Assembly (NCBI RefSeq): GCF_025791835.1
Contig: NZ_JAOXLP010000005.1
Span: 124,001-188,000, forward strand
Source: Roseomonas xinghualingensis
GTDB taxonomy: Bacteria > Pseudomonadota > Alphaproteobacteria > Acetobacterales > Acetobacteraceae
Direction of reading: 5' to 3'
DNA: 64,000 nt
Positions 1 to 64,000 of this stretch are shown here, in pieces. The position numbers and the translations under genes are program-made. Numbering within the stretch: position 1 is the stretch's first letter; the number at the start of each line of letters is the position of its first letter. Below the pieces are notes generated by a model. It was not told the DNA's origin and did no database searches. It was given only the letters and a program-made list of their open reading frames with translations.

Positions 1-662
1 ATCGGGCAGCGCACGCCCTTCGGGATGTAGACGAAGCTGCCATCCGTGAAGACCGCGCTGTTCAGTGCCGCGAAGAAGTTATCGGTATGCGGCACCACGG
101 TGCCGAGATACTTCCGCACCAGCTCCGGATGGTTCTGCACCGCCTCGGAAATGGCGCAGAAGATGATCCCTTCCTTCTCCAGCCGCTCCTTGTAGGTGGT
201 GGCGACGGAGACACTGTCGAACACCGCGTCCACGGCCACAGGCATACGCCCATCGGCCGGCGTCTCACCCGCGCCCTCGACGCCGGCGAGGATCGCCTGC
301 TCCTTCAGCGGGATGCCCAGCTTGGCATAGGTCTTCAGAAGCTCAGGATCGACCTCGTCCAGGGACTTCGGCCCGACCTTCTGCTTCGGCGCGGCGTAGT
401 AATACGCGTCCTGGTAATCGATCGGTGGATACTTCACCGCGGGCCAACGCGGCTCCTCCATGCCCAGCCAGGCCTGGTAGGCACGCAGGCGCCATTCCAG
501 CAGCCAGGCCGGCTCCTTCTTCTTGGCGGAGATGAAGCGGACGATGTCCTCATTCAGCCCCTTCGGGGCGAACTCCATCTCGATATCGGTCTCAAACCCC
601 CACTTATAGGCGCCCTGAGTGGCGTCCCGTACGGTTTCGAGGGTCTCTTCAACGGCGGGCAT
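1..662 (-). CDS. sufB: Fe-S cluster assembly scaffold SufB (N-terminal part, runs off the left edge)
   Basis: About 220 N-terminal residues are visible; the family is usually 470-490 residues, so the C-terminal half lies outside the window. The start is ATG at 660-662, ten bases after the stop of the Rrf2 regulator, so the two are probably one operon. Recognisable SufB landmarks are [19 protein letters not shown] near residue 35, [15 protein letters not shown] near residue 75, and [16 protein letters not shown] close to the edge. SufB forms the cytosolic SufBCD scaffold on which 4Fe-4S clusters are assembled. sufC, sufD and sufS would be expected to follow beyond the edge. Confidence 0.95.
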
Positions 663-672
663 CTCTTATCCC

Positions 673-1134
673 TTACTCGGCAGCCAAGTGGGCGGCGGGG
701 GAAACAGGGGCGCGGCGGTGCAGTTCGCTGCAACTCGGCCGCGACAGATCAGCGATGGTGACGGCGGAAAGGGCGGCGTGAACCGCCTGGTTCACCGGGT
801 CCCAGCGGCCACGAACAGGGCAATGCCCCTCGGACTCGCAGCCACCGGTCGCGCCATCCACACAGGCGGTCAGCGCGATCGGTCCATCCATGGCGATGAT
901 CACATCGGCCAAGGGGATGGCGCAGGTCGGCCGGATAAGACGGTGCCCGCCCCGCGCGCCTCGCTGGGCTTCCACGAGCCCACCCTGGGACAGGATGCGG
1001 AGCACCTTCGCCACTGTCGGCTCGGCAATGCCGGTGGCCGTGGCGAGAGCAGGGGCGGTATGCAGCGCACCATCCTGGCCAAGCCGGGCCAGGAGGACAA
1101 CCGCGTAATCCGCGAGTTTTGACAGACGCAACAC
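673..1134 (-). CDS. Rrf2-family SUF system regulator
   Basis: 153 residues from a GTG start at 1134; the open frame extends further upstream, but the Rrf2 domain begins at LRLSKLADYAVVLLARLGQ, which fits this start. The winged helix occupies the first ~80 residues (ATATGIAEPTVAKVLRILSQ is the recognition region, then the wing GLVEAQRGARGGH). The sensory part has three cysteines, in CVDGATGGC and EGHC, spaced as in IscR-type proteins that hold an Fe-S cluster. It sits directly upstream of sufB, as in proteobacterial SUF operons where this type of protein represses the operon when clusters are sufficient. Cluster sensing and repression are inferred from family and position. Confidence 0.88.
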   Translation of the reverse strand: MLRLSKLADYAVVLLARLGQDGALHTAPALATATGIAEPTVAKVLRILSQGGLVEAQRGARGGHRLIRPTCAIPLADVIIAMDGPIALTACVDGATGGCESEGHCPVRGRWDPVNQAVHAALSAVTIADLSRPSCSELHRRAPVSPAAHLAAE

Positions 1135-1214
1135 GGTGGGGAAATCCGGCCGCTGGGTTGATACCAGACCCCAGCGGTCCGGTATGGCTGGGAAATGCGT
1201 TCCCAACCCCCGCA

Positions 1215-1264
1215 TGTCAAGCCGCCCACAATCCCTTGAGTGGCAAAAACAACCACTTGAGAGT
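1215..1264 (-). promoter_or_regulatory. Candidate promoter/operator of the suf regulator-sufB operon
   Basis: On the minus strand a perfect TTGACA -35 element lies at 1215-1220 but is followed by only a poor -10 (CATTTC). Upstream of it the plus strand shows the repeated word CTTGAG at 1234-1239 and again about 1256-1261, embedded in CTTGAGTGG and ACTTGAGAG. A leader hairpin (CCGCTGGG paired with CCCAGCGG, 1149-1177) follows towards the gene. Binding of the Rrf2 protein to the repeats is only a suggestion. Confidence 0.3.
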
Positions 1265-1361
1265 GATTCGCGGTTAATGTCCCGTCTTCTCGGCCCCGGC
1301 TTCCACCAAACGGCATTGCATCCTATTACCGACGCAAGAACAGCGGAGAGGACGCCCAGCC

Positions 1362-2039
1362 TTGCCCGACACCATGCGTCCCACGGATTTCACCGCAACC
1401 GGTGAGCCTCGCCCCGCCAAACCGGCCCGCCCCCGGGATGCTTCCACCCTTCTCCTCTGGCGCCGCAGCAGCGCGGGCCTGGAGGTTCTCATGGGTGTCC
1501 GCAGCGCGAAGCACCGCTTCATGCCCAGCCGCCTCGTCTTCCCCGGCGGCCGCGTGGATGCCGAGGACAGCAAGGCTCCCGTTGCCTCGGAGCTGCATCC
1601 CCATACCCGCTACGCGTTGGAGGTGCGCGCTACTCCCCGCCTTGCCCAGGCCATCGCGGTCGCGGCCATCCGGGAGCTGGAGGAGGAAACCGGCCTGCTC
1701 CTCGGCCGGATGGAAGCAGGGCGCCTCCACGCCGATCTCGCCCCGCTCCGTTATCTCTGCCGCGCCCTCACCCCACCCATGAGCCCGGTGCGCTTCAACG
1801 CTCGCTTCCTCATCGCCCCGGCCGAAACCGTTACGGGCAGCCTGGGCGGTACGGGGGAGCTGGAGCACCTCGCCTTCTACAGGGTGGATGAAACGCCGCC
1901 CCATGAGCTGGCGCCGATCACGGCCAAGGTGCTGGGCGAGTTCCGGGAGCTGATGGAGATGCCGGAAGGAGAGCGCGAGCGACGGCCGTTGATCTGGTAC
2001 CAGGGGCGCGACACGCGGCGGCTGGAACGGCACAAGTAG
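1362..2039 (+). CDS. NUDIX hydrolase
   Basis: 225 residues from TTG at 1362, which has a good ribosome binding site (GGAGAGGA at 1344-1351); the ATG at 1374 would lose four residues and is spaced too far from it. The Nudix box is present but stretched: FPGGRVD near residue 60, then an insertion of about 40 residues, then AIRELEEETGLLLG. That arrangement is typical of the NUDT7/NUDT19-like coenzyme A or acyl-CoA diphosphatase branch. The substrate cannot be read from sequence. It is divergent from the suf regulator. Confidence 0.85.
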   Translation: MPDTMRPTDFTATGEPRPAKPARPRDASTLLLWRRSSAGLEVLMGVRSAKHRFMPSRLVFPGGRVDAEDSKAPVASELHPHTRYALEVRATPRLAQAIAVAAIRELEEETGLLLGRMEAGRLHADLAPLRYLCRALTPPMSPVRFNARFLIAPAETVTGSLGGTGELEHLAFYRVDETPPHELAPITAKVLGEFRELMEMPEGERERRPLIWYQGRDTRRLERHK

Positions 2040-2069
2040 AAACAGGCCGGGGAAGGCATTCCCCGGATC

Positions 2070-2966
2070 TCAGGCGGCGCGGAACACCTCGCCCTCGGCT
2101 ACGGCGCCCCCCTCCGCTGCCAGCTTCACCAGATGCGCCAGCAGGCTGCGCGCGGCAGCCGGCGCCAGACGCGGATCCAGCGACGAGCCATAAACCGCCG
2201 GAACCAGCGCGGCAGCCGTTGCCATGCGGCCAGGCGCAGCCCGCAGCGCCTCCAACACCCGCGCCTCCCGCTCCTCGCGATGCGCGATCAGGGCGGCGAT
2301 GAAAGGCTCCGGATCGTCATGCGCCGGGCCATGGCCCGGCAGCAGCAGCCGGTCCCCGCGTGCCAGGATCCGGCGCAGCGAGCGCATGTAGTCCGCCATG
2401 TCGCCATCCGGAGGCGAGACAATGCTGGTGGACCAGGCCATCACGTGATCGGCGCTGAAAAGCACCCCCTCAGGCGCCAGGGCCCGCTCCGCCTCCAGCG
2501 CGAAGCACAGGTGGTTCGCGCAATGGCCCGGCGTGTGCAGCGCGGTCAGCCGCCAGGCATCGCCCTCCACCGCCTCGCCATCCGCAAGCCGCCGGTCCGG
2601 GGAAAAGCAGTGGTCACCTCCCTCCCCCTCATCCGCTGGCGTCAGATGTGGCCCGAAGCCCAGGGTTTCCGCCCCAGTCGCTGCCGCCAGCGGCGCTACG
2701 CCGGGCGAATGGTCCCGGTGGGTATGGGAGACGAGGATGCGCGTCACCCGCTCCCCCGCCACCGCGCGCAGGATGGCTTCCAGATGCGCCTGGTCCACCG
2801 GCCCCGGATCGAGCACGACCACATCCCCGCGCCCGATCAGATAGGTGTTGGTGCCCCGGAAGGTGAAGGCGCCCGGATTGCCACAGAGGATGCGCCGCAC
2901 CCCCGGTGCCACCCATTCCACCCCCCCCGGCGACAGCGGGTCCTCCCTCCGGAATGTAAGACTCAT
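2070..2966 (-). CDS. MBL-fold metallo-hydrolase (LACTB2/glyoxalase II-like)
   Basis: 298 residues. The zinc-binding signature SHTHRDH lies near residue 80, and the further metal ligands are in HTPGHCANH, SADHVMAW and LLPGHGP. The C-terminal ~80 residues form a helical extension containing HREEREARVLEAL, as in LACTB2-type proteins. These enzymes hydrolyse thioesters or nucleic acid; the substrate is not determined here. The start ATG at 2966 overlaps the stop of the upstream DMT transporter by four bases (ATGA), so the genes are translationally coupled. Confidence 0.88.
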   Translation of the reverse strand: MSLTFRREDPLSPGGVEWVAPGVRRILCGNPGAFTFRGTNTYLIGRGDVVVLDPGPVDQAHLEAILRAVAGERVTRILVSHTHRDHSPGVAPLAAATGAETLGFGPHLTPADEGEGGDHCFSPDRRLADGEAVEGDAWRLTALHTPGHCANHLCFALEAERALAPEGVLFSADHVMAWSTSIVSPPDGDMADYMRSLRRILARGDRLLLPGHGPAHDDPEPFIAALIAHREEREARVLEALRAAPGRMATAAALVPAVYGSSLDPRLAPAAARSLLAHLVKLAAEGGAVAEGEVFRAA

Positions 2967-3847
2967 CGCGCCCTCCCCCGGAACTCGCTGCGCAGTACGA
3001 CCAAGCCTGCGCCCACGATCAAGGCGCTGCCTGCCAGCATCGCCAGCCCCGGCATGTCCCCCCAGACGATCCAGCCCAGCAGCCCGGCCCAGAGGAGGCC
3101 GGTGTAGGAATAGGGCCCGAGGGACGAGACCTGCGCGCTGGCGAAGGCCTCGGTGTTCAGCACCTGCGAAACCCCGCCGATAAGGCCCATCACGACAAGC
3201 AATCCCAGGTCGCCCCAACTTGGCGTCACCCAGACGAAAGGCAGCGTCACCGCGGCCATGGTCGTCATCAGGATGGACTGCCACAGCACGATGGTGGTGC
3301 TGGGCTCCGTGGCGGAAAGCTGGCGTACCAGCATGGTGGACAGGGCCCCGAAGAAGCCGCCGAGCGCGGCCACGGCATAACCGATCAGCAGGGACGACGA
3401 GACCGCGCCGCTGCCCGCCCCCTGCCCTGCGGCGATCACCAGCACGCCCATGAAGCCCAGCAGCACCGCGCCCCAGCGTGCGGGGCCCGGCCGTTCGCCG
3501 AGGAAAGGAATGGCGAGCAGGATGATGAAGAGCGGCTGCGTGTAGTTCAGCGCTGTCTGATCGGCGAGCGGCAGGAGGGTGAGGGCAAAGAAGGCGCAGC
3601 CCATTCCCATCATGCCGGAGGCCGCCCGCACCGCATGACCGCCCAGCCGCCGCGTGCGCAGCAGCGCCCCCGCCCGGAGCCCTGCCGCCAAAACGATTGG
3701 CAGGGAAAGCAGGTTACGGAAGAACATCAGCTCCAGGAAGGAGTAGCGGGCGCTCAGCTCCTTCACGAAAACGCCCATCAGGGCGAAGCCCGCTGTGGCG
3801 CCAAGCATTAGCAGCGCGCCGCGCCGCATGTCGTGCCGAAGTGCCAT
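2963..3847 (-). CDS. DMT-family (EamA) transporter
   Basis: 294 residues with about ten hydrophobic segments arranged as two EamA repeats, starting with GALLMLGATAGFALMGVFVK. The second repeat ends with MLAGSALIVGAGLVVLRSE. Drug/metabolite exporters of this type sit in the inner membrane and usually export amino acids or small metabolites; the substrate is unknown. Its ATG shares one base with the stop of a second EamA transporter upstream (TGATG), so two paralogous exporters are translated in tandem. Confidence 0.88.
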   Translation of the reverse strand: MALRHDMRRGALLMLGATAGFALMGVFVKELSARYSFLELMFFRNLLSLPIVLAAGLRAGALLRTRRLGGHAVRAASGMMGMGCAFFALTLLPLADQTALNYTQPLFIILLAIPFLGERPGPARWGAVLLGFMGVLVIAAGQGAGSGAVSSSLLIGYAVAALGGFFGALSTMLVRQLSATEPSTTIVLWQSILMTTMAAVTLPFVWVTPSWGDLGLLVVMGLIGGVSQVLNTEAFASAQVSSLGPYSYTGLLWAGLLGWIVWGDMPGLAMLAGSALIVGAGLVVLRSEFRGRAR

Positions 3848-4806
3848 CAGCGGATGACCGGCGCGGCCTGGGGGGTTGCCTCTGCCTTGGACAGGGCGGC
3901 CTCGGCCTCATGGGCTTCGCGTGCCCGCAACCGCGCGCGGTGCAGGTTGTAGAGGCCGGCCGAAACCACGATCGAGGCGCCCATCACCGTCGTCCAGGCT
4001 GGCACGTCGCCCCAGAGCAGCACGCCCACCAGCGTGCCCGTCACCAATGTCGAGTATTCGAAAGGCGCCAGCAGCCCCACGGGCGCCAATGCGAAGGCGC
4101 GGGCAAAGAGGAGATGCGCGGCACCATTCGCCAGCCCCAGCAGCAGGATCGCCACGCATCCGCTCCAGGAAGGCCAGCCAATCGGGGGAAAGATGGGCAG
4201 CACGGCCAGGCCCATCGGAATATGCGCCAGCATCAGCCAGAGCGTCACCGTGGCGGGCTTGTCAGTGCGCGCCAGCATACGGGTCCAGATCCGCGTGATC
4301 GCCATGAACCCGACGCCCGCGAGCAGCACGGCCGCCTCCCAGCGCCAGAGGTCGCCGCCCGGCCGCACCATCACCAGCACGCCGCAGAAGCCAACCAGGG
4401 TGGAAAGCCAGCGCCGCCAGCCGACGCTCTCCCCCAGCAGGGGAATGGCCAGGATCGTCATCGCCAGCGGCGCCATGGCGGCCACGGCATAGCTGTCGCC
4501 CAGGGGCATCCCCTGGAACCACGCGAGATAGAAGGCCACGGTGACCACGCAGTGCAGGATGCTGCGGCCCGCCAGGAGGCGGCGATTCACCGCGTGAAAG
4601 CGGATGCCTCCCGTGAGCACCAGAACCGTGATCGCGCCGATAACGCCGCGCAGGATCATGGCAACGGCAACGCCGATCTCGGGCAGTGCCCATTTCACGG
4701 CCGCGTCGGCGATGGTCACCAGGAGGAAGCCCGCCGCCATCAGCCCGATCCCGCGCAACGCGTCGTCGGCCAGCCCGGCCTCAGAACGGTCAGGGGCCGA
4801 CGGCAT
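3847..4806 (-). CDS. DMT-family (EamA) transporter, second copy
   Basis: 319 residues from ATG at 4806; the open frame extends into the upstream gene, but the leader would be arginine-rich and lacks homology. There are ten predicted membrane spans with the usual EamA repeat signatures (VAMILRGVIGAITVLVLTGG; AIPLLGESVGWRRW; ALAPVGLLAPFEYSTLV). It lies 25 bases after the MaoC-like dehydratase and overlaps the next EamA gene. Likely a small-molecule exporter; two adjacent paralogues may work on related substrates. Confidence 0.88.
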   Translation of the reverse strand: MPSAPDRSEAGLADDALRGIGLMAAGFLLVTIADAAVKWALPEIGVAVAMILRGVIGAITVLVLTGGIRFHAVNRRLLAGRSILHCVVTVAFYLAWFQGMPLGDSYAVAAMAPLAMTILAIPLLGESVGWRRWLSTLVGFCGVLVMVRPGGDLWRWEAAVLLAGVGFMAITRIWTRMLARTDKPATVTLWLMLAHIPMGLAVLPIFPPIGWPSWSGCVAILLLGLANGAAHLLFARAFALAPVGLLAPFEYSTLVTGTLVGVLLWGDVPAWTTVMGASIVVSAGLYNLHRARLRAREAHEAEAALSKAEATPQAAPVIR

Positions 4807-4831
4807 TGCCGCCGACCCCTTGGCTAGGTGG

Positions 4832-5659
4832 TCAGACAAGGAAGGCCTCGGCCTCCTGACAGGTCGCGCCGCTCTCGTCCCGCGTCTCCAGCCGGATCGT
4901 GCCATCTGCGTCGCGCCGCCCGAGCAGCATCAGCGCGCGCCCGTCAAAGCAGGGTCGCTTCCCGCGATAGGCGAAGCGTGCCAGCCGCGTGCCCTTCCCC
5001 GCCAGATCCAGCGCATGGCGCGCCAGCAGCGTCGCCTGCAACGGCCCATGCACGACAAGGCCGGGGTAGCCCTCCTCCTGAGTCACATAGGGATAATCGT
5101 AATGGATGCGGTGCCCGTTCCCGGTCAGCGCCGAATAGCGGAACAGCATCACCGGGTCTGGCACCAGCGAGGCCTCCGTTGCGCCTTCCCAGGCTGGCGC
5201 GGCCGGTGCCGCCTTCACCGCGGCGCCTTCCGTGCCGCGGTAGACGATGTCCTGCTCCTCCTCGACCAGCACGCCCGCCGGTCCGTGCAGCACATGGCCA
5301 ACCGTCACGAAGACCAGCCGCCCGGAGCCGCCCGACTTCTCCTTCACCGAGAGGATGGTGCTCACGCGCCGCAGTGCATCGCCGGTTCGCACCGGCGCAT
5401 GGAAGGTCACCCGGCCACCGGCCCACATGCGGCGCGGCAGGTCATGCACAGGCGGCAGGAAGCCGCCACGGCGCGGGTGCCCATCCGGGCCCAGCCCTTC
5501 GGGCATCCGCCAGTCCTGGAAGAGGGTCCAATGCCAGAGGGCAGGCCAGGCGTCGTCTTCCAACGGCCGCCCCAGCGTCGCCGCCATGCCCTCGGCCAGA
5601 CGCGGATCCGCGCGGTCCTCGCGAACCACTTCCCGGCCGACATACTCCTCGAACGCCAT
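4832..5659 (-). CDS. MaoC/FAS1-like dehydratase (mesaconyl-C4-CoA hydratase-like)
   Basis: 275 residues. The N-terminal half resembles the FAS1-like dehydratase domain (GGRVTFHAPVRTGDALRRVS) and the C-terminal half is a hot-dog domain with SLVPDPVMLFRYSALTGNGH and RIHYDYPYVTQEEGYPGLVV, including the Asp/His hydratase pair of the R-hydratase fold (YSALTGNGHRIHYD). This architecture is that of HTD2-like and mesaconyl- or itaconyl-CoA hydratases, which hydrate enoyl-CoA thioesters. It is first in the operon with two DMT exporters and the MBL hydrolase. The exact acyl-CoA is unknown. Confidence 0.82.
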   Translation of the reverse strand: MAFEEYVGREVVREDRADPRLAEGMAATLGRPLEDDAWPALWHWTLFQDWRMPEGLGPDGHPRRGGFLPPVHDLPRRMWAGGRVTFHAPVRTGDALRRVSTILSVKEKSGGSGRLVFVTVGHVLHGPAGVLVEEEQDIVYRGTEGAAVKAAPAAPAWEGATEASLVPDPVMLFRYSALTGNGHRIHYDYPYVTQEEGYPGLVVHGPLQATLLARHALDLAGKGTRLARFAYRGKRPCFDGRALMLLGRRDADGTIRLETRDESGATCQEAEAFLV

Positions 5660-5909
5660 GCTTTCCCCCTTGCCCGGCCTGAGGCCGCATCGATCCCCGC
5701 CGACCCGTATTTTCAGTCCCGCGGCCTTGCCGCGAAGCCTGTCTTCATTGTTCCGGGAGCTGCCACAGCCATCCTCGCCGGGAAGGCATCAAGGGCCGTG
5801 CCTGGCACTTCCGCCAATGCTTCTTTCCTCCTCGCCACGGCCCCCCGTCAACCAGGCACCCCCACCCACGGGTCGAAGGCTCCGGTGTCGAGACATCATC
5901 CGCTTCCGC

Positions 5910-6437
5910 TCAGGTGGCCGCGGCAGCCTCGGGATAGCGGATGTCGATGATCTCAATCGAACTGGGCCCCGCCGGTGTCCGCACCGTCACCTCGTCACCA
6001 ATGCGTGCCCGCAGCATGGCCAGCGCCATGGGCGAACCGATGCTGATCTTGCCTGTGGCCATGTTCGCCTCATCCACGCCGACGATGGTCACGGTGATCT
6101 CCTCGTCCCGCTCATTCAGATAGGTGACGGTCGCGCCGAAGAAGACACGGTCACGCTGGGCCTGGGCAGCGGGATCCACCACCTCGGCCTGCTGCAGGCG
6201 CTGCCCGAGATAGCGCAGCCGGCGGTCGATTTCGCGCAGCCGGCGCTTGCCCTCCTTGTAGTCGGCATTCTCGCTGCGATCGCCATTGCCCGCCGCCCAG
6301 GCGACGATTTCGACCACGCGATGCCGCTCGGTCCGAATGGCTTCGTACTCGGCCTTCAGCGCGGCCTCGCCCTGCGGGGTCATGTAGAACTTGCCGCCCG
6401 GCAGTCTTGGCCTGCTTCCCTCGTCGCCCTCGTCCAT
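5910..6437 (-). CDS. greB: Transcription elongation factor GreB
   Basis: 175 residues from ATG at 6437; a GTG one codon earlier is possible. The N-terminal coiled coil contains KFYMTPQGEAALKAEYEAI and the acidic tip motif AAGNGDRSENADYKEGKRRL, which places the catalytic acidic residues in the RNA polymerase secondary channel. The C-terminal FKBP-like domain ends in IGSPMALAMLRARIGDEV. The form GDRSENADY and the KRRLREIDRR coil favour GreB over GreA. It rescues backtracked polymerase by stimulating transcript cleavage. Confidence 0.92.
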   Translation of the reverse strand: MDEGDEGSRPRLPGGKFYMTPQGEAALKAEYEAIRTERHRVVEIVAWAAGNGDRSENADYKEGKRRLREIDRRLRYLGQRLQQAEVVDPAAQAQRDRVFFGATVTYLNERDEEITVTIVGVDEANMATGKISIGSPMALAMLRARIGDEVTVRTPAGPSSIEIIDIRYPEAAAAT

Positions 6438-6479
6438 CACTCCACGTCCCTCCGCCCCGGGGCAGACTGCCCGCGCGCT

Positions 6480-8099
6480 TCAATCTGCCCGGACATAGAG
6501 CTTGTAGCCCTCGATCTCACCCTGCTGGCGGTAGTTACGGAAGGCCTCGGCGAAAAGGGGGTGGCGATTGAAGTACTCGATGAAGTCGAACTCCTTCCCG
6601 CACCAGGGAATGCCGACATGCCGCGTGACCAGCACTGCCGAGGGCGGCGCCGCCGCGAAGTCCTCGGCGACGGTGCGGTAGACGAAGAACTCCGCGCGCG
6701 ACATCTCCCAGGGCTCGCGGTAGCGCTCGCCATTCTCCGGGCAACGCTGGTTCACGCCCTGCAGCAGCCACAGGTTCATGAACCGCAGCGTGGACTGGCT
6801 GTTGGCGTAATTCAGCGCCGGGTAGATCGGCCAGATATCCGGGGTCAGGATCAGCAGCCGCTCACCATAGGCATGCTGCTTCAGCCAGGTGGTCAGCCGC
6901 CCGCCCTTGTCGCGCTCGAAGTTAATCTCACGGAACGGCGCCTCGCCGCCGCGCACCATCAGCAAGCAGAGCGCCGCCGCCATCGCCGCCGAAAGCGCGG
7001 GTGCCGCCGTCTGTACCCGCCCCTGGGGCAAGGCTCTGTCCAGCCAACGCGCGACGATCAGCCCGGCAGTCAGCCCACCCAACATGTAGATAGGCGCCGC
7101 ATGATAGGTCCAGCCCTTGTGCTGCACCCAGGCGGAGAGGAAGGCCCCGCCCATCGCGGCCCAGAGCGCCAGCACCAGCGGCCCGAAGCGCCCCACCAGG
7201 CAGACGGCCGAAACCATCAGCAGGAGCAGCGTCGCCTCGCCCATATCCTCGGTGAGCAGCACCCGAAAGGCCGAAAGACCGCCGAGATCAACATAATAGT
7301 CCCAGACCAGCGGCAGCACATGGCCGAAGAAATCCGGGAAGAAGATGGGGATAGAGACGAGGTAGAGCAGCCAAATCCCCGCCATGGTCCAGGGCACCGG
7401 ATCGGCCAGGGAGATGCGGAGCCGCGCCCATCCCCGGCGCAGCAGCACCGCCCCCTCCACCAGCAGCGGCACCGCCAGGAAATGCGGCTTCAGGGCAAAA
7501 CCCAGCGCCGCCAGCACCGTGACGCCGAAAAGCAGCCACCGCCCGGTGGGCAGCCCCAACATCCGCCGCGCCGCCAGGAAGGCATAAGGGATGGCGATCG
7601 TGCCCATCAGCACCTCGCGCTGGCCGAAATCATATCCGGGCAGCACCATGGCCAGGGGCACCAGCGCCGTCAGCGCCGCCCGCTCCACCGGCCCCTCGGG
7701 CAATCCCTCCCGCAGTTGTTCCACCATCCACCAGGACAGGGTGCAGAGTGCCAGCAGCCAGAGCAGCAACGCATGGACCCCATCCAGCGGCGTATATTCC
7801 GCCAGCCAGGCGGCGGGCAGGTTGAACAGGAAGATCAAAGGCGGATTGACGTCGATCAGCTCGGAGTAGAGCCGCTGCCCGGCGACCCAGCGCTGGGTGA
7901 AGTTCAGCACCGCCGCCACGTCATGATTCAGCGGCGGCGAAAGCACGATGAGCAGGAACAGCCCGGCCGGCAGCAGCGCCGCGGCCCGCAGGAGCCGCAG
8001 CCGAAGGGCAGGCCCGATCAGTCCGGCCAGTGACCGGCGCGGGGCGCCGGAGAGGCCGGGCGCCTCAGCCGAGGGGGAGGGTTGGACGGGAGCGTTCAT
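6480..8099 (-). CDS. Multi-spanning GT-C-like membrane glycosyltransferase
   Basis: 539 residues with a short proline-rich N-terminus and about 10-11 membrane spans. The first outer loop has NHDVAAVLNFTQRWVAG and YSELIDVNPPLIF, which resembles the loop-1 acidic motif of GT-C fold enzymes that take sugars from polyprenyl phosphate. A periplasmic C-terminal part of ~160 residues follows the last span (MVRGGEAPFREINFERDKGG onward). It is divergent from a methyltransferase, a GT2 and an SMR protein, the usual partners in lipid-linked sugar transfer. The sugar and acceptor are unknown. Confidence 0.65.
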   Translation of the reverse strand: MNAPVQPSPSAEAPGLSGAPRRSLAGLIGPALRLRLLRAAALLPAGLFLLIVLSPPLNHDVAAVLNFTQRWVAGQRLYSELIDVNPPLIFLFNLPAAWLAEYTPLDGVHALLLWLLALCTLSWWMVEQLREGLPEGPVERAALTALVPLAMVLPGYDFGQREVLMGTIAIPYAFLAARRMLGLPTGRWLLFGVTVLAALGFALKPHFLAVPLLVEGAVLLRRGWARLRISLADPVPWTMAGIWLLYLVSIPIFFPDFFGHVLPLVWDYYVDLGGLSAFRVLLTEDMGEATLLLLMVSAVCLVGRFGPLVLALWAAMGGAFLSAWVQHKGWTYHAAPIYMLGGLTAGLIVARWLDRALPQGRVQTAAPALSAAMAAALCLLMVRGGEAPFREINFERDKGGRLTTWLKQHAYGERLLILTPDIWPIYPALNYANSQSTLRFMNLWLLQGVNQRCPENGERYREPWEMSRAEFFVYRTVAEDFAAAPPSAVLVTRHVGIPWCGKEFDFIEYFNRHPLFAEAFRNYRQQGEIEGYKLYVRAD

Positions 8100-8330
8100 G
8101 CGAGGCGTTTCGGAACCGCATCCTGTAAGGCAAGGGCCGGCGGCGCAACCGGGGCCCAGCCGGGCCCGGATCGCAGCGCCTTACCCCAGATGGCCCCAAG
8201 CATGCCGCCAGATTGCGGCACCGCCTGGGCGGGCCTGCCTTGTCGCCGCCGCAGGCCGCTGCCACAAGCCGCAACGATGGCCGCAGGAGAAGGCGCACCG
8301 CCGACCGCCTGATGGCCCGGAGCCAGCGTC

Positions 8331-9053
8331 TTGGAAGCCTCCGAATACTCTTTGATGGACGCCGTCGAGGACCGCATGTGGTGGTACAGGGCCGTCCACG
8401 CCCGCCTCCTCGATGCGCTGGCCGTGCGCCCTGGCCCGGTTACCTTGCCGGTGCTGGATGCCGGCTGCGGCACCGGCGGCTTCCTCCGGCGCCTTGCCGA
8501 GGGGCCCCGTCCCGCCATCGGGCTGGACTACAACCCGGCCGCCGCCAGCCGGGCCGCCGCCAAATCAGGCCTTGCCGTCGCCGCCGGCACCATCAACGCC
8601 CTGCCCTTCCCCGACAACACCTTCGGGGCCGTCATTTCGGTGGATGTCCTCTGCCATGCGGCGGTAGACCAGCCACGGGCCCTGGGCGAACTGCGCCGCG
8701 TGCTCGCCCCCGGGGGCACGCTGGTGCTGAACCTGCCAGCCTTCACCTGGATGTTCTCGGCCCATGACGTGCGGGTCCACAATGCCAGGCGCTACACCGC
8801 GGCCACCGCCGCCGCCTTGCTGCGCGAGGCTGGTTTCGAACAGGTTTCCGCTCGGTACTGGAACGGATTCCTATTCCCCCTCATGGTGCTGCAGCGCAAG
8901 CTCCTGGCCAGGGGCGCGGACCATGCTAGCGATGTGGGCGAGTTCTCGCCCTGGCTGGACCGCCTGCTGCATGGCGTGACCGAGATCGAGCGGCGCACCC
9001 GCCTTCCCCTTCCCGTCGGCGGCTCCGTGCTGCTGACGGCGACCCGAGCCTAG
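8331..9053 (+). CDS. Class I SAM-dependent methyltransferase
   Basis: 240 residues from TTG at 8331, with CCGGAG eight bases upstream; an ATG at 8355 is the alternative. Motif I is LDAGCGTGGFLRRLAE, the acidic end of strand 2 is IGLDYNPAAASRAA, and VISVDVLCHAAVDQPRALGE is the Methyltransf_11 motif. A C-terminal tail (RYWNGFLFPLMVLQRKLL) is typical of family members encoded beside polyprenyl-phosphate glycosyltransferases. It ends 13 bases before the GT2 gene, so it probably belongs to the same glycan operon. Confidence 0.82.
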   Translation: MEASEYSLMDAVEDRMWWYRAVHARLLDALAVRPGPVTLPVLDAGCGTGGFLRRLAEGPRPAIGLDYNPAAASRAAAKSGLAVAAGTINALPFPDNTFGAVISVDVLCHAAVDQPRALGELRRVLAPGGTLVLNLPAFTWMFSAHDVRVHNARRYTAATAAALLREAGFEQVSARYWNGFLFPLMVLQRKLLARGADHASDVGEFSPWLDRLLHGVTEIERRTRLPLPVGGSVLLTATRA

Positions 9054-9066
9054 AGGATCACGCATA

Positions 9067-10077
9067 ATGCGCCCCGATGCATCCCCGGCGCCCCTTGCCT
9101 CCCCTTCTTCCGCCGCCGAACCCGTCGGACTTTCCATCGTGGTGCCCGTCTATCGCGGCGCGTCCACCGTCGGCACGCTCGTCGCCGCGCTCTCGGCGCT
9201 GAAGCCAGCCGGTGGCATCGAGATCGTGCTGGTCAATGACGGCTCCCCCGACAATTCAGGCGAGGTCTGCCGCCGCCTGGCCGCCGAGGCCAGCGTGCCC
9301 CTTACCTATGTCGAGCACGCCCGGAACTTCGGCGAGCACAATGCGGTCATGTCCGGCCTCCGCGTCGCCCGCGGCAGCTATGTCATTACCATGGACGACG
9401 ACCTGCAGAACCCGCCGGAGGAGGTTCTGAAGCTCTACGACCACGCCCGACTGGGCGACTGGGACGTGGTCTACACGCGCTATGCCGTGAAGGAGCATGA
9501 GGGCTGGCGCAACCTGGGCAGCCGCTTCGCCAATGACGTCGCGGACCTGCTGCTGGACAAGCCACGCGGCCTCTATCTGTCCTCCTTCCGCTGCATGAGT
9601 GCGCTCGTGGTGCGGGAAGTCACGCGCTATGCAGGGCCCTATCCGTATATCGACGGGCTGATCATGCAGGTGACCCAGCGCATCGACAGCATCGAGGTGA
9701 TGCATCTCAAGCGCGCCGAGGGCCGCAGCAACTACACGCTGCGCCGGCTGGTGCGCCTCTGGCTGAACCTGGCCACCAACTTCTCCCTCCTCCCCGTGCG
9801 CCTCGCGGTGGTGGCGGGCGTGGCCATGGGCGTCCTCGGCGTGATCGCCGCCCTCTTCGTCATCATTGAGGCCATCCTCGGCGACCCACCCTCGGGCTGG
9901 GCCTCCACCATGACGGTCACGCTGCTGATCTCGGGCGTGCAGTTCCTCATCCTGGGCGTGCTGGGAGAATATGTCGGCCGCGCCTTCCTCTCGGCCAATG
10001 GCAAGCCCCAGGGCGTCGTGCGTGAGGTGGTGCGGGCACGCCCCGTCATGCAGACCTCTGTCGAGGACGCAGCATGA
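9067..10077 (+). CDS. Polyprenyl-phosphate GT2 glycosyltransferase (ArnC/GtrB-like)
   Basis: 336 residues. The GT-A domain has LSIVVPVYRGASTVGTLVAA, VLVNDGSPDNSGEV and the metal/nucleotide site YVITMDDDLQNPPEEV. The C-terminal ~110 residues carry two membrane spans (LAVVAGVAMGVLGVIAALFV; TVTLLISGVQFLILGVLGEY) ending in the conserved EYVGRAFL. This is the DPM1/GtrB/ArnC layout, which moves a sugar from a nucleotide onto undecaprenyl phosphate at the cytoplasmic face. The next gene overlaps it by four bases (ATGA). Confidence 0.88.
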   Translation: MRPDASPAPLASPSSAAEPVGLSIVVPVYRGASTVGTLVAALSALKPAGGIEIVLVNDGSPDNSGEVCRRLAAEASVPLTYVEHARNFGEHNAVMSGLRVARGSYVITMDDDLQNPPEEVLKLYDHARLGDWDVVYTRYAVKEHEGWRNLGSRFANDVADLLLDKPRGLYLSSFRCMSALVVREVTRYAGPYPYIDGLIMQVTQRIDSIEVMHLKRAEGRSNYTLRRLVRLWLNLATNFSLLPVRLAVVAGVAMGVLGVIAALFVIIEAILGDPPSGWASTMTVTLLISGVQFLILGVLGEYVGRAFLSANGKPQGVVREVVRARPVMQTSVEDAA

Positions 10078-10409
10078 CCACCTATTGGATCGCCCTGGCC
10101 GCCGCCATCTGCACCTCGCTCGTGGGGCAGGTACTGCTGAAGTCCGGCGCCACGGGGGAAGGCGGATTCATTAGCCAGCTCTTCCGCTTCCACACCATCA
10201 TCGGCCTCGGCTTCTATGGCGGTGCCGCTCTGCTCTACATCGTGGCACTGCGCCGCATTCCGATGTCCGTCGCCCTGCCCTGCACGGCGGCCTCCTATGT
10301 CGTCGCGGTGCTCATCGGCCACTTCTTCTTCGGCGAGGCGCTGAGCCCGCAGAAGATCGGTGCGATCGCTCTGATCAGCCTCGGTGTCGTCATGCTCGCC
10401 AGCGCATGA
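10074..10409 (+). CDS. SMR/EamA small transporter (ArnE/ArnF-like flippase subunit)
   Basis: 111 residues, four membrane helices: WIALAAAICTSLVGQVLLKS, then two central spans (GFYGGAALLYIVALRRIPMS; ALPCTAASYVVAVLIGHFFF) and KIGAIALISLGVVMLASA. The length and the GQVLLKSGA motif match ArnE/ArnF-type proteins that flip polyprenyl-linked sugars rather than drug exporters. The coupling to a polyprenyl-phosphate GT2 (ATGA overlap upstream) supports that role. It overlaps the following DUF3574 gene in the same way. Confidence 0.78.
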   Translation: MTTYWIALAAAICTSLVGQVLLKSGATGEGGFISQLFRFHTIIGLGFYGGAALLYIVALRRIPMSVALPCTAASYVVAVLIGHFFFGEALSPQKIGAIALISLGVVMLASA

Positions 10410-10819
10410 CGCCCGCCGCCCGCGCGGCCATGGTGGCGCTGGCGCTGCTGCCGACGGCCTGCGCGGTGGCCCCAGCCTGTCCATCCGGCACCGCCCCCGC
10501 CGCCATCGCGGAACTGGCCTTCGGGCGCAATGCCGGCGGGACCTTGCGCGTGACCGACGTGGATTGGGCTCGCTTCCTGGCGGATGAGGCCACGCCCCGC
10601 TTTCCCAGCGGCCTCACCATCCTCGACACCCATGGCCAATGGCGAGGTGCCGATGGCCGGATCGAGCAGGAGCCAGGCAAGGTCATCTGGCTTGTCCTGC
10701 CCGGCGCCACGCTGGAGGAAGCCGCCGCACGTACCAGCACCCTTGCGGCGGCTTACCGGGACCGCTTTAGCCAGGAAAGCGTTCTGCGAGTCTTCCGGGA
10801 TGGCTGCGCAGGTTTCTGA
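10406..10819 (+). CDS. DUF3574 exported protein
   Basis: 137 residues. A hydrophobic leader (AARAAMVALALLPTACAVAP) may be a signal peptide or lipoprotein signal, with Cys19 as a possible lipidation site although the lipobox is imperfect. The conserved DUF3574 core is visible: FLADEATPRFPSGLTILDTH, GQWRGADGRIEQEPGKVIWL and FSQESVLRVFRDGC. Function is unknown. The start overlaps the stop of the flippase subunit, so it is co-translated with the glycan genes, though it may simply be the end of the transcript. Confidence 0.78.
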   Translation: MTPAARAAMVALALLPTACAVAPACPSGTAPAAIAELAFGRNAGGTLRVTDVDWARFLADEATPRFPSGLTILDTHGQWRGADGRIEQEPGKVIWLVLPGATLEEAAARTSTLAAAYRDRFSQESVLRVFRDGCAGF

Positions 10820-10823
10820 AGCG

Positions 10824-11816
10824 CTATTCCACCCGGAACCCGCCCTCCTCAATCAGCGGCTTCCAGCGCACAACCTCGCGCCCCACGTGGTCCGAGAAGT
10901 CCTTCGGGCTACCGCCGACCATCCGCCCAGCCTGGGCACGGAACACCGCCTCCTTCACCTCCGGCAGAGCGGCGACCTGGTTGAACACCGCATTGATCCG
11001 AGCGGCGAGCGCCGGATCCATCCCGGCGGGCGCCATGATCCCGTGCCAGACCGCCAGGTCGAAGTCCGGCAGCACAGTTGCCACGGGGGGTATGCCGGGA
11101 AGAGCAGGTGTCTCCGCCGCCGTGCTGACCGCTATGGCCTTCGCCTGCCCGCCCCGGATCATCTGCAACGCCGAGGACACGGTGGGGAAGCCGAACTGGG
11201 CATCGCCCCGCACCAGCGCCGTCACCATCTCCGCCCCTGAGCGATAGGGAACATGGACCATGTCCAGCCCTGCCTGGCGCAGCAGCAGCGCCATAAAGAG
11301 ATGGCTCCCATTGCCAGTGCCGGCCGAGGAATAAGTGAAGCTGCCTGGCTTCGCCTTGGCCTGGGCGATCAGATCCGGCAGGTCCTTCACAGTCACCGAG
11401 GGATGCGCGATCACCACCCCGGGCAGGTTCACCAGATGCACGATCGGGGTGAAGGAGGTCACCGGGTCATAGGAAAGCCCCGGATTGAGCAGCTTGCCGA
11501 TGGCGTTCGAGCCGACATCGGCCATCATCAGCGTGTAGCCATCCGGTTTTTCACGCGCGACATAGGCGCCGCCGACGGTCCCGCCCGCGCCTGAGCGGTT
11601 CTCCACCACCAGCGTCTGGCCGCCGGCGAATTCGCTGAAGCGCTGCGCCACGGTGCGCGAAAGCGTGTCGATCGCCCCACCCGCGCCGAAGGGCACCACC
11701 AGCCGCACCGGCCGGTCCGGCCAGGACGCCGGGGATTGTCCCCGCGCGAGCCCTGGCACTGCCAACCCGGCCATGAGCGCGCCCAGCCCTCGCCGGGACA
11801 GTCTTTCCTGAACCAT
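10824..11816 (-). CDS. Bug-family (tripartite tricarboxylate) substrate-binding protein
   Basis: 330 residues with a signal peptide (LGALMAGLAVPGLARGQ). The Bug fold is shown by WPDRPVRLVVPFGAGGAIDT, VVENRSGAGGTVGG, SYSSAGTGNGSH-like FTYSSAGTGNGSHLF and VHVPYRSGAEMVTALV. These periplasmic proteins bind carboxylates and pass them to TctAB permeases, which are not encoded nearby, so it is an orphan. It is divergent from an isocitrate-lyase-family enzyme, and a shared substrate or inducer is plausible. Confidence 0.9.
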   Translation of the reverse strand: MVQERLSRRGLGALMAGLAVPGLARGQSPASWPDRPVRLVVPFGAGGAIDTLSRTVAQRFSEFAGGQTLVVENRSGAGGTVGGAYVAREKPDGYTLMMADVGSNAIGKLLNPGLSYDPVTSFTPIVHLVNLPGVVIAHPSVTVKDLPDLIAQAKAKPGSFTYSSAGTGNGSHLFMALLLRQAGLDMVHVPYRSGAEMVTALVRGDAQFGFPTVSSALQMIRGGQAKAIAVSTAAETPALPGIPPVATVLPDFDLAVWHGIMAPAGMDPALAARINAVFNQVAALPEVKEAVFRAQAGRMVGGSPKDFSDHVGREVVRWKPLIEEGGFRVE

Positions 11817-12063
11817 CCGTTCCTCCTTCGCCGCGCCGCTTTCTCTGGCGCAGTCCTTTTTCGATAAGCCCGGCGCCAGGGGGCAGCCGGTACCGCGCGG
11901 CGAACTCTAACGGGGAGCCTTCTGGATTCTCGAGCAAGATGTGGAGGCAAAGGAATCCGCGCCCAGCCTGTTCCGTCAGCCGGATAGTCACGCGCGAGCC
12001 CGGCCGCTTAAATGGGAAAACCCGGCACAAGAATCGCGCCGCCACGAACGGAGGAACACATCC

Positions 12064-12936
12064 ATGGCTAACCCGGCTCTGAAGGCTGCACTCGATGCGG
12101 GCCAGTTCGTCGTGGCGCCCGGCATCTTCGACATGATTTCGGCGCGCATCGCCGACGGCATGGGCTTCACCGCGCTCTATGCCACTGGCTACGGCACCGT
12201 GGCCTCGCATCTCGGCGTCCCCGATGCCGGCACGGCAACCTATACGGATATGGTCTCCCGCATGGGCCGCTTCGCCCAGGGCTGCCGCACGCCGCTGATC
12301 GCCGATGCCGATACTGGCTATGGCGGGCTGCTGAACGTGCGCGCCACCATCATGGGTTATGAGGCCGCCGGCGTCACCGCCATCCAGATCGAGGATCAGG
12401 AGGTGCCGAAGAAATGCGGCCACACGCCAGGCCGCCGGGTCATCCCCGCAAAGGACATGGCGCTGAAGATCGAAGTGGCCGCTGAGGCGCGGCGCGATTC
12501 CAACTTCCTGATCATCGCGCGTACCGATGCACGCACCGGCCTTGGCCTGGATGAGGCGATCCGCCGCGGCAAGCTCTACCGGCAGGCTGGCGCCGACATC
12601 GTCTTCATCGAGAGCCCGGAGAGCGAGGACGAGATGAAGCGCATCGGCCAGGAAATCGACGCACCGCTCTTCGCCAACAATGTGGAAGGCGGGCGCACGC
12701 CGATCCTGTCGGCGGAGAAGCTGAAGTCCTTCGGCTACAACATCGCGATCTATCCGGCGCTCGGCTTCCTCACCGCCGCCGCCGCGCTGGAGCGCGCCTA
12801 TACCCATCTTCGCACCCATGGCGACAGCAACGCTCTGCCGGCGCATGAGAGCTACGGCTTCGGCCGCATGAACGAACTAATGGGCTTCCCCGAAGTCTGG
12901 GATTTCGAGAAGCGCTGGGCCCGCGAGGAGGGGTGA
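12064..12936 (+). CDS. Isocitrate lyase/PEP mutase family enzyme (2-methylisocitrate lyase-like)
   Basis: 290 residues from ATG at 12064, preceded by CGGAGGA; an upstream in-frame extension lacks homology. The metal site is LIADADTGYGG near residue 80, the family loop is QIEDQEVPKKCGH with the catalytic KKCGH, and IIARTDAR follows. The C-terminal helices end in PEVWDFEKRWAREEG. Members cleave or decarboxylate 2-hydroxy di- and tricarboxylates; methylisocitrate lyase, dimethylmalate lyase and oxaloacetate decarboxylase are all possible. The divergent Bug gene suggests a carboxylate taken up from outside. Confidence 0.85.
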   Translation: MANPALKAALDAGQFVVAPGIFDMISARIADGMGFTALYATGYGTVASHLGVPDAGTATYTDMVSRMGRFAQGCRTPLIADADTGYGGLLNVRATIMGYEAAGVTAIQIEDQEVPKKCGHTPGRRVIPAKDMALKIEVAAEARRDSNFLIIARTDARTGLGLDEAIRRGKLYRQAGADIVFIESPESEDEMKRIGQEIDAPLFANNVEGGRTPILSAEKLKSFGYNIAIYPALGFLTAAAALERAYTHLRTHGDSNALPAHESYGFGRMNELMGFPEVWDFEKRWAREEG

Positions 12937-13076
12937 TGCGGGACACTTGCCCGCGCAATGGGGTCTCCCCGCAGGAGATCACCGCATCGCTGCTCGATGA
13001 AAACGTGATCGCCCGCATGGGCAGCCTGGGAGTCGGAAGCGAGATCCGGTTCCTACTGATCCATGAACCCGATTGA
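12936..13076 (+). CDS. Hypothetical 46-residue protein coupled to the lyase gene
   Basis: The ATG overlaps the stop of the preceding lyase gene in the form TGATG, so ribosomes could re-initiate here. The 46-residue product is mixed in character, with SPQEITASLLDENVIARMG in the middle and the hydrophobic end EIRFLLIHEPD. I do not recognise it. The codons are less biased to G/C at the third position than in neighbours. A hairpin at 13094-13124 closes the unit just downstream. It may be a real small protein or a chance frame. Confidence 0.4.
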   Translation: MRDTCPRNGVSPQEITASLLDENVIARMGSLGVGSEIRFLLIHEPD

Positions 13077-13093
13077 CGGAAAGTCAGAAGCTG

Positions 13094-13124
13094 GCTGGTC
13101 GAAGGGATGCTCCCTCCGACCAGC
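13094..13124. terminator. Strong hairpin between convergent genes
   Basis: GCTGGTCG pairs with CGACCAGC and AGGGA with TCCCT, separated by one A/C mismatch and closed by a 3-base loop. No T run follows on either strand, so it may be a weak or Rho-assisted terminator shared by the lyase unit (plus) and the transporter operon (minus). Confidence 0.55.
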
Positions 13125-13132
13125 GATACACC

Positions 13133-14167
13133 CTAGCGGATCGGCGGCGCGTACATCAGCCCGCCCTGCGTCCACAGCGCGTTGAGCCCGCGCGGCAGGC
13201 CGAGCGAGGTTTCCTTGCCCAGGTTGCGCTCGAACATCTCACCGTAATTCCCGACAGCGCGGATGGCGTTGTAAGCCCAGCGCTTGTCCAGGCCCATCAT
13301 CGGGCCGTGATCGCCCGTCACGCCCAGCAGGCGACGGATCTCGGTGCGCGGGCTGTTCAGCATCTCTTCCGCATTAGCCGCGGTCACGCCCAGTTCCTCC
13401 GCCTCGATCAGCGCGAAGACCGTCCAGCGCACGATGTCGAACCACTGGTCGTCGCCATGCCGCACGGCCACGGCCAGGGGCTCCTTGCTGATCACCTCCG
13501 GCAGGATCACATGCTCCTCCGGATTGGCCAGCGCTGTCCGGATGCCAGCCAACTGGGAGGCATCGGTGCTGAAGGCGTCGCAACGGCCGGCCTCATAGGC
13601 ATGGCGCGTCTCGACATTGTTCTCGAACACCACAGGGCGGAAGCTGAGATTGTTGCCACGGGCCCAATCCGTCAGGTTCAGCTCACTCGTTGTGCCGGTG
13701 GTGATGCAGATAGAGGCACCCTCCAGCTCTTTCGCATTGGTCAGGCCGAGCGACTTGCGGACCATGAAGCCCTGGCCGTCATAGAAATTGATGGCGGTGA
13801 AGTTGATGCCGTTCGCCGCATCCCGGCCATGGGACATGGTGGTAGTGCGCGGCAGCACGTCGATTTGTCCGGCCTGCAGCGCCGTCAGCCGCGTGGAAGA
13901 GGTCAATGTGGTGAAACGCGCCTTCCCCGCATCACCCAGCACCGCCGCCGCGATGGCCCGGCAGGTGTCGGCATCCAGCCCACGATAGATGCCGCGGCTG
14001 TCCATCACCCCAAAGCCGGGCGCGCCCGGATGCCCGCCGCAATCCACCTGCCCCTTGGCGCGCACCGCCTGCAGCGTCGGCCCCGGCTGCGCCGTTTGTG
14101 CCTGCACGGCCAGCGGCGCCGTCACGCCGAAAAGCAGCGCTGCCGCCCGCTTCATCCATCCGTTCAT
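13133..14167 (-). CDS. AapJ-like amino-acid ABC transporter substrate-binding protein
   Basis: 344 residues with a signal peptide (RAAALLFGVTAPLAVQAQ). The family-3 solute-binding signature is GFGVMDSRGIYRGLDADTCR, and the general L-amino-acid type is suggested by SSTRLTALQAGQIDVLPRTT and the C-terminal RWAYNAIRAVGNYGEMFERN. Such proteins normally serve AapQMP ABC permeases, none of which is present. Instead its ATG overlaps the stop of a TRAP permease by four bases (ATGA), an unusual partnership. Confidence 0.86.
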   Translation of the reverse strand: MNGWMKRAAALLFGVTAPLAVQAQTAQPGPTLQAVRAKGQVDCGGHPGAPGFGVMDSRGIYRGLDADTCRAIAAAVLGDAGKARFTTLTSSTRLTALQAGQIDVLPRTTTMSHGRDAANGINFTAINFYDGQGFMVRKSLGLTNAKELEGASICITTGTTSELNLTDWARGNNLSFRPVVFENNVETRHAYEAGRCDAFSTDASQLAGIRTALANPEEHVILPEVISKEPLAVAVRHGDDQWFDIVRWTVFALIEAEELGVTAANAEEMLNSPRTEIRRLLGVTGDHGPMMGLDKRWAYNAIRAVGNYGEMFERNLGKETSLGLPRGLNALWTQGGLMYAPPIR

Positions 14168-16047
14168 GCTGTCTTCCTGACTCCCGTGACGGCCCGGCCC
14201 ATCGCCCAGGCAATTCCCATGGCAGCCAGTGCCACTGCGAGCCTCGCCGGCGCCGGCAGCACCGGCATGAAGGCAGCCACCAGCCCTGCCGATCCGAGGA
14301 TCAGGCGCGGCACCGCCCCGATCGGGGAGAAAAGGTATCCGGCATAGGAGGCGGTAATCGCCAACAGCGCCGCCACCTGAATCGCAACCGCCAGCAGAAT
14401 CTCCACCAGGGTGCCACGCAGCATGATTCCGGGATCGTAGACGAAGGCGAAACCCACGGTGAATCCCGCGATGCCGAAGCGTGTCGCGTGGATGCTGGTG
14501 ATGGTGGGCTTCGCCCCGGCGATGGAAGCCGCCGCGAAGGCCGCCGCCGCCACGGGGGGCGACACATCCGCCAGCACGGCGAAGTAGAACAGGAAGAGAT
14601 GCGCCGGCAGCACATCCACGCCCATGGCGATCAGCTGCGGCACGCCGATTGCGGCGGCGATGATGTAGGAGGGCGTGGTCGGCAGCCCCATCCCAAGCAC
14701 CAGCACGGTGATCCCCAGTAGCACCAGCAGCAGCGGCAGCGACCCGCCCGCCAGATCCTTGATGATGCCGCCAAAGGCCACGACCATGCCCGTGGCCGTC
14801 AGCGCCGAGACGACGATGCCCGCCCCCGCGATGGCAACCGCCAGCGGCGCCATGGTCAGCCCGGCATTCAGCAGGCTGTTGAAGATCGCGCGCGGCGACA
14901 TGCGGGTACGCTTCCGCATCGCCGCGAGAACCACCATCGCCAGCGTCGCGCAGAAGGCCGCGTAATTGCCCGACCAGCGCTCCATCATCAGATAGACGAG
15001 CACCGCCATTGGAACCACGAGATGCGCGTCGGCCATCACCTCCCGCCAGGGCGGTATCTCGGATTTCGGCATGGGCGCCATGCCGGCGCGCTTCGCTTCG
15101 AAATGCACGGCCGCCAGGATGGCGAAGTAGTACAGCACCGCGCCGATGGCGGCGGCGATGAGGATCTCGCCATAGGGAATATTGGTGATCTCGGCCATGA
15201 CGAAGGCCGCGGCACCCATCACCGGCGGCATGATCGCACCGCCCACGCTGGCCGCGCTCTCAATCCCGCCCGCAACGGCGGGTTTGTAGCCGATGCGCTT
15301 CATCAGCGGGATCGTCATGGCCCCGGTGGTGATGACGTTGGAAACGGAAGAACCGCTCATCGTCCCGAACAGGCCGGAGGTGACCACCGCCACCTTAGCG
15401 GGCCCACCCGTGAAGCGGCCGGCCGCTGCGGCACCCAGATTGCTGAACAGCCGCCCCGTCCCGCTTCCCGCCATGAAGGCGCCGAAGATGATGAAGACCG
15501 CGATGGTCGTCGCCACGATCCCCGTCAGCGGCCCATAGACCCCGCCCGCCGTGGGAACGAGCCAGGAAGCTTCCAGGATTTCCGCAATGGAGAAGGGGCG
15601 CGTGTTCAGCACCCCCGGCATCCAATGGCCGAAGCCCATATAGGCGATGCTGCCGATCACCATCCAGGCAAGGCCAGGTTCTACCGCTCGCCGCGTCGCC
15701 TCCAGCAGGGTGACGATGGCGAGCACCGCCAGAACGGACAGCAGAGGCGTGAACTCGTCCACATACTCCATGCGGTCCGACACCGCGCCGGCATAGACCC
15801 ATACCCAGAGATGCGGGGCGGCGGCGGCGAGGAACCAGGCCCAGTCCACCAGTGTCGGCCGGTCCCTTGGGCTCGCCGCCCGCGCAGGCCAAAGCAGGAA
15901 GATCGGTGGCACGAAGGCCAGCAGGTGGAAGGCCCGCATGGCGATCGGCTCCGGAAAGCCGACACCGCCGAAATACAGATGGATCGCCGTGGCCATGACC
16001 AGCCACACCGAGAGGACCGGGCCCAGCGGCCCTTTCAGCTCACGCAA
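14164..16047 (-). CDS. TRAP transporter fused permease (DctQM-type, TAXI class)
   Basis: 627 residues, many membrane spans, with the small (DctQ-like) and large (DctM-like) subunits in one chain. The start is probably TTG at 16047, ten bases after the TAXI gene; no strong ribosome binding site is visible. Landmarks of the large domain are SGLFGTMSGSSVSNVITTGA, GGIESAASVGGAIMPPVMGA and GMGLPTTPSYIIAAAIGVP. It moves organic acids or amino acids with sodium or proton symport, using the TAXI periplasmic protein encoded just upstream. Confidence 0.9.
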   Translation of the reverse strand: MRELKGPLGPVLSVWLVMATAIHLYFGGVGFPEPIAMRAFHLLAFVPPIFLLWPARAASPRDRPTLVDWAWFLAAAAPHLWVWVYAGAVSDRMEYVDEFTPLLSVLAVLAIVTLLEATRRAVEPGLAWMVIGSIAYMGFGHWMPGVLNTRPFSIAEILEASWLVPTAGGVYGPLTGIVATTIAVFIIFGAFMAGSGTGRLFSNLGAAAAGRFTGGPAKVAVVTSGLFGTMSGSSVSNVITTGAMTIPLMKRIGYKPAVAGGIESAASVGGAIMPPVMGAAAFVMAEITNIPYGEILIAAAIGAVLYYFAILAAVHFEAKRAGMAPMPKSEIPPWREVMADAHLVVPMAVLVYLMMERWSGNYAAFCATLAMVVLAAMRKRTRMSPRAIFNSLLNAGLTMAPLAVAIAGAGIVVSALTATGMVVAFGGIIKDLAGGSLPLLLVLLGITVLVLGMGLPTTPSYIIAAAIGVPQLIAMGVDVLPAHLFLFYFAVLADVSPPVAAAAFAAASIAGAKPTITSIHATRFGIAGFTVGFAFVYDPGIMLRGTLVEILLAVAIQVAALLAITASYAGYLFSPIGAVPRLILGSAGLVAAFMPVLPAPARLAVALAAMGIAWAMGRAVTGVRKTA

Positions 16048-16057
16048 CGCCCTGTGC

Positions 16058-17035
16058 TCAGCCCGGCATCACGCCGGCTTCGCGATAGGCCTTCGCCGCC
16101 CCAGGATGCAGCGGCGCGCCCTCATACTTCCAGGCCACCGCCGGGTCATAAGCGGCCATGGAGGCATGGATCTGCGTCAGCCGCTGACCCTTCGCCCCGA
16201 TCAGGACCTTGGTCATCTTGTAGGCCACCTCCTCCGGCACGTCCTGGTGCACGACGACCACGCTATCCATCGTCGTCACCGGCACGTCGGCCGATTGCAG
16301 CGCCGGATAGGTCGCAGCCGGGATGATGCCCTGGTTGTAGGCATAGGCATCGATCAGGTGCTTGCGCAGATCCTCCGGGAAGGCCACCAGCCTTGCCGCG
16401 CGCCGCCCCTGGCCCAGCTCCGTCAGGATCGCCGCCGGCTTGGCAAGGGCGAAGTAGCAGTAATCCACCTGCCCGTCGCCGAAGGCTGCCGCCACGTCGT
16501 TATAGGAGCCGTTCAGATAAGTCCCGCCCTCCGCGCGGATCTTCTCCGGGGAGGTGCCGAAGAACTTCAGGATGCGCTGCAGCGTCATCTCATCCGTGGA
16601 GGAGCGCTGCGGGCAGCCGATGCGCAGCCCACGCTGCGTCAGGATCGCGCGCATATCCTCCAGCGGCTTCTCGGTGGCGCGGAGGAAGTTGTGCTCGGTC
16701 GGCGAGTAGCCGGTGCCGAGGGTGCGGATCTTGTCGTGCTTCGCGCGATAGGGCTCCTCGCCCCGCACCGCTGCGGCGGTGAAGGCATCGATGCCCCAGC
16801 CCATCTGCGACTGGCCGTTGTTGATGCGCGTCGGGTTTGCGAGCCCGCCTCCGGGGACGACGCGGATCTGCACGCCCGCCTCGTCCTTCACCAGCGCGGC
16901 AATGCCGGCCCCCATGGTGTACCAGCCGCCGCCCAGCGAACCGGCCACGAACTCGAAGGTCTGCTGCGCCCGGGCGGTGCGGATGAAAGGCACCGCGAGG
17001 GCGCTTCCGAGGAGAAGGCGGCGAGGCATGAACAT
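16058..17035 (-). CDS. TAXI-family TRAP transporter solute-binding protein
   Basis: 325 residues from ATG at 17035, which has GGAGA seven bases upstream; longer starts are possible but the signal peptide PRRLLLGSALAVPFIRTARA begins here. Family motifs are AGSLGGGWYTMGAGIAALVK, NPTRINNGQSQMGWGID and SSTDEMTLQRILKFFG. It captures the substrate in the periplasm for the fused TRAP permease encoded directly downstream. Known TAXI proteins bind glutamate, 2-oxoglutarate or related acids; the ligand here is unknown. Confidence 0.9.
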   Translation of the reverse strand: MFMPRRLLLGSALAVPFIRTARAQQTFEFVAGSLGGGWYTMGAGIAALVKDEAGVQIRVVPGGGLANPTRINNGQSQMGWGIDAFTAAAVRGEEPYRAKHDKIRTLGTGYSPTEHNFLRATEKPLEDMRAILTQRGLRIGCPQRSSTDEMTLQRILKFFGTSPEKIRAEGGTYLNGSYNDVAAAFGDGQVDYCYFALAKPAAILTELGQGRRAARLVAFPEDLRKHLIDAYAYNQGIIPAATYPALQSADVPVTTMDSVVVVHQDVPEEVAYKMTKVLIGAKGQRLTQIHASMAAYDPAVAWKYEGAPLHPGAAKAYREAGVMPG

Positions 17036-17155
17036 GGTGGGTCTCCGGCAAGCCATTTCCGTGCCAGGATCATGGACGCGCCGCGCGACCGGTAGCAATG
17101 CCCGCCGGAAGGATCGCTGAAGAAAGGAGCTCGCCCCTCCGGCAGAGAACCTCCC

Positions 17156-18004
17156 TCAGCAGCTTTCCGCGGTGAAGATCCGTGAAGGCCGCACGTACTC
17201 GTCCTGCGCCGCCACCGTCAGGATCTCGCGCGACCCCGCCTCGGCCGTGCGCTTCAGAAGCCCGTAGATCGACGAGGCCACCGAGGAGAGCGCCACCCGC
17301 GCCTCGCCCCAGCGCAGCCTGTGGAACAGGAACAGCGCCGCGATCGCATCGCCCGCGCCATTGACCGAAATCGGCAGCAGCGGCGTGCGCACGCGGTGGA
17401 AATGGTCCCCGTCCGCCGCCAGCATGTCCACGCTGTCCGGCGGCGTGTCTTCCACCCGGAGGGAGGTGACCAGCACGCAGGCCGGCCCACGCGACTGCAG
17501 CACCCGCACCGCCCGCTTGGCATCCTCCAGGGTGGAAACCTTGGAGTCGGTCAACCATTCCAGCTCGAAGTGATTCGGCGTCACGATGGCGGCGGCGGGA
17601 ACAGCCCGGTCCCGCATGAATTCGGGGATGCCCGGCCGGACGAAGATGCCGCGCCCGACATCGCCGATCACCGGATCGCAGCAGTAGATCGACGTCGGAT
17701 TGGCCGCGCGCACCTTGGCCACGGCATCCAGGACCGCTTCGCCGATCGCCGCGTCGCCCATATAGCCGGAGAGCACGGCATCGCAGCCCGGCAGGGCCCC
17801 GCGCTCCTCAATGCCCAGCACCAGGTCGCGGATCAGATCGGCGCCGAAGACCTGCCCGCGCCAGGCGCCATAGCCCGTGTGGTTGGAGAACTGCACGGTA
17901 TTGAGCGCCCATACCTCGGCCCCCAGGCGTTGCAGGGGAAAGACGGCGCTCGCATTCCCGACATGGCCGTAGGCGACCCAGGACTGGATCGAAAGGATGT
18001 TCAT
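17156..18004 (-). CDS. pdxY: Pyridoxal kinase PdxY
   Basis: 282 residues from ATG at 18004. The N-terminus [20 protein letters not shown], the substrate region [24 protein letters not shown] and the ribokinase-type catalytic motif [12 protein letters not shown] are characteristic of pyridoxal kinases. It phosphorylates pyridoxal in the cytosol in the vitamin B6 salvage pathway. The gene is 120 bases upstream of the TAXI gene on the same strand; co-transcription is possible but not needed. Confidence 0.92.
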
Positions 18005-18109
18005 CGCAGCATCCACCCCGCACGGAATCCGGGAATCGCCCGCTCGCGCGGGGAGGCGAGAGGCCACCATCCCTAGCGCCGCGCCGCGCCGGCTGTCACG
18101 CCAACACCC

Positions 18110-18853
18110 TCAGGCGGTCCGCCCGCCATCCACCGGCAGCAGCACCCCGGTGATGAAGGAAGAGGAATCCTCCGCCAGCCAGACACAGGCATTGGCAATA
18201 TCTGCCGGCGTGGAAAGCCGCCCGATCGGGATGGTCGCCAGGAAGCGCTGCCGATTCTCCGGCGTGTCCTCCACCCCCATGAAGGCCGAGGTCAGCCCCG
18301 TCACCCCCATTACCGGGCAAACCGCGTTCACCCGGATGTTCTGCACCGCCCATTCCTGCGCCAGGCTTTGGGTGAAGACATTCACCGCCCCTTTGGTGCC
18401 GTTGTACCAGGTCAGCCCTGGCCGCGGCCGGATGCCGGCCGTGGAGGAGATGGTGATGAAACTCCCCCCTCCCCGAGCGAGCAGCGCCGGATGCGCCGCC
18501 TTCGCCATCAGGAAGATGGACTTTACGTTGATCGCGAAGACGCGGTCGAAATCTTCCTCCGGCACATCGAGGGAGGGCTGGTTCCGATAGGTCCAGCCGG
18601 CATTGTTCACCACCATGTCCAGCCCGCCGAAGGCCGAGACGGTCTGCTCCACCATGGCCGACACATCCGCCGCCCTGGAGACGTCACCCCCCAGCGCCAG
18701 CCCACCGATCTCGCCAGCCACGCGCCGCGCACCTTCCAGGTTCAGGTCGGCCACCGCCACCTTTGCGCCCTGGGCCGCATATTCCCGCGCGATACCCTCC
18801 CCGAAGCCCGAGGCGGCGCCCGTGACGAGCGCAACCTTGCCCTGCAGCCGCAT
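18110..18853 (-). CDS. SDR-family oxidoreductase
   Basis: 247 residues, classical short-chain dehydrogenase. The nucleotide site is VTGAASGFGEGIAREYAAQG with VADLN at the end of strand 2, which favours NAD(H). The NNAGWTY motif, the catalytic Ser in TISSTAG and YNGTKGAVN (YxxxK) are intact. The C-terminus FITGVLLPVDGGRTA is typical. Substrate unknown. It lies about 100 bases upstream of pdxY on the same strand. Confidence 0.88.
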   Translation of the reverse strand: MRLQGKVALVTGAASGFGEGIAREYAAQGAKVAVADLNLEGARRVAGEIGGLALGGDVSRAADVSAMVEQTVSAFGGLDMVVNNAGWTYRNQPSLDVPEEDFDRVFAINVKSIFLMAKAAHPALLARGGGSFITISSTAGIRPRPGLTWYNGTKGAVNVFTQSLAQEWAVQNIRVNAVCPVMGVTGLTSAFMGVEDTPENRQRFLATIPIGRLSTPADIANACVWLAEDSSSFITGVLLPVDGGRTA

Positions 18854-19039
18854 GACCTTATCTTCCCTTTGGACGTTCCACCGCGCAGTCTGGGAAGGGC
18901 ACCGGGGCCCGGTCAACGGACTGGCCATGCAGCCGCTCCGCGACGAATGGTTGCGCCACCCGGTCACCCCGGCTAAAGCCCCCGAATTCGCGCTTCCGGT
19001 CGGCATCGGCGGCGCCACACCTGCCACGGAATCCGCCCC

Positions 19040-19267
19040 ATGAAGTCCGACATTCATCCCGACTACCACGAGATCACGGTCATCATGACCGACGGCACCA
19101 CCTACAAGACCCGTTCCTGCATGGGTAAGCCGGGTGACACGCTGCGCCTGGACATCGACCCGAAGTCCCACCCGGCCTGGACCGGCGTGCAGCGCGTGAT
19201 GGACACGGGCGGCCAAATCGCCAAGTTCAACAAGAAGTTCGCTGGCATCGGCGCCCGCAAGGGCTGA
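19040..19267 (+). CDS. rpmE: 50S ribosomal protein L31
   Basis: 75 residues beginning [19 protein letters not shown], with the L31 signature [20 protein letters not shown]. It lacks the CxxC zinc motif, so it is the zinc-free form. The gene stands alone, divergent from the SDR gene, and ends in a strong intrinsic terminator at 19312-19348. Confidence 0.96.
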
Positions 19268-19311
19268 TCCGCGCCAGCCGAAAGGCTGGATTGCATCAAA
19301 TGCATACCGGG

Positions 19312-19348
19312 AAGGGCTCCGGCGCTTGAAGCGCCGGAGCCCTTTTCC
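19312..19348 (+). terminator. Intrinsic terminator of rpmE
   Basis: A perfect 14-bp stem (AAGGGCTCCGGCGC paired with GCGCCGGAGCCCTT), a 5-base loop TTGAA and a short T-rich tail. The loop also holds part of a heat-shock promoter -35 element (see the next entry). Confidence 0.9.
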
Positions 19349-19356
19349 TATTTCCG
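19325..19356 (+). promoter_or_regulatory. Sigma-32 (RpoH)-type promoter for the Hsp20 gene
   Basis: CTTG at 19325-19328, an 18-base spacer, then CCTATTTCCG at 19347-19356. This matches the alphaproteobacterial heat-shock consensus CTTG-N17/18-CYTATNTNNG as I remember it, at every fixed position. It would start RNA a few bases later, giving a leader of about 120 bases before the Hsp20 start codon. The promoter overlaps the rpmE terminator. Confidence 0.65.
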
Positions 19357-19360
19357 GCAG

Positions 19361-19487
19361 GTCAGTGGCGCCCGAACGGGGTCACTGACACGAGGCAAAC
19401 CGGACGCGCGGCCCGATCGGGAGCGCACCATCCGGAGGGCTTTGTACACCCGCTCGGTAACCTTGCTCTCGTAGGAGGTTTCTCGTG
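19361..19487 (+). ncRNA. ROSE-like RNA thermometer in the hsp20 leader
   Basis: The leader folds on paper into successive hairpins: 19361-19389 (GTCAGTG with CACTGAC and an inner CCCG/CGGG), 19400-19435 (CCGGA...TCCGG with CGCGC/GCGC inside) and a final one at 19459-19480. In the last hairpin AACCTTGCT pairs with the Shine-Dalgarno stretch AGGAGGTT, leaving the G of TTGCT unpaired. TTGCT opposite the SD is the hallmark of ROSE elements, which melt on heating to allow translation of small heat-shock proteins. The fold was done by eye. Confidence 0.7.
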
Positions 19488-19976
19488 AACACTCTCGATT
19501 TGTCCCCCCTTTTCCGTACCGCCATCGGCTTTGATCGCCTGGCGCGCCTGATGGACACGGCCCGCGCGACGGATGCCCCGTCCTACCCGCCCTACAACAT
19601 CGAGCGTACGGCGGATGACGCCTATACACTCACCATGGCGGTGGCTGGCTTCGGCCAGGACGACATCGAGATCACCGCGCATGACAACGTGCTCGTGGTC
19701 TCCGGCAAGGCCCCGCAGATGCAGGATGACGGCCGATTCCTCCATCGCGGTATCGCCGGCCGCGCCTTCGAGCGCCGCTTCGTCCTTGCCGATCACATCC
19801 GTGTGGAGGGTGCCAGCCTGGAGAACGGCTTGCTGCATGTCGCGCTGAAGCGCGAAGTGCCCGAGGCACTGAAGCCCCGCCGCATCGCGATCAGCAATGG
19901 CCGCCCGCAGCAGCCCGCGATCGAGGGCCGCACCGAGGCAGCCAATAGCCAGGACAGCCAGGTCCAGGTGGCCTGA
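19485..19976 (+). CDS. Hsp20 small heat-shock protein (IbpA-like)
   Basis: 163 residues from GTG at 19485, with AGGAGG seven bases upstream. The alpha-crystallin domain runs from PPYNIERTADDAYTLTMAVA to about LLHVALKREVPEALKPRRI, and the C-terminal IxI-type motif is RIAI. The N-terminus MNTLDLSPLFRTAIGFDRL is of the IbpA type. It is a cytosolic ATP-independent holdase that binds unfolding proteins. A heat-shock promoter and an RNA thermometer upstream imply double control by temperature. The Gln/Ser-rich tail is not conserved. Confidence 0.93.
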   Translation: MNTLDLSPLFRTAIGFDRLARLMDTARATDAPSYPPYNIERTADDAYTLTMAVAGFGQDDIEITAHDNVLVVSGKAPQMQDDGRFLHRGIAGRAFERRFVLADHIRVEGASLENGLLHVALKREVPEALKPRRIAISNGRPQQPAIEGRTEAANSQDSQVQVA

Positions 19977-20050
19977 TCCTCCAGGCGAACCGGAATGGGG
20001 GCCGGTGGAGCGATCCGCCGGCCCTTTCCTTTATGAAGCCGCGGCCCGAA

Positions 20051-20257
20051 TCACGGTTTGCGGAAGAAGGCGTCCGCCGCTGCCCGCTGCGCGGCCCGCT
20101 TGGCGATCGCTTCCTCCGCCCGGCCGATCTCGGCCTTCAATACCTCCACATAGGCACGCAGCGTCTCCTCCGACCAATCGGCCAGTGCCGCCGGGGTAAA
20201 GCCGCCCGGCCCACCACCCTGGACGGGGCGGCGCGGCAGATCCTCCTCAAACATCAT
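20051..20257 (-). CDS. DUF1192 family protein
   Basis: 68 residues from ATG at 20257, nine bases after GGAG; a GTG at 20263 is too close to the ribosome binding site. The family pattern is clear: an acidic/proline N-terminus (FEEDLPRRP), then LADWSEETLRAYVEVLKAEI and a charged helix AEEAIAKRAAQRAAADAFF. These small alphaproteobacterial proteins have no assigned role. It is divergent from the trcR-like gene. Confidence 0.8.
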   Translation of the reverse strand: MMFEEDLPRRPVQGGGPGGFTPAALADWSEETLRAYVEVLKAEIGRAEEAIAKRAAQRAAADAFFRKP

Positions 20258-20376
20258 GATCACGATCTCCTTCCGGCTTTGACCGCCCTCATCCCCCTCT
20301 CTATATCCCCAGGCAACAGCCCTGGGGGCTCCCGGCCCCTGCCGATCGCCCCGACGCGCGCGACGAGGTTCCTGCC

Positions 20377-20934
20377 ATGCCCACGCCCCTGATGCCCAAG
20401 GCCACCGCCGTGTGGCTGATCGACAAGACCTCCCTCACCTTCGAGCAGGTCGCGGATTTCGTCGGCATGCACCCGCTTGAGGTGCAGGCCATCGCCGATG
20501 GCGAGGTCGCCCAGGGGATCGTCGGCTACGATCCGGTGGCGAATGCCCAGCTGACCCGAGAGGAAATTGCCCGCTGCGAGGCGGACCCGGCCGCCAGGCT
20601 GGTGATGATGGAGAGCAACCTTCCCCAGCCGAAGGTGCGCGGCAAGGGTGCCAAGTACACGCCCGTGGCCAAGCGCAACGACCGGCCGGATGGCATCGCC
20701 TGGCTGCTCCGCAACTACCCGCAGCTCACCGACGCGCAGGTGGCCAAGCTCCTCGGCACCACCAAGGAGACCATCTCCAAGGTGCGTGACCGCAGCCACT
20801 GGAACACGGCCAATATCAAGCCGCGCGACCCGGTGATCCTGGGCCTTTGCACCCAGTCCGACCTGAATGCCCTCATCGTCTCTATCGGCGCCCAGCCGGT
20901 ACCGACGGCCGTCGAGGACGACGCGGCGGCCTGA
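20377..20934 (+). CDS. trcR: DUF1013 transcriptional cell-cycle regulator (TrcR-like)
   Basis: 185 residues. The DUF1013 domain spans nearly the whole chain: ATAVWLIDKTSLTFEQVADF, then two helix-turn-helix-like segments, VADFVGMHPLEVQAIADGEV and ITDAQVAK-like LTDAQVAKLLGTTKETISKV, followed by RDRSHWNTANIKPRDPVILG. In Caulobacter the DUF1013 protein TrcR associates with RNA polymerase and affects cell-cycle genes; the same role is inferred here. A strong terminator follows at 20957-20990. Confidence 0.85.
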   Translation: MPTPLMPKATAVWLIDKTSLTFEQVADFVGMHPLEVQAIADGEVAQGIVGYDPVANAQLTREEIARCEADPAARLVMMESNLPQPKVRGKGAKYTPVAKRNDRPDGIAWLLRNYPQLTDAQVAKLLGTTKETISKVRDRSHWNTANIKPRDPVILGLCTQSDLNALIVSIGAQPVPTAVEDDAAA

Positions 20935-20956
20935 GTTCCTTAAGGCCGGCAATGAA

Positions 20957-20990
20957 AAAGGGCGGGCCCACGGGCCCGCCCTTTCCGTTT
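20957..20990 (+). terminator. Intrinsic terminator of the trcR-like gene
   Basis: AAAGGGCGGGCCC and GGGCCCGCCCTTT form a near-perfect stem with a minimal loop, preceded by an A run and followed by TTTCCGTTT. The A run on the other side means it could also act for the convergent YdcH gene. Confidence 0.88.
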
Positions 20991-21020
20991 AGCGGAACGG
21001 CCCGGGGCCGCCGCAACCGC

Positions 21021-21209
21021 TCATTGCGGCCGGAGGCGCTGCGCTTCGAAGCGCTCCATCTCCTCCTTCAACCGCAGCTTCTCCCGCTTCAGCCTGGCCA
21101 GTTCCAGGCTGTCGGGCATCGGCCGGACCGTCTCCTCTGTAATGCGCGCATCCAACGCGCTGTGGCGGTCCTTAAGCGACTGCAGCCGGTGCGGGTTCAG
21201 CATACGCAT
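21021..21209 (-). CDS. YdcH (DUF465) family small protein
   Basis: 62 residues, mostly one long charged helix: LQSLKDRHSALDARITEETV followed by LARLKREKLRLKEEMERFEA. This is the DUF465 pattern (a basic KxxKLxLKDEI-type segment near the C-terminus). Function unknown; predicted coiled coil. A second YdcH gene is divergently placed 144 bases away. Confidence 0.82.
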   Translation of the reverse strand: MRMLNPHRLQSLKDRHSALDARITEETVRPMPDSLELARLKREKLRLKEEMERFEAQRLRPQ

Positions 21210-21352
21210 CGTCCTTTCCTGCTTGGCGTGACCATTCTGGTCCCTGCCGCGTAGCGGCTGTCACCGCCACGCAGGAGATGATATGGCAGCCCCCAGCCCG
21301 GGCGCGACCAAACTCACGCCCTTATCAACCCGCCCGACCCATCCGGGGGACC

Positions 21353-21553
21353 ATGCTGGCCGAACGCGACAGCCTTCTCCGCCGCCTGCACGAATTGCGG
21401 AGCGAGCACCGGGATCTGGACACCGTCATCGCTCGCCTCGAGGACAGCCTCCACGACCAGCTCCAGCTTCAGCGCCTGAAGAAGCGCAAGCTGAAGCTGA
21501 AGGATGAGATCGCCTGGCTGGAAAGCCGCCTCGTGCCGGACATCATCGCATGA
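21353..21553 (+). CDS. YdcH (DUF465) family small protein, second copy
   Basis: 66 residues from ATG at 21353; a longer frame from 21278 has a proline-rich leader that does not fit the family. The DUF465 core is [20 protein letters not shown] then [20 protein letters not shown]. It ends in an ATGA overlap with purE, so it is translated as the first gene of the purEK operon. Confidence 0.85.
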
Positions 21554-22041
21554 ATGAAGCACCCTCCCCTCTGGTGGGGATCATCATGGGCTCCCGCTCG
21601 GACTGGGAGACCATGCGCCACGCCTCCGAGACTCTGGAGAAGCTCGAAGTCCCGCATGAGTGCCGGGTCGTCTCCGCCCACCGCACCCCGCTCCGGATGG
21701 TGGACTATGCCGAAAGCGCCGTCGGGCGCGGGCTGAAGGTCATCATCGCCGGTGCCGGCGGCGCCGCCCACCTCCCCGGCATGACCGCCAGCATGACCCG
21801 CCTGCCCGTCCTTGGCGTGCCGGTGGAGAGCCATGCGCTGAAGGGGCAGGACTCCCTCCTCTCCATCGTTCAGATGCCAGCCGGCATCCCGGTCGGCACC
21901 CTCGCCATTGGCCGCGCCGGGGCGGTGAACGCCGCCCTCATGGCCGCCGCCATCCTCGCCCTCTCCGATCCTGCCCTGGCCGATCGGCTTGACGCCTTCC
22001 GCAAGGCCCAGACCGACGGCGTCGCGGAAAGCCCAACTTGA
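21550..22041 (+). CDS. purE: N5-carboxyaminoimidazole ribonucleotide mutase PurE
   Basis: 163 residues, class I PurE. The signature [20 protein letters not shown], the active-site segment [11 protein letters not shown] with the catalytic His, and [20 protein letters not shown] are all present. It converts N5-CAIR to CAIR in purine synthesis, using the product of purK, which overlaps it. It is coupled to the YdcH gene upstream by ATGA. Confidence 0.96.
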
Positions 22042-23180
22042 ACACGCCCCTTACCGACGCCCCCGGCCCGCTTCCGCCCGGCTCCACCATCGGCATCCTC
22101 GGCGGCGGCCAGCTTGGCCGCATGACGGCCCTCGCTGCCGCCCGACTCGGCTATCGCTGCCACGTCTATTCCCCGACAGCCGGCGAGCCCGGCACCCAGG
22201 TCGCCGCCGCGAGCACCATCGCCCCCTATGAGGACGAGGAGGCGCTCGGCCGCTTCGCCCGCTCGGTGGATGTGGTCACCTTCGAGTTCGAGAATGTCCC
22301 GGCCCGCACGCTGGACCATCTCGCCGCTCTCGTTCCCTGCCGCCCCGGCACGCGCGCCCTGTCCATCTGCCAGGACCGGCTGCTGGAGAAGGAGTTCCTG
22401 GAGAAGGCCGGCGTCCCCGTTGCCCCCTGGGCCCCGGTGCATTCCGCCGCCGACCTTCCCGCCGCCCTGGCGAAGGTCGGCCTGCCGGCCGTGCTGAAGA
22501 CCACCCGCCTCGGCTATGACGGCCGCGGTCAGGCCGTGATCCGCAGCATGGAGGAGGCCCAGGCCGCCTTCGCGCGCCTCTCGCCCCACCCGCTGATCGC
22601 CGAAGGCTTCGTCAACTTCAACGCCGAGATCTCCGCCGTGGCGGCGCGCGCCGTGGATGGCGGCACCGCCACCTATGACGCGGTGGAAAACCACCACGCC
22701 CACCACATCCTCGACCTCTCCTTCGCCCCGGCCCGGGTGCCGGAAGCGGCCGCCCAGGCTGCCCGCCACCACGCTGCGGCGGTGGCCGAGGCGCTGGAAC
22801 TTGTCGGCGTGCTGGCCGTCGAGTTCTTCCTGCTTCCCGATGGCACGCTGCTCGGCAACGAGATCGCCCCGCGCCCGCACAACTCCGGGCACTGGACAAT
22901 CGATGCCTGCCAGGCGAGCCAGTTTGAACAGCACGCCCGCGCCGTAGCTGGCCTGCCACTGGCTTCCGCGGAACGGCATGCCGATGCGGTGATGCGGAAT
23001 CTGGTGGGCCCGGAAGGTATGGCACGCTGGCCTTCCATCGCCGCCGCTCCGGACGTCTCCGTCCATCTCTACGGCAAAACGGAAGCCCGCCCTGGCCGCA
23101 AAATGGGCCATGCGACCCGGCTGCTTCCCCGTGGATCGCTCTCCGTCCAGCCAGACTCGGCCCTACTCAACCATCTGTGA
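22038..23180 (+). CDS. purK: N5-carboxyaminoimidazole ribonucleotide synthase PurK
   Basis: 380 residues from TTG at 22038, overlapping the purE stop (TTGA). The N-terminal preATP-grasp domain has [20 protein letters not shown], and the ATP-grasp part includes [18 protein letters not shown] and the metal site ending [19 protein letters not shown]. It uses ATP and bicarbonate to carboxylate AIR. The gene is followed by a hairpin at 23191-23225. Confidence 0.95.
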
Positions 23181-23190
23181 CCGAAATGCC

Positions 23191-23225
23191 AAGGTGTGCT
23201 GTGGCTGCAACGCCACAGTGACCTT
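23191..23225 (+). terminator. Hairpin after purK
   Basis: AAGGT pairs with ACCTT and CTGTGGC with GCCACAG, with a small internal bulge and a TGCAAC loop. No T run follows, so termination strength is uncertain. Confidence 0.5.
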
Positions 23226-23357
23226 AAACCGGCTCCGCACAGGCCTGGGCGCGGTGCGCGCTCTGTGTGGCGGTGTTAGATAGTCCCGACGCGGCGCCGG
23301 AATCGGGGCTCCTGACTCCCGCGCAGCGCGCCCCTGGTGGATCGGGAGTTCATCATC

Positions 23358-24473
23358 ATGAGCCTGAAGAAGGCCCTTCTGGCCGCGACGATCCTGTCGC
23401 TGCCGCTCGCCGCACAGGCGCAGCCTGTGACCGGCGTCTATATTGCTGGCGGCGTTGGCTTCAACTGGCTGCAGGAGTCGGATGCTTCCTACTCCTTCTC
23501 CGCCGCTGGTCAGCCGACCTTTAGCCGTTCCGGCACCAATGAGTTCGACCATGGCTGGGTTGGCGTTGGCAGCCTCGGCTACGGCTTCGGCAACGGCCTG
23601 CGCCTCGAGGTCGAGGGAAACTACCGTGAGAACGACGTGGGCTCTCTGAGCGTCAACGGACTTCCCACTCCGTCCTTCCAGGGTGGCCGCGCCCGCTCCT
23701 ACGGCGCGATGGGTAACGTGCTGTATGACTTCGCCATCCCGGGCGTTCCCGTGATGCCGTATCTCGGCGCCGGCGTCGGCTATGTCTGGCACGACTACGA
23801 GCGCGTTCGCGGCGTGTCCGGTGGCCAGCTGCTCCAGTTCGACGACGAGGACGGCAAGTTCGCCTACCAGGCGATCGCCGGCGTCGGCTTCAACCTGGGC
23901 GTTCCCGGCCTGACCCTGACGGCCGAGTATCGCTTCATGGGCACGCTGTCGCCCGAGCTGAGCGGCACCGTCCGCGTGGCGAACAATGGCGGCGCGGCGA
24001 CCGGCCCGGTTATTGGCCGTTCGAGCGTTGAGGTCGACAACTTCAACCACTCCGTGCTGGTCGGCCTGCGCTACGCCTTCAACGCGCCGCGTCCGGCTCC
24101 GGCCCCTGTCGTGGCTCCGGCTCCGGCCGCTGCTCCGGCTCCGGCCCGCACCTACCTGGTGTTCTTCGACTTCGACCGCGCTGACCTGACGGATCGCGCC
24201 CGCCAGATCGTCGCCGAGGCCGCCCAGGCGGCGCAGAGCACCGGCACGACGCGCATCGAAGTGGCCGGCCATGCCGACCGCTCGGGCTCGCCGCAGTACA
24301 ACCAGCGCCTGTCCATGCGCCGTGCCGAGGCGGTTGCCGCCGAGCTCGCGCGCCGTGGCATCAACCGCTCGGAGATGTCGATCCAGGCCTTCGGCGAGAG
24401 CCGTCCGCTGGTCCCGACCGCCGATGGCGTGCGCGAGCCGCAGAACCGCCGCGTTGAGATCGTGCTCAAGTAA
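23358..24473 (+). CDS. OmpA-family outer membrane porin with peptidoglycan-binding domain
   Basis: 371 residues from ATG at 23358. The signal peptide is KKALLAATILSLPLAAQAQ. Residues ~25-235 form an eight-strand beta-barrel of the Omp25/OmpW type (PVTGVYIAGGVGFNWLQ; PYLGAGVGYVWHDYERV; GLTLTAEYRFMG; VLVGLRYAFNAP). A proline/alanine-rich linker (PAPAPVVAPAPAAAPAPA) leads to the OmpA C-terminal domain with EVAGHADRSGSPQYNQRLSM and RRVEIVLK. Codon use is more uniform than in neighbours, as expected for a highly expressed gene. A strong terminator follows. Confidence 0.92.
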   Translation: MSLKKALLAATILSLPLAAQAQPVTGVYIAGGVGFNWLQESDASYSFSAAGQPTFSRSGTNEFDHGWVGVGSLGYGFGNGLRLEVEGNYRENDVGSLSVNGLPTPSFQGGRARSYGAMGNVLYDFAIPGVPVMPYLGAGVGYVWHDYERVRGVSGGQLLQFDDEDGKFAYQAIAGVGFNLGVPGLTLTAEYRFMGTLSPELSGTVRVANNGGAATGPVIGRSSVEVDNFNHSVLVGLRYAFNAPRPAPAPVVAPAPAAAPAPARTYLVFFDFDRADLTDRARQIVAEAAQAAQSTGTTRIEVAGHADRSGSPQYNQRLSMRRAEAVAAELARRGINRSEMSIQAFGESRPLVPTADGVREPQNRRVEIVLK

Positions 24474-24500
24474 GAAGCACGATCCTCTCGCGAGGAACGA

Positions 24501-24534
24501 AGGGGGCGGGACCGGAAGGTCCCGCCCCTTTCAT
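24501..24534 (+). terminator. Intrinsic terminator of the OmpA-like gene
   Basis: GGGGCGGGACC pairs with GGTCCCGCCCC across a GGAA tetraloop, followed by TTTCATTT. Confidence 0.9.
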
Positions 24535-24621
24535 TTGGAATACATCTTTTCGAAGTAAAAACTTGTCGCGCTGGGCGAACCGGTTCTTTATCTCGCTCCA
24601 TGGCTTCGTCGAGGGACCCGC

Positions 24622-25005
24622 ATGCCGGCACGACCGATCCTGATCGTGCTGATATTGCTGACTGGCTGCACCCCACCCTTTGAAGCGCGCGAGCCCGGCC
24701 TAATGGGCTACATCCAAATTCTTGAAACAGCACGGGACGCGCGCCATGCCTGCGCAGGTCTCGGCCGAAACTGCGGCCCGCCAAGCATGGAGAGTTCCAT
24801 CGTCATGGCCAGCCAGTCGGTACCCAGCGATCTCTTTCTTCCCAGGGACCAGGTCGATGCCGAGCGCGCACTTGCTGAAGAAGCCTTCCAGGCGGCCCAC
24901 GTCGATTGCCGCGGTCGCGGCATCAATCCCGGCTCACCTCGCTGGGAACATTGCCGCGTGGAGCGAAGCATCGCCCGCCTCGCCGAGATCGGGAATCTTC
25001 GCTGA
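24622..25005 (+). CDS. Small putative lipoprotein, unknown function
   Basis: 127 residues; GAGGGA six bases upstream supports ATG at 24622. The leader RPILIVLILLTGC has a good lipobox (LTGC), so Cys16 is the likely lipidation site. The mature part has four cysteines (CAGLGRNCG, then DCRGRG and HCRVER) that could form two disulfides, and a predicted helix DAERALAEEAFQAAHVDC. I do not recognise a family. Confidence 0.6.
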   Translation: MPARPILIVLILLTGCTPPFEAREPGLMGYIQILETARDARHACAGLGRNCGPPSMESSIVMASQSVPSDLFLPRDQVDAERALAEEAFQAAHVDCRGRGINPGSPRWEHCRVERSIARLAEIGNLR

Positions 25006-25043
25006 CGCGAGGCACCGCCTTAAACACAGGTCAGTATCCCCAA

Positions 25044-25072
25044 AATGAAAAAGGGCGCCACAAGGCGCCCTT
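25044..25072 (-). terminator. Intrinsic terminator of the 25099-25635 gene
   Basis: AAGGGCGCC (25051-25059) pairs with GGCGCCCTT (25064-25072) across ACAA. Read on the minus strand it is followed by a long T-rich run, so it mainly serves the minus-strand gene; the plus-strand lipoprotein may share it. Confidence 0.85.
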
Positions 25073-25098
25073 CAACACGATCCGGATTTGTTGCCGGT

Positions 25099-25635
25099 TC
25101 AGTTTGCCTTGGCTGAAACCCGGCGCACATTGGTCCGGCTACGCGCAGGCGCCTCAGTGCGGGCCGCCGGGGTGGCGGTGGTGCATTCCGGACGGCCATG
25201 CGGGTTGGCCAGGTTGTTCTGCACGGCCACGGCAGCGAGTGCCTCGGTAGTCTTCGGCGCCGCAAGAGCGACGGTGAAGAGTGGCAGTACGTTCCGGCAG
25301 AAATTCGTGCCCTGGCGGATGCCATCCTGCGAATGGGCATTGGCAAGATGCGTGATGTAGCCGTCTAGAGTGGTCTGACCGCGCGCACCCGCCGTACGGC
25401 GGTAATGGGCGTTGATGCCGCGATAGGCGTTACCCAACTCAGCCTGATACTGGCGGACGAAAACATTGTATTGGTCTTGCTGCTGGCAAGCGAGCGCGGC
25501 AACCATCAACTGGCTCTGCAACGCGCGAACGTCGAAGGCAGTCTTCTCAGCCGGCTGCACGCAGGTTTGAGCAAGGACAGGCGTCGCGATGACGACGGCC
25601 GCAAGGCCAGCGGCAATATAGCGGATCGACGGCAT
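25099..25635 (-). CDS. Exported protein of unknown function
   Basis: 178 residues with a clear signal peptide (RYIAAGLAAVVIATPVLAQ). The mature protein is mainly helical, with four cysteines (TCVQPAEK, LACQQQDQ, NFCRNVLP and PECTT) that may pair as disulfides, and an Ala/Arg-rich tail (AARTEAPARSRTNVRRVSAK). The centre has YQAELGNAYRGINAHYRRTA. It is not a family I can name. It has its own terminator and is separated by 200 bases from the genes behind it. Confidence 0.6.
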   Translation of the reverse strand: MPSIRYIAAGLAAVVIATPVLAQTCVQPAEKTAFDVRALQSQLMVAALACQQQDQYNVFVRQYQAELGNAYRGINAHYRRTAGARGQTTLDGYITHLANAHSQDGIRQGTNFCRNVLPLFTVALAAPKTTEALAAVAVQNNLANPHGRPECTTATPAARTEAPARSRTNVRRVSAKAN

Positions 25636-25837
25636 CTAACCGGGTTCTCCCGAGCGAATTTCGCGAGGCGGCCCCCCCGCCCCTGCGACTGGGTTTATCG
25701 ATTCGCTTTCCGCGATGCACGCGTCAATTTCAGGCAGCAGATCAACTGTCACAACAACTTACAAGGCGTGGCGGAAATGCCATGGCAAGGCAGCATGGCG
25801 CTCTCCGCAGCGCCATCCCTCCTCCTCCTCGCGCCCC

Positions 25838-26419
25838 TCAGGTCGCCGCCGACGATTTACGGCGCTGCAATCCCGCCAGATCCGCGAGGCGTCGGTCCAG
25901 GAAGGCCAGCGCCCCTTCGTGGTTGCCTGCCTCGCGCAGCCAATAGGCCAGGGTGGCAACATAGATGGCCCCCAAGGAGGCCCGCCGGGTGTACCAGGAA
26001 AAATCCGCTGATCGGTCCCCGGCAGCGCCCCAGATGGAATCCACCGTGCGCGCGAGGCTCCCCGCCCCGACTCCGGCATTCCAGGGCAAGGCAAGCAGTG
26101 CCAGGGCGCGCCGGAGTTGCTCCCGTTGGGGTTCCAGCAGGGTGAGGCGGATATCGATCAGCCGGCGGATGCGCGCCGGTATGCGCAGTTCCTCCAGCGC
26201 CTCCCGCGTCGCCGCCTCCTCCATCCGCCGGTCGGTCAGGTCGATCCAGGCTTCCACGGCGCCGACCGGGCCACGGGGGAAGAGCCAGCGATGCGCCACC
26301 GGATCCTCCCCAAGCCCGCGTAGCCCGGCCTCCAGTGCCGCCTCCGTCCAGCCCAGCCGTGGGACATGGGGAAGGGTCGCCAGGATGGCGGCGTCTCGCT
26401 CGGGGCTGCGCTCGATCAC
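25838..26419 (-). CDS. coq9: COQ9 family protein (ubiquinone biosynthesis lipid-binding)
   Basis: 193 residues from GTG at 26419, overlapping the def stop (GTGA). The TetR-like fold of COQ9 is seen in LGWTEAALEAGLRGLGED and the conserved C-terminal FSWYTRRASLGAIYVATLAY, whose Trp/Tyr pattern is diagnostic. COQ9 binds isoprenoid lipids and helps COQ7 hydroxylate ubiquinone precursors. In alphaproteobacteria it is often called the rpsU-divergently transcribed protein; here rpsU is indeed divergent, with def in between. Confidence 0.88.
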   Translation of the reverse strand: MIERSPERDAAILATLPHVPRLGWTEAALEAGLRGLGEDPVAHRWLFPRGPVGAVEAWIDLTDRRMEEAATREALEELRIPARIRRLIDIRLTLLEPQREQLRRALALLALPWNAGVGAGSLARTVDSIWGAAGDRSADFSWYTRRASLGAIYVATLAYWLREAGNHEGALAFLDRRLADLAGLQRRKSSAAT

Positions 26420-26952
26420 CGCTCTTCCTCCTCACGCACCGTGTTCACCGGCTTCTCCGGGGGCGGCTGGAAGCGCCCCAGTTCCTCGATGAAGCCAAGC
26501 CGGGAGAGATCCGTCATCCGCATTGGATAGAGAAGGCCCTCCAGATGGTCGAACTCATGCTGCATCACCCGGGCAGCCATGCCGTCAGCCTCGCCTGAGA
26601 CGGCGCGCCCCTCGGCATCCACCCCGCGCCAAGCGATTCGGGGCGCGCGGGGCACCTCCCCCCGCAGCCCGGGAATGGAAAGGCAGCCTTCCCATCCAGC
26701 CTCGCGCTCCTCCGAAAGTGGCGTGATTTCCGGATTAAACAGGGCAAAGACCCGTGGCCCGTCCCGCATGACGAAAAGCCGCAGCGGCACATGCACCTGC
26801 GGCGCGGCCAGCCCCAAGCCGTTGGCGTCGATCATGGTCTCGGCCATGTCGGTTGCCAGGCGGCGCATTTCCGGTGAGGCGGGGTCCGCCACCGGGTCGG
26901 CACGGCGCAGCAGCACCGGGTGGCCCATGCGCGTAATCTTCAGGATGGCCAT
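26416..26952 (-). CDS. def: Peptide deformylase
   Basis: 178 residues from ATG at 26952; the open frame runs on upstream but the family starts at MAILKITRMGHPVLLRRADP. All three motifs are present: GLGLAAPQ, EGCLS and QHEFDHLEG (HExxH). It removes the formyl group from nascent proteins. A typical genome has more than one copy; the C-terminal tail (RFQPPPEKPVNTVREEEER) suggests this may not be the fmt-linked one. It is coupled to coq9 and divergent from rpsU. Confidence 0.92.
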   Translation of the reverse strand: MAILKITRMGHPVLLRRADPVADPASPEMRRLATDMAETMIDANGLGLAAPQVHVPLRLFVMRDGPRVFALFNPEITPLSEEREAGWEGCLSIPGLRGEVPRAPRIAWRGVDAEGRAVSGEADGMAARVMQHEFDHLEGLLYPMRMTDLSRLGFIEELGRFQPPPEKPVNTVREEEER

Positions 26953-27165
26953 TCGGGTTCCATATAGCATCTGGGGCAACCCTGCCCCGCCCCACATGTT
27001 GGGACATGGCCCGGATTCGTCACCAGGGCCGCAGTGCAGCACGTTTCGGGCTTCCACCGGCGGCCTGCTCCATGTTAGACGGCCGAGCTTTCGCCGGATG
27101 GAGTCGGTCCACCCGGCCCTTCGCCCATCTCTCACTCCAGCCTTAGCCAAGGAGGACGTTGCCGC

Positions 27166-27369
27166 GTGCAAGTCGTCGTTCGGGATAACAACATCGACCA
27201 GGCGCTGAAGGCGCTCAAGAAGAAGCTGCAGCGTGAGGGCGTCTTCCGCGAGATGAAGCTCCGCCGTCACTTCGAGAAGCCCTCTGAGCGCCGCGCGCGC
27301 GAGGCCGCCGAGGCCGTTCGCCGCGCCCGCAAGGTCGAGCGCAAGCGCCTGGAGCGCGAGGGCTTCTGA
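27166..27369 (+). CDS. rpsU: 30S ribosomal protein S21
   Basis: 67 residues from GTG at 27166, with AAGGAGG upstream. [20 protein letters not shown] and [20 protein letters not shown] are the S21 core, with the usual Arg/Glu-rich helical C-terminus. It is a late-joining small-subunit protein that helps in mRNA recognition. Confidence 0.96.
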
Positions 27370-27434
27370 GCCCTTCCCTCCCATCTCCACCAGGAGGCGG
27401 GAGGGGCACCGAAGACGCCGGATCGCCGCGACGC

Positions 27435-27444
27435 GGGGGGGGGG
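27435..27444. repeat. Run of ten G residues upstream of the ChaC-like gene
   Basis: A homopolymer of ten G bases sits between rpsU and the ChaC-like gene, 84 bases before the latter's start. Its last four Gs also form the palindromic word GGGGTAATACCCC. Such tracts can slip during replication and are also prone to sequencing error. Confidence 0.6.
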
Positions 27445-27527
27445 TAATACCCCTGCGGATCGCGGCTTTCGCGTATCTGGTGCCGGCCGGGTTTCAGGCC
27501 GCCCGCAAATGGTCTTGAACTGGGGCC

Positions 27528-28283
27528 ATGTCTGCGCGTTCCGCCCTGGAACCCGCGCCGGACACTCCCATGCCAGCCCTCACTCATGAACTGATCGCAC
27601 GCACCGTTCCTCCGTCCCCGCCCGGCCCCGCCGCGCCGGAGCCGGACGAGATTCGCCTGCGCGCCGAGATGCGCGTCTTCCTGCATGACCGCGACCCGAG
27701 GCTGGGCATCTGGGTCTTCGCCTATGGCGGGCTGATGTGGAACCACCAGGCCTCAAACCCCGACATCGTCGCCCCTGCCCGCCTGCCCGGTTATGCCCGC
27801 CGCTACACACTGCGCGACATCCGCGACCGCGGCACGCCCGGCGCCCCGGGCCTTACCCTTGGGCTGGAGGAAGCCCCCGCCCTGGCCTGCGCGGGCCTGC
27901 TGCTGCATCTCCCAGGGCCGGAAGCGGAAGCCAGTCTTTGGCCTATCTGGAAGCAGGAAATGGCGCCTGGCTTCTACGAGCCGCATTGGTGCGGCACCGT
28001 GATGCATGCCAGCCGCGATGCAGGTGGCGCTCCGATCCGTGCCCTCAGCTTCATCAGCCGGCACCAAGATCCGCTTTATGTGGGGGAACTGCCGGTGGGG
28101 GCCGTTGCCGACATCCTTGCCGAAGCAAGCGGCCCGAATGGTTCAGCCGCCGGCTATCTGCTGGATGCGTCCGAGACGCTGCGACGCCATGGCATGCGCG
28201 ACGCCATGCTGGAGAGCCTGGAGGCGGAGGTCGCACGCCGCCTGACCAGCTCTCGCCCAAGGCCCCCAGCCCCCAGGCCGTGA
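27528..28283 (+). CDS. Gamma-glutamylcyclotransferase (ChaC-like)
   Basis: 251 residues. The cyclotransferase glycine-rich motif is GIWVFAYGGLMWNHQ near residue 65, and the catalytic-glutamate region is probably FYEPHWCGT or nearby. DPLYVGELPVGAVADIL and GYLLDASETLRRHG match the later ChaC helices. The first 50 residues are a proline-rich extension not typical of the family. ChaC enzymes act on glutathione to give 5-oxoproline and Cys-Gly. A ten-G run lies upstream. Confidence 0.85.
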   Translation: MSARSALEPAPDTPMPALTHELIARTVPPSPPGPAAPEPDEIRLRAEMRVFLHDRDPRLGIWVFAYGGLMWNHQASNPDIVAPARLPGYARRYTLRDIRDRGTPGAPGLTLGLEEAPALACAGLLLHLPGPEAEASLWPIWKQEMAPGFYEPHWCGTVMHASRDAGGAPIRALSFISRHQDPLYVGELPVGAVADILAEASGPNGSAAGYLLDASETLRRHGMRDAMLESLEAEVARRLTSSRPRPPAPRP

Positions 28284-28357
28284 AGCGGGCAAGTCCTGCC
28301 CAACTCAGCCATCATCGGAGTCTCGGCGGCCAGAGCGCCATGGAAGCGGGGCTTCCG

Positions 28358-29197
28358 TCAGATCCGCTCGTACACATAACAAATGAATTCCCCATCCCTC
28401 ACCTGCTCCACCACCCGGAAGCCGGTGCGCTCCGCCAGCACATGCGGGCTGTCTCCCATGGGGAAGAACACATGGAAGCGGGTGAAGGCGTAGAGCCATT
28501 CATGACAGGGAGAGGCATGCGCCATCCTTGCCCCCGGGCGCAGGACATCATGAAAGAAGCGGAAATCCGCCACGGGATCGACCATGTGCTCGATCACGTT
28601 GTTGGAGAAGATGCTGCCGAAGACAGGAGAGATGGCTCCCCGCTGCCCCACGATGAAGGACCCGTCCTCCGGCGGTGCCGCGGGCTCATAGCCCCAGACG
28701 TCATGCCCCTCCGCCCGTAACGTGGCGATGCTTTCGCTCCATCGCCCGCACCCCCAGTTCAGAACCGGTGCGCCAATGGGACCGAGAAGCCGGAAGGCAC
28801 GCAACTCCGGCTCCGTTCCGCTCGACTCCCGATAATCCTCATAGAGCAGGGTATAGTCGGCATTCAGCACCGCTTCCGGCGCCTCCATCACCTTGAAGGG
28901 CCCGAAGCCGCAGCCGCATCCCGCGCAGACATAACGCTCCAACCGTCCGCCGCCGAATATGTCGGTATCCACTCGGATTTCCAGGCTGGTACGCGGCGCC
29001 ACGCGTTCACAGAGCGGGCAGGTCAGCGGCCGGTCCTGGGGGAGAAGCGCATCCACGCGGTCCAGCGCCGCCCAATGCGCCGGCATGACCGTCGCGCGCA
29101 GATCCTTGAGCTGGCGCTCCATGGATGCGAGCCGCGCCTCGAGGGAGGCCGGCAATCCGGCACCGGCCTCAGCAGGGCCCAGGGGAAGGGCTTCCAT
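28358..29197 (-). CDS. Methyltransferase with N-terminal zinc ribbon
   Basis: 279 residues. An N-terminal coiled stretch (ASLEARLASMERQLKDLRAT) is followed by two cysteine pairs, CPLC and CAGCGC, about 35 residues apart, likely a zinc ribbon. The methyltransferase core has VLNWGCGRWSESIATLRAEG (motif I, with Asn-Trp replacing the usual acidic residue) and SNNVIEHMVDPVADFRFF. The C-terminus includes GDSPHVLAERTGFRVVEQ. It resembles sugar or glycan methyltransferases of the Methyltransf_23 type; substrate unknown. It ends the pnt cluster strand-wise but the start is only one base from the pntB stop, so it could be co-transcribed. Confidence 0.75.
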   Translation of the reverse strand: MEALPLGPAEAGAGLPASLEARLASMERQLKDLRATVMPAHWAALDRVDALLPQDRPLTCPLCERVAPRTSLEIRVDTDIFGGGRLERYVCAGCGCGFGPFKVMEAPEAVLNADYTLLYEDYRESSGTEPELRAFRLLGPIGAPVLNWGCGRWSESIATLRAEGHDVWGYEPAAPPEDGSFIVGQRGAISPVFGSIFSNNVIEHMVDPVADFRFFHDVLRPGARMAHASPCHEWLYAFTRFHVFFPMGDSPHVLAERTGFRVVEQVRDGEFICYVYERI

Positions 29198-29198
29198 G

Positions 29199-30608
29199 CT
29201 ACTTCTGTAAGGCCTGCACGATCTGTTGGGTGACCTTCTTCGCGTCCCCGAACAGCATCATCGTGTTGTCCCGGAAGAACAACTCGTTCTCCACCCCCGC
29301 ATAACCCGATGACATGCCACGCTTCACGAAGAAGACGGTCTTGGCGCGCTCCACTTCCAGGATCGGCATCCCATAGATGGGCGAGGCCTTGTCCGTCTTG
29401 GCGGCCGGGTTCGTCACGTCATTGGCCCCGATCACATAGGCCACATCGGCCTCGACGAATTCGGGATTGATCTCTTCCAACTCGTGCACGTCGTCATAGG
29501 GCACGTTCGCCTCGGCCAGCAGCACGTTCATGTGGCCGGGCATGCGGCCGGCGACGGGATGGATGGCGTATTCCACCGTCGCGCCTTCCTTCTTCAGGAG
29601 GTCCGCCATCTCGCGAACCACCTGCTGCGCCTGGGCCACCGCCATGCCATAGCCGGGCACGATGATGACCTTGCCGGCATTCTTCATGATGTAGGCCGCA
29701 TCCTCCGGCGAGCCGGACTTCACCGGCCGTGCCGGGTGCGTCGCGCTGCCGCCCGCGACCGCGCCACCCGCCTCGGCGCCGAAGCCGCCCAGCAGCACGT
29801 TGAGGATGGAGCGGTTCATCCCCTTGCACATGATGTAGGACAGAATGGCACCCGAGGCGCCCACCAGCGCGCCGGTCACGATCAGCAGCAGGTTGCCGAT
29901 GGTGAAGCCGATGCCCGCCGCAGCCCAGCCCGAATAGCTGTTCAGCATCGAGACCACGACGGGCATGTCGGCACCGCCGATCGGGATGATCAGCAGGAAG
30001 CCCAGGGCGAAGGACAGGAGGGCGACCAGCCAGAACAGCACAGGGCTGCCCGTGATGACGAAGGCCACGACCAGCGCCAGAAGCAGCACGCCCAGCGCCG
30101 CGTTCAGCAGATGCTGCCCCTTGAACAGGATGGGCGCGCCGGACATGCGGCCGTCCAGCTTGGCGAAGGCGATCACCGAGCCAGAGAAGGTGATGGCGCC
30201 GATGGCCAGGCCCAACGACATCTCAATCAGCGACTGCGCCTGGATGTTGCCAGGTACGCCGATGCCGAAGCTCTGCGGGGCGTAGAGCGCCGCCGCCGCC
30301 ACGAAGACCGCCGCCATGCCGACCAGCGAGTGGAAAGCCGCGACCAGCTGCGGCAGCGCCGTCATCTGGATCCGGTTGGCGATGACGGCACCCACCGTGC
30401 CTCCGATGGCCAGCCCGGCGATGATCAGCCCGATCCCGCCGATACTCATCCCGGGCTGGGCCAGGGTCGCGACAATCGCGATCCCCATGCCGGTCATGCC
30501 CATGAGGTTGCCGCGGCGGCTGGTGCTGGGATGGGAAAGTCCCTTCAGCGCCAGGATGAACAGGACCGAGGCGACCAGATAGGCCAGGGTCGAAAGCGTA
30601 TGCGCCAT
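29199..30608 (-). CDS. pntB: NAD(P) transhydrogenase subunit beta
   Basis: 469 residues: about nine membrane spans, then the NADP-binding domain III. Signatures are GLGIAIGAITFSGSVIAFAK-like GLAIGAITFSGSVIAFAKLD, and in domain III VIIVPGYGMAVAQAQQVVRE, IHPVAGRMPGHMNVLLAEA and DVTNPAAKTDKASPIYGMP. Together with PntA1 and PntA2 it couples proton flow to hydride transfer from NADH to NADP+, supplying NADPH. It follows pntA2 by four bases. Confidence 0.96.
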   Translation of the reverse strand: MAHTLSTLAYLVASVLFILALKGLSHPSTSRRGNLMGMTGMGIAIVATLAQPGMSIGGIGLIIAGLAIGGTVGAVIANRIQMTALPQLVAAFHSLVGMAAVFVAAAALYAPQSFGIGVPGNIQAQSLIEMSLGLAIGAITFSGSVIAFAKLDGRMSGAPILFKGQHLLNAALGVLLLALVVAFVITGSPVLFWLVALLSFALGFLLIIPIGGADMPVVVSMLNSYSGWAAAGIGFTIGNLLLIVTGALVGASGAILSYIMCKGMNRSILNVLLGGFGAEAGGAVAGGSATHPARPVKSGSPEDAAYIMKNAGKVIIVPGYGMAVAQAQQVVREMADLLKKEGATVEYAIHPVAGRMPGHMNVLLAEANVPYDDVHELEEINPEFVEADVAYVIGANDVTNPAAKTDKASPIYGMPILEVERAKTVFFVKRGMSSGYAGVENELFFRDNTMMLFGDAKKVTQQIVQALQK

Positions 30609-30612
30609 CGGC

Positions 30613-31017
30613 TCAGCCCTTCCGCTGGAACATGGCGAGCATCCGCCGGGTGACGAGGAAGCCCCCGAAGATGTTCACCGCCGCCAGCGTCACCGCCAGG
30701 AAGCCAAAGGCCTGGGCCAACCAGGAATCCGCAAGGCCGGTAGCGAGCATCGCGCCCACCACGATCACGGAGGAGATGGCGTTGGTCACGCCCATCAGAG
30801 GCGAGTGCAGGGCCGGCGTCACGCTCCACACGACATGGTAGCCGACGAAGCAGGCCAGCAGAAAAATGGTAAGCAGCAGCAGGAAGGGTTCGGCCGCGGC
30901 CGCTCCCTGCTCCACCAGGGGCGCCGCCTCGGCGGCGGCGGCACGGGCCTCCAGGGCCAGTGCGATGGCCCGGTCAGCCATCCCCTGGGCGCGGAGCGCG
31001 AGTTCCTCAGCGTTCAT
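30613..31017 (-). CDS. pntA2: NAD(P) transhydrogenase subunit alpha part 2
   Basis: 134 residues. An Ala/Glu-rich leader ([20 protein letters not shown]) is followed by four membrane spans, e.g. [20 protein letters not shown] and [19 protein letters not shown], ending [18 protein letters not shown]. This is the separately encoded membrane part of the alpha subunit, as in Rhodospirillum rubrum and other alphaproteobacteria. It sits between pntA1 and pntB. Confidence 0.93.
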
Positions 31018-31029
31018 CTCTTGAAGCCC

Positions 31030-32181
31030 TCAGCCTGCCGAGAATTGCGGGTGAACCACCTGGCCGCCGCGCGTCAGCATCACGCCGCGCACCAGCTCAT
31101 CCTCCGCCGGCAGGATCGGCTTCGAGGACTCCTTGTCCCAGAAGGTGGTCAGGAAGGTCAGCAGGTTGCGGGCATAAAGGCTGCTCGCCGCCGCCGGGAT
31201 GCGCGCGGGCCAGTTGCGGTAGCCCAGCACCGTCACCCCGTTGGGGGTGACAATCCTTTCGCCCGGTTCGGTCAGGGCGCAATTGCCGCCCGCATCCGAG
31301 GCGATGTCCACGATCACCGAGCCGGGCTTCATCGAGGCCACCATGGCCTCCGTCACCAGGATCGGGGCGCGGCGGCCCTGCACCAGGGCCGTGCAGACCA
31401 CGATGTCCATCTTGCCGATGGCACCGGCCACCACCTCGGCCTGCTTCGCCAGGAACTCAGCGCTCATTGCCTTCGCATAGCCGCCGGTCGTCTGGGCCGC
31501 TTTTGATTCCTCGTCCTCATAACCGACGAAGCTGGCGCCGAGGGACTTGATCTCCTCCTTCGCCGCCGGGCGCACATCGGTGGCCGAAACCCGCCCGCCG
31601 AGCCGCCGGGCCGTCGCGATGGCCTGCAACCCGGCCACGCCTGCGCCCATCACCAGCACATTGGCCGCCGGGATGGTCCCCGCGGCCGTCATCAGCATCG
31701 GGAAGGCGCGGTCGAAGGCACTGGCTGCCTCCACCACCGCGCGGTAGCCGGCCAAATTGGCCTGGGAGGATAGCACGTCCATGCTCTGCGCGCGGGTGAT
31801 GCGCGGCAGCATCTCCATGGCCGCGGCGTCAATCCCGGCGGCGGCATAGCGGCCGGCGGCATCCTTGTCGGCGCCCAGCGTGCCGATCAGCAGCGCCCCC
31901 TTCGGGATCAACGCCAGCTCATCCACCGCCCCCTCGCCCGCGGCCAATGGCGCGCGCACCTTCAGAACGACCGCGGCACCAGCCAGCGTGGCACCCGCAT
32001 CCGGCGCAATCTCCGCCCCGGCCTCGGCAAAGGCGGAATCGGGGTAGCCCGCGGACAATCCCGCGCCGCTCTCCACCGCCACGGCGCAGCCGAGTCCGAT
32101 CAACTTCTTCACTGTGTCAGGCGTTGCCGCCACCCGGGCCTCATCCGCCCGGCGTTCCTTCAAGACGGCAAGCCGCATCAT
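31030..32181 (-). CDS. pntA1: NAD(P) transhydrogenase subunit alpha part 1 (NAD-binding)
   Basis: 383 residues from ATG at 32181 (a second ATG follows at once). It is alanine-dehydrogenase-like: MMRLAVLKERRADEARVAAT, MLPRITRAQSMDVLSSQANL, and the NAD site VMGAGVAGLQAIATARRLGG followed by SATDVRPAAKEEIKSLGA. It is the soluble domain I that binds NADH. First gene of pntA1-pntA2-pntB, divergent from a Bug gene with 137 bases between. Confidence 0.96.
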   Translation of the reverse strand: MMRLAVLKERRADEARVAATPDTVKKLIGLGCAVAVESGAGLSAGYPDSAFAEAGAEIAPDAGATLAGAAVVLKVRAPLAAGEGAVDELALIPKGALLIGTLGADKDAAGRYAAAGIDAAAMEMLPRITRAQSMDVLSSQANLAGYRAVVEAASAFDRAFPMLMTAAGTIPAANVLVMGAGVAGLQAIATARRLGGRVSATDVRPAAKEEIKSLGASFVGYEDEESKAAQTTGGYAKAMSAEFLAKQAEVVAGAIGKMDIVVCTALVQGRRAPILVTEAMVASMKPGSVIVDIASDAGGNCALTEPGERIVTPNGVTVLGYRNWPARIPAAASSLYARNLLTFLTTFWDKESSKPILPAEDELVRGVMLTRGGQVVHPQFSAG

Positions 32182-32318
32182 TCCAGTCCCGCGCTCCTCA
32201 ATCCGGCGAGGATTGCGGGGCCTCAGGCGCGGCGCAAGCCTTGATGGGTTGTCCCCTGGCATCCCCCGCGCGATCCTGCCCCCGGAACAGGCGCAGAAAC
32301 GAACAAGGAAACGTCGAC

Positions 32319-33311
32319 ATGCCCTTCATGCCTTCGGGCCGCCGCGCCCTGCTGGGCGCTGCCCTGGCCGCCCCTGCCCTTTCCCTTGCCCGTCCGGTCC
32401 TGGGCCAGGGCGCGGCCTGGCCGAACAGGCCCATCCGCATGATTGTGCCCTTCGGGGCCGGCACCAGCACCGACATCATGACGCGCCTCGTCACTCCACG
32501 CATGTCGGAGGTTCTGGGCCAGCCTATCGTGGTGGAGAATCGCCCGGGCGCGGGCGGCCTCGTCGGCTCGGACGCCGTCGCGAAGTTGCCGCCCGACGGC
32601 TACAACCTCTGCATGGGCTCCATCGCGTCCCATTCGGTGAACCAGACCCTCATACGCACCATCCCCTATGACGTGCTGCGGGACTTCACGCCGGTTTCGC
32701 TGGTGACCAACGCGCCCAACCTGCTCGTCGTCGGCAGCCAGGTGCCCGCCCGGACCCTTCCGGAATTCATCGCCTGGGCGAAGACGCAGCGCGGCGTCGC
32801 CTATGCCTCGGCCGGCAATGGCACCTCCTCCCATCTCGCGGGCGAGCTGCTGAAGCTGAAGACCGGCGCGCCCCTGGAGCATGTGCCCTACCGCTCCGCC
32901 GCCCAGGCCCTGACCGATGTCGTCTCCGGCCAGGTGCCGATGACCATCTACCAGGTCACCGCCGTCCTTCCCTTCGTGCGTGACGGCAAGCTCAAGGCCC
33001 TGGCTGCCACCTCCGCCAGGCGGCTGGAATGGACGCCCGAGGTTCCCACGGCCATCGAGCAGGGCCTGGCCGATTTCGACGTCTCGGCCTGGCACGGGCT
33101 CTTCGCCCCCGCCAGCCTCCCCGCGCCTATCCTGGACAGGATCTACGGCGCCCTGAACACGGCCCTGACCGACACCACCCTGCGCCCGCGCCTGATCGAG
33201 CAGGGGCTGGAACCCGTGGGCATGAAGCCGGCCGAGTTCCGTACCTTCCTGGAAGGCGACATCGCCAAGTGGCGCGAAGTGATCCGCGCCGCCGACATCA
33301 AGGCGGACTGA
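32319..33311 (+). CDS. Bug-family (tripartite tricarboxylate) substrate-binding protein
   Basis: 330 residues from ATG at 32319, with AAGGAA upstream. Signal peptide: GRRALLGAALAAPALSLA. Bug motifs: WPNRPIRMIVPFGAGTSTDI, VVENRPGAGGLVGSDAV, YASAGNGTSSHLAGELL and EHVPYRSAAQALTDVVSG. It ends six bases before an AtuA-family gene, so it probably supplies that pathway's carboxylate. TctAB permease genes are absent here. Confidence 0.9.
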   Translation: MPFMPSGRRALLGAALAAPALSLARPVLGQGAAWPNRPIRMIVPFGAGTSTDIMTRLVTPRMSEVLGQPIVVENRPGAGGLVGSDAVAKLPPDGYNLCMGSIASHSVNQTLIRTIPYDVLRDFTPVSLVTNAPNLLVVGSQVPARTLPEFIAWAKTQRGVAYASAGNGTSSHLAGELLKLKTGAPLEHVPYRSAAQALTDVVSGQVPMTIYQVTAVLPFVRDGKLKALAATSARRLEWTPEVPTAIEQGLADFDVSAWHGLFAPASLPAPILDRIYGALNTALTDTTLRPRLIEQGLEPVGMKPAEFRTFLEGDIAKWREVIRAADIKAD

Positions 33312-33316
33312 TCAGG

Positions 33317-34678
33317 ATGGCTGACATGCTCCGCATCGGCTGCGGCTCCGGCTTCTCCGGGGACCGGCTTGATGCCCCCGGCCCCGTGGTCGCCGCACTG
33401 GCGGCTTCGGGCGGCCCCGCCGCCCTGATGCTGGAGGTGCTGGGCGAACGCACCCTGGCGCTGGCGCAGGGCGAGCGGCTGAAGAACCCCGAGGCGGGCT
33501 ACGAGCCGATGCTGGAGCCGTTGCTGCGCCCGATCCTCGCAACCTGCCGGGCCCATCGCATTCCCATCGTCACCAATGGTGGCGCCGCCAATCCGCGTGC
33601 CGCCGCCCGCGCCGTGCTGCGCCTTGCGAAGGAACTTGGCCTGGAGGACCTGCGCGTCGCTGTGGTGGAAGGCGATGACGTGCGCGGCACGGACGCTCTG
33701 GATGACCTCTCCCCCTGGGAAGGCGAGCCCGGCGCGGTGATGGAGAAGAACCGCGTCATCGCCGCCAATGTCTATCTGGGCGCTCAGCCCATCGCGCAGG
33801 CGCTGCGTGATGGCGCCGAGGTGGTCATCACCGGCCGCTGCTCCGACCCCGCCCTCGCGTTGGGGCCGATGATCGCGCATTTCGGTTGGTCCGAGGATGA
33901 CTGGGACCGGCTGGCCGCCGGCACTGCCTGCGGCCATCTGCTGGAATGCGGCAGTCAGGTCACCGGAGGCTATTTCGCCGATCCCGGCGTGAAGGACGTG
34001 GAGGGGCTGGATGAAACCGGATTCCCCATCGCCGAGATCACCGAGGATGGCGGCTTCGTCATTACCAAGCCCGAGGGCACGGGCGGCCTCGTGGACCTCC
34101 GCACAGTGAAGGAGCAGCTCCTCTACGAAATCCACGATCCGGCCGCCTATCTCACCCCTGATGTCGTGCTCGACCTCACCGGGGTGGAGCTGGAGCAGGA
34201 GGGTAAGGACCGCGTCCGCGTGCGGGGCTGCCGCGGGAAGCCCCGGCCGGATCGGCTGAAGGCCACCGTCTCCTTCCCCGGCGGCTGGCTGGGCGAGGGC
34301 GAGATCTCCTATGCCGGCCCCAATGCCCGCGCCCGGGCGGAGCTGGCCGGACGCACCCTGCTGGATCGTGCCCGCCGCCTCGGGCTGGAAGGCCGCGCGA
34401 GGCTGGACCTGATCGGCGTCGCCAGCGTGCATGAAGGCGATTCCGGCACTCTGCGCGGCCACCGGCGGGATGAGCCGGATGAGATCCGCCTCCGCTTCTC
34501 CCTGGCCACGGAGGACCGCATCCCGGCCGAACGCGCCACGCGCGAGGTACTCGCCCTCTATTGCTGCGGCCCGGCGGGCGGCGGCGGCGTGCGGATGCGC
34601 GTGGTGGACCGCGTGCGCACCCTGTCCTTCCTGGTCCCGCGCGAGCGGGTGCATCCGGTGGTGGAGATCCTGTCGTGA
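33317..34678 (+). CDS. Acyclic terpene utilization AtuA family protein
   Basis: 453 residues from ATG at 33317; the longer frame into the Bug gene is not real. The DUF1446 domain is recognised by MLRIGCGSGFSGDRLDAPGP, MLEVLGERTLALAQ, VITGRCSDPALALGPMIAHF and GGFVITKPEGTGGLVDLRTV. In Pseudomonas AtuA belongs to citronellol/geranyl-CoA catabolism, but its reaction is not settled, and homologues occur beside Bug genes in many species. The C-terminal companion domain is encoded separately by the next gene, which overlaps it (GTGA). Confidence 0.85.
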   Translation: MADMLRIGCGSGFSGDRLDAPGPVVAALAASGGPAALMLEVLGERTLALAQGERLKNPEAGYEPMLEPLLRPILATCRAHRIPIVTNGGAANPRAAARAVLRLAKELGLEDLRVAVVEGDDVRGTDALDDLSPWEGEPGAVMEKNRVIAANVYLGAQPIAQALRDGAEVVITGRCSDPALALGPMIAHFGWSEDDWDRLAAGTACGHLLECGSQVTGGYFADPGVKDVEGLDETGFPIAEITEDGGFVITKPEGTGGLVDLRTVKEQLLYEIHDPAAYLTPDVVLDLTGVELEQEGKDRVRVRGCRGKPRPDRLKATVSFPGGWLGEGEISYAGPNARARAELAGRTLLDRARRLGLEGRARLDLIGVASVHEGDSGTLRGHRRDEPDEIRLRFSLATEDRIPAERATREVLALYCCGPAGGGGVRMRVVDRVRTLSFLVPRERVHPVVEILS

Positions 34679-35004
34679 TCCTGCATGAGCTCGCCCATGC
34701 CCGTTCCGGCGACAAGGGCAACCGGCTGAACATCGCCCTCTTCGCCCTGGACCCCGCGCATTATCCGCATCTGGCGGCGCGGGTGACGGAGGAGCGGGTG
34801 AAGGAACTCTTCGCCCATCGCGGATGCAGCAAGGTGGTGCGCCATGACCTGCCCAGGCTGCATGGCTTCAACTTCGTGCTGGACGATGTGCTGGAAGGTG
34901 GGGTGAACGGCGCCCTGAACCTCGATGGCCATGGCAAGACCCTGTCCTTCCTCCTCCTCGGAATGGAGATCGAGCCGCCACCGGGGAGCGGAGAGGCGCG
35001 TTAA
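34675..35004 (+). CDS. AtuA-related small subunit
   Basis: 109 residues from GTG at 34675, overlapping the AtuA stop by four bases. VILHELAHARSGDKGNRLNI and HGFNFVLDDVLEGGVNGALN match the domain found at the C-terminus of fused AtuA proteins and as a stand-alone partner elsewhere. It is almost certainly the obligate partner of the preceding protein. Reaction unknown. Confidence 0.83.
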   Translation: MILHELAHARSGDKGNRLNIALFALDPAHYPHLAARVTEERVKELFAHRGCSKVVRHDLPRLHGFNFVLDDVLEGGVNGALNLDGHGKTLSFLLLGMEIEPPPGSGEAR

Positions 35005-35010
35005 GGCGCC

Positions 35011-35778
35011 ATGATCATCCGAGAAGCCCAGGACGGAATCCGCCTCTTCATTCCCCAGCCGGCCCATGCGCTGCTTTCCGGCCAGATCATGGAGGCCTGG
35101 GGCGCACTGGGCTTTGCGCGGCCGGATCCGGAACAGGAGGTGATCCTGGCGGCCTACCAGCACGATATCAGCTGGATGCCCTGGGAAGCCGCCCCGACGC
35201 TGGATCCGGCGACCGGCCTGCCCCACCCTTTCACCGCCCTCGGCGCGGCCAGGCACGCGCCGATGTGGGCACGGGGTGTTGAACTGGCTCAGGCCAGTTG
35301 GGGCCTGTGGCCCGCCCTGCTGATCTCGCGCCACGGCTCGCTGATCTATACGCGCTACGCCAATCCCGACCGGGACAGCGAAGCTGACAAGGCTGCCGCC
35401 GCCCACTACCTCTCCGCACAGGGCAGGCTGCAATCCGCCTGGGCGAAACAGCTGGGCGCCAGCGTTGAGCGCGTGGACCGCAACGCCGCCCTGGTTGCCG
35501 TGGCGGATGCGCTGTCCCTCGCCCTCTGCTTCGCCCATCCCGGCCCTGCCGGCGAAGCCCCGCTGGAGACCGGGGACATGGTGAAGCTGGCCCTCGCCCG
35601 GCCGGGTAAAGGCGCATGGTCCCTCACCCCCTGGCCCTTCCGCCAGAACCGCGTGACCCTTCGCTGCGAGGCCCTGCAACTCCCCGCCGACACGCGCTGG
35701 ACGGACGAGGCGGCAATGCGCCGCGACCTGCGCGACGCACCCCGTGTGATCCTGGCGGAAACGCTCTGCCCGGAGTGA
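35011..35778 (+). CDS. DUF3891 family protein
   Basis: 255 residues. DUF3891 features are AHALLSGQIMEAWGALGFAR, ILAAYQHDISWMPWEAAPTL and AALLISRHGSLIYTRYA, with several conserved His and Asp (QHDISW, SRHGSL) that look like a metal-binding helical bundle of the HD type. Function unknown. It follows the AtuA small subunit by six bases and so belongs to the same operon. Its stop codon lies inside a hairpin shared with the convergent kinase gene. Confidence 0.8.
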   Translation: MIIREAQDGIRLFIPQPAHALLSGQIMEAWGALGFARPDPEQEVILAAYQHDISWMPWEAAPTLDPATGLPHPFTALGAARHAPMWARGVELAQASWGLWPALLISRHGSLIYTRYANPDRDSEADKAAAAHYLSAQGRLQSAWAKQLGASVERVDRNAALVAVADALSLALCFAHPGPAGEAPLETGDMVKLALARPGKGAWSLTPWPFRQNRVTLRCEALQLPADTRWTDEAAMRRDLRDAPRVILAETLCPE

Positions 35779-35802
35779 CGCCGGTCAGGCCGCCGGCGTC
35801 AC
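35775..35802. terminator. Hairpin spanning the stops of two convergent genes
   Basis: GTGACGCCGG (35775-35784) pairs perfectly with CCGGCGTCAC (35793-35802) around an eight-base loop. The stem contains the DUF3891 stop codon and the loop the UbiB-like stop. No T run follows on either strand. Confidence 0.55.
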
Positions 35803-37152
35803 CGTCGGTGGCACGCCGGCTTCCGCCAGCGCCGTGGCCTGGCGCTGCGCGAGATCCGCCTCCCGGTAGCCCTCGATCAGCTCGTGGAACATGTCGTGCC
35901 AGTTCATCTCGGAGCGCAGCCGCAGGAAAACGCTGCCCAGCCCCACCGCGGCGCGGTCCATCAACACGAATTCCCGCGGCGGGCGCACGCCGCCCACGCG
36001 CTTGAGGCCGGCATGAACCTCCGCCGCAACCTTCCGCCCGAAATCCGGATCATCCACCGCCTGCACCGGGCGCACGCGGTCATCCAGCAGCGGCTCGTAG
36101 AGGAAGCGCGCCCAGTGCAGCAGCACCTCCATCGTCTCGCGCTTGAGTTCCTTGAAGCCCCAGAGTTCGAAGGCATGTGCCGCCTTGTCGTTATCCCCGT
36201 CGCGCACCGCCTCGTAGAGCGTCAGCGTCCCGGTGATGAAGCGCGGCGGGAAGACACGGATGGCGCCGAAGTCGAGCAGGTTGATGCCGCGCTGATCCTC
36301 CCGCACCTGGTAATTGCCCAGATGCGGGTCGCCATGAATCACGCCATAGCGGTAGAGCGGCACGTACCAGGCATGGAACAGAGCCTTGGCATAGGCGTTG
36401 CGCTCCTCCAGCGAAGGCTTCTCCTCCAGCCGCGCCAGGATGGAGCGCCCGTCCAGCCAGGTCATGGTGAGCAGGCGCTTGGTCGTCAGATCCTTGACCG
36501 GCGTCGGCACATGCACATCCGGCGTGTCCCGCAGCATGAGGCCGTACATGCGCATCTGCGCGGCCTCGCGTTCGTAATCCAACTCCTCGCGAAGCCGCTC
36601 GCGCAGCTCCTCATAGACGTCGTCATGCTGGATCGTGTTGTCCATGCGCGCATAGAGGCCCATGGCCAGCCGCAGCTGGCGCAGATCGGCCTCCACCACG
36701 CTCGGCATGTCCGGGTACTGCAGCTTGCAGGCCACCTGCGTGCCATCGAGCATCGTCGCGCGATGCACCTGCCCGAGCGAGGCCGCGGCCGCGGCCTCAC
36801 GCCCGAAGGCACGGAACCGGCTTTCCCAGGCCGGGCCCAGCTCCGTGCCCATGCGCCGGCGCACGAAGGCCCAGCCCATGGGCGGCGCATTCGCCTGCAG
36901 CGAGGCGAGCTGCTGCGCATATTCCTCCGGCAGCGCGTTGGGCACGGTGGAGAGGAACTGCGCCACCTTCATCAGCGGCCCTTTCAGACCGCCAAGGATG
37001 GACTTCAGATCCTCCGCATGCGCCGCCTTGTCGGTCTTGATGCCGAGGAATCGCTCCCCCGCCACCCGCGCCGCGATCCCGCCCACGGCGCCCGATGTGC
37101 GCGCCATGCGGCGGATCTCGCCGAAAAGGGTATTCTCCCGGTCCTCAGACAT
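35785..37152 (-). CDS. ABC1/UbiB (AarF) family atypical kinase
   Basis: 455 residues from ATG at 37152, which overlaps the pepF stop by eight bases; a start at 37170 is also possible. Family elements: the N-terminal motif is KVAQFLSTVPNALPEEYAQQ (KVAQ where UbiB has KxGQ), an Ala-rich loop EAAAAASLGQVHRATM, VACKLQYPDM with the ATP-site Lys, and the catalytic GVIHGDPHLGNYQ with NLLDFGAIRVF. No C-terminal membrane span is evident, unlike UbiB. Likely an ATPase or kinase in ubiquinone or lipid metabolism. Confidence 0.88.
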   Translation of the reverse strand: MSEDRENTLFGEIRRMARTSGAVGGIAARVAGERFLGIKTDKAAHAEDLKSILGGLKGPLMKVAQFLSTVPNALPEEYAQQLASLQANAPPMGWAFVRRRMGTELGPAWESRFRAFGREAAAAASLGQVHRATMLDGTQVACKLQYPDMPSVVEADLRQLRLAMGLYARMDNTIQHDDVYEELRERLREELDYEREAAQMRMYGLMLRDTPDVHVPTPVKDLTTKRLLTMTWLDGRSILARLEEKPSLEERNAYAKALFHAWYVPLYRYGVIHGDPHLGNYQVREDQRGINLLDFGAIRVFPPRFITGTLTLYEAVRDGDNDKAAHAFELWGFKELKRETMEVLLHWARFLYEPLLDDRVRPVQAVDDPDFGRKVAAEVHAGLKRVGGVRPPREFVLMDRAAVGLGSVFLRLRSEMNWHDMFHELIEGYREADLAQRQATALAEAGVPPTVTPAA

Positions 37153-38989
37153 CCGTGCGCTCGAGCTCATCGATGAAGCCGGCGATCACGTCGAGACCAC
37201 GCTTCCAGAAGGCGGGATCGGAAGCATCCAGCCCGAAGGGCGCCAGCAGATCCTTGTGCCGCAGCGTCCCGCCCGCGCGCAGCAGGTCGAGATACTTGGC
37301 CTGGAAATCCGGCACCTCGCCATCCTGGTACACGCCATAGAGCGCATTTACGAGGCAATCCCCGAAGGCATAAGCATACACATAGAAGGGAGTGTGCACG
37401 AAATGCGGGATGTAGGACCAGTACACGCCATAATCCGGCGTGAAGTCGAAGGCCGGGCCGAGGCTCTCGCGCTGCACCTGCATCCAGATCTCTGCGATCC
37501 GGTCCGATGACAGCTCGCCCTTGCGACGCTCGTCATGCAACAGCACCTCGAAGCGGTAGAAGGCGATCTGCCGTACCACCGTGTTCAGCATGTCCTCCAC
37601 CTTGGAGGCCAGCATCAGCCGCCGCCGCTGCGGGTCCGTCTCCGCATCCAGCATCGCGCGGAAGGTCAGCATCTCGCCGAACACGCTCGCTGTCTCGGCT
37701 AAGGTCAGCGGCGTACCGGACATGAGGTAGCCCTGCTTCGCCGCCAGCCGCTGATGCACGCCATGGCCCAGTTCATGCGCCAGCGTCATCACGTCCCGCG
37801 TCTTGCCGTGATAATTCACCAGCAGATAGGGGTGCACCGAAGGCACGGTTGGATGCGCGAAGGCACCGCTCGCCTTGCCTGGGCGCAGCGCCGCATCAAT
37901 CCAGGGCTTCTCGAAGAAATCGCGGCCCAGTGCCGCGAGTTCCGGGCTGAAGGCGGAATAGGCCGTCAGCACCCGCTCGCGCGCATCGACCCAGGGAATG
38001 GTGCGGTCCACATCGCCCGGCAACGGCGCATTGCGGTCCCAATGCTTCATGCGTCCCAGCCCCAGCCACTTCCCCTTCATGGCGTAGTAGCGGTGTGACA
38101 GGCGCGGGAAGCTCTCGACCACGGCCGAGACGAGCGCATCCACCACCTCGTCCTCGACCATGTTGGCGCGGTTGCGGGAGGTGCCGGGCCGCGGATAGTT
38201 CCGCCAGCCGTCGATGACCTCCTTGTCCTTCGCCAGCGTGTTCGTGATGAGGGAGAAGAGGCGGATATTGTCCCCGAAGGCCTTGGAGACACCCACCGCC
38301 GCCGCCTCGCGCACCGCGCGGTCGCGGTCCGAGAGCAGGTTCAGCGCCGCCGAGACGGTCAGTTCCTCCGTCTTGCCATCCCGCGCCACCGGCACGCGCA
38401 TATGCGCAATCGTCTCGTCGAACAGGCGGTTCCAGGCGGAGCGGCCAGTCACCTCCTTCTCATGCAGCAGCTTCTCCAGCTCGTCGGAAAGCTGATGGGG
38501 GCGGAACACACGCAGGTCCCGCAGCCATGGGCGCCAGCGTGCCAAGGCCAGGGAGGAGGCCATACGCTCCTCCAGCAGCGCGTCATCCAGCCGGTTCAGC
38601 TCCAGGGTGAAGAAAAGCAGATGACTGCCGATGACGGTCACCCGCTCCTGCATCGTCTGGTAGAAACGCCCGTTCTCCGCATTCTGCGCATCGCCGCTGA
38701 ACAGCAGCTGCGCGTAGGACATCACGCGGCCGAGCACCTCCTCGATCCGCTCATATTCCCGCAGCGCCGCCTCCAGCGCATCGCCCGGCAGCGAGGCCAG
38801 CTTGCCCGCATGCGCCGCCTCGAAAGCCTGCGCCGCCTTCTCCGCCGCATCCAGGTCACGCTGCAGATTGGGGTCGGCCGGGCTGGCATAGAGGTCCCGC
38901 AGATCCCACTCCGGCAACGCCTCCCCGGCGGGAACGGCCCCGGCGCGGGCCGCGGTGTCGCGAAGGGGAACGGGGTTATTGAGTTTCAT
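37145..38989 (-). CDS. pepF: Oligoendopeptidase F (M3 family)
   Basis: 614 residues from ATG at 38989. The zinc site VMTLAHELGHGVHQRLA (HExxH) lies near residue 410 with the third ligand in TLAETASVFGEMLTF. The N-terminal M3 region has WDLRDLYASPADPNLQRDL. It is a cytosolic metallopeptidase for short peptides, about the normal family length. The stop overlaps the start of the UbiB-like gene, so the two are coupled; it is divergent from the acyl-CoA synthetase gene with a 99-base gap. Confidence 0.93.
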   Translation of the reverse strand: MKLNNPVPLRDTAARAGAVPAGEALPEWDLRDLYASPADPNLQRDLDAAEKAAQAFEAAHAGKLASLPGDALEAALREYERIEEVLGRVMSYAQLLFSGDAQNAENGRFYQTMQERVTVIGSHLLFFTLELNRLDDALLEERMASSLALARWRPWLRDLRVFRPHQLSDELEKLLHEKEVTGRSAWNRLFDETIAHMRVPVARDGKTEELTVSAALNLLSDRDRAVREAAAVGVSKAFGDNIRLFSLITNTLAKDKEVIDGWRNYPRPGTSRNRANMVEDEVVDALVSAVVESFPRLSHRYYAMKGKWLGLGRMKHWDRNAPLPGDVDRTIPWVDARERVLTAYSAFSPELAALGRDFFEKPWIDAALRPGKASGAFAHPTVPSVHPYLLVNYHGKTRDVMTLAHELGHGVHQRLAAKQGYLMSGTPLTLAETASVFGEMLTFRAMLDAETDPQRRRLMLASKVEDMLNTVVRQIAFYRFEVLLHDERRKGELSSDRIAEIWMQVQRESLGPAFDFTPDYGVYWSYIPHFVHTPFYVYAYAFGDCLVNALYGVYQDGEVPDFQAKYLDLLRAGGTLRHKDLLAPFGLDASDPAFWKRGLDVIAGFIDELERTDV

Positions 38990-39088
38990 GCGGGACAGAC
39001 GCCTTGTGGAATCGGGATTTTCCACCTCGATATAAGCCCCCGGCAAGGCGAGCCAAGGCCACCGCCGAAGTACAGGGCAGGGAGACGC

Positions 39089-40798
39089 ATGAATCAGGAC
39101 ACGGCGCGCTGGACCAGCCTGCCCGGCATGATGCTGGGCCTTGCCGCCCGGAACCCGGACAAGCCCATGATCCGGCACTGGCAGGAGGGAGCCTGGAAGC
39201 GCACCACCTGGCGGGACTTCGCCCTGGCTGTCGCCAATATCGCCGAGGGTCTCCGCGCCCGTGGCGTCTCACCCGGGGACCGCGTGGTCCTGGTCAGCGA
39301 GAGCCGCCCGGAGTTCCTCATCGCCGATACCGCCATCATGGCGATCGGTGCCGTGACCGTGCCCACCTACACCACCAACACGGTCCCGGATCACGCGCAT
39401 ATTCTGCGGGACAGCGGCGCCCGGACCGCCATCGCCTCCACCGGCCGGCTGGCGGAGCGCCTGCGCGAGGCCGCAGGACCGGATGGGCTGGACCTGCTGA
39501 TCTGCATGGAGGACGCCCCGGGCACCACCCCCTGGGCCGAGTTGTTGGCCACGCCGGGCGACATCGCCATGCTGGTGGCGGAGGTGCAGCACATCCCGGA
39601 GGGCCGCCTCGCCTGCCTCATCTATACTTCGGGCACCGGGGGATTGCCCAAGGGGGTGATGCTCCCCCATCGGGCGATGCTGGCCAACACGGCCGGGGTG
39701 CGTCCTTTCCTGCGCCGCCTGGGCCTGGAATGGTCCGGCGCCTGCTATCTTTCCTTCCTTCCGCTCTCTCATGCCTATGAGCACACGGTCGGCTGTTTCC
39801 TCTTCCCGGCCTGCGGTATCGAGATCGTCTTCTCCCGTGGCGCCGAACGCCTGGCCGCCGAGTTCCAGGAGATCGAGCCGGCCATCATCACCGCCGTCCC
39901 CCGGCTGTTCGAGGTGCTCCGCGCGCGTATCCTAGCGGGCCTGGAAAAGGAGAAGCCCTGGAAGCGGAAGCTCTTCGAGCGCGCGGTCACCCTCGGGCTG
40001 CGGAAGATGGACGGCCCGCCGCTGAACCTGCTGGAACGGCTGGAGGATGCCGTGCTGGAGCGGCTGGTGCGCTCCAAGGTCCGCGCCCGCTTCGGCAGCC
40101 GGCTGGTGGCCATGGTCTCTGGCGGGGCGCGGCTGGACCCAGACCTGTCAGGCTTCTTCCTGGCCCTCGGCGTCACCGTGCTGCAGGGCTACGGCCAGAC
40201 GGAGGCAGGGCCGGTCATCTCCGTGAACCTCCCCTGGGACAACCAGCGCCGCAGCGTCGGCCCGCCCGTGAAGGGAGTCGAGGCCCGCATCGCCGAGGAT
40301 GGCGAGTTGCTGATCCGCGGCCCGCTGGTGATGGATGGCTATTGGAACGATCCGGACTCCACCGCGCGAGCCCTGGCCTCACCGCCGGGAGAGGACGCCC
40401 CCTGGCTCCATACCGGCGATGTGGGCGAGATCGACGCGCATGGCCGGGTCATCATCACCGACCGCAAGAAGGACTTCATCAAGACGCTCGGCGGCGACAT
40501 GGTCAGCCCCGCCCGGATCGAGGGGCTGCTGATGGCCGAGCCGGAGATCGCCCAGGCGGTCGTGGCCGGGGAAGGCCGCGCCAGCATCGTCGCGCTCGTG
40601 GTCCCGGCCGAGGGCGCGCAGCCGGAAAAGGCGATCCAGCGGGTGAACGGTAAGCTCTCCGGGCTGGAGCGGATTCGCAAATGGGTCCGCGTCGATCCCT
40701 TCACGGTCGAGAACGGAATGCTTACCCCGACCATGAAGGTCAAGCGTCGGATCGTGCTGGAACGCCACGCTGAAGCGATAGGTAGTCTCTATTCCTGA
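39089..40798 (+). CDS. AMP-dependent long-chain acyl-CoA synthetase
   Basis: 569 residues from ATG at 39089, after GGGAGACGC. ANL-superfamily motifs: LIYTSGTGGLPKGVMLPHRA (A3, with Gly-Leu-Pro), LSFLPLSHAYEHTVG (A4), QGYGQTEAGPVISVN (A5), WLHTGDVGEIDAHGRVIITD (A7-A8) and LTPTMKVKRRIV (A10 lysine). The arrangement is of the FadD15 type. It activates fatty acids to acyl-CoA. No fad genes are adjacent. Confidence 0.9.
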   Translation: MNQDTARWTSLPGMMLGLAARNPDKPMIRHWQEGAWKRTTWRDFALAVANIAEGLRARGVSPGDRVVLVSESRPEFLIADTAIMAIGAVTVPTYTTNTVPDHAHILRDSGARTAIASTGRLAERLREAAGPDGLDLLICMEDAPGTTPWAELLATPGDIAMLVAEVQHIPEGRLACLIYTSGTGGLPKGVMLPHRAMLANTAGVRPFLRRLGLEWSGACYLSFLPLSHAYEHTVGCFLFPACGIEIVFSRGAERLAAEFQEIEPAIITAVPRLFEVLRARILAGLEKEKPWKRKLFERAVTLGLRKMDGPPLNLLERLEDAVLERLVRSKVRARFGSRLVAMVSGGARLDPDLSGFFLALGVTVLQGYGQTEAGPVISVNLPWDNQRRSVGPPVKGVEARIAEDGELLIRGPLVMDGYWNDPDSTARALASPPGEDAPWLHTGDVGEIDAHGRVIITDRKKDFIKTLGGDMVSPARIEGLLMAEPEIAQAVVAGEGRASIVALVVPAEGAQPEKAIQRVNGKLSGLERIRKWVRVDPFTVENGMLTPTMKVKRRIVLERHAEAIGSLYS

Positions 40799-40870
40799 GA
40801 TCGTCCGCATGCACTTGCCTCATCCCCTGTCGTGCCCGAGTTTCGCGCCGAAACCGGGGACGGAACAGAT

Positions 40871-41989
40871 ATGACGAATCGGCGCGGATTGATCGGAGCA
40901 GGGATGGCACTTGCCAGCCTGCTGGCCACCACGGGCGGAACCCAGGCCCAGAGCGGTGAGATCCGCATTGCCCTTGCCGGGCCGCTGACCGGTGATCAGG
41001 CGACAATCGGCGATCAGATGCGCCGGGGCGCGGAGATGGCGGTGGCAGATCTGAACGCCGCCGGCGGCGTGCTCGGCCGCCGCGTGGTGCTGATGATGGA
41101 GGACGATGCCTGCGATCCGCGCCAGGCCGTGGCAGTGGCGAACCGGCTCGTCGCGCGCAACGTCTCCTTCGTGGTCGGGCATTACTGCTCCGCCACCTCG
41201 ATCGCGGCTTCGGATGTCTATGCGGATGCCGGTATCGCGCAGGTCTCGCCGGGCTCCACCAATCCCCGTTACACGGAGCGGGGTCTGGGCAATGTGTTCC
41301 GCGTCTGCGGGCGTGACGACCAGCAGGCCGCGGTCGCTGCCGAATTTGTCGCGCGGCGCTTCCCTGGCCAGGCCGTCGGCATCACCAACGACCTCACCTC
41401 CCCCGGCGTGACGCTGGGTGACGTGTTCCAGGCCACCCTGAACCGCGCCGGCATACGCGAGGCGCTGCGGGCACAGATCACCAAGGGCGAGACCGACTTC
41501 AACGCCGTGGTCACGCGCCTGAAGTCAGCGAATGTCCGCGTCCTGTACCACGCCGCCTACCATCGCGAGGCGGCGCTGCTCCTGCGGCAGGCGAAGGACC
41601 AGGGGCTGGACCTGCAGATCATCTCGAATGACGACCTGAACGTCCGTGACTTCTGGAACATCGTGGGCGAGACGGGCGAAGGCAGCCTCTTCACCTTCGA
41701 GGCCGATCCGCGCCGCAACCCGGCCGGGGCGGAGGTGGCGAAGCGCTTCGAGGCCTCGGGCTACGACCCCAGCGGCTATACCCTCTACAGCTATGCGGCC
41801 GTGCAGATCTTCGCCCAGTCGGCCGCCGCAGCGAATGCAGCCCAGCCGGGCCGTATCCTAGCCGCGATGAAGGGCCGGGAATTCGCGACGGCTCTCGGGC
41901 CAATCCGCTTCGATGCGAAGGGTGACCGGGAGGGCGCGGCCTATCGCGTCTATGCCTGGCGCAACGGGCAGCACGCCGAGGCGGAGTAA
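40871..41989 (+). CDS. Branched-chain amino-acid ABC transporter binding protein (LivK-like)
   Basis: 372 residues from ATG at 40871; a longer start at 40832 is less likely. Signal peptide: RRGLIGAGMALASLLATTGGTQAQ region. Type-I periplasmic fold: IRIALAGPLTGDQATIGDQM, VVLMMEDDACDPRQAVAVAN, VGHYCSATSIAASDVYADAG and SPGSTNPRYTERG. It is an orphan: no livFGHM genes occur in the window. Ligand probably a branched-chain or other aliphatic amino acid, or amide. Confidence 0.88.
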   Translation: MTNRRGLIGAGMALASLLATTGGTQAQSGEIRIALAGPLTGDQATIGDQMRRGAEMAVADLNAAGGVLGRRVVLMMEDDACDPRQAVAVANRLVARNVSFVVGHYCSATSIAASDVYADAGIAQVSPGSTNPRYTERGLGNVFRVCGRDDQQAAVAAEFVARRFPGQAVGITNDLTSPGVTLGDVFQATLNRAGIREALRAQITKGETDFNAVVTRLKSANVRVLYHAAYHREAALLLRQAKDQGLDLQIISNDDLNVRDFWNIVGETGEGSLFTFEADPRRNPAGAEVAKRFEASGYDPSGYTLYSYAAVQIFAQSAAAANAAQPGRILAAMKGREFATALGPIRFDAKGDREGAAYRVYAWRNGQHAEAE

Positions 41990-41995
41990 GATGGT

Positions 41996-42023
41996 GCGGC
42001 CCCGGCCTGCCGGCCGGGGCCGC
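41996..42023. terminator. GC-rich hairpin between convergent livK-like and gapR
   Basis: A perfect 12-bp stem, GCGGCCCCGGCC with GGCCGGGGCCGC, closed by TGCC. It lies seven bases after the livK-like stop. No T run on either strand. Confidence 0.6.
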
Positions 42024-42030
42024 CACCCCA

Positions 42031-42342
42031 TCACATACCGAGAGCGCGGCGATAGAGATCGAGGAGTGTTTCCATTTCCTCAACTTCGGCCGGCTCTTTC
42101 TTGCGCAGCCTGATGACCTGCTTCACCACGCCAACATCGAATCCGGCCGATTTCGCCTCGGCAAAGATATCCTTAATATCGTCGGCGAGGGCCTTACGCT
42201 CCTCCTCCAGGCGCTCAACGCGCTCGATGATCGAACGCAGACGATCCGCCGCAATGCCGCCAGCCTCGGGATCCGGATCGGCCTCCTGCCGAGCGCGGCT
42301 CGCAGCCGCCTCATCCATGGTGTCGAAGGGTGCGTCAGACAT
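42031..42342 (-). CDS. gapR: GapR (DUF2312) nucleoid-associated protein
   Basis: 103 residues. The DUF2312 domain covers residues ~30-103: GGIAADRLRSIIERVERLEE, then LADDIKDIFAEAKSAGFDVG and VVKQVIRLRKKEP, ending LLDLYRRALGM. In Caulobacter GapR forms a tetramer around overtwisted DNA and is essential for chromosome replication and cell-cycle progress. An Ala/Glu-rich N-terminus precedes the domain. A truncated copy is found 157 bases upstream. Confidence 0.93.
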   Translation of the reverse strand: MSDAPFDTMDEAAASRARQEADPDPEAGGIAADRLRSIIERVERLEEERKALADDIKDIFAEAKSAGFDVGVVKQVIRLRKKEPAEVEEMETLLDLYRRALGM

Positions 42343-42498
42343 GTAACTCTCGGTGTTGTTGCTCGGGATCGCTGGGGGGCGACGAGGGGGAAGGCAAGTG
42401 TAGTCGCAGAGGCGGCCTGTGTCCTGGACTACAGCCTGGAATGCGGAGGATTGTTCTAAGCGATTGAAATTACACAGGCACTACAGTTCAAGAGAGCG

Positions 42499-42645
42499 CT
42501 AGGAACCAGCACTCCCGGCCTCGGTGAAGATGTCCCTGATGCCTTCGGCGAACGCCTCGCACTCCTCCTTCAGCCGGTCTGCCGCCACAACGCCAACATG
42601 GACGTCCTGCCCCTGAGCGGCCTCCCGGCGATCACTCCCGGCCAT
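42499..42645 (-). pseudogene. Truncated degenerate GapR paralogue
   Basis: A 48-codon frame on the same strand as gapR, with a GAGGGG ribosome binding site and an ATG at 42643-42645. HVGVVAADRLKEECEAFAEG and IRDIFTEAGSAGS line up with GapR segments AGGIAADRLR and ADDIKDIFAEAKSAG, but about ten residues of the first helix are missing and a TAG follows SAGS, cutting off the DNA-contacting second half. It is most simply a decayed tandem duplicate; a short expressed protein cannot be excluded. Confidence 0.65.
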
Positions 42646-42799
42646 GGTCAGCCCCCCTCAACGCGAAGGGGCGGGTCTTACCCGCCTACCCCTCCGGCCT
42701 CAATGGGTTTGCCCTGCCCATGTGGATCGGACCGTAAGAAATGGGTGACGTGCTCCCTCCACCTCGCCAATTATAACGAAATCAAAATGGAATGCGGGG

Positions 42800-43063
42800 A
42801 TGCAGACCTTCACCATCACCCTGGCCGGTCTGGTGCTGCTCGGCCTCTTCCTGGTTGCCGGCTACCTGTCCGATGGCGGATCGGTGGGGCCAGCGGCCTG
42901 GCTGTTCATTCCAGTGTGGCTGGTTGCCAGCCTGGTAACCCTGTGGGCCGGGGTCACCCGCGGCGGCCACCCGGTGGCGCAGGAATTATCCCTCCTGCTG
43001 ATCAACTTCGGCATTCCCGCAGGCATCGCGGCCCTGATCGCGCGGCGCCTGGGGCGGCCCTGA
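42800..43063 (+). CDS. Small membrane protein, unknown function
   Basis: 87 residues with three predicted membrane spans: FTITLAGLVLLGLFLVAGYL, WLFIPVWLVASLVTLWAGVT and SLLLINFGIPAGIAALIARR. No family recognised, but the hydrophobic pattern and codon use are those of a real gene. The leader 42720-42799 is comparatively A/T-rich. It is convergent with the EI24-like gene. Confidence 0.6.
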   Translation: MQTFTITLAGLVLLGLFLVAGYLSDGGSVGPAAWLFIPVWLVASLVTLWAGVTRGGHPVAQELSLLLINFGIPAGIAALIARRLGRP

Positions 43064-43106
43064 AGGCTCACCGAGAGAGGGCATGGGCCATGGCCCTGCC
43101 CCCTCC

Positions 43107-43784
43107 TCAGCGCACGGGCCCGTCCGCGCCACGATGCAGCAGATGCACCATCGCCGCCGTTCCCAGCACCGGCACCAGCAGATTCGCGAAGGGCACCAGC
43201 GCCATCCCTGCCAGCACCGCCCCCACCACCAGCACCGAGAATTCCCGCCGCTTGCGCAGCACCCGCGCCTCGGCCACGGGCATGCGCCGCTGCGCCACGC
43301 CCTCGAAAAGCCCGTGCCCCAGCGACACCGCCGCGACGATCCAGAGCAGCAGCCCTCCCACCAGCGGAAGCAACAGCGCCACCGGAAGCAGCACCAGGTT
43401 CAAGGCCAGCACCTTCAGGGCTAGCACCACGTTGAACACCCCCTGGGCCGCGAGCGAGGCCCCGCGCGGCTCCGGCAGGCCCGGATAGTGCCGCCGTTCC
43501 ACCGCCGCCGCCGTCTCGTCCAGGAACAGGCCGGCAATGGCCAGGACGAAAGGGACAAAGAGCCAGAAGGCCGCGAACAGCCCCGCGACCCCTCCGAGCA
43601 CTCCCGCTGCGGTCGCCAGCCAGCCTGATCCGCCGGCCAGCGCCTCCACCCCCCAGCCGGCCAGCAGAATCAGCAGGCCAAGCGTCAGCATCGCGCCCAG
43701 AACGCCCTTGATGAGCGGGCCACGGAAGCCACGATCCAGGATCTGGTCGAAGGGCATGACCAGGCTGGCGATCACCGCGGACAC
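43107..43784 (-). CDS. EI24 domain (CysZ-like) membrane protein
   Basis: 225 residues from GTG at 43784. Four to six membrane spans with the EI24/DUF540 pattern: DRGFRGPLIKGVLGAML, LFVPFVLAIAGLFLDETAAA, the amphipathic RRHYPGLPEPRGASLAAQGV and NLVLLPVALLLPLVGGLLLW. Relatives include CysZ sulfate permeases, but alphaproteobacterial members are uncharacterised. It follows the DUF1244 gene by six bases. Confidence 0.82.
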   Translation of the reverse strand: MSAVIASLVMPFDQILDRGFRGPLIKGVLGAMLTLGLLILLAGWGVEALAGGSGWLATAAGVLGGVAGLFAAFWLFVPFVLAIAGLFLDETAAAVERRHYPGLPEPRGASLAAQGVFNVVLALKVLALNLVLLPVALLLPLVGGLLLWIVAAVSLGHGLFEGVAQRRMPVAEARVLRKRREFSVLVVGAVLAGMALVPFANLLVPVLGTAAMVHLLHRGADGPVR

Positions 43785-43790
43785 GCGCGA

Positions 43791-44096
43791 TCAGTGCCCC
43801 GGATTGGCAGCGGCGAAGGCTGCCTTCTGCTCCGCCGTGGCCTCGCGCTGGTGCTTTGCCTGCCATTCCTTATAGGGCATGCCGTAGATGATCTCGCGCG
43901 CCTCAGGGTCCGGCAGCGCGATGCCCTGGCTCTCCGCCGCCTCACGATACCAGCGGCTGAGGCAATTCCGGCAGAAGCCGGCCAGGTTCATCATGTCGAT
44001 GTTCTGGACGTCGGTACGTTCGCGCAGATGCTGCACCAGGCGGCGGAAGGCGGCGGCCTCCAGCTCCGTTCGGGTCTTCTCGTCGATCTCGGTCAT
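43791..44096 (-). CDS. DUF1244 family protein
   Basis: 101 residues. The DUF1244 signature is LQHLRER-type FRRLVQHLRERTDVQNIDMM followed by NLAGFCRNCLSRWYREAA and IIYGMPYKEWQAKHQREAT. The two cysteines CRNC are conserved in the family. Function unknown; the family is widespread in alphaproteobacteria. Co-directional with the EI24-like gene. Confidence 0.87.
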   Translation of the reverse strand: MTEIDEKTRTELEAAAFRRLVQHLRERTDVQNIDMMNLAGFCRNCLSRWYREAAESQGIALPDPEAREIIYGMPYKEWQAKHQREATAEQKAAFAAANPGH

Positions 44097-44159
44097 GAAC
44101 TCATCCTCACCGGCGGAGGAAGATGGGGGCGCCGGCGCCTCCGCGCCATCCCCTCTTTG

Positions 44160-44612
44160 TCACCCCTGCCCGCCCGGACCCTTCCTGGCCAGCCCCTCCT
44201 CCCGGCTGCCGGGATAGGCCGGCAGGCCATCGGCGAAACGCATCCAGCTGAGCCGGCGCGCCACGCGCGTGTGGTCCAGCGGCGGAACCCGCTCGGGCTC
44301 ATCCAGGCTCGCCGTCGTTATATCAATTTCGTCCGGGAGGTCATGCGCCTGGAAGGTCAGCGGCGTCCCGCAATATCCGCAGAACCCCCGCTCCGCCCGC
44401 GTGCTGGAGGCATAGAGGCGCATCTCCCCTGCCACGACGCGGAACCCGTTCCGCTCCACGCTGAACCAGGCGACGCAGGGCGATCCCGCAATGCGCCGGC
44501 AATCCACGCAATGGCAGATGGTCGGATGGAACGCTGTGCCGCGTGCCTCGTAGCGCAGACGCCCGCAATGACATCCGCCGGTCAGCACCGATGCCGTATC
44601 GGTGGATTCCAT
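44160..44612 (-). CDS. GFA-domain protein (glutathione-dependent formaldehyde-activating family)
   Basis: 150 residues from ATG at 44612. The zinc ligands are in GGCHCGRLRYEARG, CHCVDCRRIAGSP and GFCGYCGTPLTF, the usual CxC / CxxC / CxxC set of the GFA fold. Members bind two zinc ions; a few act on S-hydroxymethyl-glutathione, most are unassigned. It is preceded by a 196-base gap with no other recognisable feature. Confidence 0.87.
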   Translation of the reverse strand: MESTDTASVLTGGCHCGRLRYEARGTAFHPTICHCVDCRRIAGSPCVAWFSVERNGFRVVAGEMRLYASSTRAERGFCGYCGTPLTFQAHDLPDEIDITTASLDEPERVPPLDHTRVARRLSWMRFADGLPAYPGSREEGLARKGPGGQG

Positions 44613-44808
44613 GGCGCGTTCTCCTTCGCGGATCTGGCCGGGATTGGCACCGCAAGGCGGGAGGAGTGAACCATGGCCGCCCCCTCCTGGAGACCGCGTG
44701 GTCCGCGCCGCAGCCTTGCCCGACCGCTCTCCAGAAACGGGGAGGCAGGATGCGGGGTGGCCCCCGCCGCCCCGCACGGATCCGGAGGCGGAGCCCCCTG
44801 GCGCCCGC

Positions 44809-45789
44809 TCAGTCCGCGTAAACACCCGCCGCCTGGATGATCGGCCGCCACCGGGCCACCTCCGCCGCCAGATGCTTCCGGTGAGCGGCCGGCGTGGCTT
44901 GTTCCGGCGCGGCCACTTCCGTCACCAGATCCGCGAAGCGCGCCCGCAGCCTTTCCTCGCGCAGCGCCGCGCGGATGGCCGTGGCGAGACGCTCCTGCAC
45001 CGCTTCGGGCGTGCCGGCGGGCGCATAGACGCCATGCCAGGTACTCATCGAAATGCCGGGTGCCCCGGCCTCGGCGGTGGTTGGCAGGTTCAGCCCTTCC
45101 ACGCGGCGGTCCAGCAGCGTGACGGCATAGGCCTTGATGCGGCCGTCGCGGATGAAGGGCGCGGTGTTGGTCGCCTGGTCGCAGAACACGTCGATGCGGC
45201 CGGCCATCATTTCCTGCAGCGCGGGGGCGGAGCCACGGAACACCACGGAGGTCAGCGGCGTGCCGGCCGCCTGCTGCACCAGCATGCCGCAGAGCTGGTT
45301 CGCACCGCCCAGGCCGGAATGCGCGAGGTTCAGCTTGTCGCCCTGCTGCTTCATCGCGGCGATGAAGCCCGCGAGGTCGTTCGCCGGGAAGTCGGGCCGT
45401 GCCACGATCGTCATCGCCGCATCCGAGACGAGGCCGAGCGGCGCGAAGGAGGTCTCCACATTGTAGGGAAGCTGCCGGTACAGCGTGGCGGCCGTCGCAT
45501 GGCCGATATGGTGCACCAGCAGCGAATAGCCGTCCGGCCGGGCCTGCGCCACGCGGGTGGCGGCGATGGTTCCGCCCGCTCCTGTGATGTTCTCCACCAC
45601 CACCGGCTGGCCGAGATCCTTCGCCATGCCCTCCGCGACGAGGCGCGCGACCACATCGGTCGGTCCGCCCGCGGCGAAGGGCACGGTGATGGTGATCGGG
45701 CGGCTCGGGAAGGTCTGCGCCAGGGCCGGCGCCGCCAGGGGCGCCACGACGCAGGCCGCCAAGATGGCGCGGCGGGACAGCTTGGTCAT
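44809..45789 (-). CDS. Bug-family (tripartite tricarboxylate) substrate-binding protein
   Basis: 326 residues from ATG at 45789, nine bases after GAGGAAA. Signal peptide: SRRAILAACVVAPLAAPALAQ region. Bug motifs: SRPITITVPFAAGGPTDVVA, VVENITGAGGTIAATRVAQ and AHSGLGGANQLCGMLVQQA. It follows the tartrate dehydrogenase gene by 43 bases on the same strand, so it probably binds tartrate or a related hydroxy acid in the periplasm. Confidence 0.9.
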   Translation of the reverse strand: MTKLSRRAILAACVVAPLAAPALAQTFPSRPITITVPFAAGGPTDVVARLVAEGMAKDLGQPVVVENITGAGGTIAATRVAQARPDGYSLLVHHIGHATAATLYRQLPYNVETSFAPLGLVSDAAMTIVARPDFPANDLAGFIAAMKQQGDKLNLAHSGLGGANQLCGMLVQQAAGTPLTSVVFRGSAPALQEMMAGRIDVFCDQATNTAPFIRDGRIKAYAVTLLDRRVEGLNLPTTAEAGAPGISMSTWHGVYAPAGTPEAVQERLATAIRAALREERLRARFADLVTEVAAPEQATPAAHRKHLAAEVARWRPIIQAAGVYAD

Positions 45790-45832
45790 TGGGACGTTTC
45801 CTCTTGTCGTTCGTTTCATTATTGCATGGAAA

Positions 45833-46921
45833 TCAGGCGGGGGTATTGGCCCCCTCGATCGCCGCGATCACCGCCCGCGTCACGGCTTCGGTATCGGCGC
45901 TGCCTCCCAGATCGGCGGTGAAGACGCCATCGGCGCAAACCCGCTCCACCGCCGCCATCAGCGCCTTCGCGGCGGCTGGCTCGCCCAGATGTTCCAGCAT
46001 CATCGCGCCAGTCCAGAAGGTGGCGACCGGATTGGCGATGCCCTTACCCATGATGTCGAAGGCCGAGCCATGGATCGGCTCGAACATCGAGGGAGCGCGG
46101 CGCGACGGATCGAGATTGGCCGTCGGCGCCACGCCAAGCGAGCCCGCCACCGCGCCCGCGAGATCCGACAGGATGTCCGCATGCAGGTTGGTCGCGACCA
46201 CCGTGTCGATGCTCGCCGGCTTGCGCACCATGCGCGCCGCCATCGCGTCCACCAGCTCCTTCTCCCAGGTCACGTCGGGATAGTCGCGCGCTACCTCGGC
46301 GGCGATGTCGTCCCACATCACCATGCCGTGCCGCTGCGCATTGGACTTGGTCACCACCGTCAGCAGTTTGCGCGGGCGCGATCGCGCGATGTCGAAGGCC
46401 ACGCGCATGATCCGTTCCACACCCGCGCGGGTGAAAATAGCGACCTCGGTCGCCACCTCCTCCGGATGCCCGCGATGGGCGCGGCCGCCATGGCCGGCAT
46501 ATTCGCCCTCGGAATTCTCGCGCACGATCACCCAATCGATATCGCCGGGCTCCACGGCGCGCAGCGGGCTGGTGAGGCCGGGCAGCACGCGGGTCGGGCG
46601 GATATTCGCATACTGGTCGAAGCCCTGGCAGATCTTCAGCCGCAGGCCCCAGAGGGTGATGCTGTCCGGCAGCTCTGGATCGCCGACGGCGCCGAAATAG
46701 ATGGCGTCAAATTTGCGCAGCGTCTCCAGCCCGTCCTCCGGCATCATCAAGCCGGTCTGGCGGTAGTGGTCGCTGCCCCAGGGAAGCGTCTCGACATCGA
46801 GGGAGAAGCCGCCATCACGCCGCGCCAATGCCTCCAGCACACGAAGCCCTGCGGGAATGACCTCCTTGCCGATGCCATCGGCGGGAATGGCGGCGATACG
46901 GTGGGTGCGCTTGGAGGGCAT
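45833..46921 (-). CDS. ttuC: Tartrate dehydrogenase/decarboxylase (TtuC-like)
   Basis: 362 residues from ATG at 46921. It belongs to the isocitrate/isopropylmalate dehydrogenase family: THRIAAIPADGIGKEVIPAG at the N-terminus, VRENSEGEYAGHGGRAHRGH, and the metal/substrate signature ATNLHADILSDLAGAVAGSL. These enzymes oxidise tartrate or D-malate with NAD+. The closest well-known subgroup is TtuC of tartrate utilization; LeuB is less likely because leuCD are absent and ttuD and a pyruvate kinase lie across the divergent promoter. Confidence 0.87.
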   Translation of the reverse strand: MPSKRTHRIAAIPADGIGKEVIPAGLRVLEALARRDGGFSLDVETLPWGSDHYRQTGLMMPEDGLETLRKFDAIYFGAVGDPELPDSITLWGLRLKICQGFDQYANIRPTRVLPGLTSPLRAVEPGDIDWVIVRENSEGEYAGHGGRAHRGHPEEVATEVAIFTRAGVERIMRVAFDIARSRPRKLLTVVTKSNAQRHGMVMWDDIAAEVARDYPDVTWEKELVDAMAARMVRKPASIDTVVATNLHADILSDLAGAVAGSLGVAPTANLDPSRRAPSMFEPIHGSAFDIMGKGIANPVATFWTGAMMLEHLGEPAAAKALMAAVERVCADGVFTADLGGSADTEAVTRAVIAAIEGANTPA

Positions 46922-46979
46922 GGTCAATGGTGATCCCAGTCTGTTCAAAGGGCTGTTGGAAAACCCGGCTGTGGCTGGC

Positions 46980-47702
46980 ATGCCGCGCCAGATGAAAAGC
47001 GAGAGCGAAGACCGGGACAGCGCGGCTGGAAACCCGGCACCACGCGCGAGCCTGGGTGAATCCGCCTATCGGGCGCTGCGCGCCCGGCTGCTGGAAATGA
47101 CCCTGCCGCCCGGCCATCAGGCGACGGAGGGGGATCTGGCGGCACAGCTCGGCATGAGCCGCACGCCGGTGCACGAGGCTGTGCTGCGCCTGCAGGCCGA
47201 GGGCTTCCTGGAAGTGCAGCCCCGGCGCGGCATCCGCGTCCTGCCGATCGACCCGACCGGCATGGCCGAAACCTACGAAATCCTGATCGCGCTGGAGGGT
47301 GCCGCCGCGGCGCGCCTCGCGGGCAAGGGCGATGATGCGACGCTCGGCCTCATGGCCCAGGCCACCGAGTCGATGCGGGAGGCCCTCGCCCGTGGCGACC
47401 GCCATGGCTGGGCCGCCGCCGATGACCGCTTCCACCGCGCCCTGGTGCAGAATTGCGGGAATACCCGGCTGGCCCGCATGGCGCAGGAGGCGGCCGATCT
47501 GGCGCAGCGCGCTCGGCTCGCCACCGCCGCCTTGCGGCCGGAACCGGCCGGCTCCGCGGATGAGCATGTCCGCATCCTGGAGGCCCTGCGCCAGCGAGAC
47601 CCGGAAGCTGCCCGTGCCGCCCTTTCGGCGCACCGGCAGCGCGCCAGCGCGGAGATCCTCCGCACGCTCGCCCTCCCCCTGATGCGCCTTGGCGGTCATT
47701 GA
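46980..47702 (+). CDS. GntR (FCD) transcriptional regulator
   Basis: 240 residues from ATG at 46980; a start at 46920 would overlap the ttuC start codon. The winged helix is ATEGDLAAQLGMSRTPVHEA and GFLEVQPRRGIRV, followed by a helical FCD ligand domain (AEVYEILIAL-like AETYEILIALEGAAAARLA; HRALVQNCGNTRLARMAQEA). It lies between the divergent ttuC/Bug and ttuD/pyruvate kinase arms and likely represses them until the acid is present. The 58 bases up to ttuC must hold both promoters' operators. Confidence 0.87.
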   Translation: MPRQMKSESEDRDSAAGNPAPRASLGESAYRALRARLLEMTLPPGHQATEGDLAAQLGMSRTPVHEAVLRLQAEGFLEVQPRRGIRVLPIDPTGMAETYEILIALEGAAAARLAGKGDDATLGLMAQATESMREALARGDRHGWAAADDRFHRALVQNCGNTRLARMAQEAADLAQRARLATAALRPEPAGSADEHVRILEALRQRDPEAARAALSAHRQRASAEILRTLALPLMRLGGH

Positions 47703-47825
47703 GCCCACGCTCCCTGCCCTCTACGGTCCCCTTCTTCCATACCACGATCCATGCAACAAGATTAAAGCGCAGCCTTGCTCCCTCGCCGCCGAGGGTGATG
47801 ATGCTCACCCGCAAGGAGGGCCAGA

Positions 47826-49103
47826 ATGAACTGGGACGACACGAAAGCCCGTGAGGCCCTTCGCAGGATGTTCGACGCCGCCCTGCGCAGCGCCGCCCCC
47901 CGCGCGATCCTGGCGGATCACCTGCCCGAGCGCCCCAAAGGCCGTCTGGTCGTGGTCGGTGCCGGCAAGTCCGCCGCCGTCATGGCCGCCGCCCTGGAAT
48001 CCGCCTGGCCGGAGGTGCCGATGAGCGGCCTCGTTGTCACCCGCTATGGCCATGCCGTGCCCACCGCCAGGATCGAGGTGGTGGAGGCGTCCCACCCCGT
48101 TCCCGACTTGGCCGGCGAAGCCGCGGCAGCGCGCATCCTGGCGCTGGTGCAGGATCTGGCAGCGGATGACCTCGTCCTTGCCCTGATCTCCGGCGGCGGC
48201 TCGGCCCTGATGCCTTTGGCTGCTCCTGGCCTGACATTGGCCGACAAGCAGGCGGTGAACCGCGCCCTGCTCGCCTGCGGCGCCACCATCAATGAGATGA
48301 ACGTGGTCCGCCGCCATCTCTCCGCGATCAAGGGCGGACGTCTGGCCGCCGCCGCCTACCCGGCGCGGATGGCGACGCTCGCCATTTCCGACGTGCCCGG
48401 CGACGATCCGGCCGCCATCGCCTCCGGCCCTACCGTGCCGGACCCTAGCAGCTTCGCCGATGCCCGCGCCATCGTGGCCCGATACGGCATCGCCCTGCCC
48501 GATGCGGTCCGCGCCCATCTCGACGCCGCCGCCGAGGAAACGCCCAAGCCTGACGACCCCCGTCTCGCCCACGCCGAATACCGGATGATCGCCACTCCGC
48601 TGATGGCTCTGGAGGCCGCGGCGGCGGAGGCGCGCGCCCTTGGCCTCACCCCGCTTATCCTGGGCGACGCGCTGGAGGGTGAGGCGCGCGATGCCGGCAC
48701 CCTGCTCGCCGGTATCGCGCGCTCCGTCGCGGCCCATGGCCAGCCCTTGCCCAGACCCGCCGTACTGCTTTCCGGCGGGGAGACGACCGTCACGCTGGGC
48801 GACGCGAATGGTGCCGGGGGCCGCAACGGTGAATGCCTGCTCGGCCTCACCGTTGCCCTGGCGGGCCATCCGGGCATTTGGGCGCTGATGGCGGATACCG
48901 ATGGTATCGATGGCTCCGAAGAGAATGCTGGCGCCCTTTCGGCACCGGACACCCTGGCCCGCAGCCGGGCCGCTGGCATTGATCCGCTGGCGGCCCTGGC
49001 GGCACATCGGAGCCATGACGTGTTCAAGGCTGTGGGAGATCTATTGGTCACGGGTCCAACCCTGACCAATGTAAACGACTTCCGGGCAGTCTTGGTCGCT
49101 TAG
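47826..49103 (+). CDS. ttuD: Glycerate 2-kinase / hydroxypyruvate reductase family (TtuD-like)
   Basis: 425 residues. It is the DUF4147/MOFRL family: GRLVVVGAGKSAAVMAAALE, VLALISGGGSALMPLAAPG, INEMNVVRRHLSAIKGGRLA and the MOFRL segment LLSGGETTVTLGDANGAGGR. Originally called hydroxypyruvate reductase TtuD, members are now known to phosphorylate glycerate to 2-phosphoglycerate. In Agrobacterium ttuD is followed by ttuE, a pyruvate kinase, as here. Confidence 0.9.
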   Translation: MNWDDTKAREALRRMFDAALRSAAPRAILADHLPERPKGRLVVVGAGKSAAVMAAALESAWPEVPMSGLVVTRYGHAVPTARIEVVEASHPVPDLAGEAAAARILALVQDLAADDLVLALISGGGSALMPLAAPGLTLADKQAVNRALLACGATINEMNVVRRHLSAIKGGRLAAAAYPARMATLAISDVPGDDPAAIASGPTVPDPSSFADARAIVARYGIALPDAVRAHLDAAAEETPKPDDPRLAHAEYRMIATPLMALEAAAAEARALGLTPLILGDALEGEARDAGTLLAGIARSVAAHGQPLPRPAVLLSGGETTVTLGDANGAGGRNGECLLGLTVALAGHPGIWALMADTDGIDGSEENAGALSAPDTLARSRAAGIDPLAALAAHRSHDVFKAVGDLLVTGPTLTNVNDFRAVLVA

Positions 49104-49118
49104 CAAAATTAATATACT
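49092..49118 (+). promoter_or_regulatory. Promoter of the HTH-pyruvate kinase gene
   Basis: TTGGTC at 49092-49097 and TATACT at 49113-49118, 15 bases apart, within a stretch much richer in A/T than its surroundings. Transcription would start near 49125, just before two palindromes that run up to the ATG. No Shine-Dalgarno sequence precedes that ATG. Confidence 0.5.
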
Positions 49119-49128
49119 TACCCCCTCC

Positions 49129-49160
49129 TAAGGTTACCTTAACTGCACTAACTTTAGTGC
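49129..49160 (+). promoter_or_regulatory. Two adjacent palindromic operators directly before the pyruvate kinase start
   Basis: Palindrome 1 is TAAGGT-T-ACCTTA at 49129-49141. Palindrome 2 is GCACTAA-CT-TTAGTGC at 49145-49160 and ends at the base before the ATG. Both are perfect and lie just downstream of the expected transcription start, the place for a steric repressor. The fused helix-turn-helix domain is the obvious candidate to bind them; the GntR protein is the alternative. Confidence 0.6.
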
Positions 49161-50795
49161 ATGCGCGACAAGGCTCTCGAAGAACTTCTCTCCCAACGTG
49201 GTGCCGTTACCCGGATTGCGACCGGCCTCGGCATCTCCACCGCAGCCGTCTCCCAATGGCGCCGCGTTCCACCCGAGCGGGTGGAAGAGGTGGCGCGCAT
49301 CATGGAGGTAGCGCCCGAGACGCTCATCCGCCCTGACATCCCGCCCGCAGGAGCGCACCGCTTGGCCAGCCGCATTCCCATCCGGCGCCGCCGGCGCACG
49401 AAGATGATCGCGACACTCGGGCCCTCCAGCACCGCGCCCGAGGTGATTGAACGACTCTTTCGCGCGGGCGCTGACATCTTCCGCCTGAACTTCTCCCATG
49501 GCTCCCACGAGGACCACGCCGCCCGTATCGCCACGATCCGCGAGATCGAGCGGAAAACCGGTCGCCCGATCGGCATTCTGGCCGATGTGCAGGGCCCGAA
49601 GCTCCGCGTGGGCAAGTTCGCCGGCGGCCGCGTGCAGCTCCAGGCCGGCCAGACCTTCCGGCTGGACCTCTCCCCGGTGCCGGGGGATGTCCGCCGCGTG
49701 CAGCTCCCGCATCCCGAGATCATCTCCGCCGCCCGCATCGGCACCACGCTGCTGCTCGATGACGGCAAGCTGCGCCTCGGCGTCACCCGCAAGCGCGACG
49801 ACCATCTGGAGACCGAGGTGCTGGTCGGCGGCCCGCTTTCGGACCGCAAGGGCGTGAACGTGCCGGACGTGGCCCTGCCCATTCCGGCACTGACCGAGAA
49901 GGACCGCGCGGACCTCGACTTCGTGCTGGAGCAGGGCGTCGAGTTCATCGGCCTCTCCTTCGTCCAGCGGCCCGAGGACGTGGCCGAGGCCAAGGCCATC
50001 GCCAATGGCCGGGCCTGGATCATGGTGAAGATGGAGAAGCCCCAGGCCGTCGAGCAGATGGACGGGATTCTGGACCTCGCGGATGCCGTGATGGTCGCCC
50101 GTGGCGACCTGGGCGTGGAATGCCCACCCGAAGAGGTTCCGCTGATCCAGAAGCGCATCATCCGCGCCGCCCGCAGCCGCGGCCTGCCCGTGGTGGTGGC
50201 GACGCAGATGCTGGAGAGCATGATCTCCGCCCCGACGCCGACCCGTGCCGAGGCCTCGGACGTGGCCACCGCCGTCTTTGACGGCGCCGATGCCGTGATG
50301 CTCTCCGCCGAGACCGCTGCCGGGCAATATCCCTTCGAGGCGGTGAACATCATGGACCGAATCATCGCCCGCACCGAGCAGGACCCCGGCTGGCGCGCAA
50401 ACACCGATAATGCCCGCCCCGAGCCGCGCCACACCTCATCCGACGCCATCGCCGCCGCGGCACGGCAGGTGGCCAGCACGATCGATGCCCAGGCCATCGC
50501 CGCCTTCACCTCCACCGGCAGCACCGCGTTGCGCGTGGCCCGGGAACGCCCCGGCGCACCGATCATTGGCCTGACCGCGAACGAGTGCACCGCCCGCCGG
50601 CTCGCCCTTGTCTGGGGTGTGCATCCGGTGCTGAGCAAGGAACCCGCGAGCATGGGCGACATGGTCGTCAAGGGAATCCGCGCCGCTGGCACCGAAGGCT
50701 TCGCCGCCCCTGGCGAGGAGGTGGTGGTGGTGGCGGGCGTGCCATTCGGCACCCCCGGCACCACGAATGCGCTACGCGTCGCGCGAGTCGAATAG
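49161..50795 (+). CDS. pyk: Pyruvate kinase with N-terminal Cro/YdaS-like HTH domain (TtuE-like)
   Basis: 544 residues. Residues 1-60 look like a Cro/YdaS-type helix-turn-helix: AVTRIATGLGISTAAVSQWR, then RVPPERVEEVARIMEVAPET and RPDI. After a ~15-residue basic linker (IPIRRRRRTK) comes a complete pyruvate kinase: RLNFSHGSHEDH, ADVQGPKLRVG, IPALTEKDRADLDFVLEQG, IMVKMEKPQAVEQMDGI with the catalytic Lys, MVARGDLGVE and VATQMLESMI. The kinase part is ~468 residues, the normal length. There is no stop between the domains. A TTG at 49362 with AGGAG eight bases upstream could start a kinase without the HTH. Pyruvate kinase turns PEP and ADP into pyruvate and ATP; position after ttuD fits TtuE. Confidence 0.9.
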   Translation: MRDKALEELLSQRGAVTRIATGLGISTAAVSQWRRVPPERVEEVARIMEVAPETLIRPDIPPAGAHRLASRIPIRRRRRTKMIATLGPSSTAPEVIERLFRAGADIFRLNFSHGSHEDHAARIATIREIERKTGRPIGILADVQGPKLRVGKFAGGRVQLQAGQTFRLDLSPVPGDVRRVQLPHPEIISAARIGTTLLLDDGKLRLGVTRKRDDHLETEVLVGGPLSDRKGVNVPDVALPIPALTEKDRADLDFVLEQGVEFIGLSFVQRPEDVAEAKAIANGRAWIMVKMEKPQAVEQMDGILDLADAVMVARGDLGVECPPEEVPLIQKRIIRAARSRGLPVVVATQMLESMISAPTPTRAEASDVATAVFDGADAVMLSAETAAGQYPFEAVNIMDRIIARTEQDPGWRANTDNARPEPRHTSSDAIAAAARQVASTIDAQAIAAFTSTGSTALRVARERPGAPIIGLTANECTARRLALVWGVHPVLSKEPASMGDMVVKGIRAAGTEGFAAPGEEVVVVAGVPFGTPGTTNALRVARVE

Positions 50796-50838
50796 GCGCA
50801 TCGCACCAGGGACGCGATGGGTCCATAAAGGCACCCGT

Positions 50839-50865
50839 GCGGCTCCGGCGCCTTGCCGGAGTCGC
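50839..50865 (+). terminator. Hairpin after the pyruvate kinase gene
   Basis: GCGGCTCCGG pairs with CCGGAGTCGC (one G-T pair) around a seven-base loop. It lacks a clear T run. Confidence 0.5.
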
Positions 50866-50893
50866 CCTCCACGCCTGCCAGCCCGGAACGAGG

Positions 50894-51337
50894 ATGATGA
50901 TGAAGCGTAGCGCGATGGCCGCCCTGGTGGCGGGCCCGATGATGGTGGGCCTCCTCGGCTTCGCGGCCCCTGCCGAGGCTCAGCGCAATGGGCTCTACCA
51001 GGTATCCGGCGTCAATCCGGACGGCTCCCCCTATACCGGCCAGATGCTGGTCCAGCAGGTCGGCCTGGCCTCCTGGCGTGTGGCCTGGCAGATCGGCGAA
51101 ACGCGCTACGAAGGCTATGGCATGTCGGCCGGCCCGGTCTTCTCCGTGGGATTTACCCTTGGGAATCATCCCGGCATCGCGATCTACCAGCTGGGCACCG
51201 ATGGCAGCATGACGGGCCAGTGGACGCTGATCGGCAGCAGCGCCATCGGCACCGAGAATCTGGTCCCTTGGGATGCGCCGGCCCAGAGCGCCCCCCAGCA
51301 GCAATCTTCCCAGCCCCCGGCCAATCCGGCCCGCTGA
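50894..51337 (+). CDS. Exported protein of unknown function
   Basis: 147 residues; three ATG codons in a row (50894, 50897, 50900) leave the exact start open. The signal peptide RSAMAALVAGPMMVGLLGFA ends at APAEA. The mature part is beta-rich (GLYQVSGVNPDGSPYTGQML; ASWRVAWQIGETRYEGYGM; IAIYQLGTDGSMTGQWTLIG) with a Gln/Pro-rich tail. Similar small exported proteins with a GQW.L ending occur in Acetobacteraceae, but I cannot assign a function. Confidence 0.68.
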   Translation: MMMKRSAMAALVAGPMMVGLLGFAAPAEAQRNGLYQVSGVNPDGSPYTGQMLVQQVGLASWRVAWQIGETRYEGYGMSAGPVFSVGFTLGNHPGIAIYQLGTDGSMTGQWTLIGSSAIGTENLVPWDAPAQSAPQQQSSQPPANPAR

Positions 51338-51373
51338 ATGGCGGCGCGGGCCACGGCCCGCGCCCGCCCTCCA

Positions 51374-52006
51374 TCAGGTCACATCGCCAAGCGCCCGGCG
51401 GCGCAGGTCACGTTGCTTCTGGGTTCCACCCGGAAGGCGGGGATGGATGCGCAGGGCGGCATCCAGGCTGCGCAACGCCCCGGCGAGGTCGCCCGCATCC
51501 TCCTGAAGTTCTGAAAGCGCCAGCAGCGCACCGAAATGCCGCGGCTCCAGCCGCAATGCCTCACGCAGATCGGCAGCCGCCGCCCGCCGGTCACCCGATG
51601 CGGCCAGGACCTGCGCACGCAGCACCCAGGATTCCGCGAAATCGGGCTGCAGGGTGATAGCGGCATCCAGATCCTCCACCGCCTCGGCCACCGCATTCTC
51701 CTGCATGCTCCGCAGCCCCTTGCGCAGCAGAAGCCCGACAGTGGGGGTGCCGCCCTGGGCCCAGAGCGCCTGGACCTGCGCCTGGATCTGCGCCGCCGCG
51801 CTTTCGTCGGGCGCCTGCGCCAGGGCATCGAGTAGCCGGTTCAGCTCTTCCCGCCGCTGGGTCTCGGCACCCGGCTTCGGCATGACCATGGCAGATGGCG
51901 GAATGGCCGGCCCAACCTCGGGCCCGCCGGGGAGTGGCATCACCTGTGCGGAAGCAAGGCCGGAAAACAGGAGAAGCATCCCCCCCATCGCTGCCATGCG
52001 CCTCAT
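51374..52006 (-). CDS. Exported TPR protein
   Basis: 210 residues, signal peptide RMAAMGGMLLLFSGLASAQ. From residue ~95 three TPR-like repeats are visible (GLRSMQENAVAEAVEDLDAA; AESWVLRAQVLAASGDRRAA; GALLALSELQEDAGDLAGAL) each with the small-residue and PxF/PRH spacing. A periplasmic protein-binding scaffold is likely. It starts 35 bases downstream of glcF on the same strand. Confidence 0.82.
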   Translation of the reverse strand: MRRMAAMGGMLLLFSGLASAQVMPLPGGPEVGPAIPPSAMVMPKPGAETQRREELNRLLDALAQAPDESAAAQIQAQVQALWAQGGTPTVGLLLRKGLRSMQENAVAEAVEDLDAAITLQPDFAESWVLRAQVLAASGDRRAAAADLREALRLEPRHFGALLALSELQEDAGDLAGALRSLDAALRIHPRLPGGTQKQRDLRRRALGDVT

Positions 52007-52041
52007 GCCGATTTCCCTTCGTGCCCGCCCTGCCTTCGGTT

Positions 52042-53379
52042 TCAGCCGGCCAGGGTCTCCCGCCCTGCCTGTGTCGCCGCGACGGCGGCGGGAGCCGGTC
52101 CGCCCGCCATCCAGTCCAGCAGCTCCACCGTATGCGCCACCGGCAGCCCGCCGCCGCCAAGCTGGGTCAGGCAGCCGATATTGCCGGAGGCCACGATGTC
52201 CGCCCCCGTCCGGTGCAGGAATTCCAGCTTGCGGTCACGCAGCTTCGCGGCGATCTCCGGCTGGAGGATGTTGTAGGTGCCCGCGCTGCCGCAGCAGAGA
52301 TGCGCCTCCTGCGGCACCCGCACCGTGAAGCCCGCCTTTTCCAGCAGCGACTTCGGGATGCCGGTGATCTGCTGGCCATGTTGCAGGCTGCAGGCCGCAT
52401 GATAGGCCACGGTGATGCCCGGAGGCTCCCGGCTCGGCGCATAGCCGAACTTCGCCAGCACCTCGGAGACGTCCTTGGCCAGTTCCGAGATGCGCGCCGC
52501 GCGGTCGCGCAGCATGGGCGCCGCCTCGCGGAACATATGCCCGTAATCCTTCACCGTGGTGCCGCAGCCCGAGGCATTGATCACGATCGCGTCCAGGCCC
52601 TCGCCCTCCGCTTCCGCCGCCCAGGCCTCGATGTTGCGCCGCGCCTGGGCATGCGATTCATCCTGCCGCCCCATATGGTGCGTCAGCGCGCCGCAGCAGC
52701 CCTGGCGGGCGGTCACGATCACTTCGAGGCCCATCCGAGTCAGAAGCCGGATCGTCGCCTCGTTGATGGAGGGAGCCAGCACCGTCTGCGCGCAGCCCGT
52801 CAGCAGCGCCACGCGCCCACGCCGCTCCCCCTTACCCCGGTACACCGTCGCGCGCGCGGACTCGCCAGGAGGCGGAAGCACCTCCGGCGCCAGTTCCAGC
52901 ATGGCCCGCAACCGCTTCGCCGTCATGGAGGTACCGCCAAGCAGCCCCTTCAGCGGCTTCGCCGCCCGCGCGCCAGCCAGTGCCGCGCGGAACAAGGCCG
53001 GCCGCGGCAGAACCTTCGCCAGCACGCCTCGCAGCAGCCGATCCATGAGGGGGCGCTTGTAGGTTTCCTCGATATGGTGGCGGGCATGATCGACCAGATG
53101 CATGTAGTGCACGCCGCTCGGGCAGGTGGTCATGCAGGAGAGGCAGGAAAGGCAGCGATCCACATGCCGCGTCTCCTCCTCCGAGGCCGCGCGGCCGGAT
53201 TCCAGCATGTCCTTGATGAGGTAGATGCGCCCGCGCGGGCTATCCAGCTCGTCGCCCAGCAGCACGAAGGTCGGGCATGTGGCCGTACAGAAGCCGCAAT
53301 GCACGCAGGTCCGCAGGATCTGGTTGGATTCCCGCATCTCCGGATCGAGGAGTTGGGCTTCCGTGAATTCCGTACGCAT
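52042..53379 (-). CDS. glcF: Glycolate oxidase iron-sulfur subunit
   Basis: 445 residues. Two 4Fe-4S motifs: CVHCGFCTATCPTF near residue 25 and CLSCLSCMTTCPSG near residue 75. The two CCG (DUF224) domains contain TGCAQTVLAPSINEATIRLL, GCCGALTHHMG, NASGCGTTVKDYGHMF, HAACSLQHGQQITGIPKSLL and CCGSAGTYNIL. It carries electrons from the flavin subunits GlcD/GlcE to quinone during glycolate oxidation. glcD and glcE are not in the window; upstream lies a ~400-base gap. Confidence 0.94.
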   Translation of the reverse strand: MRTEFTEAQLLDPEMRESNQILRTCVHCGFCTATCPTFVLLGDELDSPRGRIYLIKDMLESGRAASEEETRHVDRCLSCLSCMTTCPSGVHYMHLVDHARHHIEETYKRPLMDRLLRGVLAKVLPRPALFRAALAGARAAKPLKGLLGGTSMTAKRLRAMLELAPEVLPPPGESARATVYRGKGERRGRVALLTGCAQTVLAPSINEATIRLLTRMGLEVIVTARQGCCGALTHHMGRQDESHAQARRNIEAWAAEAEGEGLDAIVINASGCGTTVKDYGHMFREAAPMLRDRAARISELAKDVSEVLAKFGYAPSREPPGITVAYHAACSLQHGQQITGIPKSLLEKAGFTVRVPQEAHLCCGSAGTYNILQPEIAAKLRDRKLEFLHRTGADIVASGNIGCLTQLGGGGLPVAHTVELLDWMAGGPAPAAVAATQAGRETLAG

Positions 53380-53494
53380 CCGTGCACCGCATTCTCTTCA
53401 GGGCAACCATACGCTCCCGATACCGTTGGTCTAGACGAAGAACGGGCCGCCGGGATCAAGCCTCGGTGGTTATCGAAGGAACCCGGAAAACCGA

Positions 53495-53716
53495 ATGCCA
53501 AACCTGCCCCTGCATCACGCGCGCCCTCTCCGGGCGGACCAATCACGCCTTGGTCAGACCGAGATGACGCGACAGGCCAAGCTGCTGGCGGTGCCCGGCA
53601 ATCCCAGCACACGTTTTCCCGGTGATGGCGGGAGCAGGCTGGTGAACGGGGCCGGACGCGCCGATTGGGCGGCGGCGCGGCAAGCTCGTTCGGTCTGGGC
53701 GCGCGAAGACCAATAG
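53495..53716 (+). CDS. Possible small gene between glcF and purA
   Basis: The only notable content of the 399-base gap 53380-53778. A 73-codon frame with a weak GGAA ribosome binding site; its third-base G/C bias is lower than in clear genes and I see no family. Its main support is a plus-strand intrinsic terminator 25 bases after its stop, with no other plus-strand gene to terminate. A non-coding RNA is an equally good explanation. Confidence 0.25.
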   Translation: MPNLPLHHARPLRADQSRLGQTEMTRQAKLLAVPGNPSTRFPGDGGSRLVNGAGRADWAAARQARSVWAREDQ

Positions 53717-53741
53717 GCTTCAGAGCCTCCCAGGAATCCTG

Positions 53742-53774
53742 AAGGGCGCGCCTCTTCCGAGGACGCGCCCTTTT
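53742..53774 (+). terminator. Intrinsic terminator facing plus-strand transcription
   Basis: AAGGGCGCG-CCTC pairs with GAGG-A-CGCGCCCTT (13 bp with one bulged A) around TTCC, followed by TTTT on the plus strand. It lies four bases past the purA stop, but the T run has the polarity for plus-strand RNA. Confidence 0.75.
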
Positions 53775-53778
53775 GGTG

Positions 53779-55068
<1,290 letters not shown>

Positions 55069-55072
55069 GGAA

Positions 55073-56215
55073 TTACTCCTCGGTCAGGAGCACGGCATCT
55101 CCGCCGCGCAATTCATGCGTGCAGCCCAGCGCACGCGCCGTATCGGAAGCCGACAGCGCGGCCACGGTGACGAAGCCGGCGCGACGGAGCGCGGCGGCGG
55201 CGGCGGGATCATGCCCCGCCGGAAGGAAGACGCGATCGGGAGAAGGCGCAGCCGGCGCAGCGCGCAGCGCGGCATCCGGATAAAGGCTGAGGCCGGTCGC
55301 CGGCTCCTCCCCGCTCATGTAGCGGCCGCCACGGCCCAGCTCTCCCGTCCGCCCCGGCCCGTAGAGGGTGAAGGCAACGCCGGTGTGGTAGCGGAAGCCC
55401 CGGAACTCCACCGGATCGAGGGTGATGCGCAGCTTCGGCAGGCGGCGCCGCAGGGCGGCGATCACCTCGGCGGCATTGTCGGCGATGCGGCGCGGCACCT
55501 CCGGCAGCGGCGCGGCGCGCAGGGCTTCCAGCGCCCTGTCAGCTGGGCCGGCGGCCGCCAGAAGACCGGTCAGGAAGATGGCGGGCGGTCCGGCCAGTTC
55601 GGCCAGCCGCGCCACCTCGGCGGCGTCCTTGCGGTCCAGCGCCCGCGCAAGGCGGCTGCGCGCGGGGCCTTCCAGCCCGGCCGCATCCAGCAAGGCGGGG
55701 GACATCGCTGGCAGTGTGATGTCCAGCCCCACGTCCTGGATGCCGACCGCTGTCAGCGCCTCAACGCCCAGCGCGGCTGCCTCGGCATCCGCCTCCGGGC
55801 TGTCCACGCCGATCAGCTCCACGCCCAGCTGCGGCAGCTGCCGCTCCGGCGCGATCTGCGTGCCGCGCACCCGCAGCACCTGGCCGGCATAGGAAAGGCG
55901 CAGCGGGCGCGGCACGTCGCGCAGCCGGGTCGCGGCGATCCGCGCCACCTGCGGGGTGGTGTCGGCGCGCAGCCCCATCATGCGCTGGCTCACCGGGTCC
56001 ATCAGGCGGAAGGTCTGATCCGCCAGTGCGGCGCCCGAGCCGGTCAGCAGCCCTTCCTCAAATTCCAGGAGCGGCGGCTTCACCCGCTCGTAGCCATGGC
56101 TCGCGAAGACCGCCATCATCGCCTCGACAAGCGCTGCCTCCTGCGCCGCCTCGGGGGGCAGCAGGTCGGACAGGCCAGCGGGCAGGAGGGCCGGGTTGGG
56201 CGGGTCGTCGGTCAT
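55073..56215 (-). CDS. hisZ: ATP phosphoribosyltransferase regulatory subunit
   Basis: 380 residues, class-II tRNA-synthetase-like fold without synthetase catalytic residues. Recognisable parts: [60 protein letters not shown] and [20 protein letters not shown]. It activates the short form of HisG, which must be elsewhere. Directly upstream of purA. Confidence 0.9.
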
Positions 56216-56389
56216 GAGGAAGGAGAAGACGCTCGCGGTTTTTGCGCGGGGTGAATGGCAGCGGCAGCCCGATGCCGCAAGCCCGCATGGCTCAGGTCAG
56301 GGGCCGGACCACCTCATGGCGGCCTCGGGCGCTGCTTTGCGGGGGCTTCGTACCGAACCGATCATACCCGCAGGTGTTGCTTCCAGATC

Positions 56390-56914
56390 ATGAAATCCTG
56401 GCCACTCGCCCTCTCCCTTCTCCTGTCCCTGGCGGCCTGCGGCGACACTCCGCGGAACCTGCTGGGGCAGATCCGCGTGGCCGATCCGCTGCGCATCGTC
56501 GCCCGCGCAGCGCCCTTCGAATTTGGCGAGACAGAGCGACTCAGGGGACGACCGGCCGAGGCCGCTGATGCCGCCGCGCGCATCGAAGAGTTCGCCAACG
56601 CCGCGGAAACCGATCCCCTCTGGACCCATCCCCGCAACCCCACCCTCCTACCCCAGCTGCAAATGGCGCGGAGCGAGTTCCGCCAGGCTCTGGGGATCTC
56701 CCCCCGCGTCCCAAACACGGTCGCCATCACCGCGCTCGATGGAGCCGCGAGGGCGCTCTATCGCTACAACACGCCGGCCGCCGAGGTGGCCCTCGCCCCG
56801 ATCGGCGGCGGCACCGTCCTCGCCCGCCTCTCCAACCTCCCTCGCCTGCCCCGGGTAGAGGATGCCTCGCAGGCCCTGGCGATCGAGGCGAACACGTCCC
56901 AGTTTGGCCGCTAA
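56390..56914 (+). CDS. Putative lipoprotein, unknown function
   Basis: 174 residues from ATG at 56390; the longer frame is not credible. The leader KSWPLALSLLLSLAACGD has a good lipobox (LAAC). The mature part is rich in Ala and Arg with a predicted helix AEAADAAARIEEFANAAETD and a strand-like end VALAPIGGGTVLARLSNLP. No recognised family. It is divergent from hisZ. Confidence 0.62.
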   Translation: MKSWPLALSLLLSLAACGDTPRNLLGQIRVADPLRIVARAAPFEFGETERLRGRPAEAADAAARIEEFANAAETDPLWTHPRNPTLLPQLQMARSEFRQALGISPRVPNTVAITALDGAARALYRYNTPAAEVALAPIGGGTVLARLSNLPRLPRVEDASQALAIEANTSQFGR

Positions 56915-56973
56915 CCGCCCCTTCACCATCCGGCCCGCAGGATCACCCGGCCAGGACGGCCGGAGGGATCACC

Positions 56974-59094
56974 TTGCACCAGCAACCCACGCCTGCCCCA
57001 CAGGCAGGCTGGCCAGATGCCTTCACAGGGGCGGAGTCCCCCGAGACCGCCACCACCCGCGCCCTCGCCCTCCACCAGGCAGGCGGGCTCGCAGCTGCGG
57101 AACCCATCTACCGGGCCGTGCTGACGCACCACCCCGCGTATTTCCCTGCCCTGCACCTGCTTGGCCTGCTCCGCGCCATGATGGGCGATCCAGCCGGTGC
57201 CGTGCCCTTCCTGCGGCGTGCCATTGCGGCCGACCCAGGTCATGGCTTCGTCCACAGCAATCTGGGCAACGCCCTGGTGGAACTCGGCCATGCAAAGGAG
57301 GGGCTGGAATGCTTCGACCGTGCCATTGCCCTCGATCCGGGCCTGCTGGAGGCGCGCATCGGCCGCGGCAACGCCCTCCATGCCCTTGGCCGCCATGACG
57401 AGTCTCTCGCCGCCCATGATTCCGCCCGTGCGCTCGGCGCCGACATGCCGGAGTTGCACAACAACCGTGGCAATGCCCTCCGTGCCCTGAAACGCCCCGA
57501 GGAAGCACTGGCCGCCTATGACGAGGCCCTCGCTCGCCAGCCCACCTATGCCGCCGCCCATGCGAATCGGGCGACGGCCCTTTCCGACCTGAATCGCGAT
57601 GCGGAGGCGCTGGCCAGCATCGGCATCGCCCTCATGCTCCGTCCCGATGATCCTGGCGCGCTGAACACCCAGGGCGTGATCCTCCGCGCCCTCCAGCGCC
57701 CGGAGGAGGCCCTGGCCAGCTTCGACCGCGCCATTGCCCTGGCGCCGCGGCTGGCCGATGCCCATGCCAGCCGCACCGCCGCGCTCTGTGACCTCGGCCG
57801 CCATGAGGAGGCCCTGGCCAGCGCCGACGCCGCGCTGGCCCTCTCCGACTCCGCCGCCGCCCATCGCAACCGCGCCGCTGCCCTGGCCCGGCTTGACCGC
57901 CATGCCGAGGCCGAAGCCGCGGACCGCGCCGCGCTGCGCACCAACGAGGCTTCGGGCGAGGCCTGGAACGGGCGCGGCAATGCCCTGGTCGAGCTGGGCC
58001 GCTTCGAGGAAGCTTTGGAGTGCTTCACCCGCGCCGATGACCTGCACCCCGGCAACCGCAGCATCTCCTACAATCGCGGCAATGCGCTGCGCGGCCTGGG
58101 CCGCCATGAGGAAGCCATCCAGGCCTTCCGCCGGGCCCAATCCATCGATCCCGATTTTGCGGACGCCCATTGGAACGAAGCGCTGAGCCGCCTTGCCCTG
58201 GGGGAGCTGGAAGCCGGTTTCGCCGGATATGAATGGCGCTGGCGCCGCAAGGGCCATGCACCGCACCGCCATGCCGCCAGCCCGCTCTGGCACGGCGAGG
58301 AAATGGCAGGCGAGACCCTCCTCCTCCATGCCGAGCAGGGGCTGGGCGATACCATCCAGATGGCGCGCTACCTGCCCCTGGCCGCGGCGCGCGGCGCGCG
58401 TGTGGTGCTGGAGGTACAGCCCCCGTTGATCCCGTTGCTGCGCGGCATGAAAGGCGTGGCGGAAATCATCACGCCGGGCGACGAAGCCCCGCCGCACGCC
58501 GCGCAGTGCCCACTGATGAGCCTTCCCATGGCGCTTGGCACGGGAAGCGACAGTATCCCGGCCCCCATCCGCTTTCCAGCCATCGACCCGATGCGGGTTG
58601 CGGCCTGGAACCAGAGCCTGCCCAGCGGCCGCCTGCGCCTGGGCATCGCCTGTTCCGGCAATCCGAGGCATCTGGGCGACAAGCACCGCTCCATCCCACT
58701 GGAGCGCTTCGCGGCGCTGCTCGGGCCCGATGTGGACGCCTACCTCATCCAGACCGAGCTGCGCCCGGCTGATGCGGCCTTCCTCGCCACCAGGCCGAAC
58801 TTCACCGATCTCGGCCCGCGCCTGACCAGCTTCACCGAGACCGCCGCCGCCCTGGAAGCGATGGATGCCATCGTCTGCGTGGACACCAGCGTCGCCCATC
58901 TGGCCGGTACGCTGGGGCGCCCCGTGCACCTGCTGCTGCCGCCCCTGCCCGACTGGCGGTGGATGCTCGATCGCCCGGATGCGCCCTGGTACCCCGGCAT
59001 GCGCCTCCACCGCCGCGCCCGGGGTGAGGAATGGGATACCGTTATCGCGCGGATCGCCGAGATCCTTCTGGCAGAAGCCCGGCTTGCGGCGTGA
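56974..59094 (+). CDS. TPR protein with C-terminal GT9-like glycosyltransferase domain
   Basis: 706 residues from TTG at 56974, six bases after GGAGGG. Roughly residues 30-420 hold about ten TPR units (e.g. HSNLGNALVELGHAKEGLEC; NNRGNALRALKRPEEALAAY; SYNRGNALRGLGRHEEAIQA). The C-terminal ~280 residues look like the heptosyltransferase-type domain: LLLHAEQGLGDTIQMARYLP, RLGIACSGNPRHLGDKHRSI and AMDAIVCVDTSVAHLAGTLG. Related proteins glycosylate surface polysaccharides or flagellins. It stands alone; donor and acceptor are unknown. Confidence 0.85.
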   Translation: MHQQPTPAPQAGWPDAFTGAESPETATTRALALHQAGGLAAAEPIYRAVLTHHPAYFPALHLLGLLRAMMGDPAGAVPFLRRAIAADPGHGFVHSNLGNALVELGHAKEGLECFDRAIALDPGLLEARIGRGNALHALGRHDESLAAHDSARALGADMPELHNNRGNALRALKRPEEALAAYDEALARQPTYAAAHANRATALSDLNRDAEALASIGIALMLRPDDPGALNTQGVILRALQRPEEALASFDRAIALAPRLADAHASRTAALCDLGRHEEALASADAALALSDSAAAHRNRAAALARLDRHAEAEAADRAALRTNEASGEAWNGRGNALVELGRFEEALECFTRADDLHPGNRSISYNRGNALRGLGRHEEAIQAFRRAQSIDPDFADAHWNEALSRLALGELEAGFAGYEWRWRRKGHAPHRHAASPLWHGEEMAGETLLLHAEQGLGDTIQMARYLPLAAARGARVVLEVQPPLIPLLRGMKGVAEIITPGDEAPPHAAQCPLMSLPMALGTGSDSIPAPIRFPAIDPMRVAAWNQSLPSGRLRLGIACSGNPRHLGDKHRSIPLERFAALLGPDVDAYLIQTELRPADAAFLATRPNFTDLGPRLTSFTETAAALEAMDAIVCVDTSVAHLAGTLGRPVHLLLPPLPDWRWMLDRPDAPWYPGMRLHRRARGEEWDTVIARIAEILLAEARLAA

Positions 59095-59098
59095 AGCC

Positions 59099-60529
59099 TC
59101 AGGCATCCTTCGCCTGGGAAAGGGGCCGCGCCACGGATTCCAGTGAGCGCCCTTCCGCCGCGAAGCCGAGCTTCCACTCCGTCCCCGCCGCCACCAGCAT
59201 CAGCGCCGCGCCCAGCAGGTAGCCCCACATGATATCGATGCGCTCCCCGCCCTCGATCAGTGCGCCGAACAGCGCAGGCCCGACCACGCCGCCCACCAGC
59301 GTGCCGAAGGCGTAGAACAGCGCGATGCCCATGGCGCGCATCTCCAGCGGAAAGCTTTCCCCCACCGTCAGATAGGCCGCGGAGGCCGCCGCGGAGGCGA
59401 AGAAGAAGATCACGGTCCAGGCCGCCGTCTGCTCCCAGGCGGAGAGCCAGCCCTGCGCGAAGGCGAAGCCCGTGAGCGCCATGAGCAGTCCGGCAATGGC
59501 ATAGGTGGCGGTGATCATCACGCGCCTGCCGATCGTATCGAAGAAATGTCCCAGCAGAAGCGGCCCGGCCAGGTTGCCCAGCGCGAAAGGCAACATGAAC
59601 CAGCCGATCTGCGCCGAGGGGATGTCGTAGAAGCGCGTGAGCACCAGCGCGTAGGTGAAGAACACCGCATTGTAGCAGAAGGCCTGGCAGGCCATGAGCA
59701 CGATCCCGAGCACGGCCCGCTGGGGATAGGTGCGGATCAGGGTAGTCGCCACCTCGCCGAGGGTGGTGTGGGTACGCGGATCGATCCGGATCGGCTCCCC
59801 CGTCACCGGTGGCAGCGGCCCCTTTTCCCGCGCAACCCAGGCCTCGATGTCGCTAACGATCTTCTCGGCTTCCTCCTTGCGCCCATGCGTCATCAGCCAG
59901 CGCGGGCTTTCCGGAATCCACTTCCGCAGGATCAACACCGAGAGGGAGAGTGCGCCGCCCACGCCGAAGGCGAGCCGCCAGCCGAGTTCCGGATCGATCA
60001 CTGCGGGGTCCAGCAGCACGATCGAGGAGGCCGCGCCGATGGCCGCTCCCCCCCAGAACGTGCCGTTCACGGCCAGATCCGTGGTTCCGCGTCGCCGCGC
60101 GGGGATCAACTCCTGGATGGCCGAATTCACGGCGGAGTACTCCCCCCCGATTCCCGCCCCGGTCAGGAAGCGGAAAAACGCGAAGGACCAGAAATCCCAG
60201 GAGAAGCCGGTGGCGATGGTCGCCAGGAGATAGACCATCACGGTCAGGGTGAAGAGCTTCTTCCGCCCGAGCCGGTCCGTCAGCCAACCGAAGAAGAGCG
60301 CCCCGCTGACCGCACCGAGAAGATAGGCGGAGGCCGTTAACCCGACCTGGGTTTCCGTCAGTCGCAGGCGCGGGCTTTCATGAATGGCGCCGGCCAGGGA
60401 GCCGACCAGCGTGACCTCAAGCCCGTCCAAGGTCCAGGTCACGCCCAGCGCCACCACCACCAGCCAATGGAATCGTCCCCAGGGCAGACGATCCAGACGG
60501 TTCGGGATGTCGGTGGTGAAGCTTTTCAT
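59099..60529 (-). CDS. MFS transporter (sugar/acid porter type)
   Basis: 476 residues, twelve predicted spans. MFS motifs: GALFFGWLTDRLGRKKLFTL between helices 2 and 3, and GRRVMITATYAI in the second half. A central loop of ~60 residues (WLMTHGRKEEAEKIVSDIEA) and FRFLTGAGIGGEYSAVNSAI are typical of the AAHS or sugar-porter branch. Substrate unknown, likely an organic acid. It lies 63 bases after serC on the same strand. Confidence 0.88.
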   Translation of the reverse strand: MKSFTTDIPNRLDRLPWGRFHWLVVVALGVTWTLDGLEVTLVGSLAGAIHESPRLRLTETQVGLTASAYLLGAVSGALFFGWLTDRLGRKKLFTLTVMVYLLATIATGFSWDFWSFAFFRFLTGAGIGGEYSAVNSAIQELIPARRRGTTDLAVNGTFWGGAAIGAASSIVLLDPAVIDPELGWRLAFGVGGALSLSVLILRKWIPESPRWLMTHGRKEEAEKIVSDIEAWVAREKGPLPPVTGEPIRIDPRTHTTLGEVATTLIRTYPQRAVLGIVLMACQAFCYNAVFFTYALVLTRFYDIPSAQIGWFMLPFALGNLAGPLLLGHFFDTIGRRVMITATYAIAGLLMALTGFAFAQGWLSAWEQTAAWTVIFFFASAAASAAYLTVGESFPLEMRAMGIALFYAFGTLVGGVVGPALFGALIEGGERIDIMWGYLLGAALMLVAAGTEWKLGFAAEGRSLESVARPLSQAKDA

Positions 60530-60592
60530 CGTTTCCTTCCTGAGACGCCGCCTGCGGAACCGCGCGGCGCCCGGAAGGTTCCAGCCGATCCG

Positions 60593-61795
60593 TTAGGACG
60601 TGCCGTCCTCATGCGCCAGTTCCATGGCCAATTCGGCGAAAGCCCAGTCCAGCCAGGGCAGCAAGGCCTGGATGTCGGAGGTTTCCACCGTCGCGCCGCC
60701 CCAGATCCGCAGGCCCGGCGGTGCGTCGCGATAGGGAGCGATGTCGAGCGCGACCCCTTCCGCCTCCAGGATCGCCGCCAAGCGCTTGGCGGCCTTGGCC
60801 TGCCCGGCCGCATCCATGGCGGTGAACCAGGGCACGGTGATTTTCAGGCAGATCGAGGTGCAGGAGCGCGTGGCCGGGTCCTCGGCCAGGAAATCAGCCC
60901 AGCCACTGCTCGCGACCCAATGCGCCACCGCGGCCAGATTTGCCTCGGAGCGGGCAATCAGCGCGTCCAGCCCGCCAATGGCCTCCGCCCAGCGAAGCCC
61001 GTCCAGCACATCCTCAACGGCGAGCATGGAGGGGGTGTTGATCGTGTCGCCCTGGAAGATACCCTCGATCAACTTTCCGCCCTTGGTCAGGCGGAAGATC
61101 TTGGGCAGCGGCCGCCCCGAGTCGAAGGATTCCAGCCGCGCCACCGCGCGGGGCGAAAGCGCCAGCATTCCATGCGCCGCCTCGCCGCCCAGCACCTTCT
61201 GCCAGGACCATGTCACCACATCGAGCTTGTCCCAGGGCAGGTGCATGGCGAAGGCGGCTGAGGTCGCGTCGCAGATCGCCAGGCCGTCGCGCTCATCCGC
61301 GATGAAGTCGGCATGGGGCAGGCGCACGCCGCTCGTCGTGCCGTTCCAGACGAAGACCACATCCCGCGCCGGATCCACCGGATCGAGCGCCGGCAGTTGC
61401 CCATAGGGTGCCTCGCGCAGCCGGATGTCGGGTAGCTTCAGCTGAGTCGCGATATCGGTGGCCCATTCCTTCGAGAAGGATTCCCACACCAGCACATCCA
61501 CGCCGCGCGCGCCCAGGGCCGACCACAGCACCATTTCCACGGCGCCGGTGTCGGAGGCCGGCACCAGGCCCAGGCGCCAATCGGGGGGCATGCCAAGAAT
61601 GGCCTTCGAGCGCTCGATCACCTCCGTGATCCGCGCCTTTGGCTCCTTCGCCCGATGGCTGCGCCCGAGCATCGCCCCTTCCAGCGCCGCCAGCGACCAG
61701 CCCGGCCGCTTGGCGCAGGGTCCGGAGGAGAAGCGCGGATTCACCGGGCGCTTGGCCGGCCTCGCGGCATCCAGGTCTTTCGTCGCTGCGCCCAT
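60593..61795 (-). CDS. serC: Phosphoserine transaminase
   Basis: 400 residues from ATG at 61795, which follows AGAGG; a start at 61825 is possible. This is the alphaproteobacterial/archaeal SerC type: [40 protein letters not shown] and the PLP lysine in [23 protein letters not shown]-like segments include [19 protein letters not shown]. It makes phosphoserine from 3-phosphohydroxypyruvate in serine synthesis, and may also serve pyridoxine synthesis. serA is not next to it. Confidence 0.93.
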
Positions 61796-61958
61796 GCGGG
61801 CCACCTCTCGCGAAACGCCGCCCATCCAGGAGGGAGGCGGGCCATGCGCGCCCCGGCGGGGCGGCGGGGCCGAGGGCTAGCCCCCGCCTCCCTCCCCGGT
61901 CAAGCAAGCAGAGGCACCACGCACGCAACCCACCGCCCGGCGCCCCGTTGCGCCGGGC

Positions 61959-62993
61959 ATGACACGACACGCCACCGCCACCCTCCTCATCCTTCTGGCG
62001 GTCATCGCGCTGGTCGGCTGGGCGGCTCCCAGCTTCGTCCTCATCATCTTCGCCTCCTGCCTTCTGGCCGTGGCATTGCGCGCGGCGGGTGTTCCCCTCG
62101 CCGAACGGCTGAACATCGCCCCGCATTGGGGCGTGATGATCATGGCGCTGCTGGCGCTTGCCGCCATCGGCCTGCTGCTCTGGTTCGGCTTCGCCGGCCT
62201 TGCCGCGCAGATCCGGGAATTCGCCGAGGCTGCCCCACGTGTTCTGCGGGATGTGGTGGAGATGGCGAGCGGCCTGCCGGGTGCGGACTGGCTGCAGCGG
62301 AACATCACCCCGGAGCAAGTACAGCCCTCACCCCAGGCAGCGGCGAACATTGCCCTGGCCGGAGTGGACAACACGCTGAGCGCGCTGGGTAACTTCCTGC
62401 TCGTGCTGCTGCTGGGCCTCTATATCGGCGCAGATCCCACGCTCTACCGGAATGGCGCCCTTGCCCTGCTGTCCCCGGGTCTGCGTCCGCGTGGCGAGGC
62501 CACGCTGAATGCCATGGCTCATGCCCTTCGCGGATGGCTGCTCGGCCAGATGTTCGCCATGGCGGTCAGCGGTGCCCTCACCTTCCTCGGCCTCTGGGCG
62601 CTGGGCGTGCCACTAGCGGGCCTGCTTTCCATCCTCACCGCCATTTTCGGCTTCATCCCCTATATCGGCCCGGTGATCGGCTGCGTTCCCGCGATGCTGA
62701 TCGCCGCTTCGGAGGACCCGTCGCTGGTGCCGTGGGTCGTCGGGCTCTTTGTGCTCGTGCAGAATATCGAGGGTAACTTCCTGACGCCGATGGTTCAGAA
62801 GCAATCCTCCGACGTGCCGCCTGCCCTGCTGCTCGGCGCACAGGCGCTATTCGGCAGCGGCCTTGGCTTCCTCGGAATCCTGCTGGCGGCACCGATCGCA
62901 GCCGCCGCGATGGCCGCGATCCGCGTCTCCTATGTGGAGGGCTGGGTCGAGGATCCGGGTGACGCGACGGAAAAGACGCTGATTCGTCCGTGA
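61959..62993 (+). CDS. AI-2E family transporter
   Basis: 344 residues with eight predicted spans: HATATLLILLAVIALVGWAA, a large cytosolic/periplasmic loop between spans 3 and 4 (LVELASGLPG-like DVVEMASGLPGADWLQRNI), GNFLLVLLLGLYIGADPTLY, FIPYIGPVIGCVPAMLIAAS and VQNIEGNFLTPMVQKQSSDV, the last being a family hallmark. Members export small molecules or act as Na+/H+ exchangers; the substrate is unknown. Divergent from serC, with its own terminator. Confidence 0.9.
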   Translation: MTRHATATLLILLAVIALVGWAAPSFVLIIFASCLLAVALRAAGVPLAERLNIAPHWGVMIMALLALAAIGLLLWFGFAGLAAQIREFAEAAPRVLRDVVEMASGLPGADWLQRNITPEQVQPSPQAAANIALAGVDNTLSALGNFLLVLLLGLYIGADPTLYRNGALALLSPGLRPRGEATLNAMAHALRGWLLGQMFAMAVSGALTFLGLWALGVPLAGLLSILTAIFGFIPYIGPVIGCVPAMLIAASEDPSLVPWVVGLFVLVQNIEGNFLTPMVQKQSSDVPPALLLGAQALFGSGLGFLGILLAAPIAAAAMAAIRVSYVEGWVEDPGDATEKTLIRP

Positions 62994-63000
62994 CCGGGAA

Positions 63001-63028
63001 AGGGCCGCGAGAAGGCGGCCCTCTTTCG
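63001..63028 (+). terminator. Terminator of the AI-2E transporter gene
   Basis: AGGGCCGC (63001-63008) pairs with GCGGCCCT (63015-63022) across GAGAAG, preceded by AAA and followed by CTTTC. It also suits the convergent gene at 63045. Confidence 0.75.
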
Positions 63029-63044
63029 CCCTCCTGCCGCGAAC

Positions 63045-63881
63045 TCAGCTGGGATCCGGCACCCCAAGAGCCGCCCTCGCGAATTTCCGAACCGGAGAAT
63101 CCAGGGCCGCCGGCGCGAATTTGGCGGCAAACACATTCCCTGGTTCGGTTTCCAGTAACGGAATACTGCTCTCGTTCAGTTCTTCCCTGCTCCCCAGCTT
63201 ATACCGGGTGCTCGATGGGCCCGTGACCACGGCGTGGCGCGTGCGCCGCAGAACCCTGTTCCGGATGACGGCCATGGCCACCGTGGGAAGGGCGAACTCC
63301 TCATAGGGATAGTCGCCCCGCCAGTGATTCTCGTCGAATGGCCATACCGCCATCATCTGCATCAGGATTTCATGCATGATCCCGCGCGTGGCGAACATGC
63401 CCTCATAGCGCGTGTTGTATATCTTTCCGTCGCCTTTTCCCGCCACGAATTCCCGCAGCCGCACATCGTCGCTGACCGGTACCGCCCACATGCTCTGACT
63501 CTGCCCGAGCGTCACCGCTATGGGCTCTGCCAGGCCGAAGTCATGGGCCAGGACATGCTCGCCAAGGCCGCGGCGATAGGGAATATCGGAATCCGTGTGC
63601 AGGTAGATGTGGGAATATGGCAGGCCCGCGCGAATGGCATGCAGGATGTTGACGATATGGCAGCCCATGAAGGTCGGGTGCCGCGTATGAAGATGCGTGG
63701 GATTGATCGTGACATTCGGCGGGAGCATCAGTTGCTTCAGCAACCCCTTCCGGACCGCCTCCGCATTCACATGCAGGATATGGTGGCAGCAGTCTTCGCC
63801 ACCCATCGCCGCATTGTAAAGCTGGACCTGGTCGAGGATGAGGTCGGGCCGTTGATGAACAATCCCGCTGACCAGAATCAT
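63045..63881 (-). CDS. Putative glycosyltransferase-like protein with HTDSD motif
   Basis: 278 residues. ILVSGIVHQRPDLILDQVQL opens with a strand-helix pattern, and the motif YSHIYLHTDSDIPYRRGLGE resembles a DxD metal/nucleotide site as in core-2/I-branching (GT14-like) or related GT-A enzymes. Other conserved-looking parts are HLHTRHPTFMGCHIVNILHA and RYEGMFATRGIMHEILMQMM. Base composition is visibly lower in G+C than the rest of the window, hinting at later acquisition. The family assignment is tentative; upstream (63882-64000) I see nothing definite. Confidence 0.5.
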   Translation of the reverse strand: MILVSGIVHQRPDLILDQVQLYNAAMGGEDCCHHILHVNAEAVRKGLLKQLMLPPNVTINPTHLHTRHPTFMGCHIVNILHAIRAGLPYSHIYLHTDSDIPYRRGLGEHVLAHDFGLAEPIAVTLGQSQSMWAVPVSDDVRLREFVAGKGDGKIYNTRYEGMFATRGIMHEILMQMMAVWPFDENHWRGDYPYEEFALPTVAMAVIRNRVLRRTRHAVVTGPSSTRYKLGSREELNESSIPLLETEPGNVFAAKFAPAALDSPVRKFARAALGVPDPS

Positions 63882-64000
63882 GTTTGGCGAGGCCAGCAGC
63901 TTGCGTTTCCGATTTTCTGGAACAGGTGAACACCGCCACTTTGTTTTATTGGCACCGGATGCCGGCGCATTCGAGCCGGGTCAGCCCAGTACCGCCACCC

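Follow-up and report, generated by a model that had tools for sequence, protein, structure and literature searches.

Why should pyruvate kinase, the enzyme of the last step of glycolysis and among the most studied of metabolic enzymes, begin with a DNA-binding domain of phage type, and does that domain act on the enzyme's own gene? The question is raised by a locus of Roseomonas xinghualingensis, one of the Roseomonas-like group of pink soil and water bacteria, lying in a stretch of 64,000 nucleotides that was analysed as a whole (the window). From the sequences compared, the reading we favour is that a phage cro gene together with its operator and promoter was captured in front of the pyruvate kinase gene (pyk), giving rise to what would be an autorepressing pyruvate kinase that was later lost several times; we put the probability of this reading at about 0.78. 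The gene and its parts are as follows.

49161..50795, plus strand: HTH-pyruvate kinase fusion gene, 544 amino acids, ATG start, frame open to the stop codon
49161..49340, plus strand: helix-turn-helix (HTH) domain of P22-Cro/YdaS type, residues 1-60, assigned from Pfam, invariant alignment residues, solved Cro relatives and pN/pS
49341..49379, plus strand: linker, residues 61-73, differing among relatives in both length and sequence
49392..50345, plus strand: pyruvate kinase barrel domain (PF00224), residues 78-395, Pfam E 2e-110
50442..50780, plus strand: pyruvate kinase C-terminal domain (PF02887, PK_C), residues 428-540, Pfam E 2e-36

By sequence, the open reading frame is a complete pyruvate kinase with an N-terminal Cro/YdaS-type HTH and a short linker. 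Both kinase domains (PF00224, PF02887) score above their cut-offs, as do the whole-protein models PRK06247 of NCBIfam (685 bits, cut-off 623) and TIGR01064 (500 bits, cut-off 306), and in an alignment of 30 fused proteins the long conserved blocks vary little or not at all. The fusion is the sole pyruvate kinase match in the genome among 28 candidates scored. Residues 1-77 alone reach 32.7 bits with P22_Cro (PF14549, cut-off 30.2) and the whole protein 28.1; for YdaS_toxin (cut-off 30) the values are 28.1 bits for the N-terminus alone and 24.1 for the whole protein. A profile built from 17 N-termini matched the solved Cro proteins of Xfaso1 (3bd1, E 1.3e-7) and P22 (1rzs, E 2.9e-6) over the HTH; these solved chains comprise 61-79 residues, whereas the fusion continues into an enzyme. 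By analogy with Cro, we take S26-W33 (ending AAVSQW) to be the likely recognition-helix region. Solved pyruvate kinase chains begin to align at residue 73 of the window's protein or higher (60 shown of 101 matched). The initial annotation, which had read the frame as a Cro/YdaS-like domain joined in frame to a complete pyruvate kinase with about 75 extra N-terminal residues, is borne out on both counts, by the open frame, by the Pfam and NCBIfam models and by the profile comparison that places the N-terminus with the Cro proteins.

The extension is widely kept. A search with residues 1-80 against 5.8 billion proteins (under a length rule that hides stand-alone HTHs) returned 420 candidates, 86 of which were hits at E <= 0.001; by their listed Pfam domains all 86 carry P22_Cro and the pyruvate kinase barrel, and they are named pyruvate kinase wherever the source gives a name. 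A scan of species genomes yielded a set of fused loci, the best 80 of 95 relatives, all from Roseomonas-like genera or from metagenome-assembled genomes of Acetobacteraceae, Rhodospirillales or Alphaproteobacteria. An in-frame pyruvate kinase followed the HTH in 79 of the 80 by automatic test, and the remaining locus (L072) reads through into the kinase on inspection. In a family sample of 150 genomes, 145 had a pyruvate kinase match and, among the matches listed, 17 align from residue 1. Within the window's genus the fusion is present in 11 of 15 genomes. Five stand-alone HTH proteins of 64-73 residues (P0113, P0116, P0142, P0147 and P0181) are also named 'pyruvate kinase' by their source, probably by name transfer from the fusion.

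Selection on the three parts was measured as pN/pS by comparing the window with nine close relatives (L033-L041). The ratio was 0.204 in residues 1-60 and 0.134 in the kinase, against 1.008 in the linker. Purifying selection thus acts on the HTH and not on the linker, and the HTH has been kept as a protein domain on a free linker. As the extension is kept in 86 proteins and at 80 Roseomonas-like loci with a pN/pS of 0.20, it is neither chance nor a misread start. An artefact of start choice is ruled out, residues 1-60 being both conserved and constrained. A second, distant pyruvate kinase-like match (35-39% identity) occurs in addition to the main pyk in 6 of the 15 genomes of the genus (L379-L384).

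What this domain might bind is suggested by the DNA just ahead of its own start codon.

49138..49152, no strand: O1, CTTAACTGCACTAAC, an inverted repeat at -23 relative to the start codon, one mismatch from CTTA-N7-TAAG
49099..49113, no strand: O2, CTTAGCAAAATTAAT, a second copy with one mismatch, at -62, overlapping the stop codon of the upstream gene
49144..49161, no strand: perfect 8-2-8 palindrome, TGCACTAA-CT-TTAGTGCA, ending in the start codon

The 15-bp inverted repeat CTTA-N7-TAAG starts at -23/-24 from the ATG in 76 of the 80 fused loci (64 exact, 12 with one mismatch). It is absent there within one mismatch from four (L044, L057, L060 and L104), and at the fused locus L014 a site within one mismatch was not found. 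A second copy at -52 to -72 accompanies O1 in 60 of the 80, with a spacing between O2 and O1 that ranges from 37 to 47 and equals 41 in half of these two-site loci (30/60). Within the 110 nucleotides upstream, 78 of the 80 loci hold an exact repeat and 61 at least two copies with up to one mismatch. Over 80 distinct upstream sequences, the window's included, the left half-site has column frequencies of C 0.86, T 0.96, T 0.88 and A 0.86 at -23 to -20, and the right half-site T 0.90, A 1.00, A 0.89 and G 0.76 at -12 to -9; T at -7 (0.80) and C at -1 (0.90) are also conserved. The exact repeat was found in none of the 300-nucleotide upstream regions of 51 unfused pyk genes, two of which have a copy with one mismatch; these 51 are not a random sample, as they combine 13 loci of the family sample with 40 from the top of the list, less two in which the script did not locate the pyruvate kinase motif. 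In the window's genus, both sites (up to one mismatch) occur in all 11 fused genomes and in none of the three unfused genomes checked, out of four. The perfect 8-2-8 palindrome was considered as the operator and dropped, since by eye it is not common to ten fused relatives of the genus, which share the overlapping CTTA-N7-TAAG instead.

The sites are also rare elsewhere. A search of 395 genomes for the double site gave a match in 32, and the reversed control pattern matched one genome among those listed; for the single repeat, the reversed pattern matched 30 times in the window's own genome, although its different letter order makes it a poor yardstick. Of 30 double-site loci inspected, 29 sit 8-9 nucleotides ahead of an HTH-pyruvate kinase start, the exception being L129 (genome G195), and in genomes G003 and G292 the matches lie, by position, just ahead of HTH-pyruvate kinase genes. 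Across sixteen fused genomes the exact single site occurs 39 times, and 18 of these occurrences are at pyk. Nine of the 21 others were inspected: six fall in open frames of at least 130 codons and three (L121, L124 and L128) lie outside such frames, and two off-pyk sites from related Belnapia-like genomes (L127, L128) proved on comparison not to be homologous. A wide regulon was thus not seen among the 9 of 21 off-pyk exact sites inspected in these 16 genomes. An exact copy of CTTA-N7-TAAG was not found in the window's own genome, both of whose sites carry one mismatch. The contrast between fused and unfused genes and the genome-wide rarity of the repeat rule out its occurrence by chance.

A constrained Cro-type HTH and conserved operator-like palindromes at the gene's own start together make the protein a probable repressor of that gene. 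The proposal of the initial annotation, a direct metabolite-sensing repressor (trigger enzyme), is supported in part: the sequence comparisons make repression of its own gene probable, and gating by PEP, pyruvate or sugar phosphates would be a further, hypothetical property. The position of O1 fits such a role.

49149..49154, plus strand: TAACTT, at the place of a predicted -10 element (TAAGNT in relatives), -12 to -7, overlapping O1, located from column frequencies

In the relatives, TAAGNT is preceded near -35 by bases that resemble TTG (T 0.59; G 0.46 or T 0.38; G 0.71), a layout that suggests a sigma-70 promoter from which transcription would start at the A of the ATG. As O1 would cover the predicted -10 element, binding there should repress. 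The window's own -35 is poor, and a strict sigma-70 scan of the window found no promoter at the start of pyk. Leaderless mRNAs have been mapped for cI and cro of phage PY54, whose promoter lies immediately upstream of the start codon (PMC4488713, in the part available). In its promoter layout and in a transcript that starts from the AUG, mapped in PY54 and predicted here, the fusion resembles PY54 cro; it differs in that PY54 Cro is suggested, in the same part of that paper, to repress cI but not itself (PMC4488713), whereas autorepression is proposed for the HTH-pyruvate kinase.

The start codons admit a second product. A shorter, HTH-less kinase made from an internal start, next to a full-length autorepressor, is compatible with the autorepressor reading and is possible, if on the whole doubtful; the regulator would then make up just part of the enzyme pool. 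Among the 80 relatives, the 11 codons around the ancestral start include an ATG in 61, which is what keeps the shorter product in play, and 43 of these 61 have a Shine-Dalgarno-like 4-mer ahead of it, a count made without a chance control; the outer start has such a 4-mer in only 16 of the 80, as would also suit a leaderless message. Nevertheless, nine relatives offer only GTG or TTG and ten have no internal start codon at all, and the window has a TTG that is not conserved as such.

The conserved repeats might alternatively serve promoter function alone, the HTH being a passive relic: pyk would have taken over the strong promoter of a phage, the cro codons persisting only as part of the piece that brought promoter and start codon. 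The coincidence of the right half-site TAAG with the predicted -10 element is what one would then expect, and the imperfect sites of the window could be read in the same way. We nevertheless regard this explanation as improbable. Purifying selection acts on the HTH and not on the linker; the CTTA at -23 to -20 and the distal O2 are conserved though a promoter needs neither; and neither feature is present in the unfused genes of the clade that holds the fused ones. That another protein, such as a resident Cro/CI-like repressor, is the main occupant of the operators, with the HTH of the kinase serving DNA localisation, oligomerisation or repressor titration, is very improbable. Stand-alone Cro/YdaS relatives do occur, both in databases and in the family's genomes, and the site is also used by some phages; yet the sites accompany the fusion and not the unfused pyk of the same family, and 18 of the 39 exact sites in the 16 fused genomes lie at pyk.

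If the enzyme does repress its own gene, where did domain and operator come from? Phage contigs gave 154 HTH relatives, of which the best 80 were taken and 19 with a duplicate upstream sequence removed, leaving 61 loci. These stand-alone phage Cro relatives carry the exact CTTA-N7-TAAG at -23/-24 of their own ATG in 13 of 61 cases, and in 18 of 61 with up to one mismatch, while letter-shuffled phage upstream sequences had the exact site at that position in 0 of 12,200. The other 43, among them L282, L285 and distant relatives of about 50 residues, have no site within one mismatch at -23/-24. In the best-matching phage loci (L279-L289) the site is present in seven of nine distinct ones, L282 and L285 being those without it. 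A divergent frame lies upstream in all eight phage loci examined; in three of them (L287, L290 and L308) its start is 82-83 bp distant and it matches phage repressor families, and in the other five the longest divergent frame starts nearer or overlaps. In a tree of HTH domains, the 21 pyruvate kinase rows, grouped with a single phage row (SH-aLRT 95), adjoin the site-bearing phage Cros, with weaker support (76 and 90) for this neighbourhood; with few columns and long branches the tree was used only as support. To judge from these sequences, a phage cro module was most likely the common source of the HTH domain and the operator/promoter, taken up as one unit.

In the cultured Komagataeibacter phage phiKM1, a Cro-like gene missing from the annotation (L366:2501-2677) lies opposite an XRE regulator, with a variant CTAA-N7-TTAG repeat upstream, CTAAACATGGTTTAG.

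The later history was read from a tree of 95 pyruvate kinase domains, where all 44 fused rows fall in one supported clade together with 13-14 unfused rows. The fused or unfused state requires at least seven changes on this tree, and the unfused members of the clade have neither the HTH nor the operator. The pattern is explained most simply by one gain and several losses. Independent contrasts on supported (starred) branches numbered two and were not significant, and with only two supported contrasts the association of fusion and site on the tree is not callable significant.

The favoured reading can thus be put as a sequence of events. In an ancestor of the Roseomonas-like Acetobacteraceae, the cro gene of a temperate phage, with its own promoter and operator, would have been captured before the chromosomal pyk and fused to it in frame. 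Pyruvate kinases commonly form D2-symmetric tetramers, and the product would be an active pyruvate kinase bearing Cro-type HTHs on such a tetramer; D2 symmetry would offer four HTHs, in two pairs, for two operators. The HTHs would bind CTTA-N7-TAAG at -23 (O1, on the predicted -10 element) and at about -64 (O2). Once enough enzyme was present, both operators would be occupied and transcription of pyk, as a putatively leaderless mRNA, would stop, a negative autoregulation. That a single tetramer bridges O1 and O2 is speculative and, the spacing being variable, not required.

A wider joint reading, in which the ligand state of the tetramer gates DNA binding, capture of Cro-type HTHs with their operators recurs, and phage and host operators cross-talk, seems to us unlikely. 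As the operator is also in use in some temperate phages, phage Cro or CI and the host HTH-pyruvate kinase could, on this joint reading, act on each other's sites; if so, glycolytic flux would be wired to a phage switch and the HTH-pyruvate kinase would act on the promoters of incoming phages.

The genes upstream of pyk suggest which ligands might matter for the putatively autorepressing enzyme.

47826..49103, plus strand: glycerate 2-kinase-like gene directly upstream, with DUF4147 and MOFRL scoring above cut-off and the glycerate 2-kinase models of NCBIfam below theirs
46857-47702: GntR-like regulator beyond the glycerate 2-kinase-like gene, no model reaching its cut-off
45833-46981, divergent: tartrate dehydrogenase, TIGR02089 above cut-off

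The region 45833-49103 is likely to encode a tartrate/glycerate route into phosphoenolpyruvate (PEP). Since tartrate, glycerate and 2-phosphoglycerate all feed into PEP, this route would be a natural source of candidate effectors. A glycerate kinase gene ends within 200 nucleotides of the ATG in 47 of the 80 fused loci and within 300 nucleotides of the pyruvate kinase motif in 42 of the 51 unfused loci; this gene order is therefore old, and the HTH module was inserted into it between glycerate kinase and pyk.

PutA is a proline dehydrogenase that represses putA and putP through a ribbon-helix-helix domain in the absence of proline. Like PutA, the fusion joins a metabolic enzyme to a DNA-binding domain, proposed here to work on the protein's own promoter; it differs in having a pyruvate kinase, a phage Cro-type domain and phage-like operators. 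PutA, BirA and NadR are described as trigger enzymes with DNA-binding domains, PutA as a regulator of a single target (PMC8249747, in the part available). In BzdR, an XRE-type HTH is joined to a shikimate kinase-like domain that recognises benzoyl-CoA as the inducer (PMC3602430, in the part available). Judged against that part, BzdR is like the fusion in linking an N-terminal HTH to a kinase fold and unlike it in that the kinase of the fusion is complete by sequence and the sole pyruvate kinase match in its genome. With PutA, BirA, NadR and BzdR already known, an enzyme with a DNA-binding domain is of a known kind, and by homology the fusion protein carries such a domain as trigger enzymes do. 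Searches of open-licence papers on pyruvate kinase and DNA binding or regulation listed no form with a DNA-binding domain of its own, which agrees with the remark in the initial annotation that no described pyruvate kinase of this design was known to it.

If the favoured reading is true, the amount of enzyme at the last glycolytic step would be set by the enzyme itself, through one protein and one operator region, without a separate regulator. The locus would also be a case of the origin of a trigger enzyme, in which a phage repressor module was captured whole, domain and operator together, and later losses removed both.

The same HTH type stands at the front of other proteins, so that the HTH-enzyme design looks recurrent from the sequences at hand. 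CysD, a sulfate adenylyltransferase subunit (PF01507), has an N-terminal YdaS-type HTH at six loci (L200-L205; L203 confirmed by Pfam), and all six genes have CTTTAG-N5-CTAAAG (up to one mismatch) within 140 nucleotides; this repeat was found at none of the nine unfused cysD genes in which the CysD motif was located, out of 26 scanned. A TorD/NarJ-like chaperone with an N-terminal YdaS-type HTH was recognised by eye at nine loci of the family (L190-L195, L197-L199; L190 by PF02613), four of which have TAAG-N5-CTTA upstream. Among 190 alphaproteobacterial genomes sampled, 12 gave a match that exceeds the YdaS cut-off; the frames that contain the seven best matches are 274-588 codons long. Six of these seven (L360-L365) look TorD-like, L364 being confirmed by Pfam, and TAAG-N5-CTTA was found upstream of none of the six. 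The seventh, a gene for an NAD(P)H-hydrate repair enzyme (L359:823-2532; YjeF_N plus Carb_kinase), has an N-terminal YdaS/Cro HTH and TAAG-N5-CTTA upstream. In the HTH tree the CysD and TorD sets form separate groups which, together with the variety of partner proteins, points to repeated capture. The parallel CysD, TorD-like and NAD(P)H-hydrate-repair fusions suggest a general route to trigger enzymes. At one further locus (L189) the same HTH type is followed by a sequence that looks, by eye, like a CcdA antitoxin.
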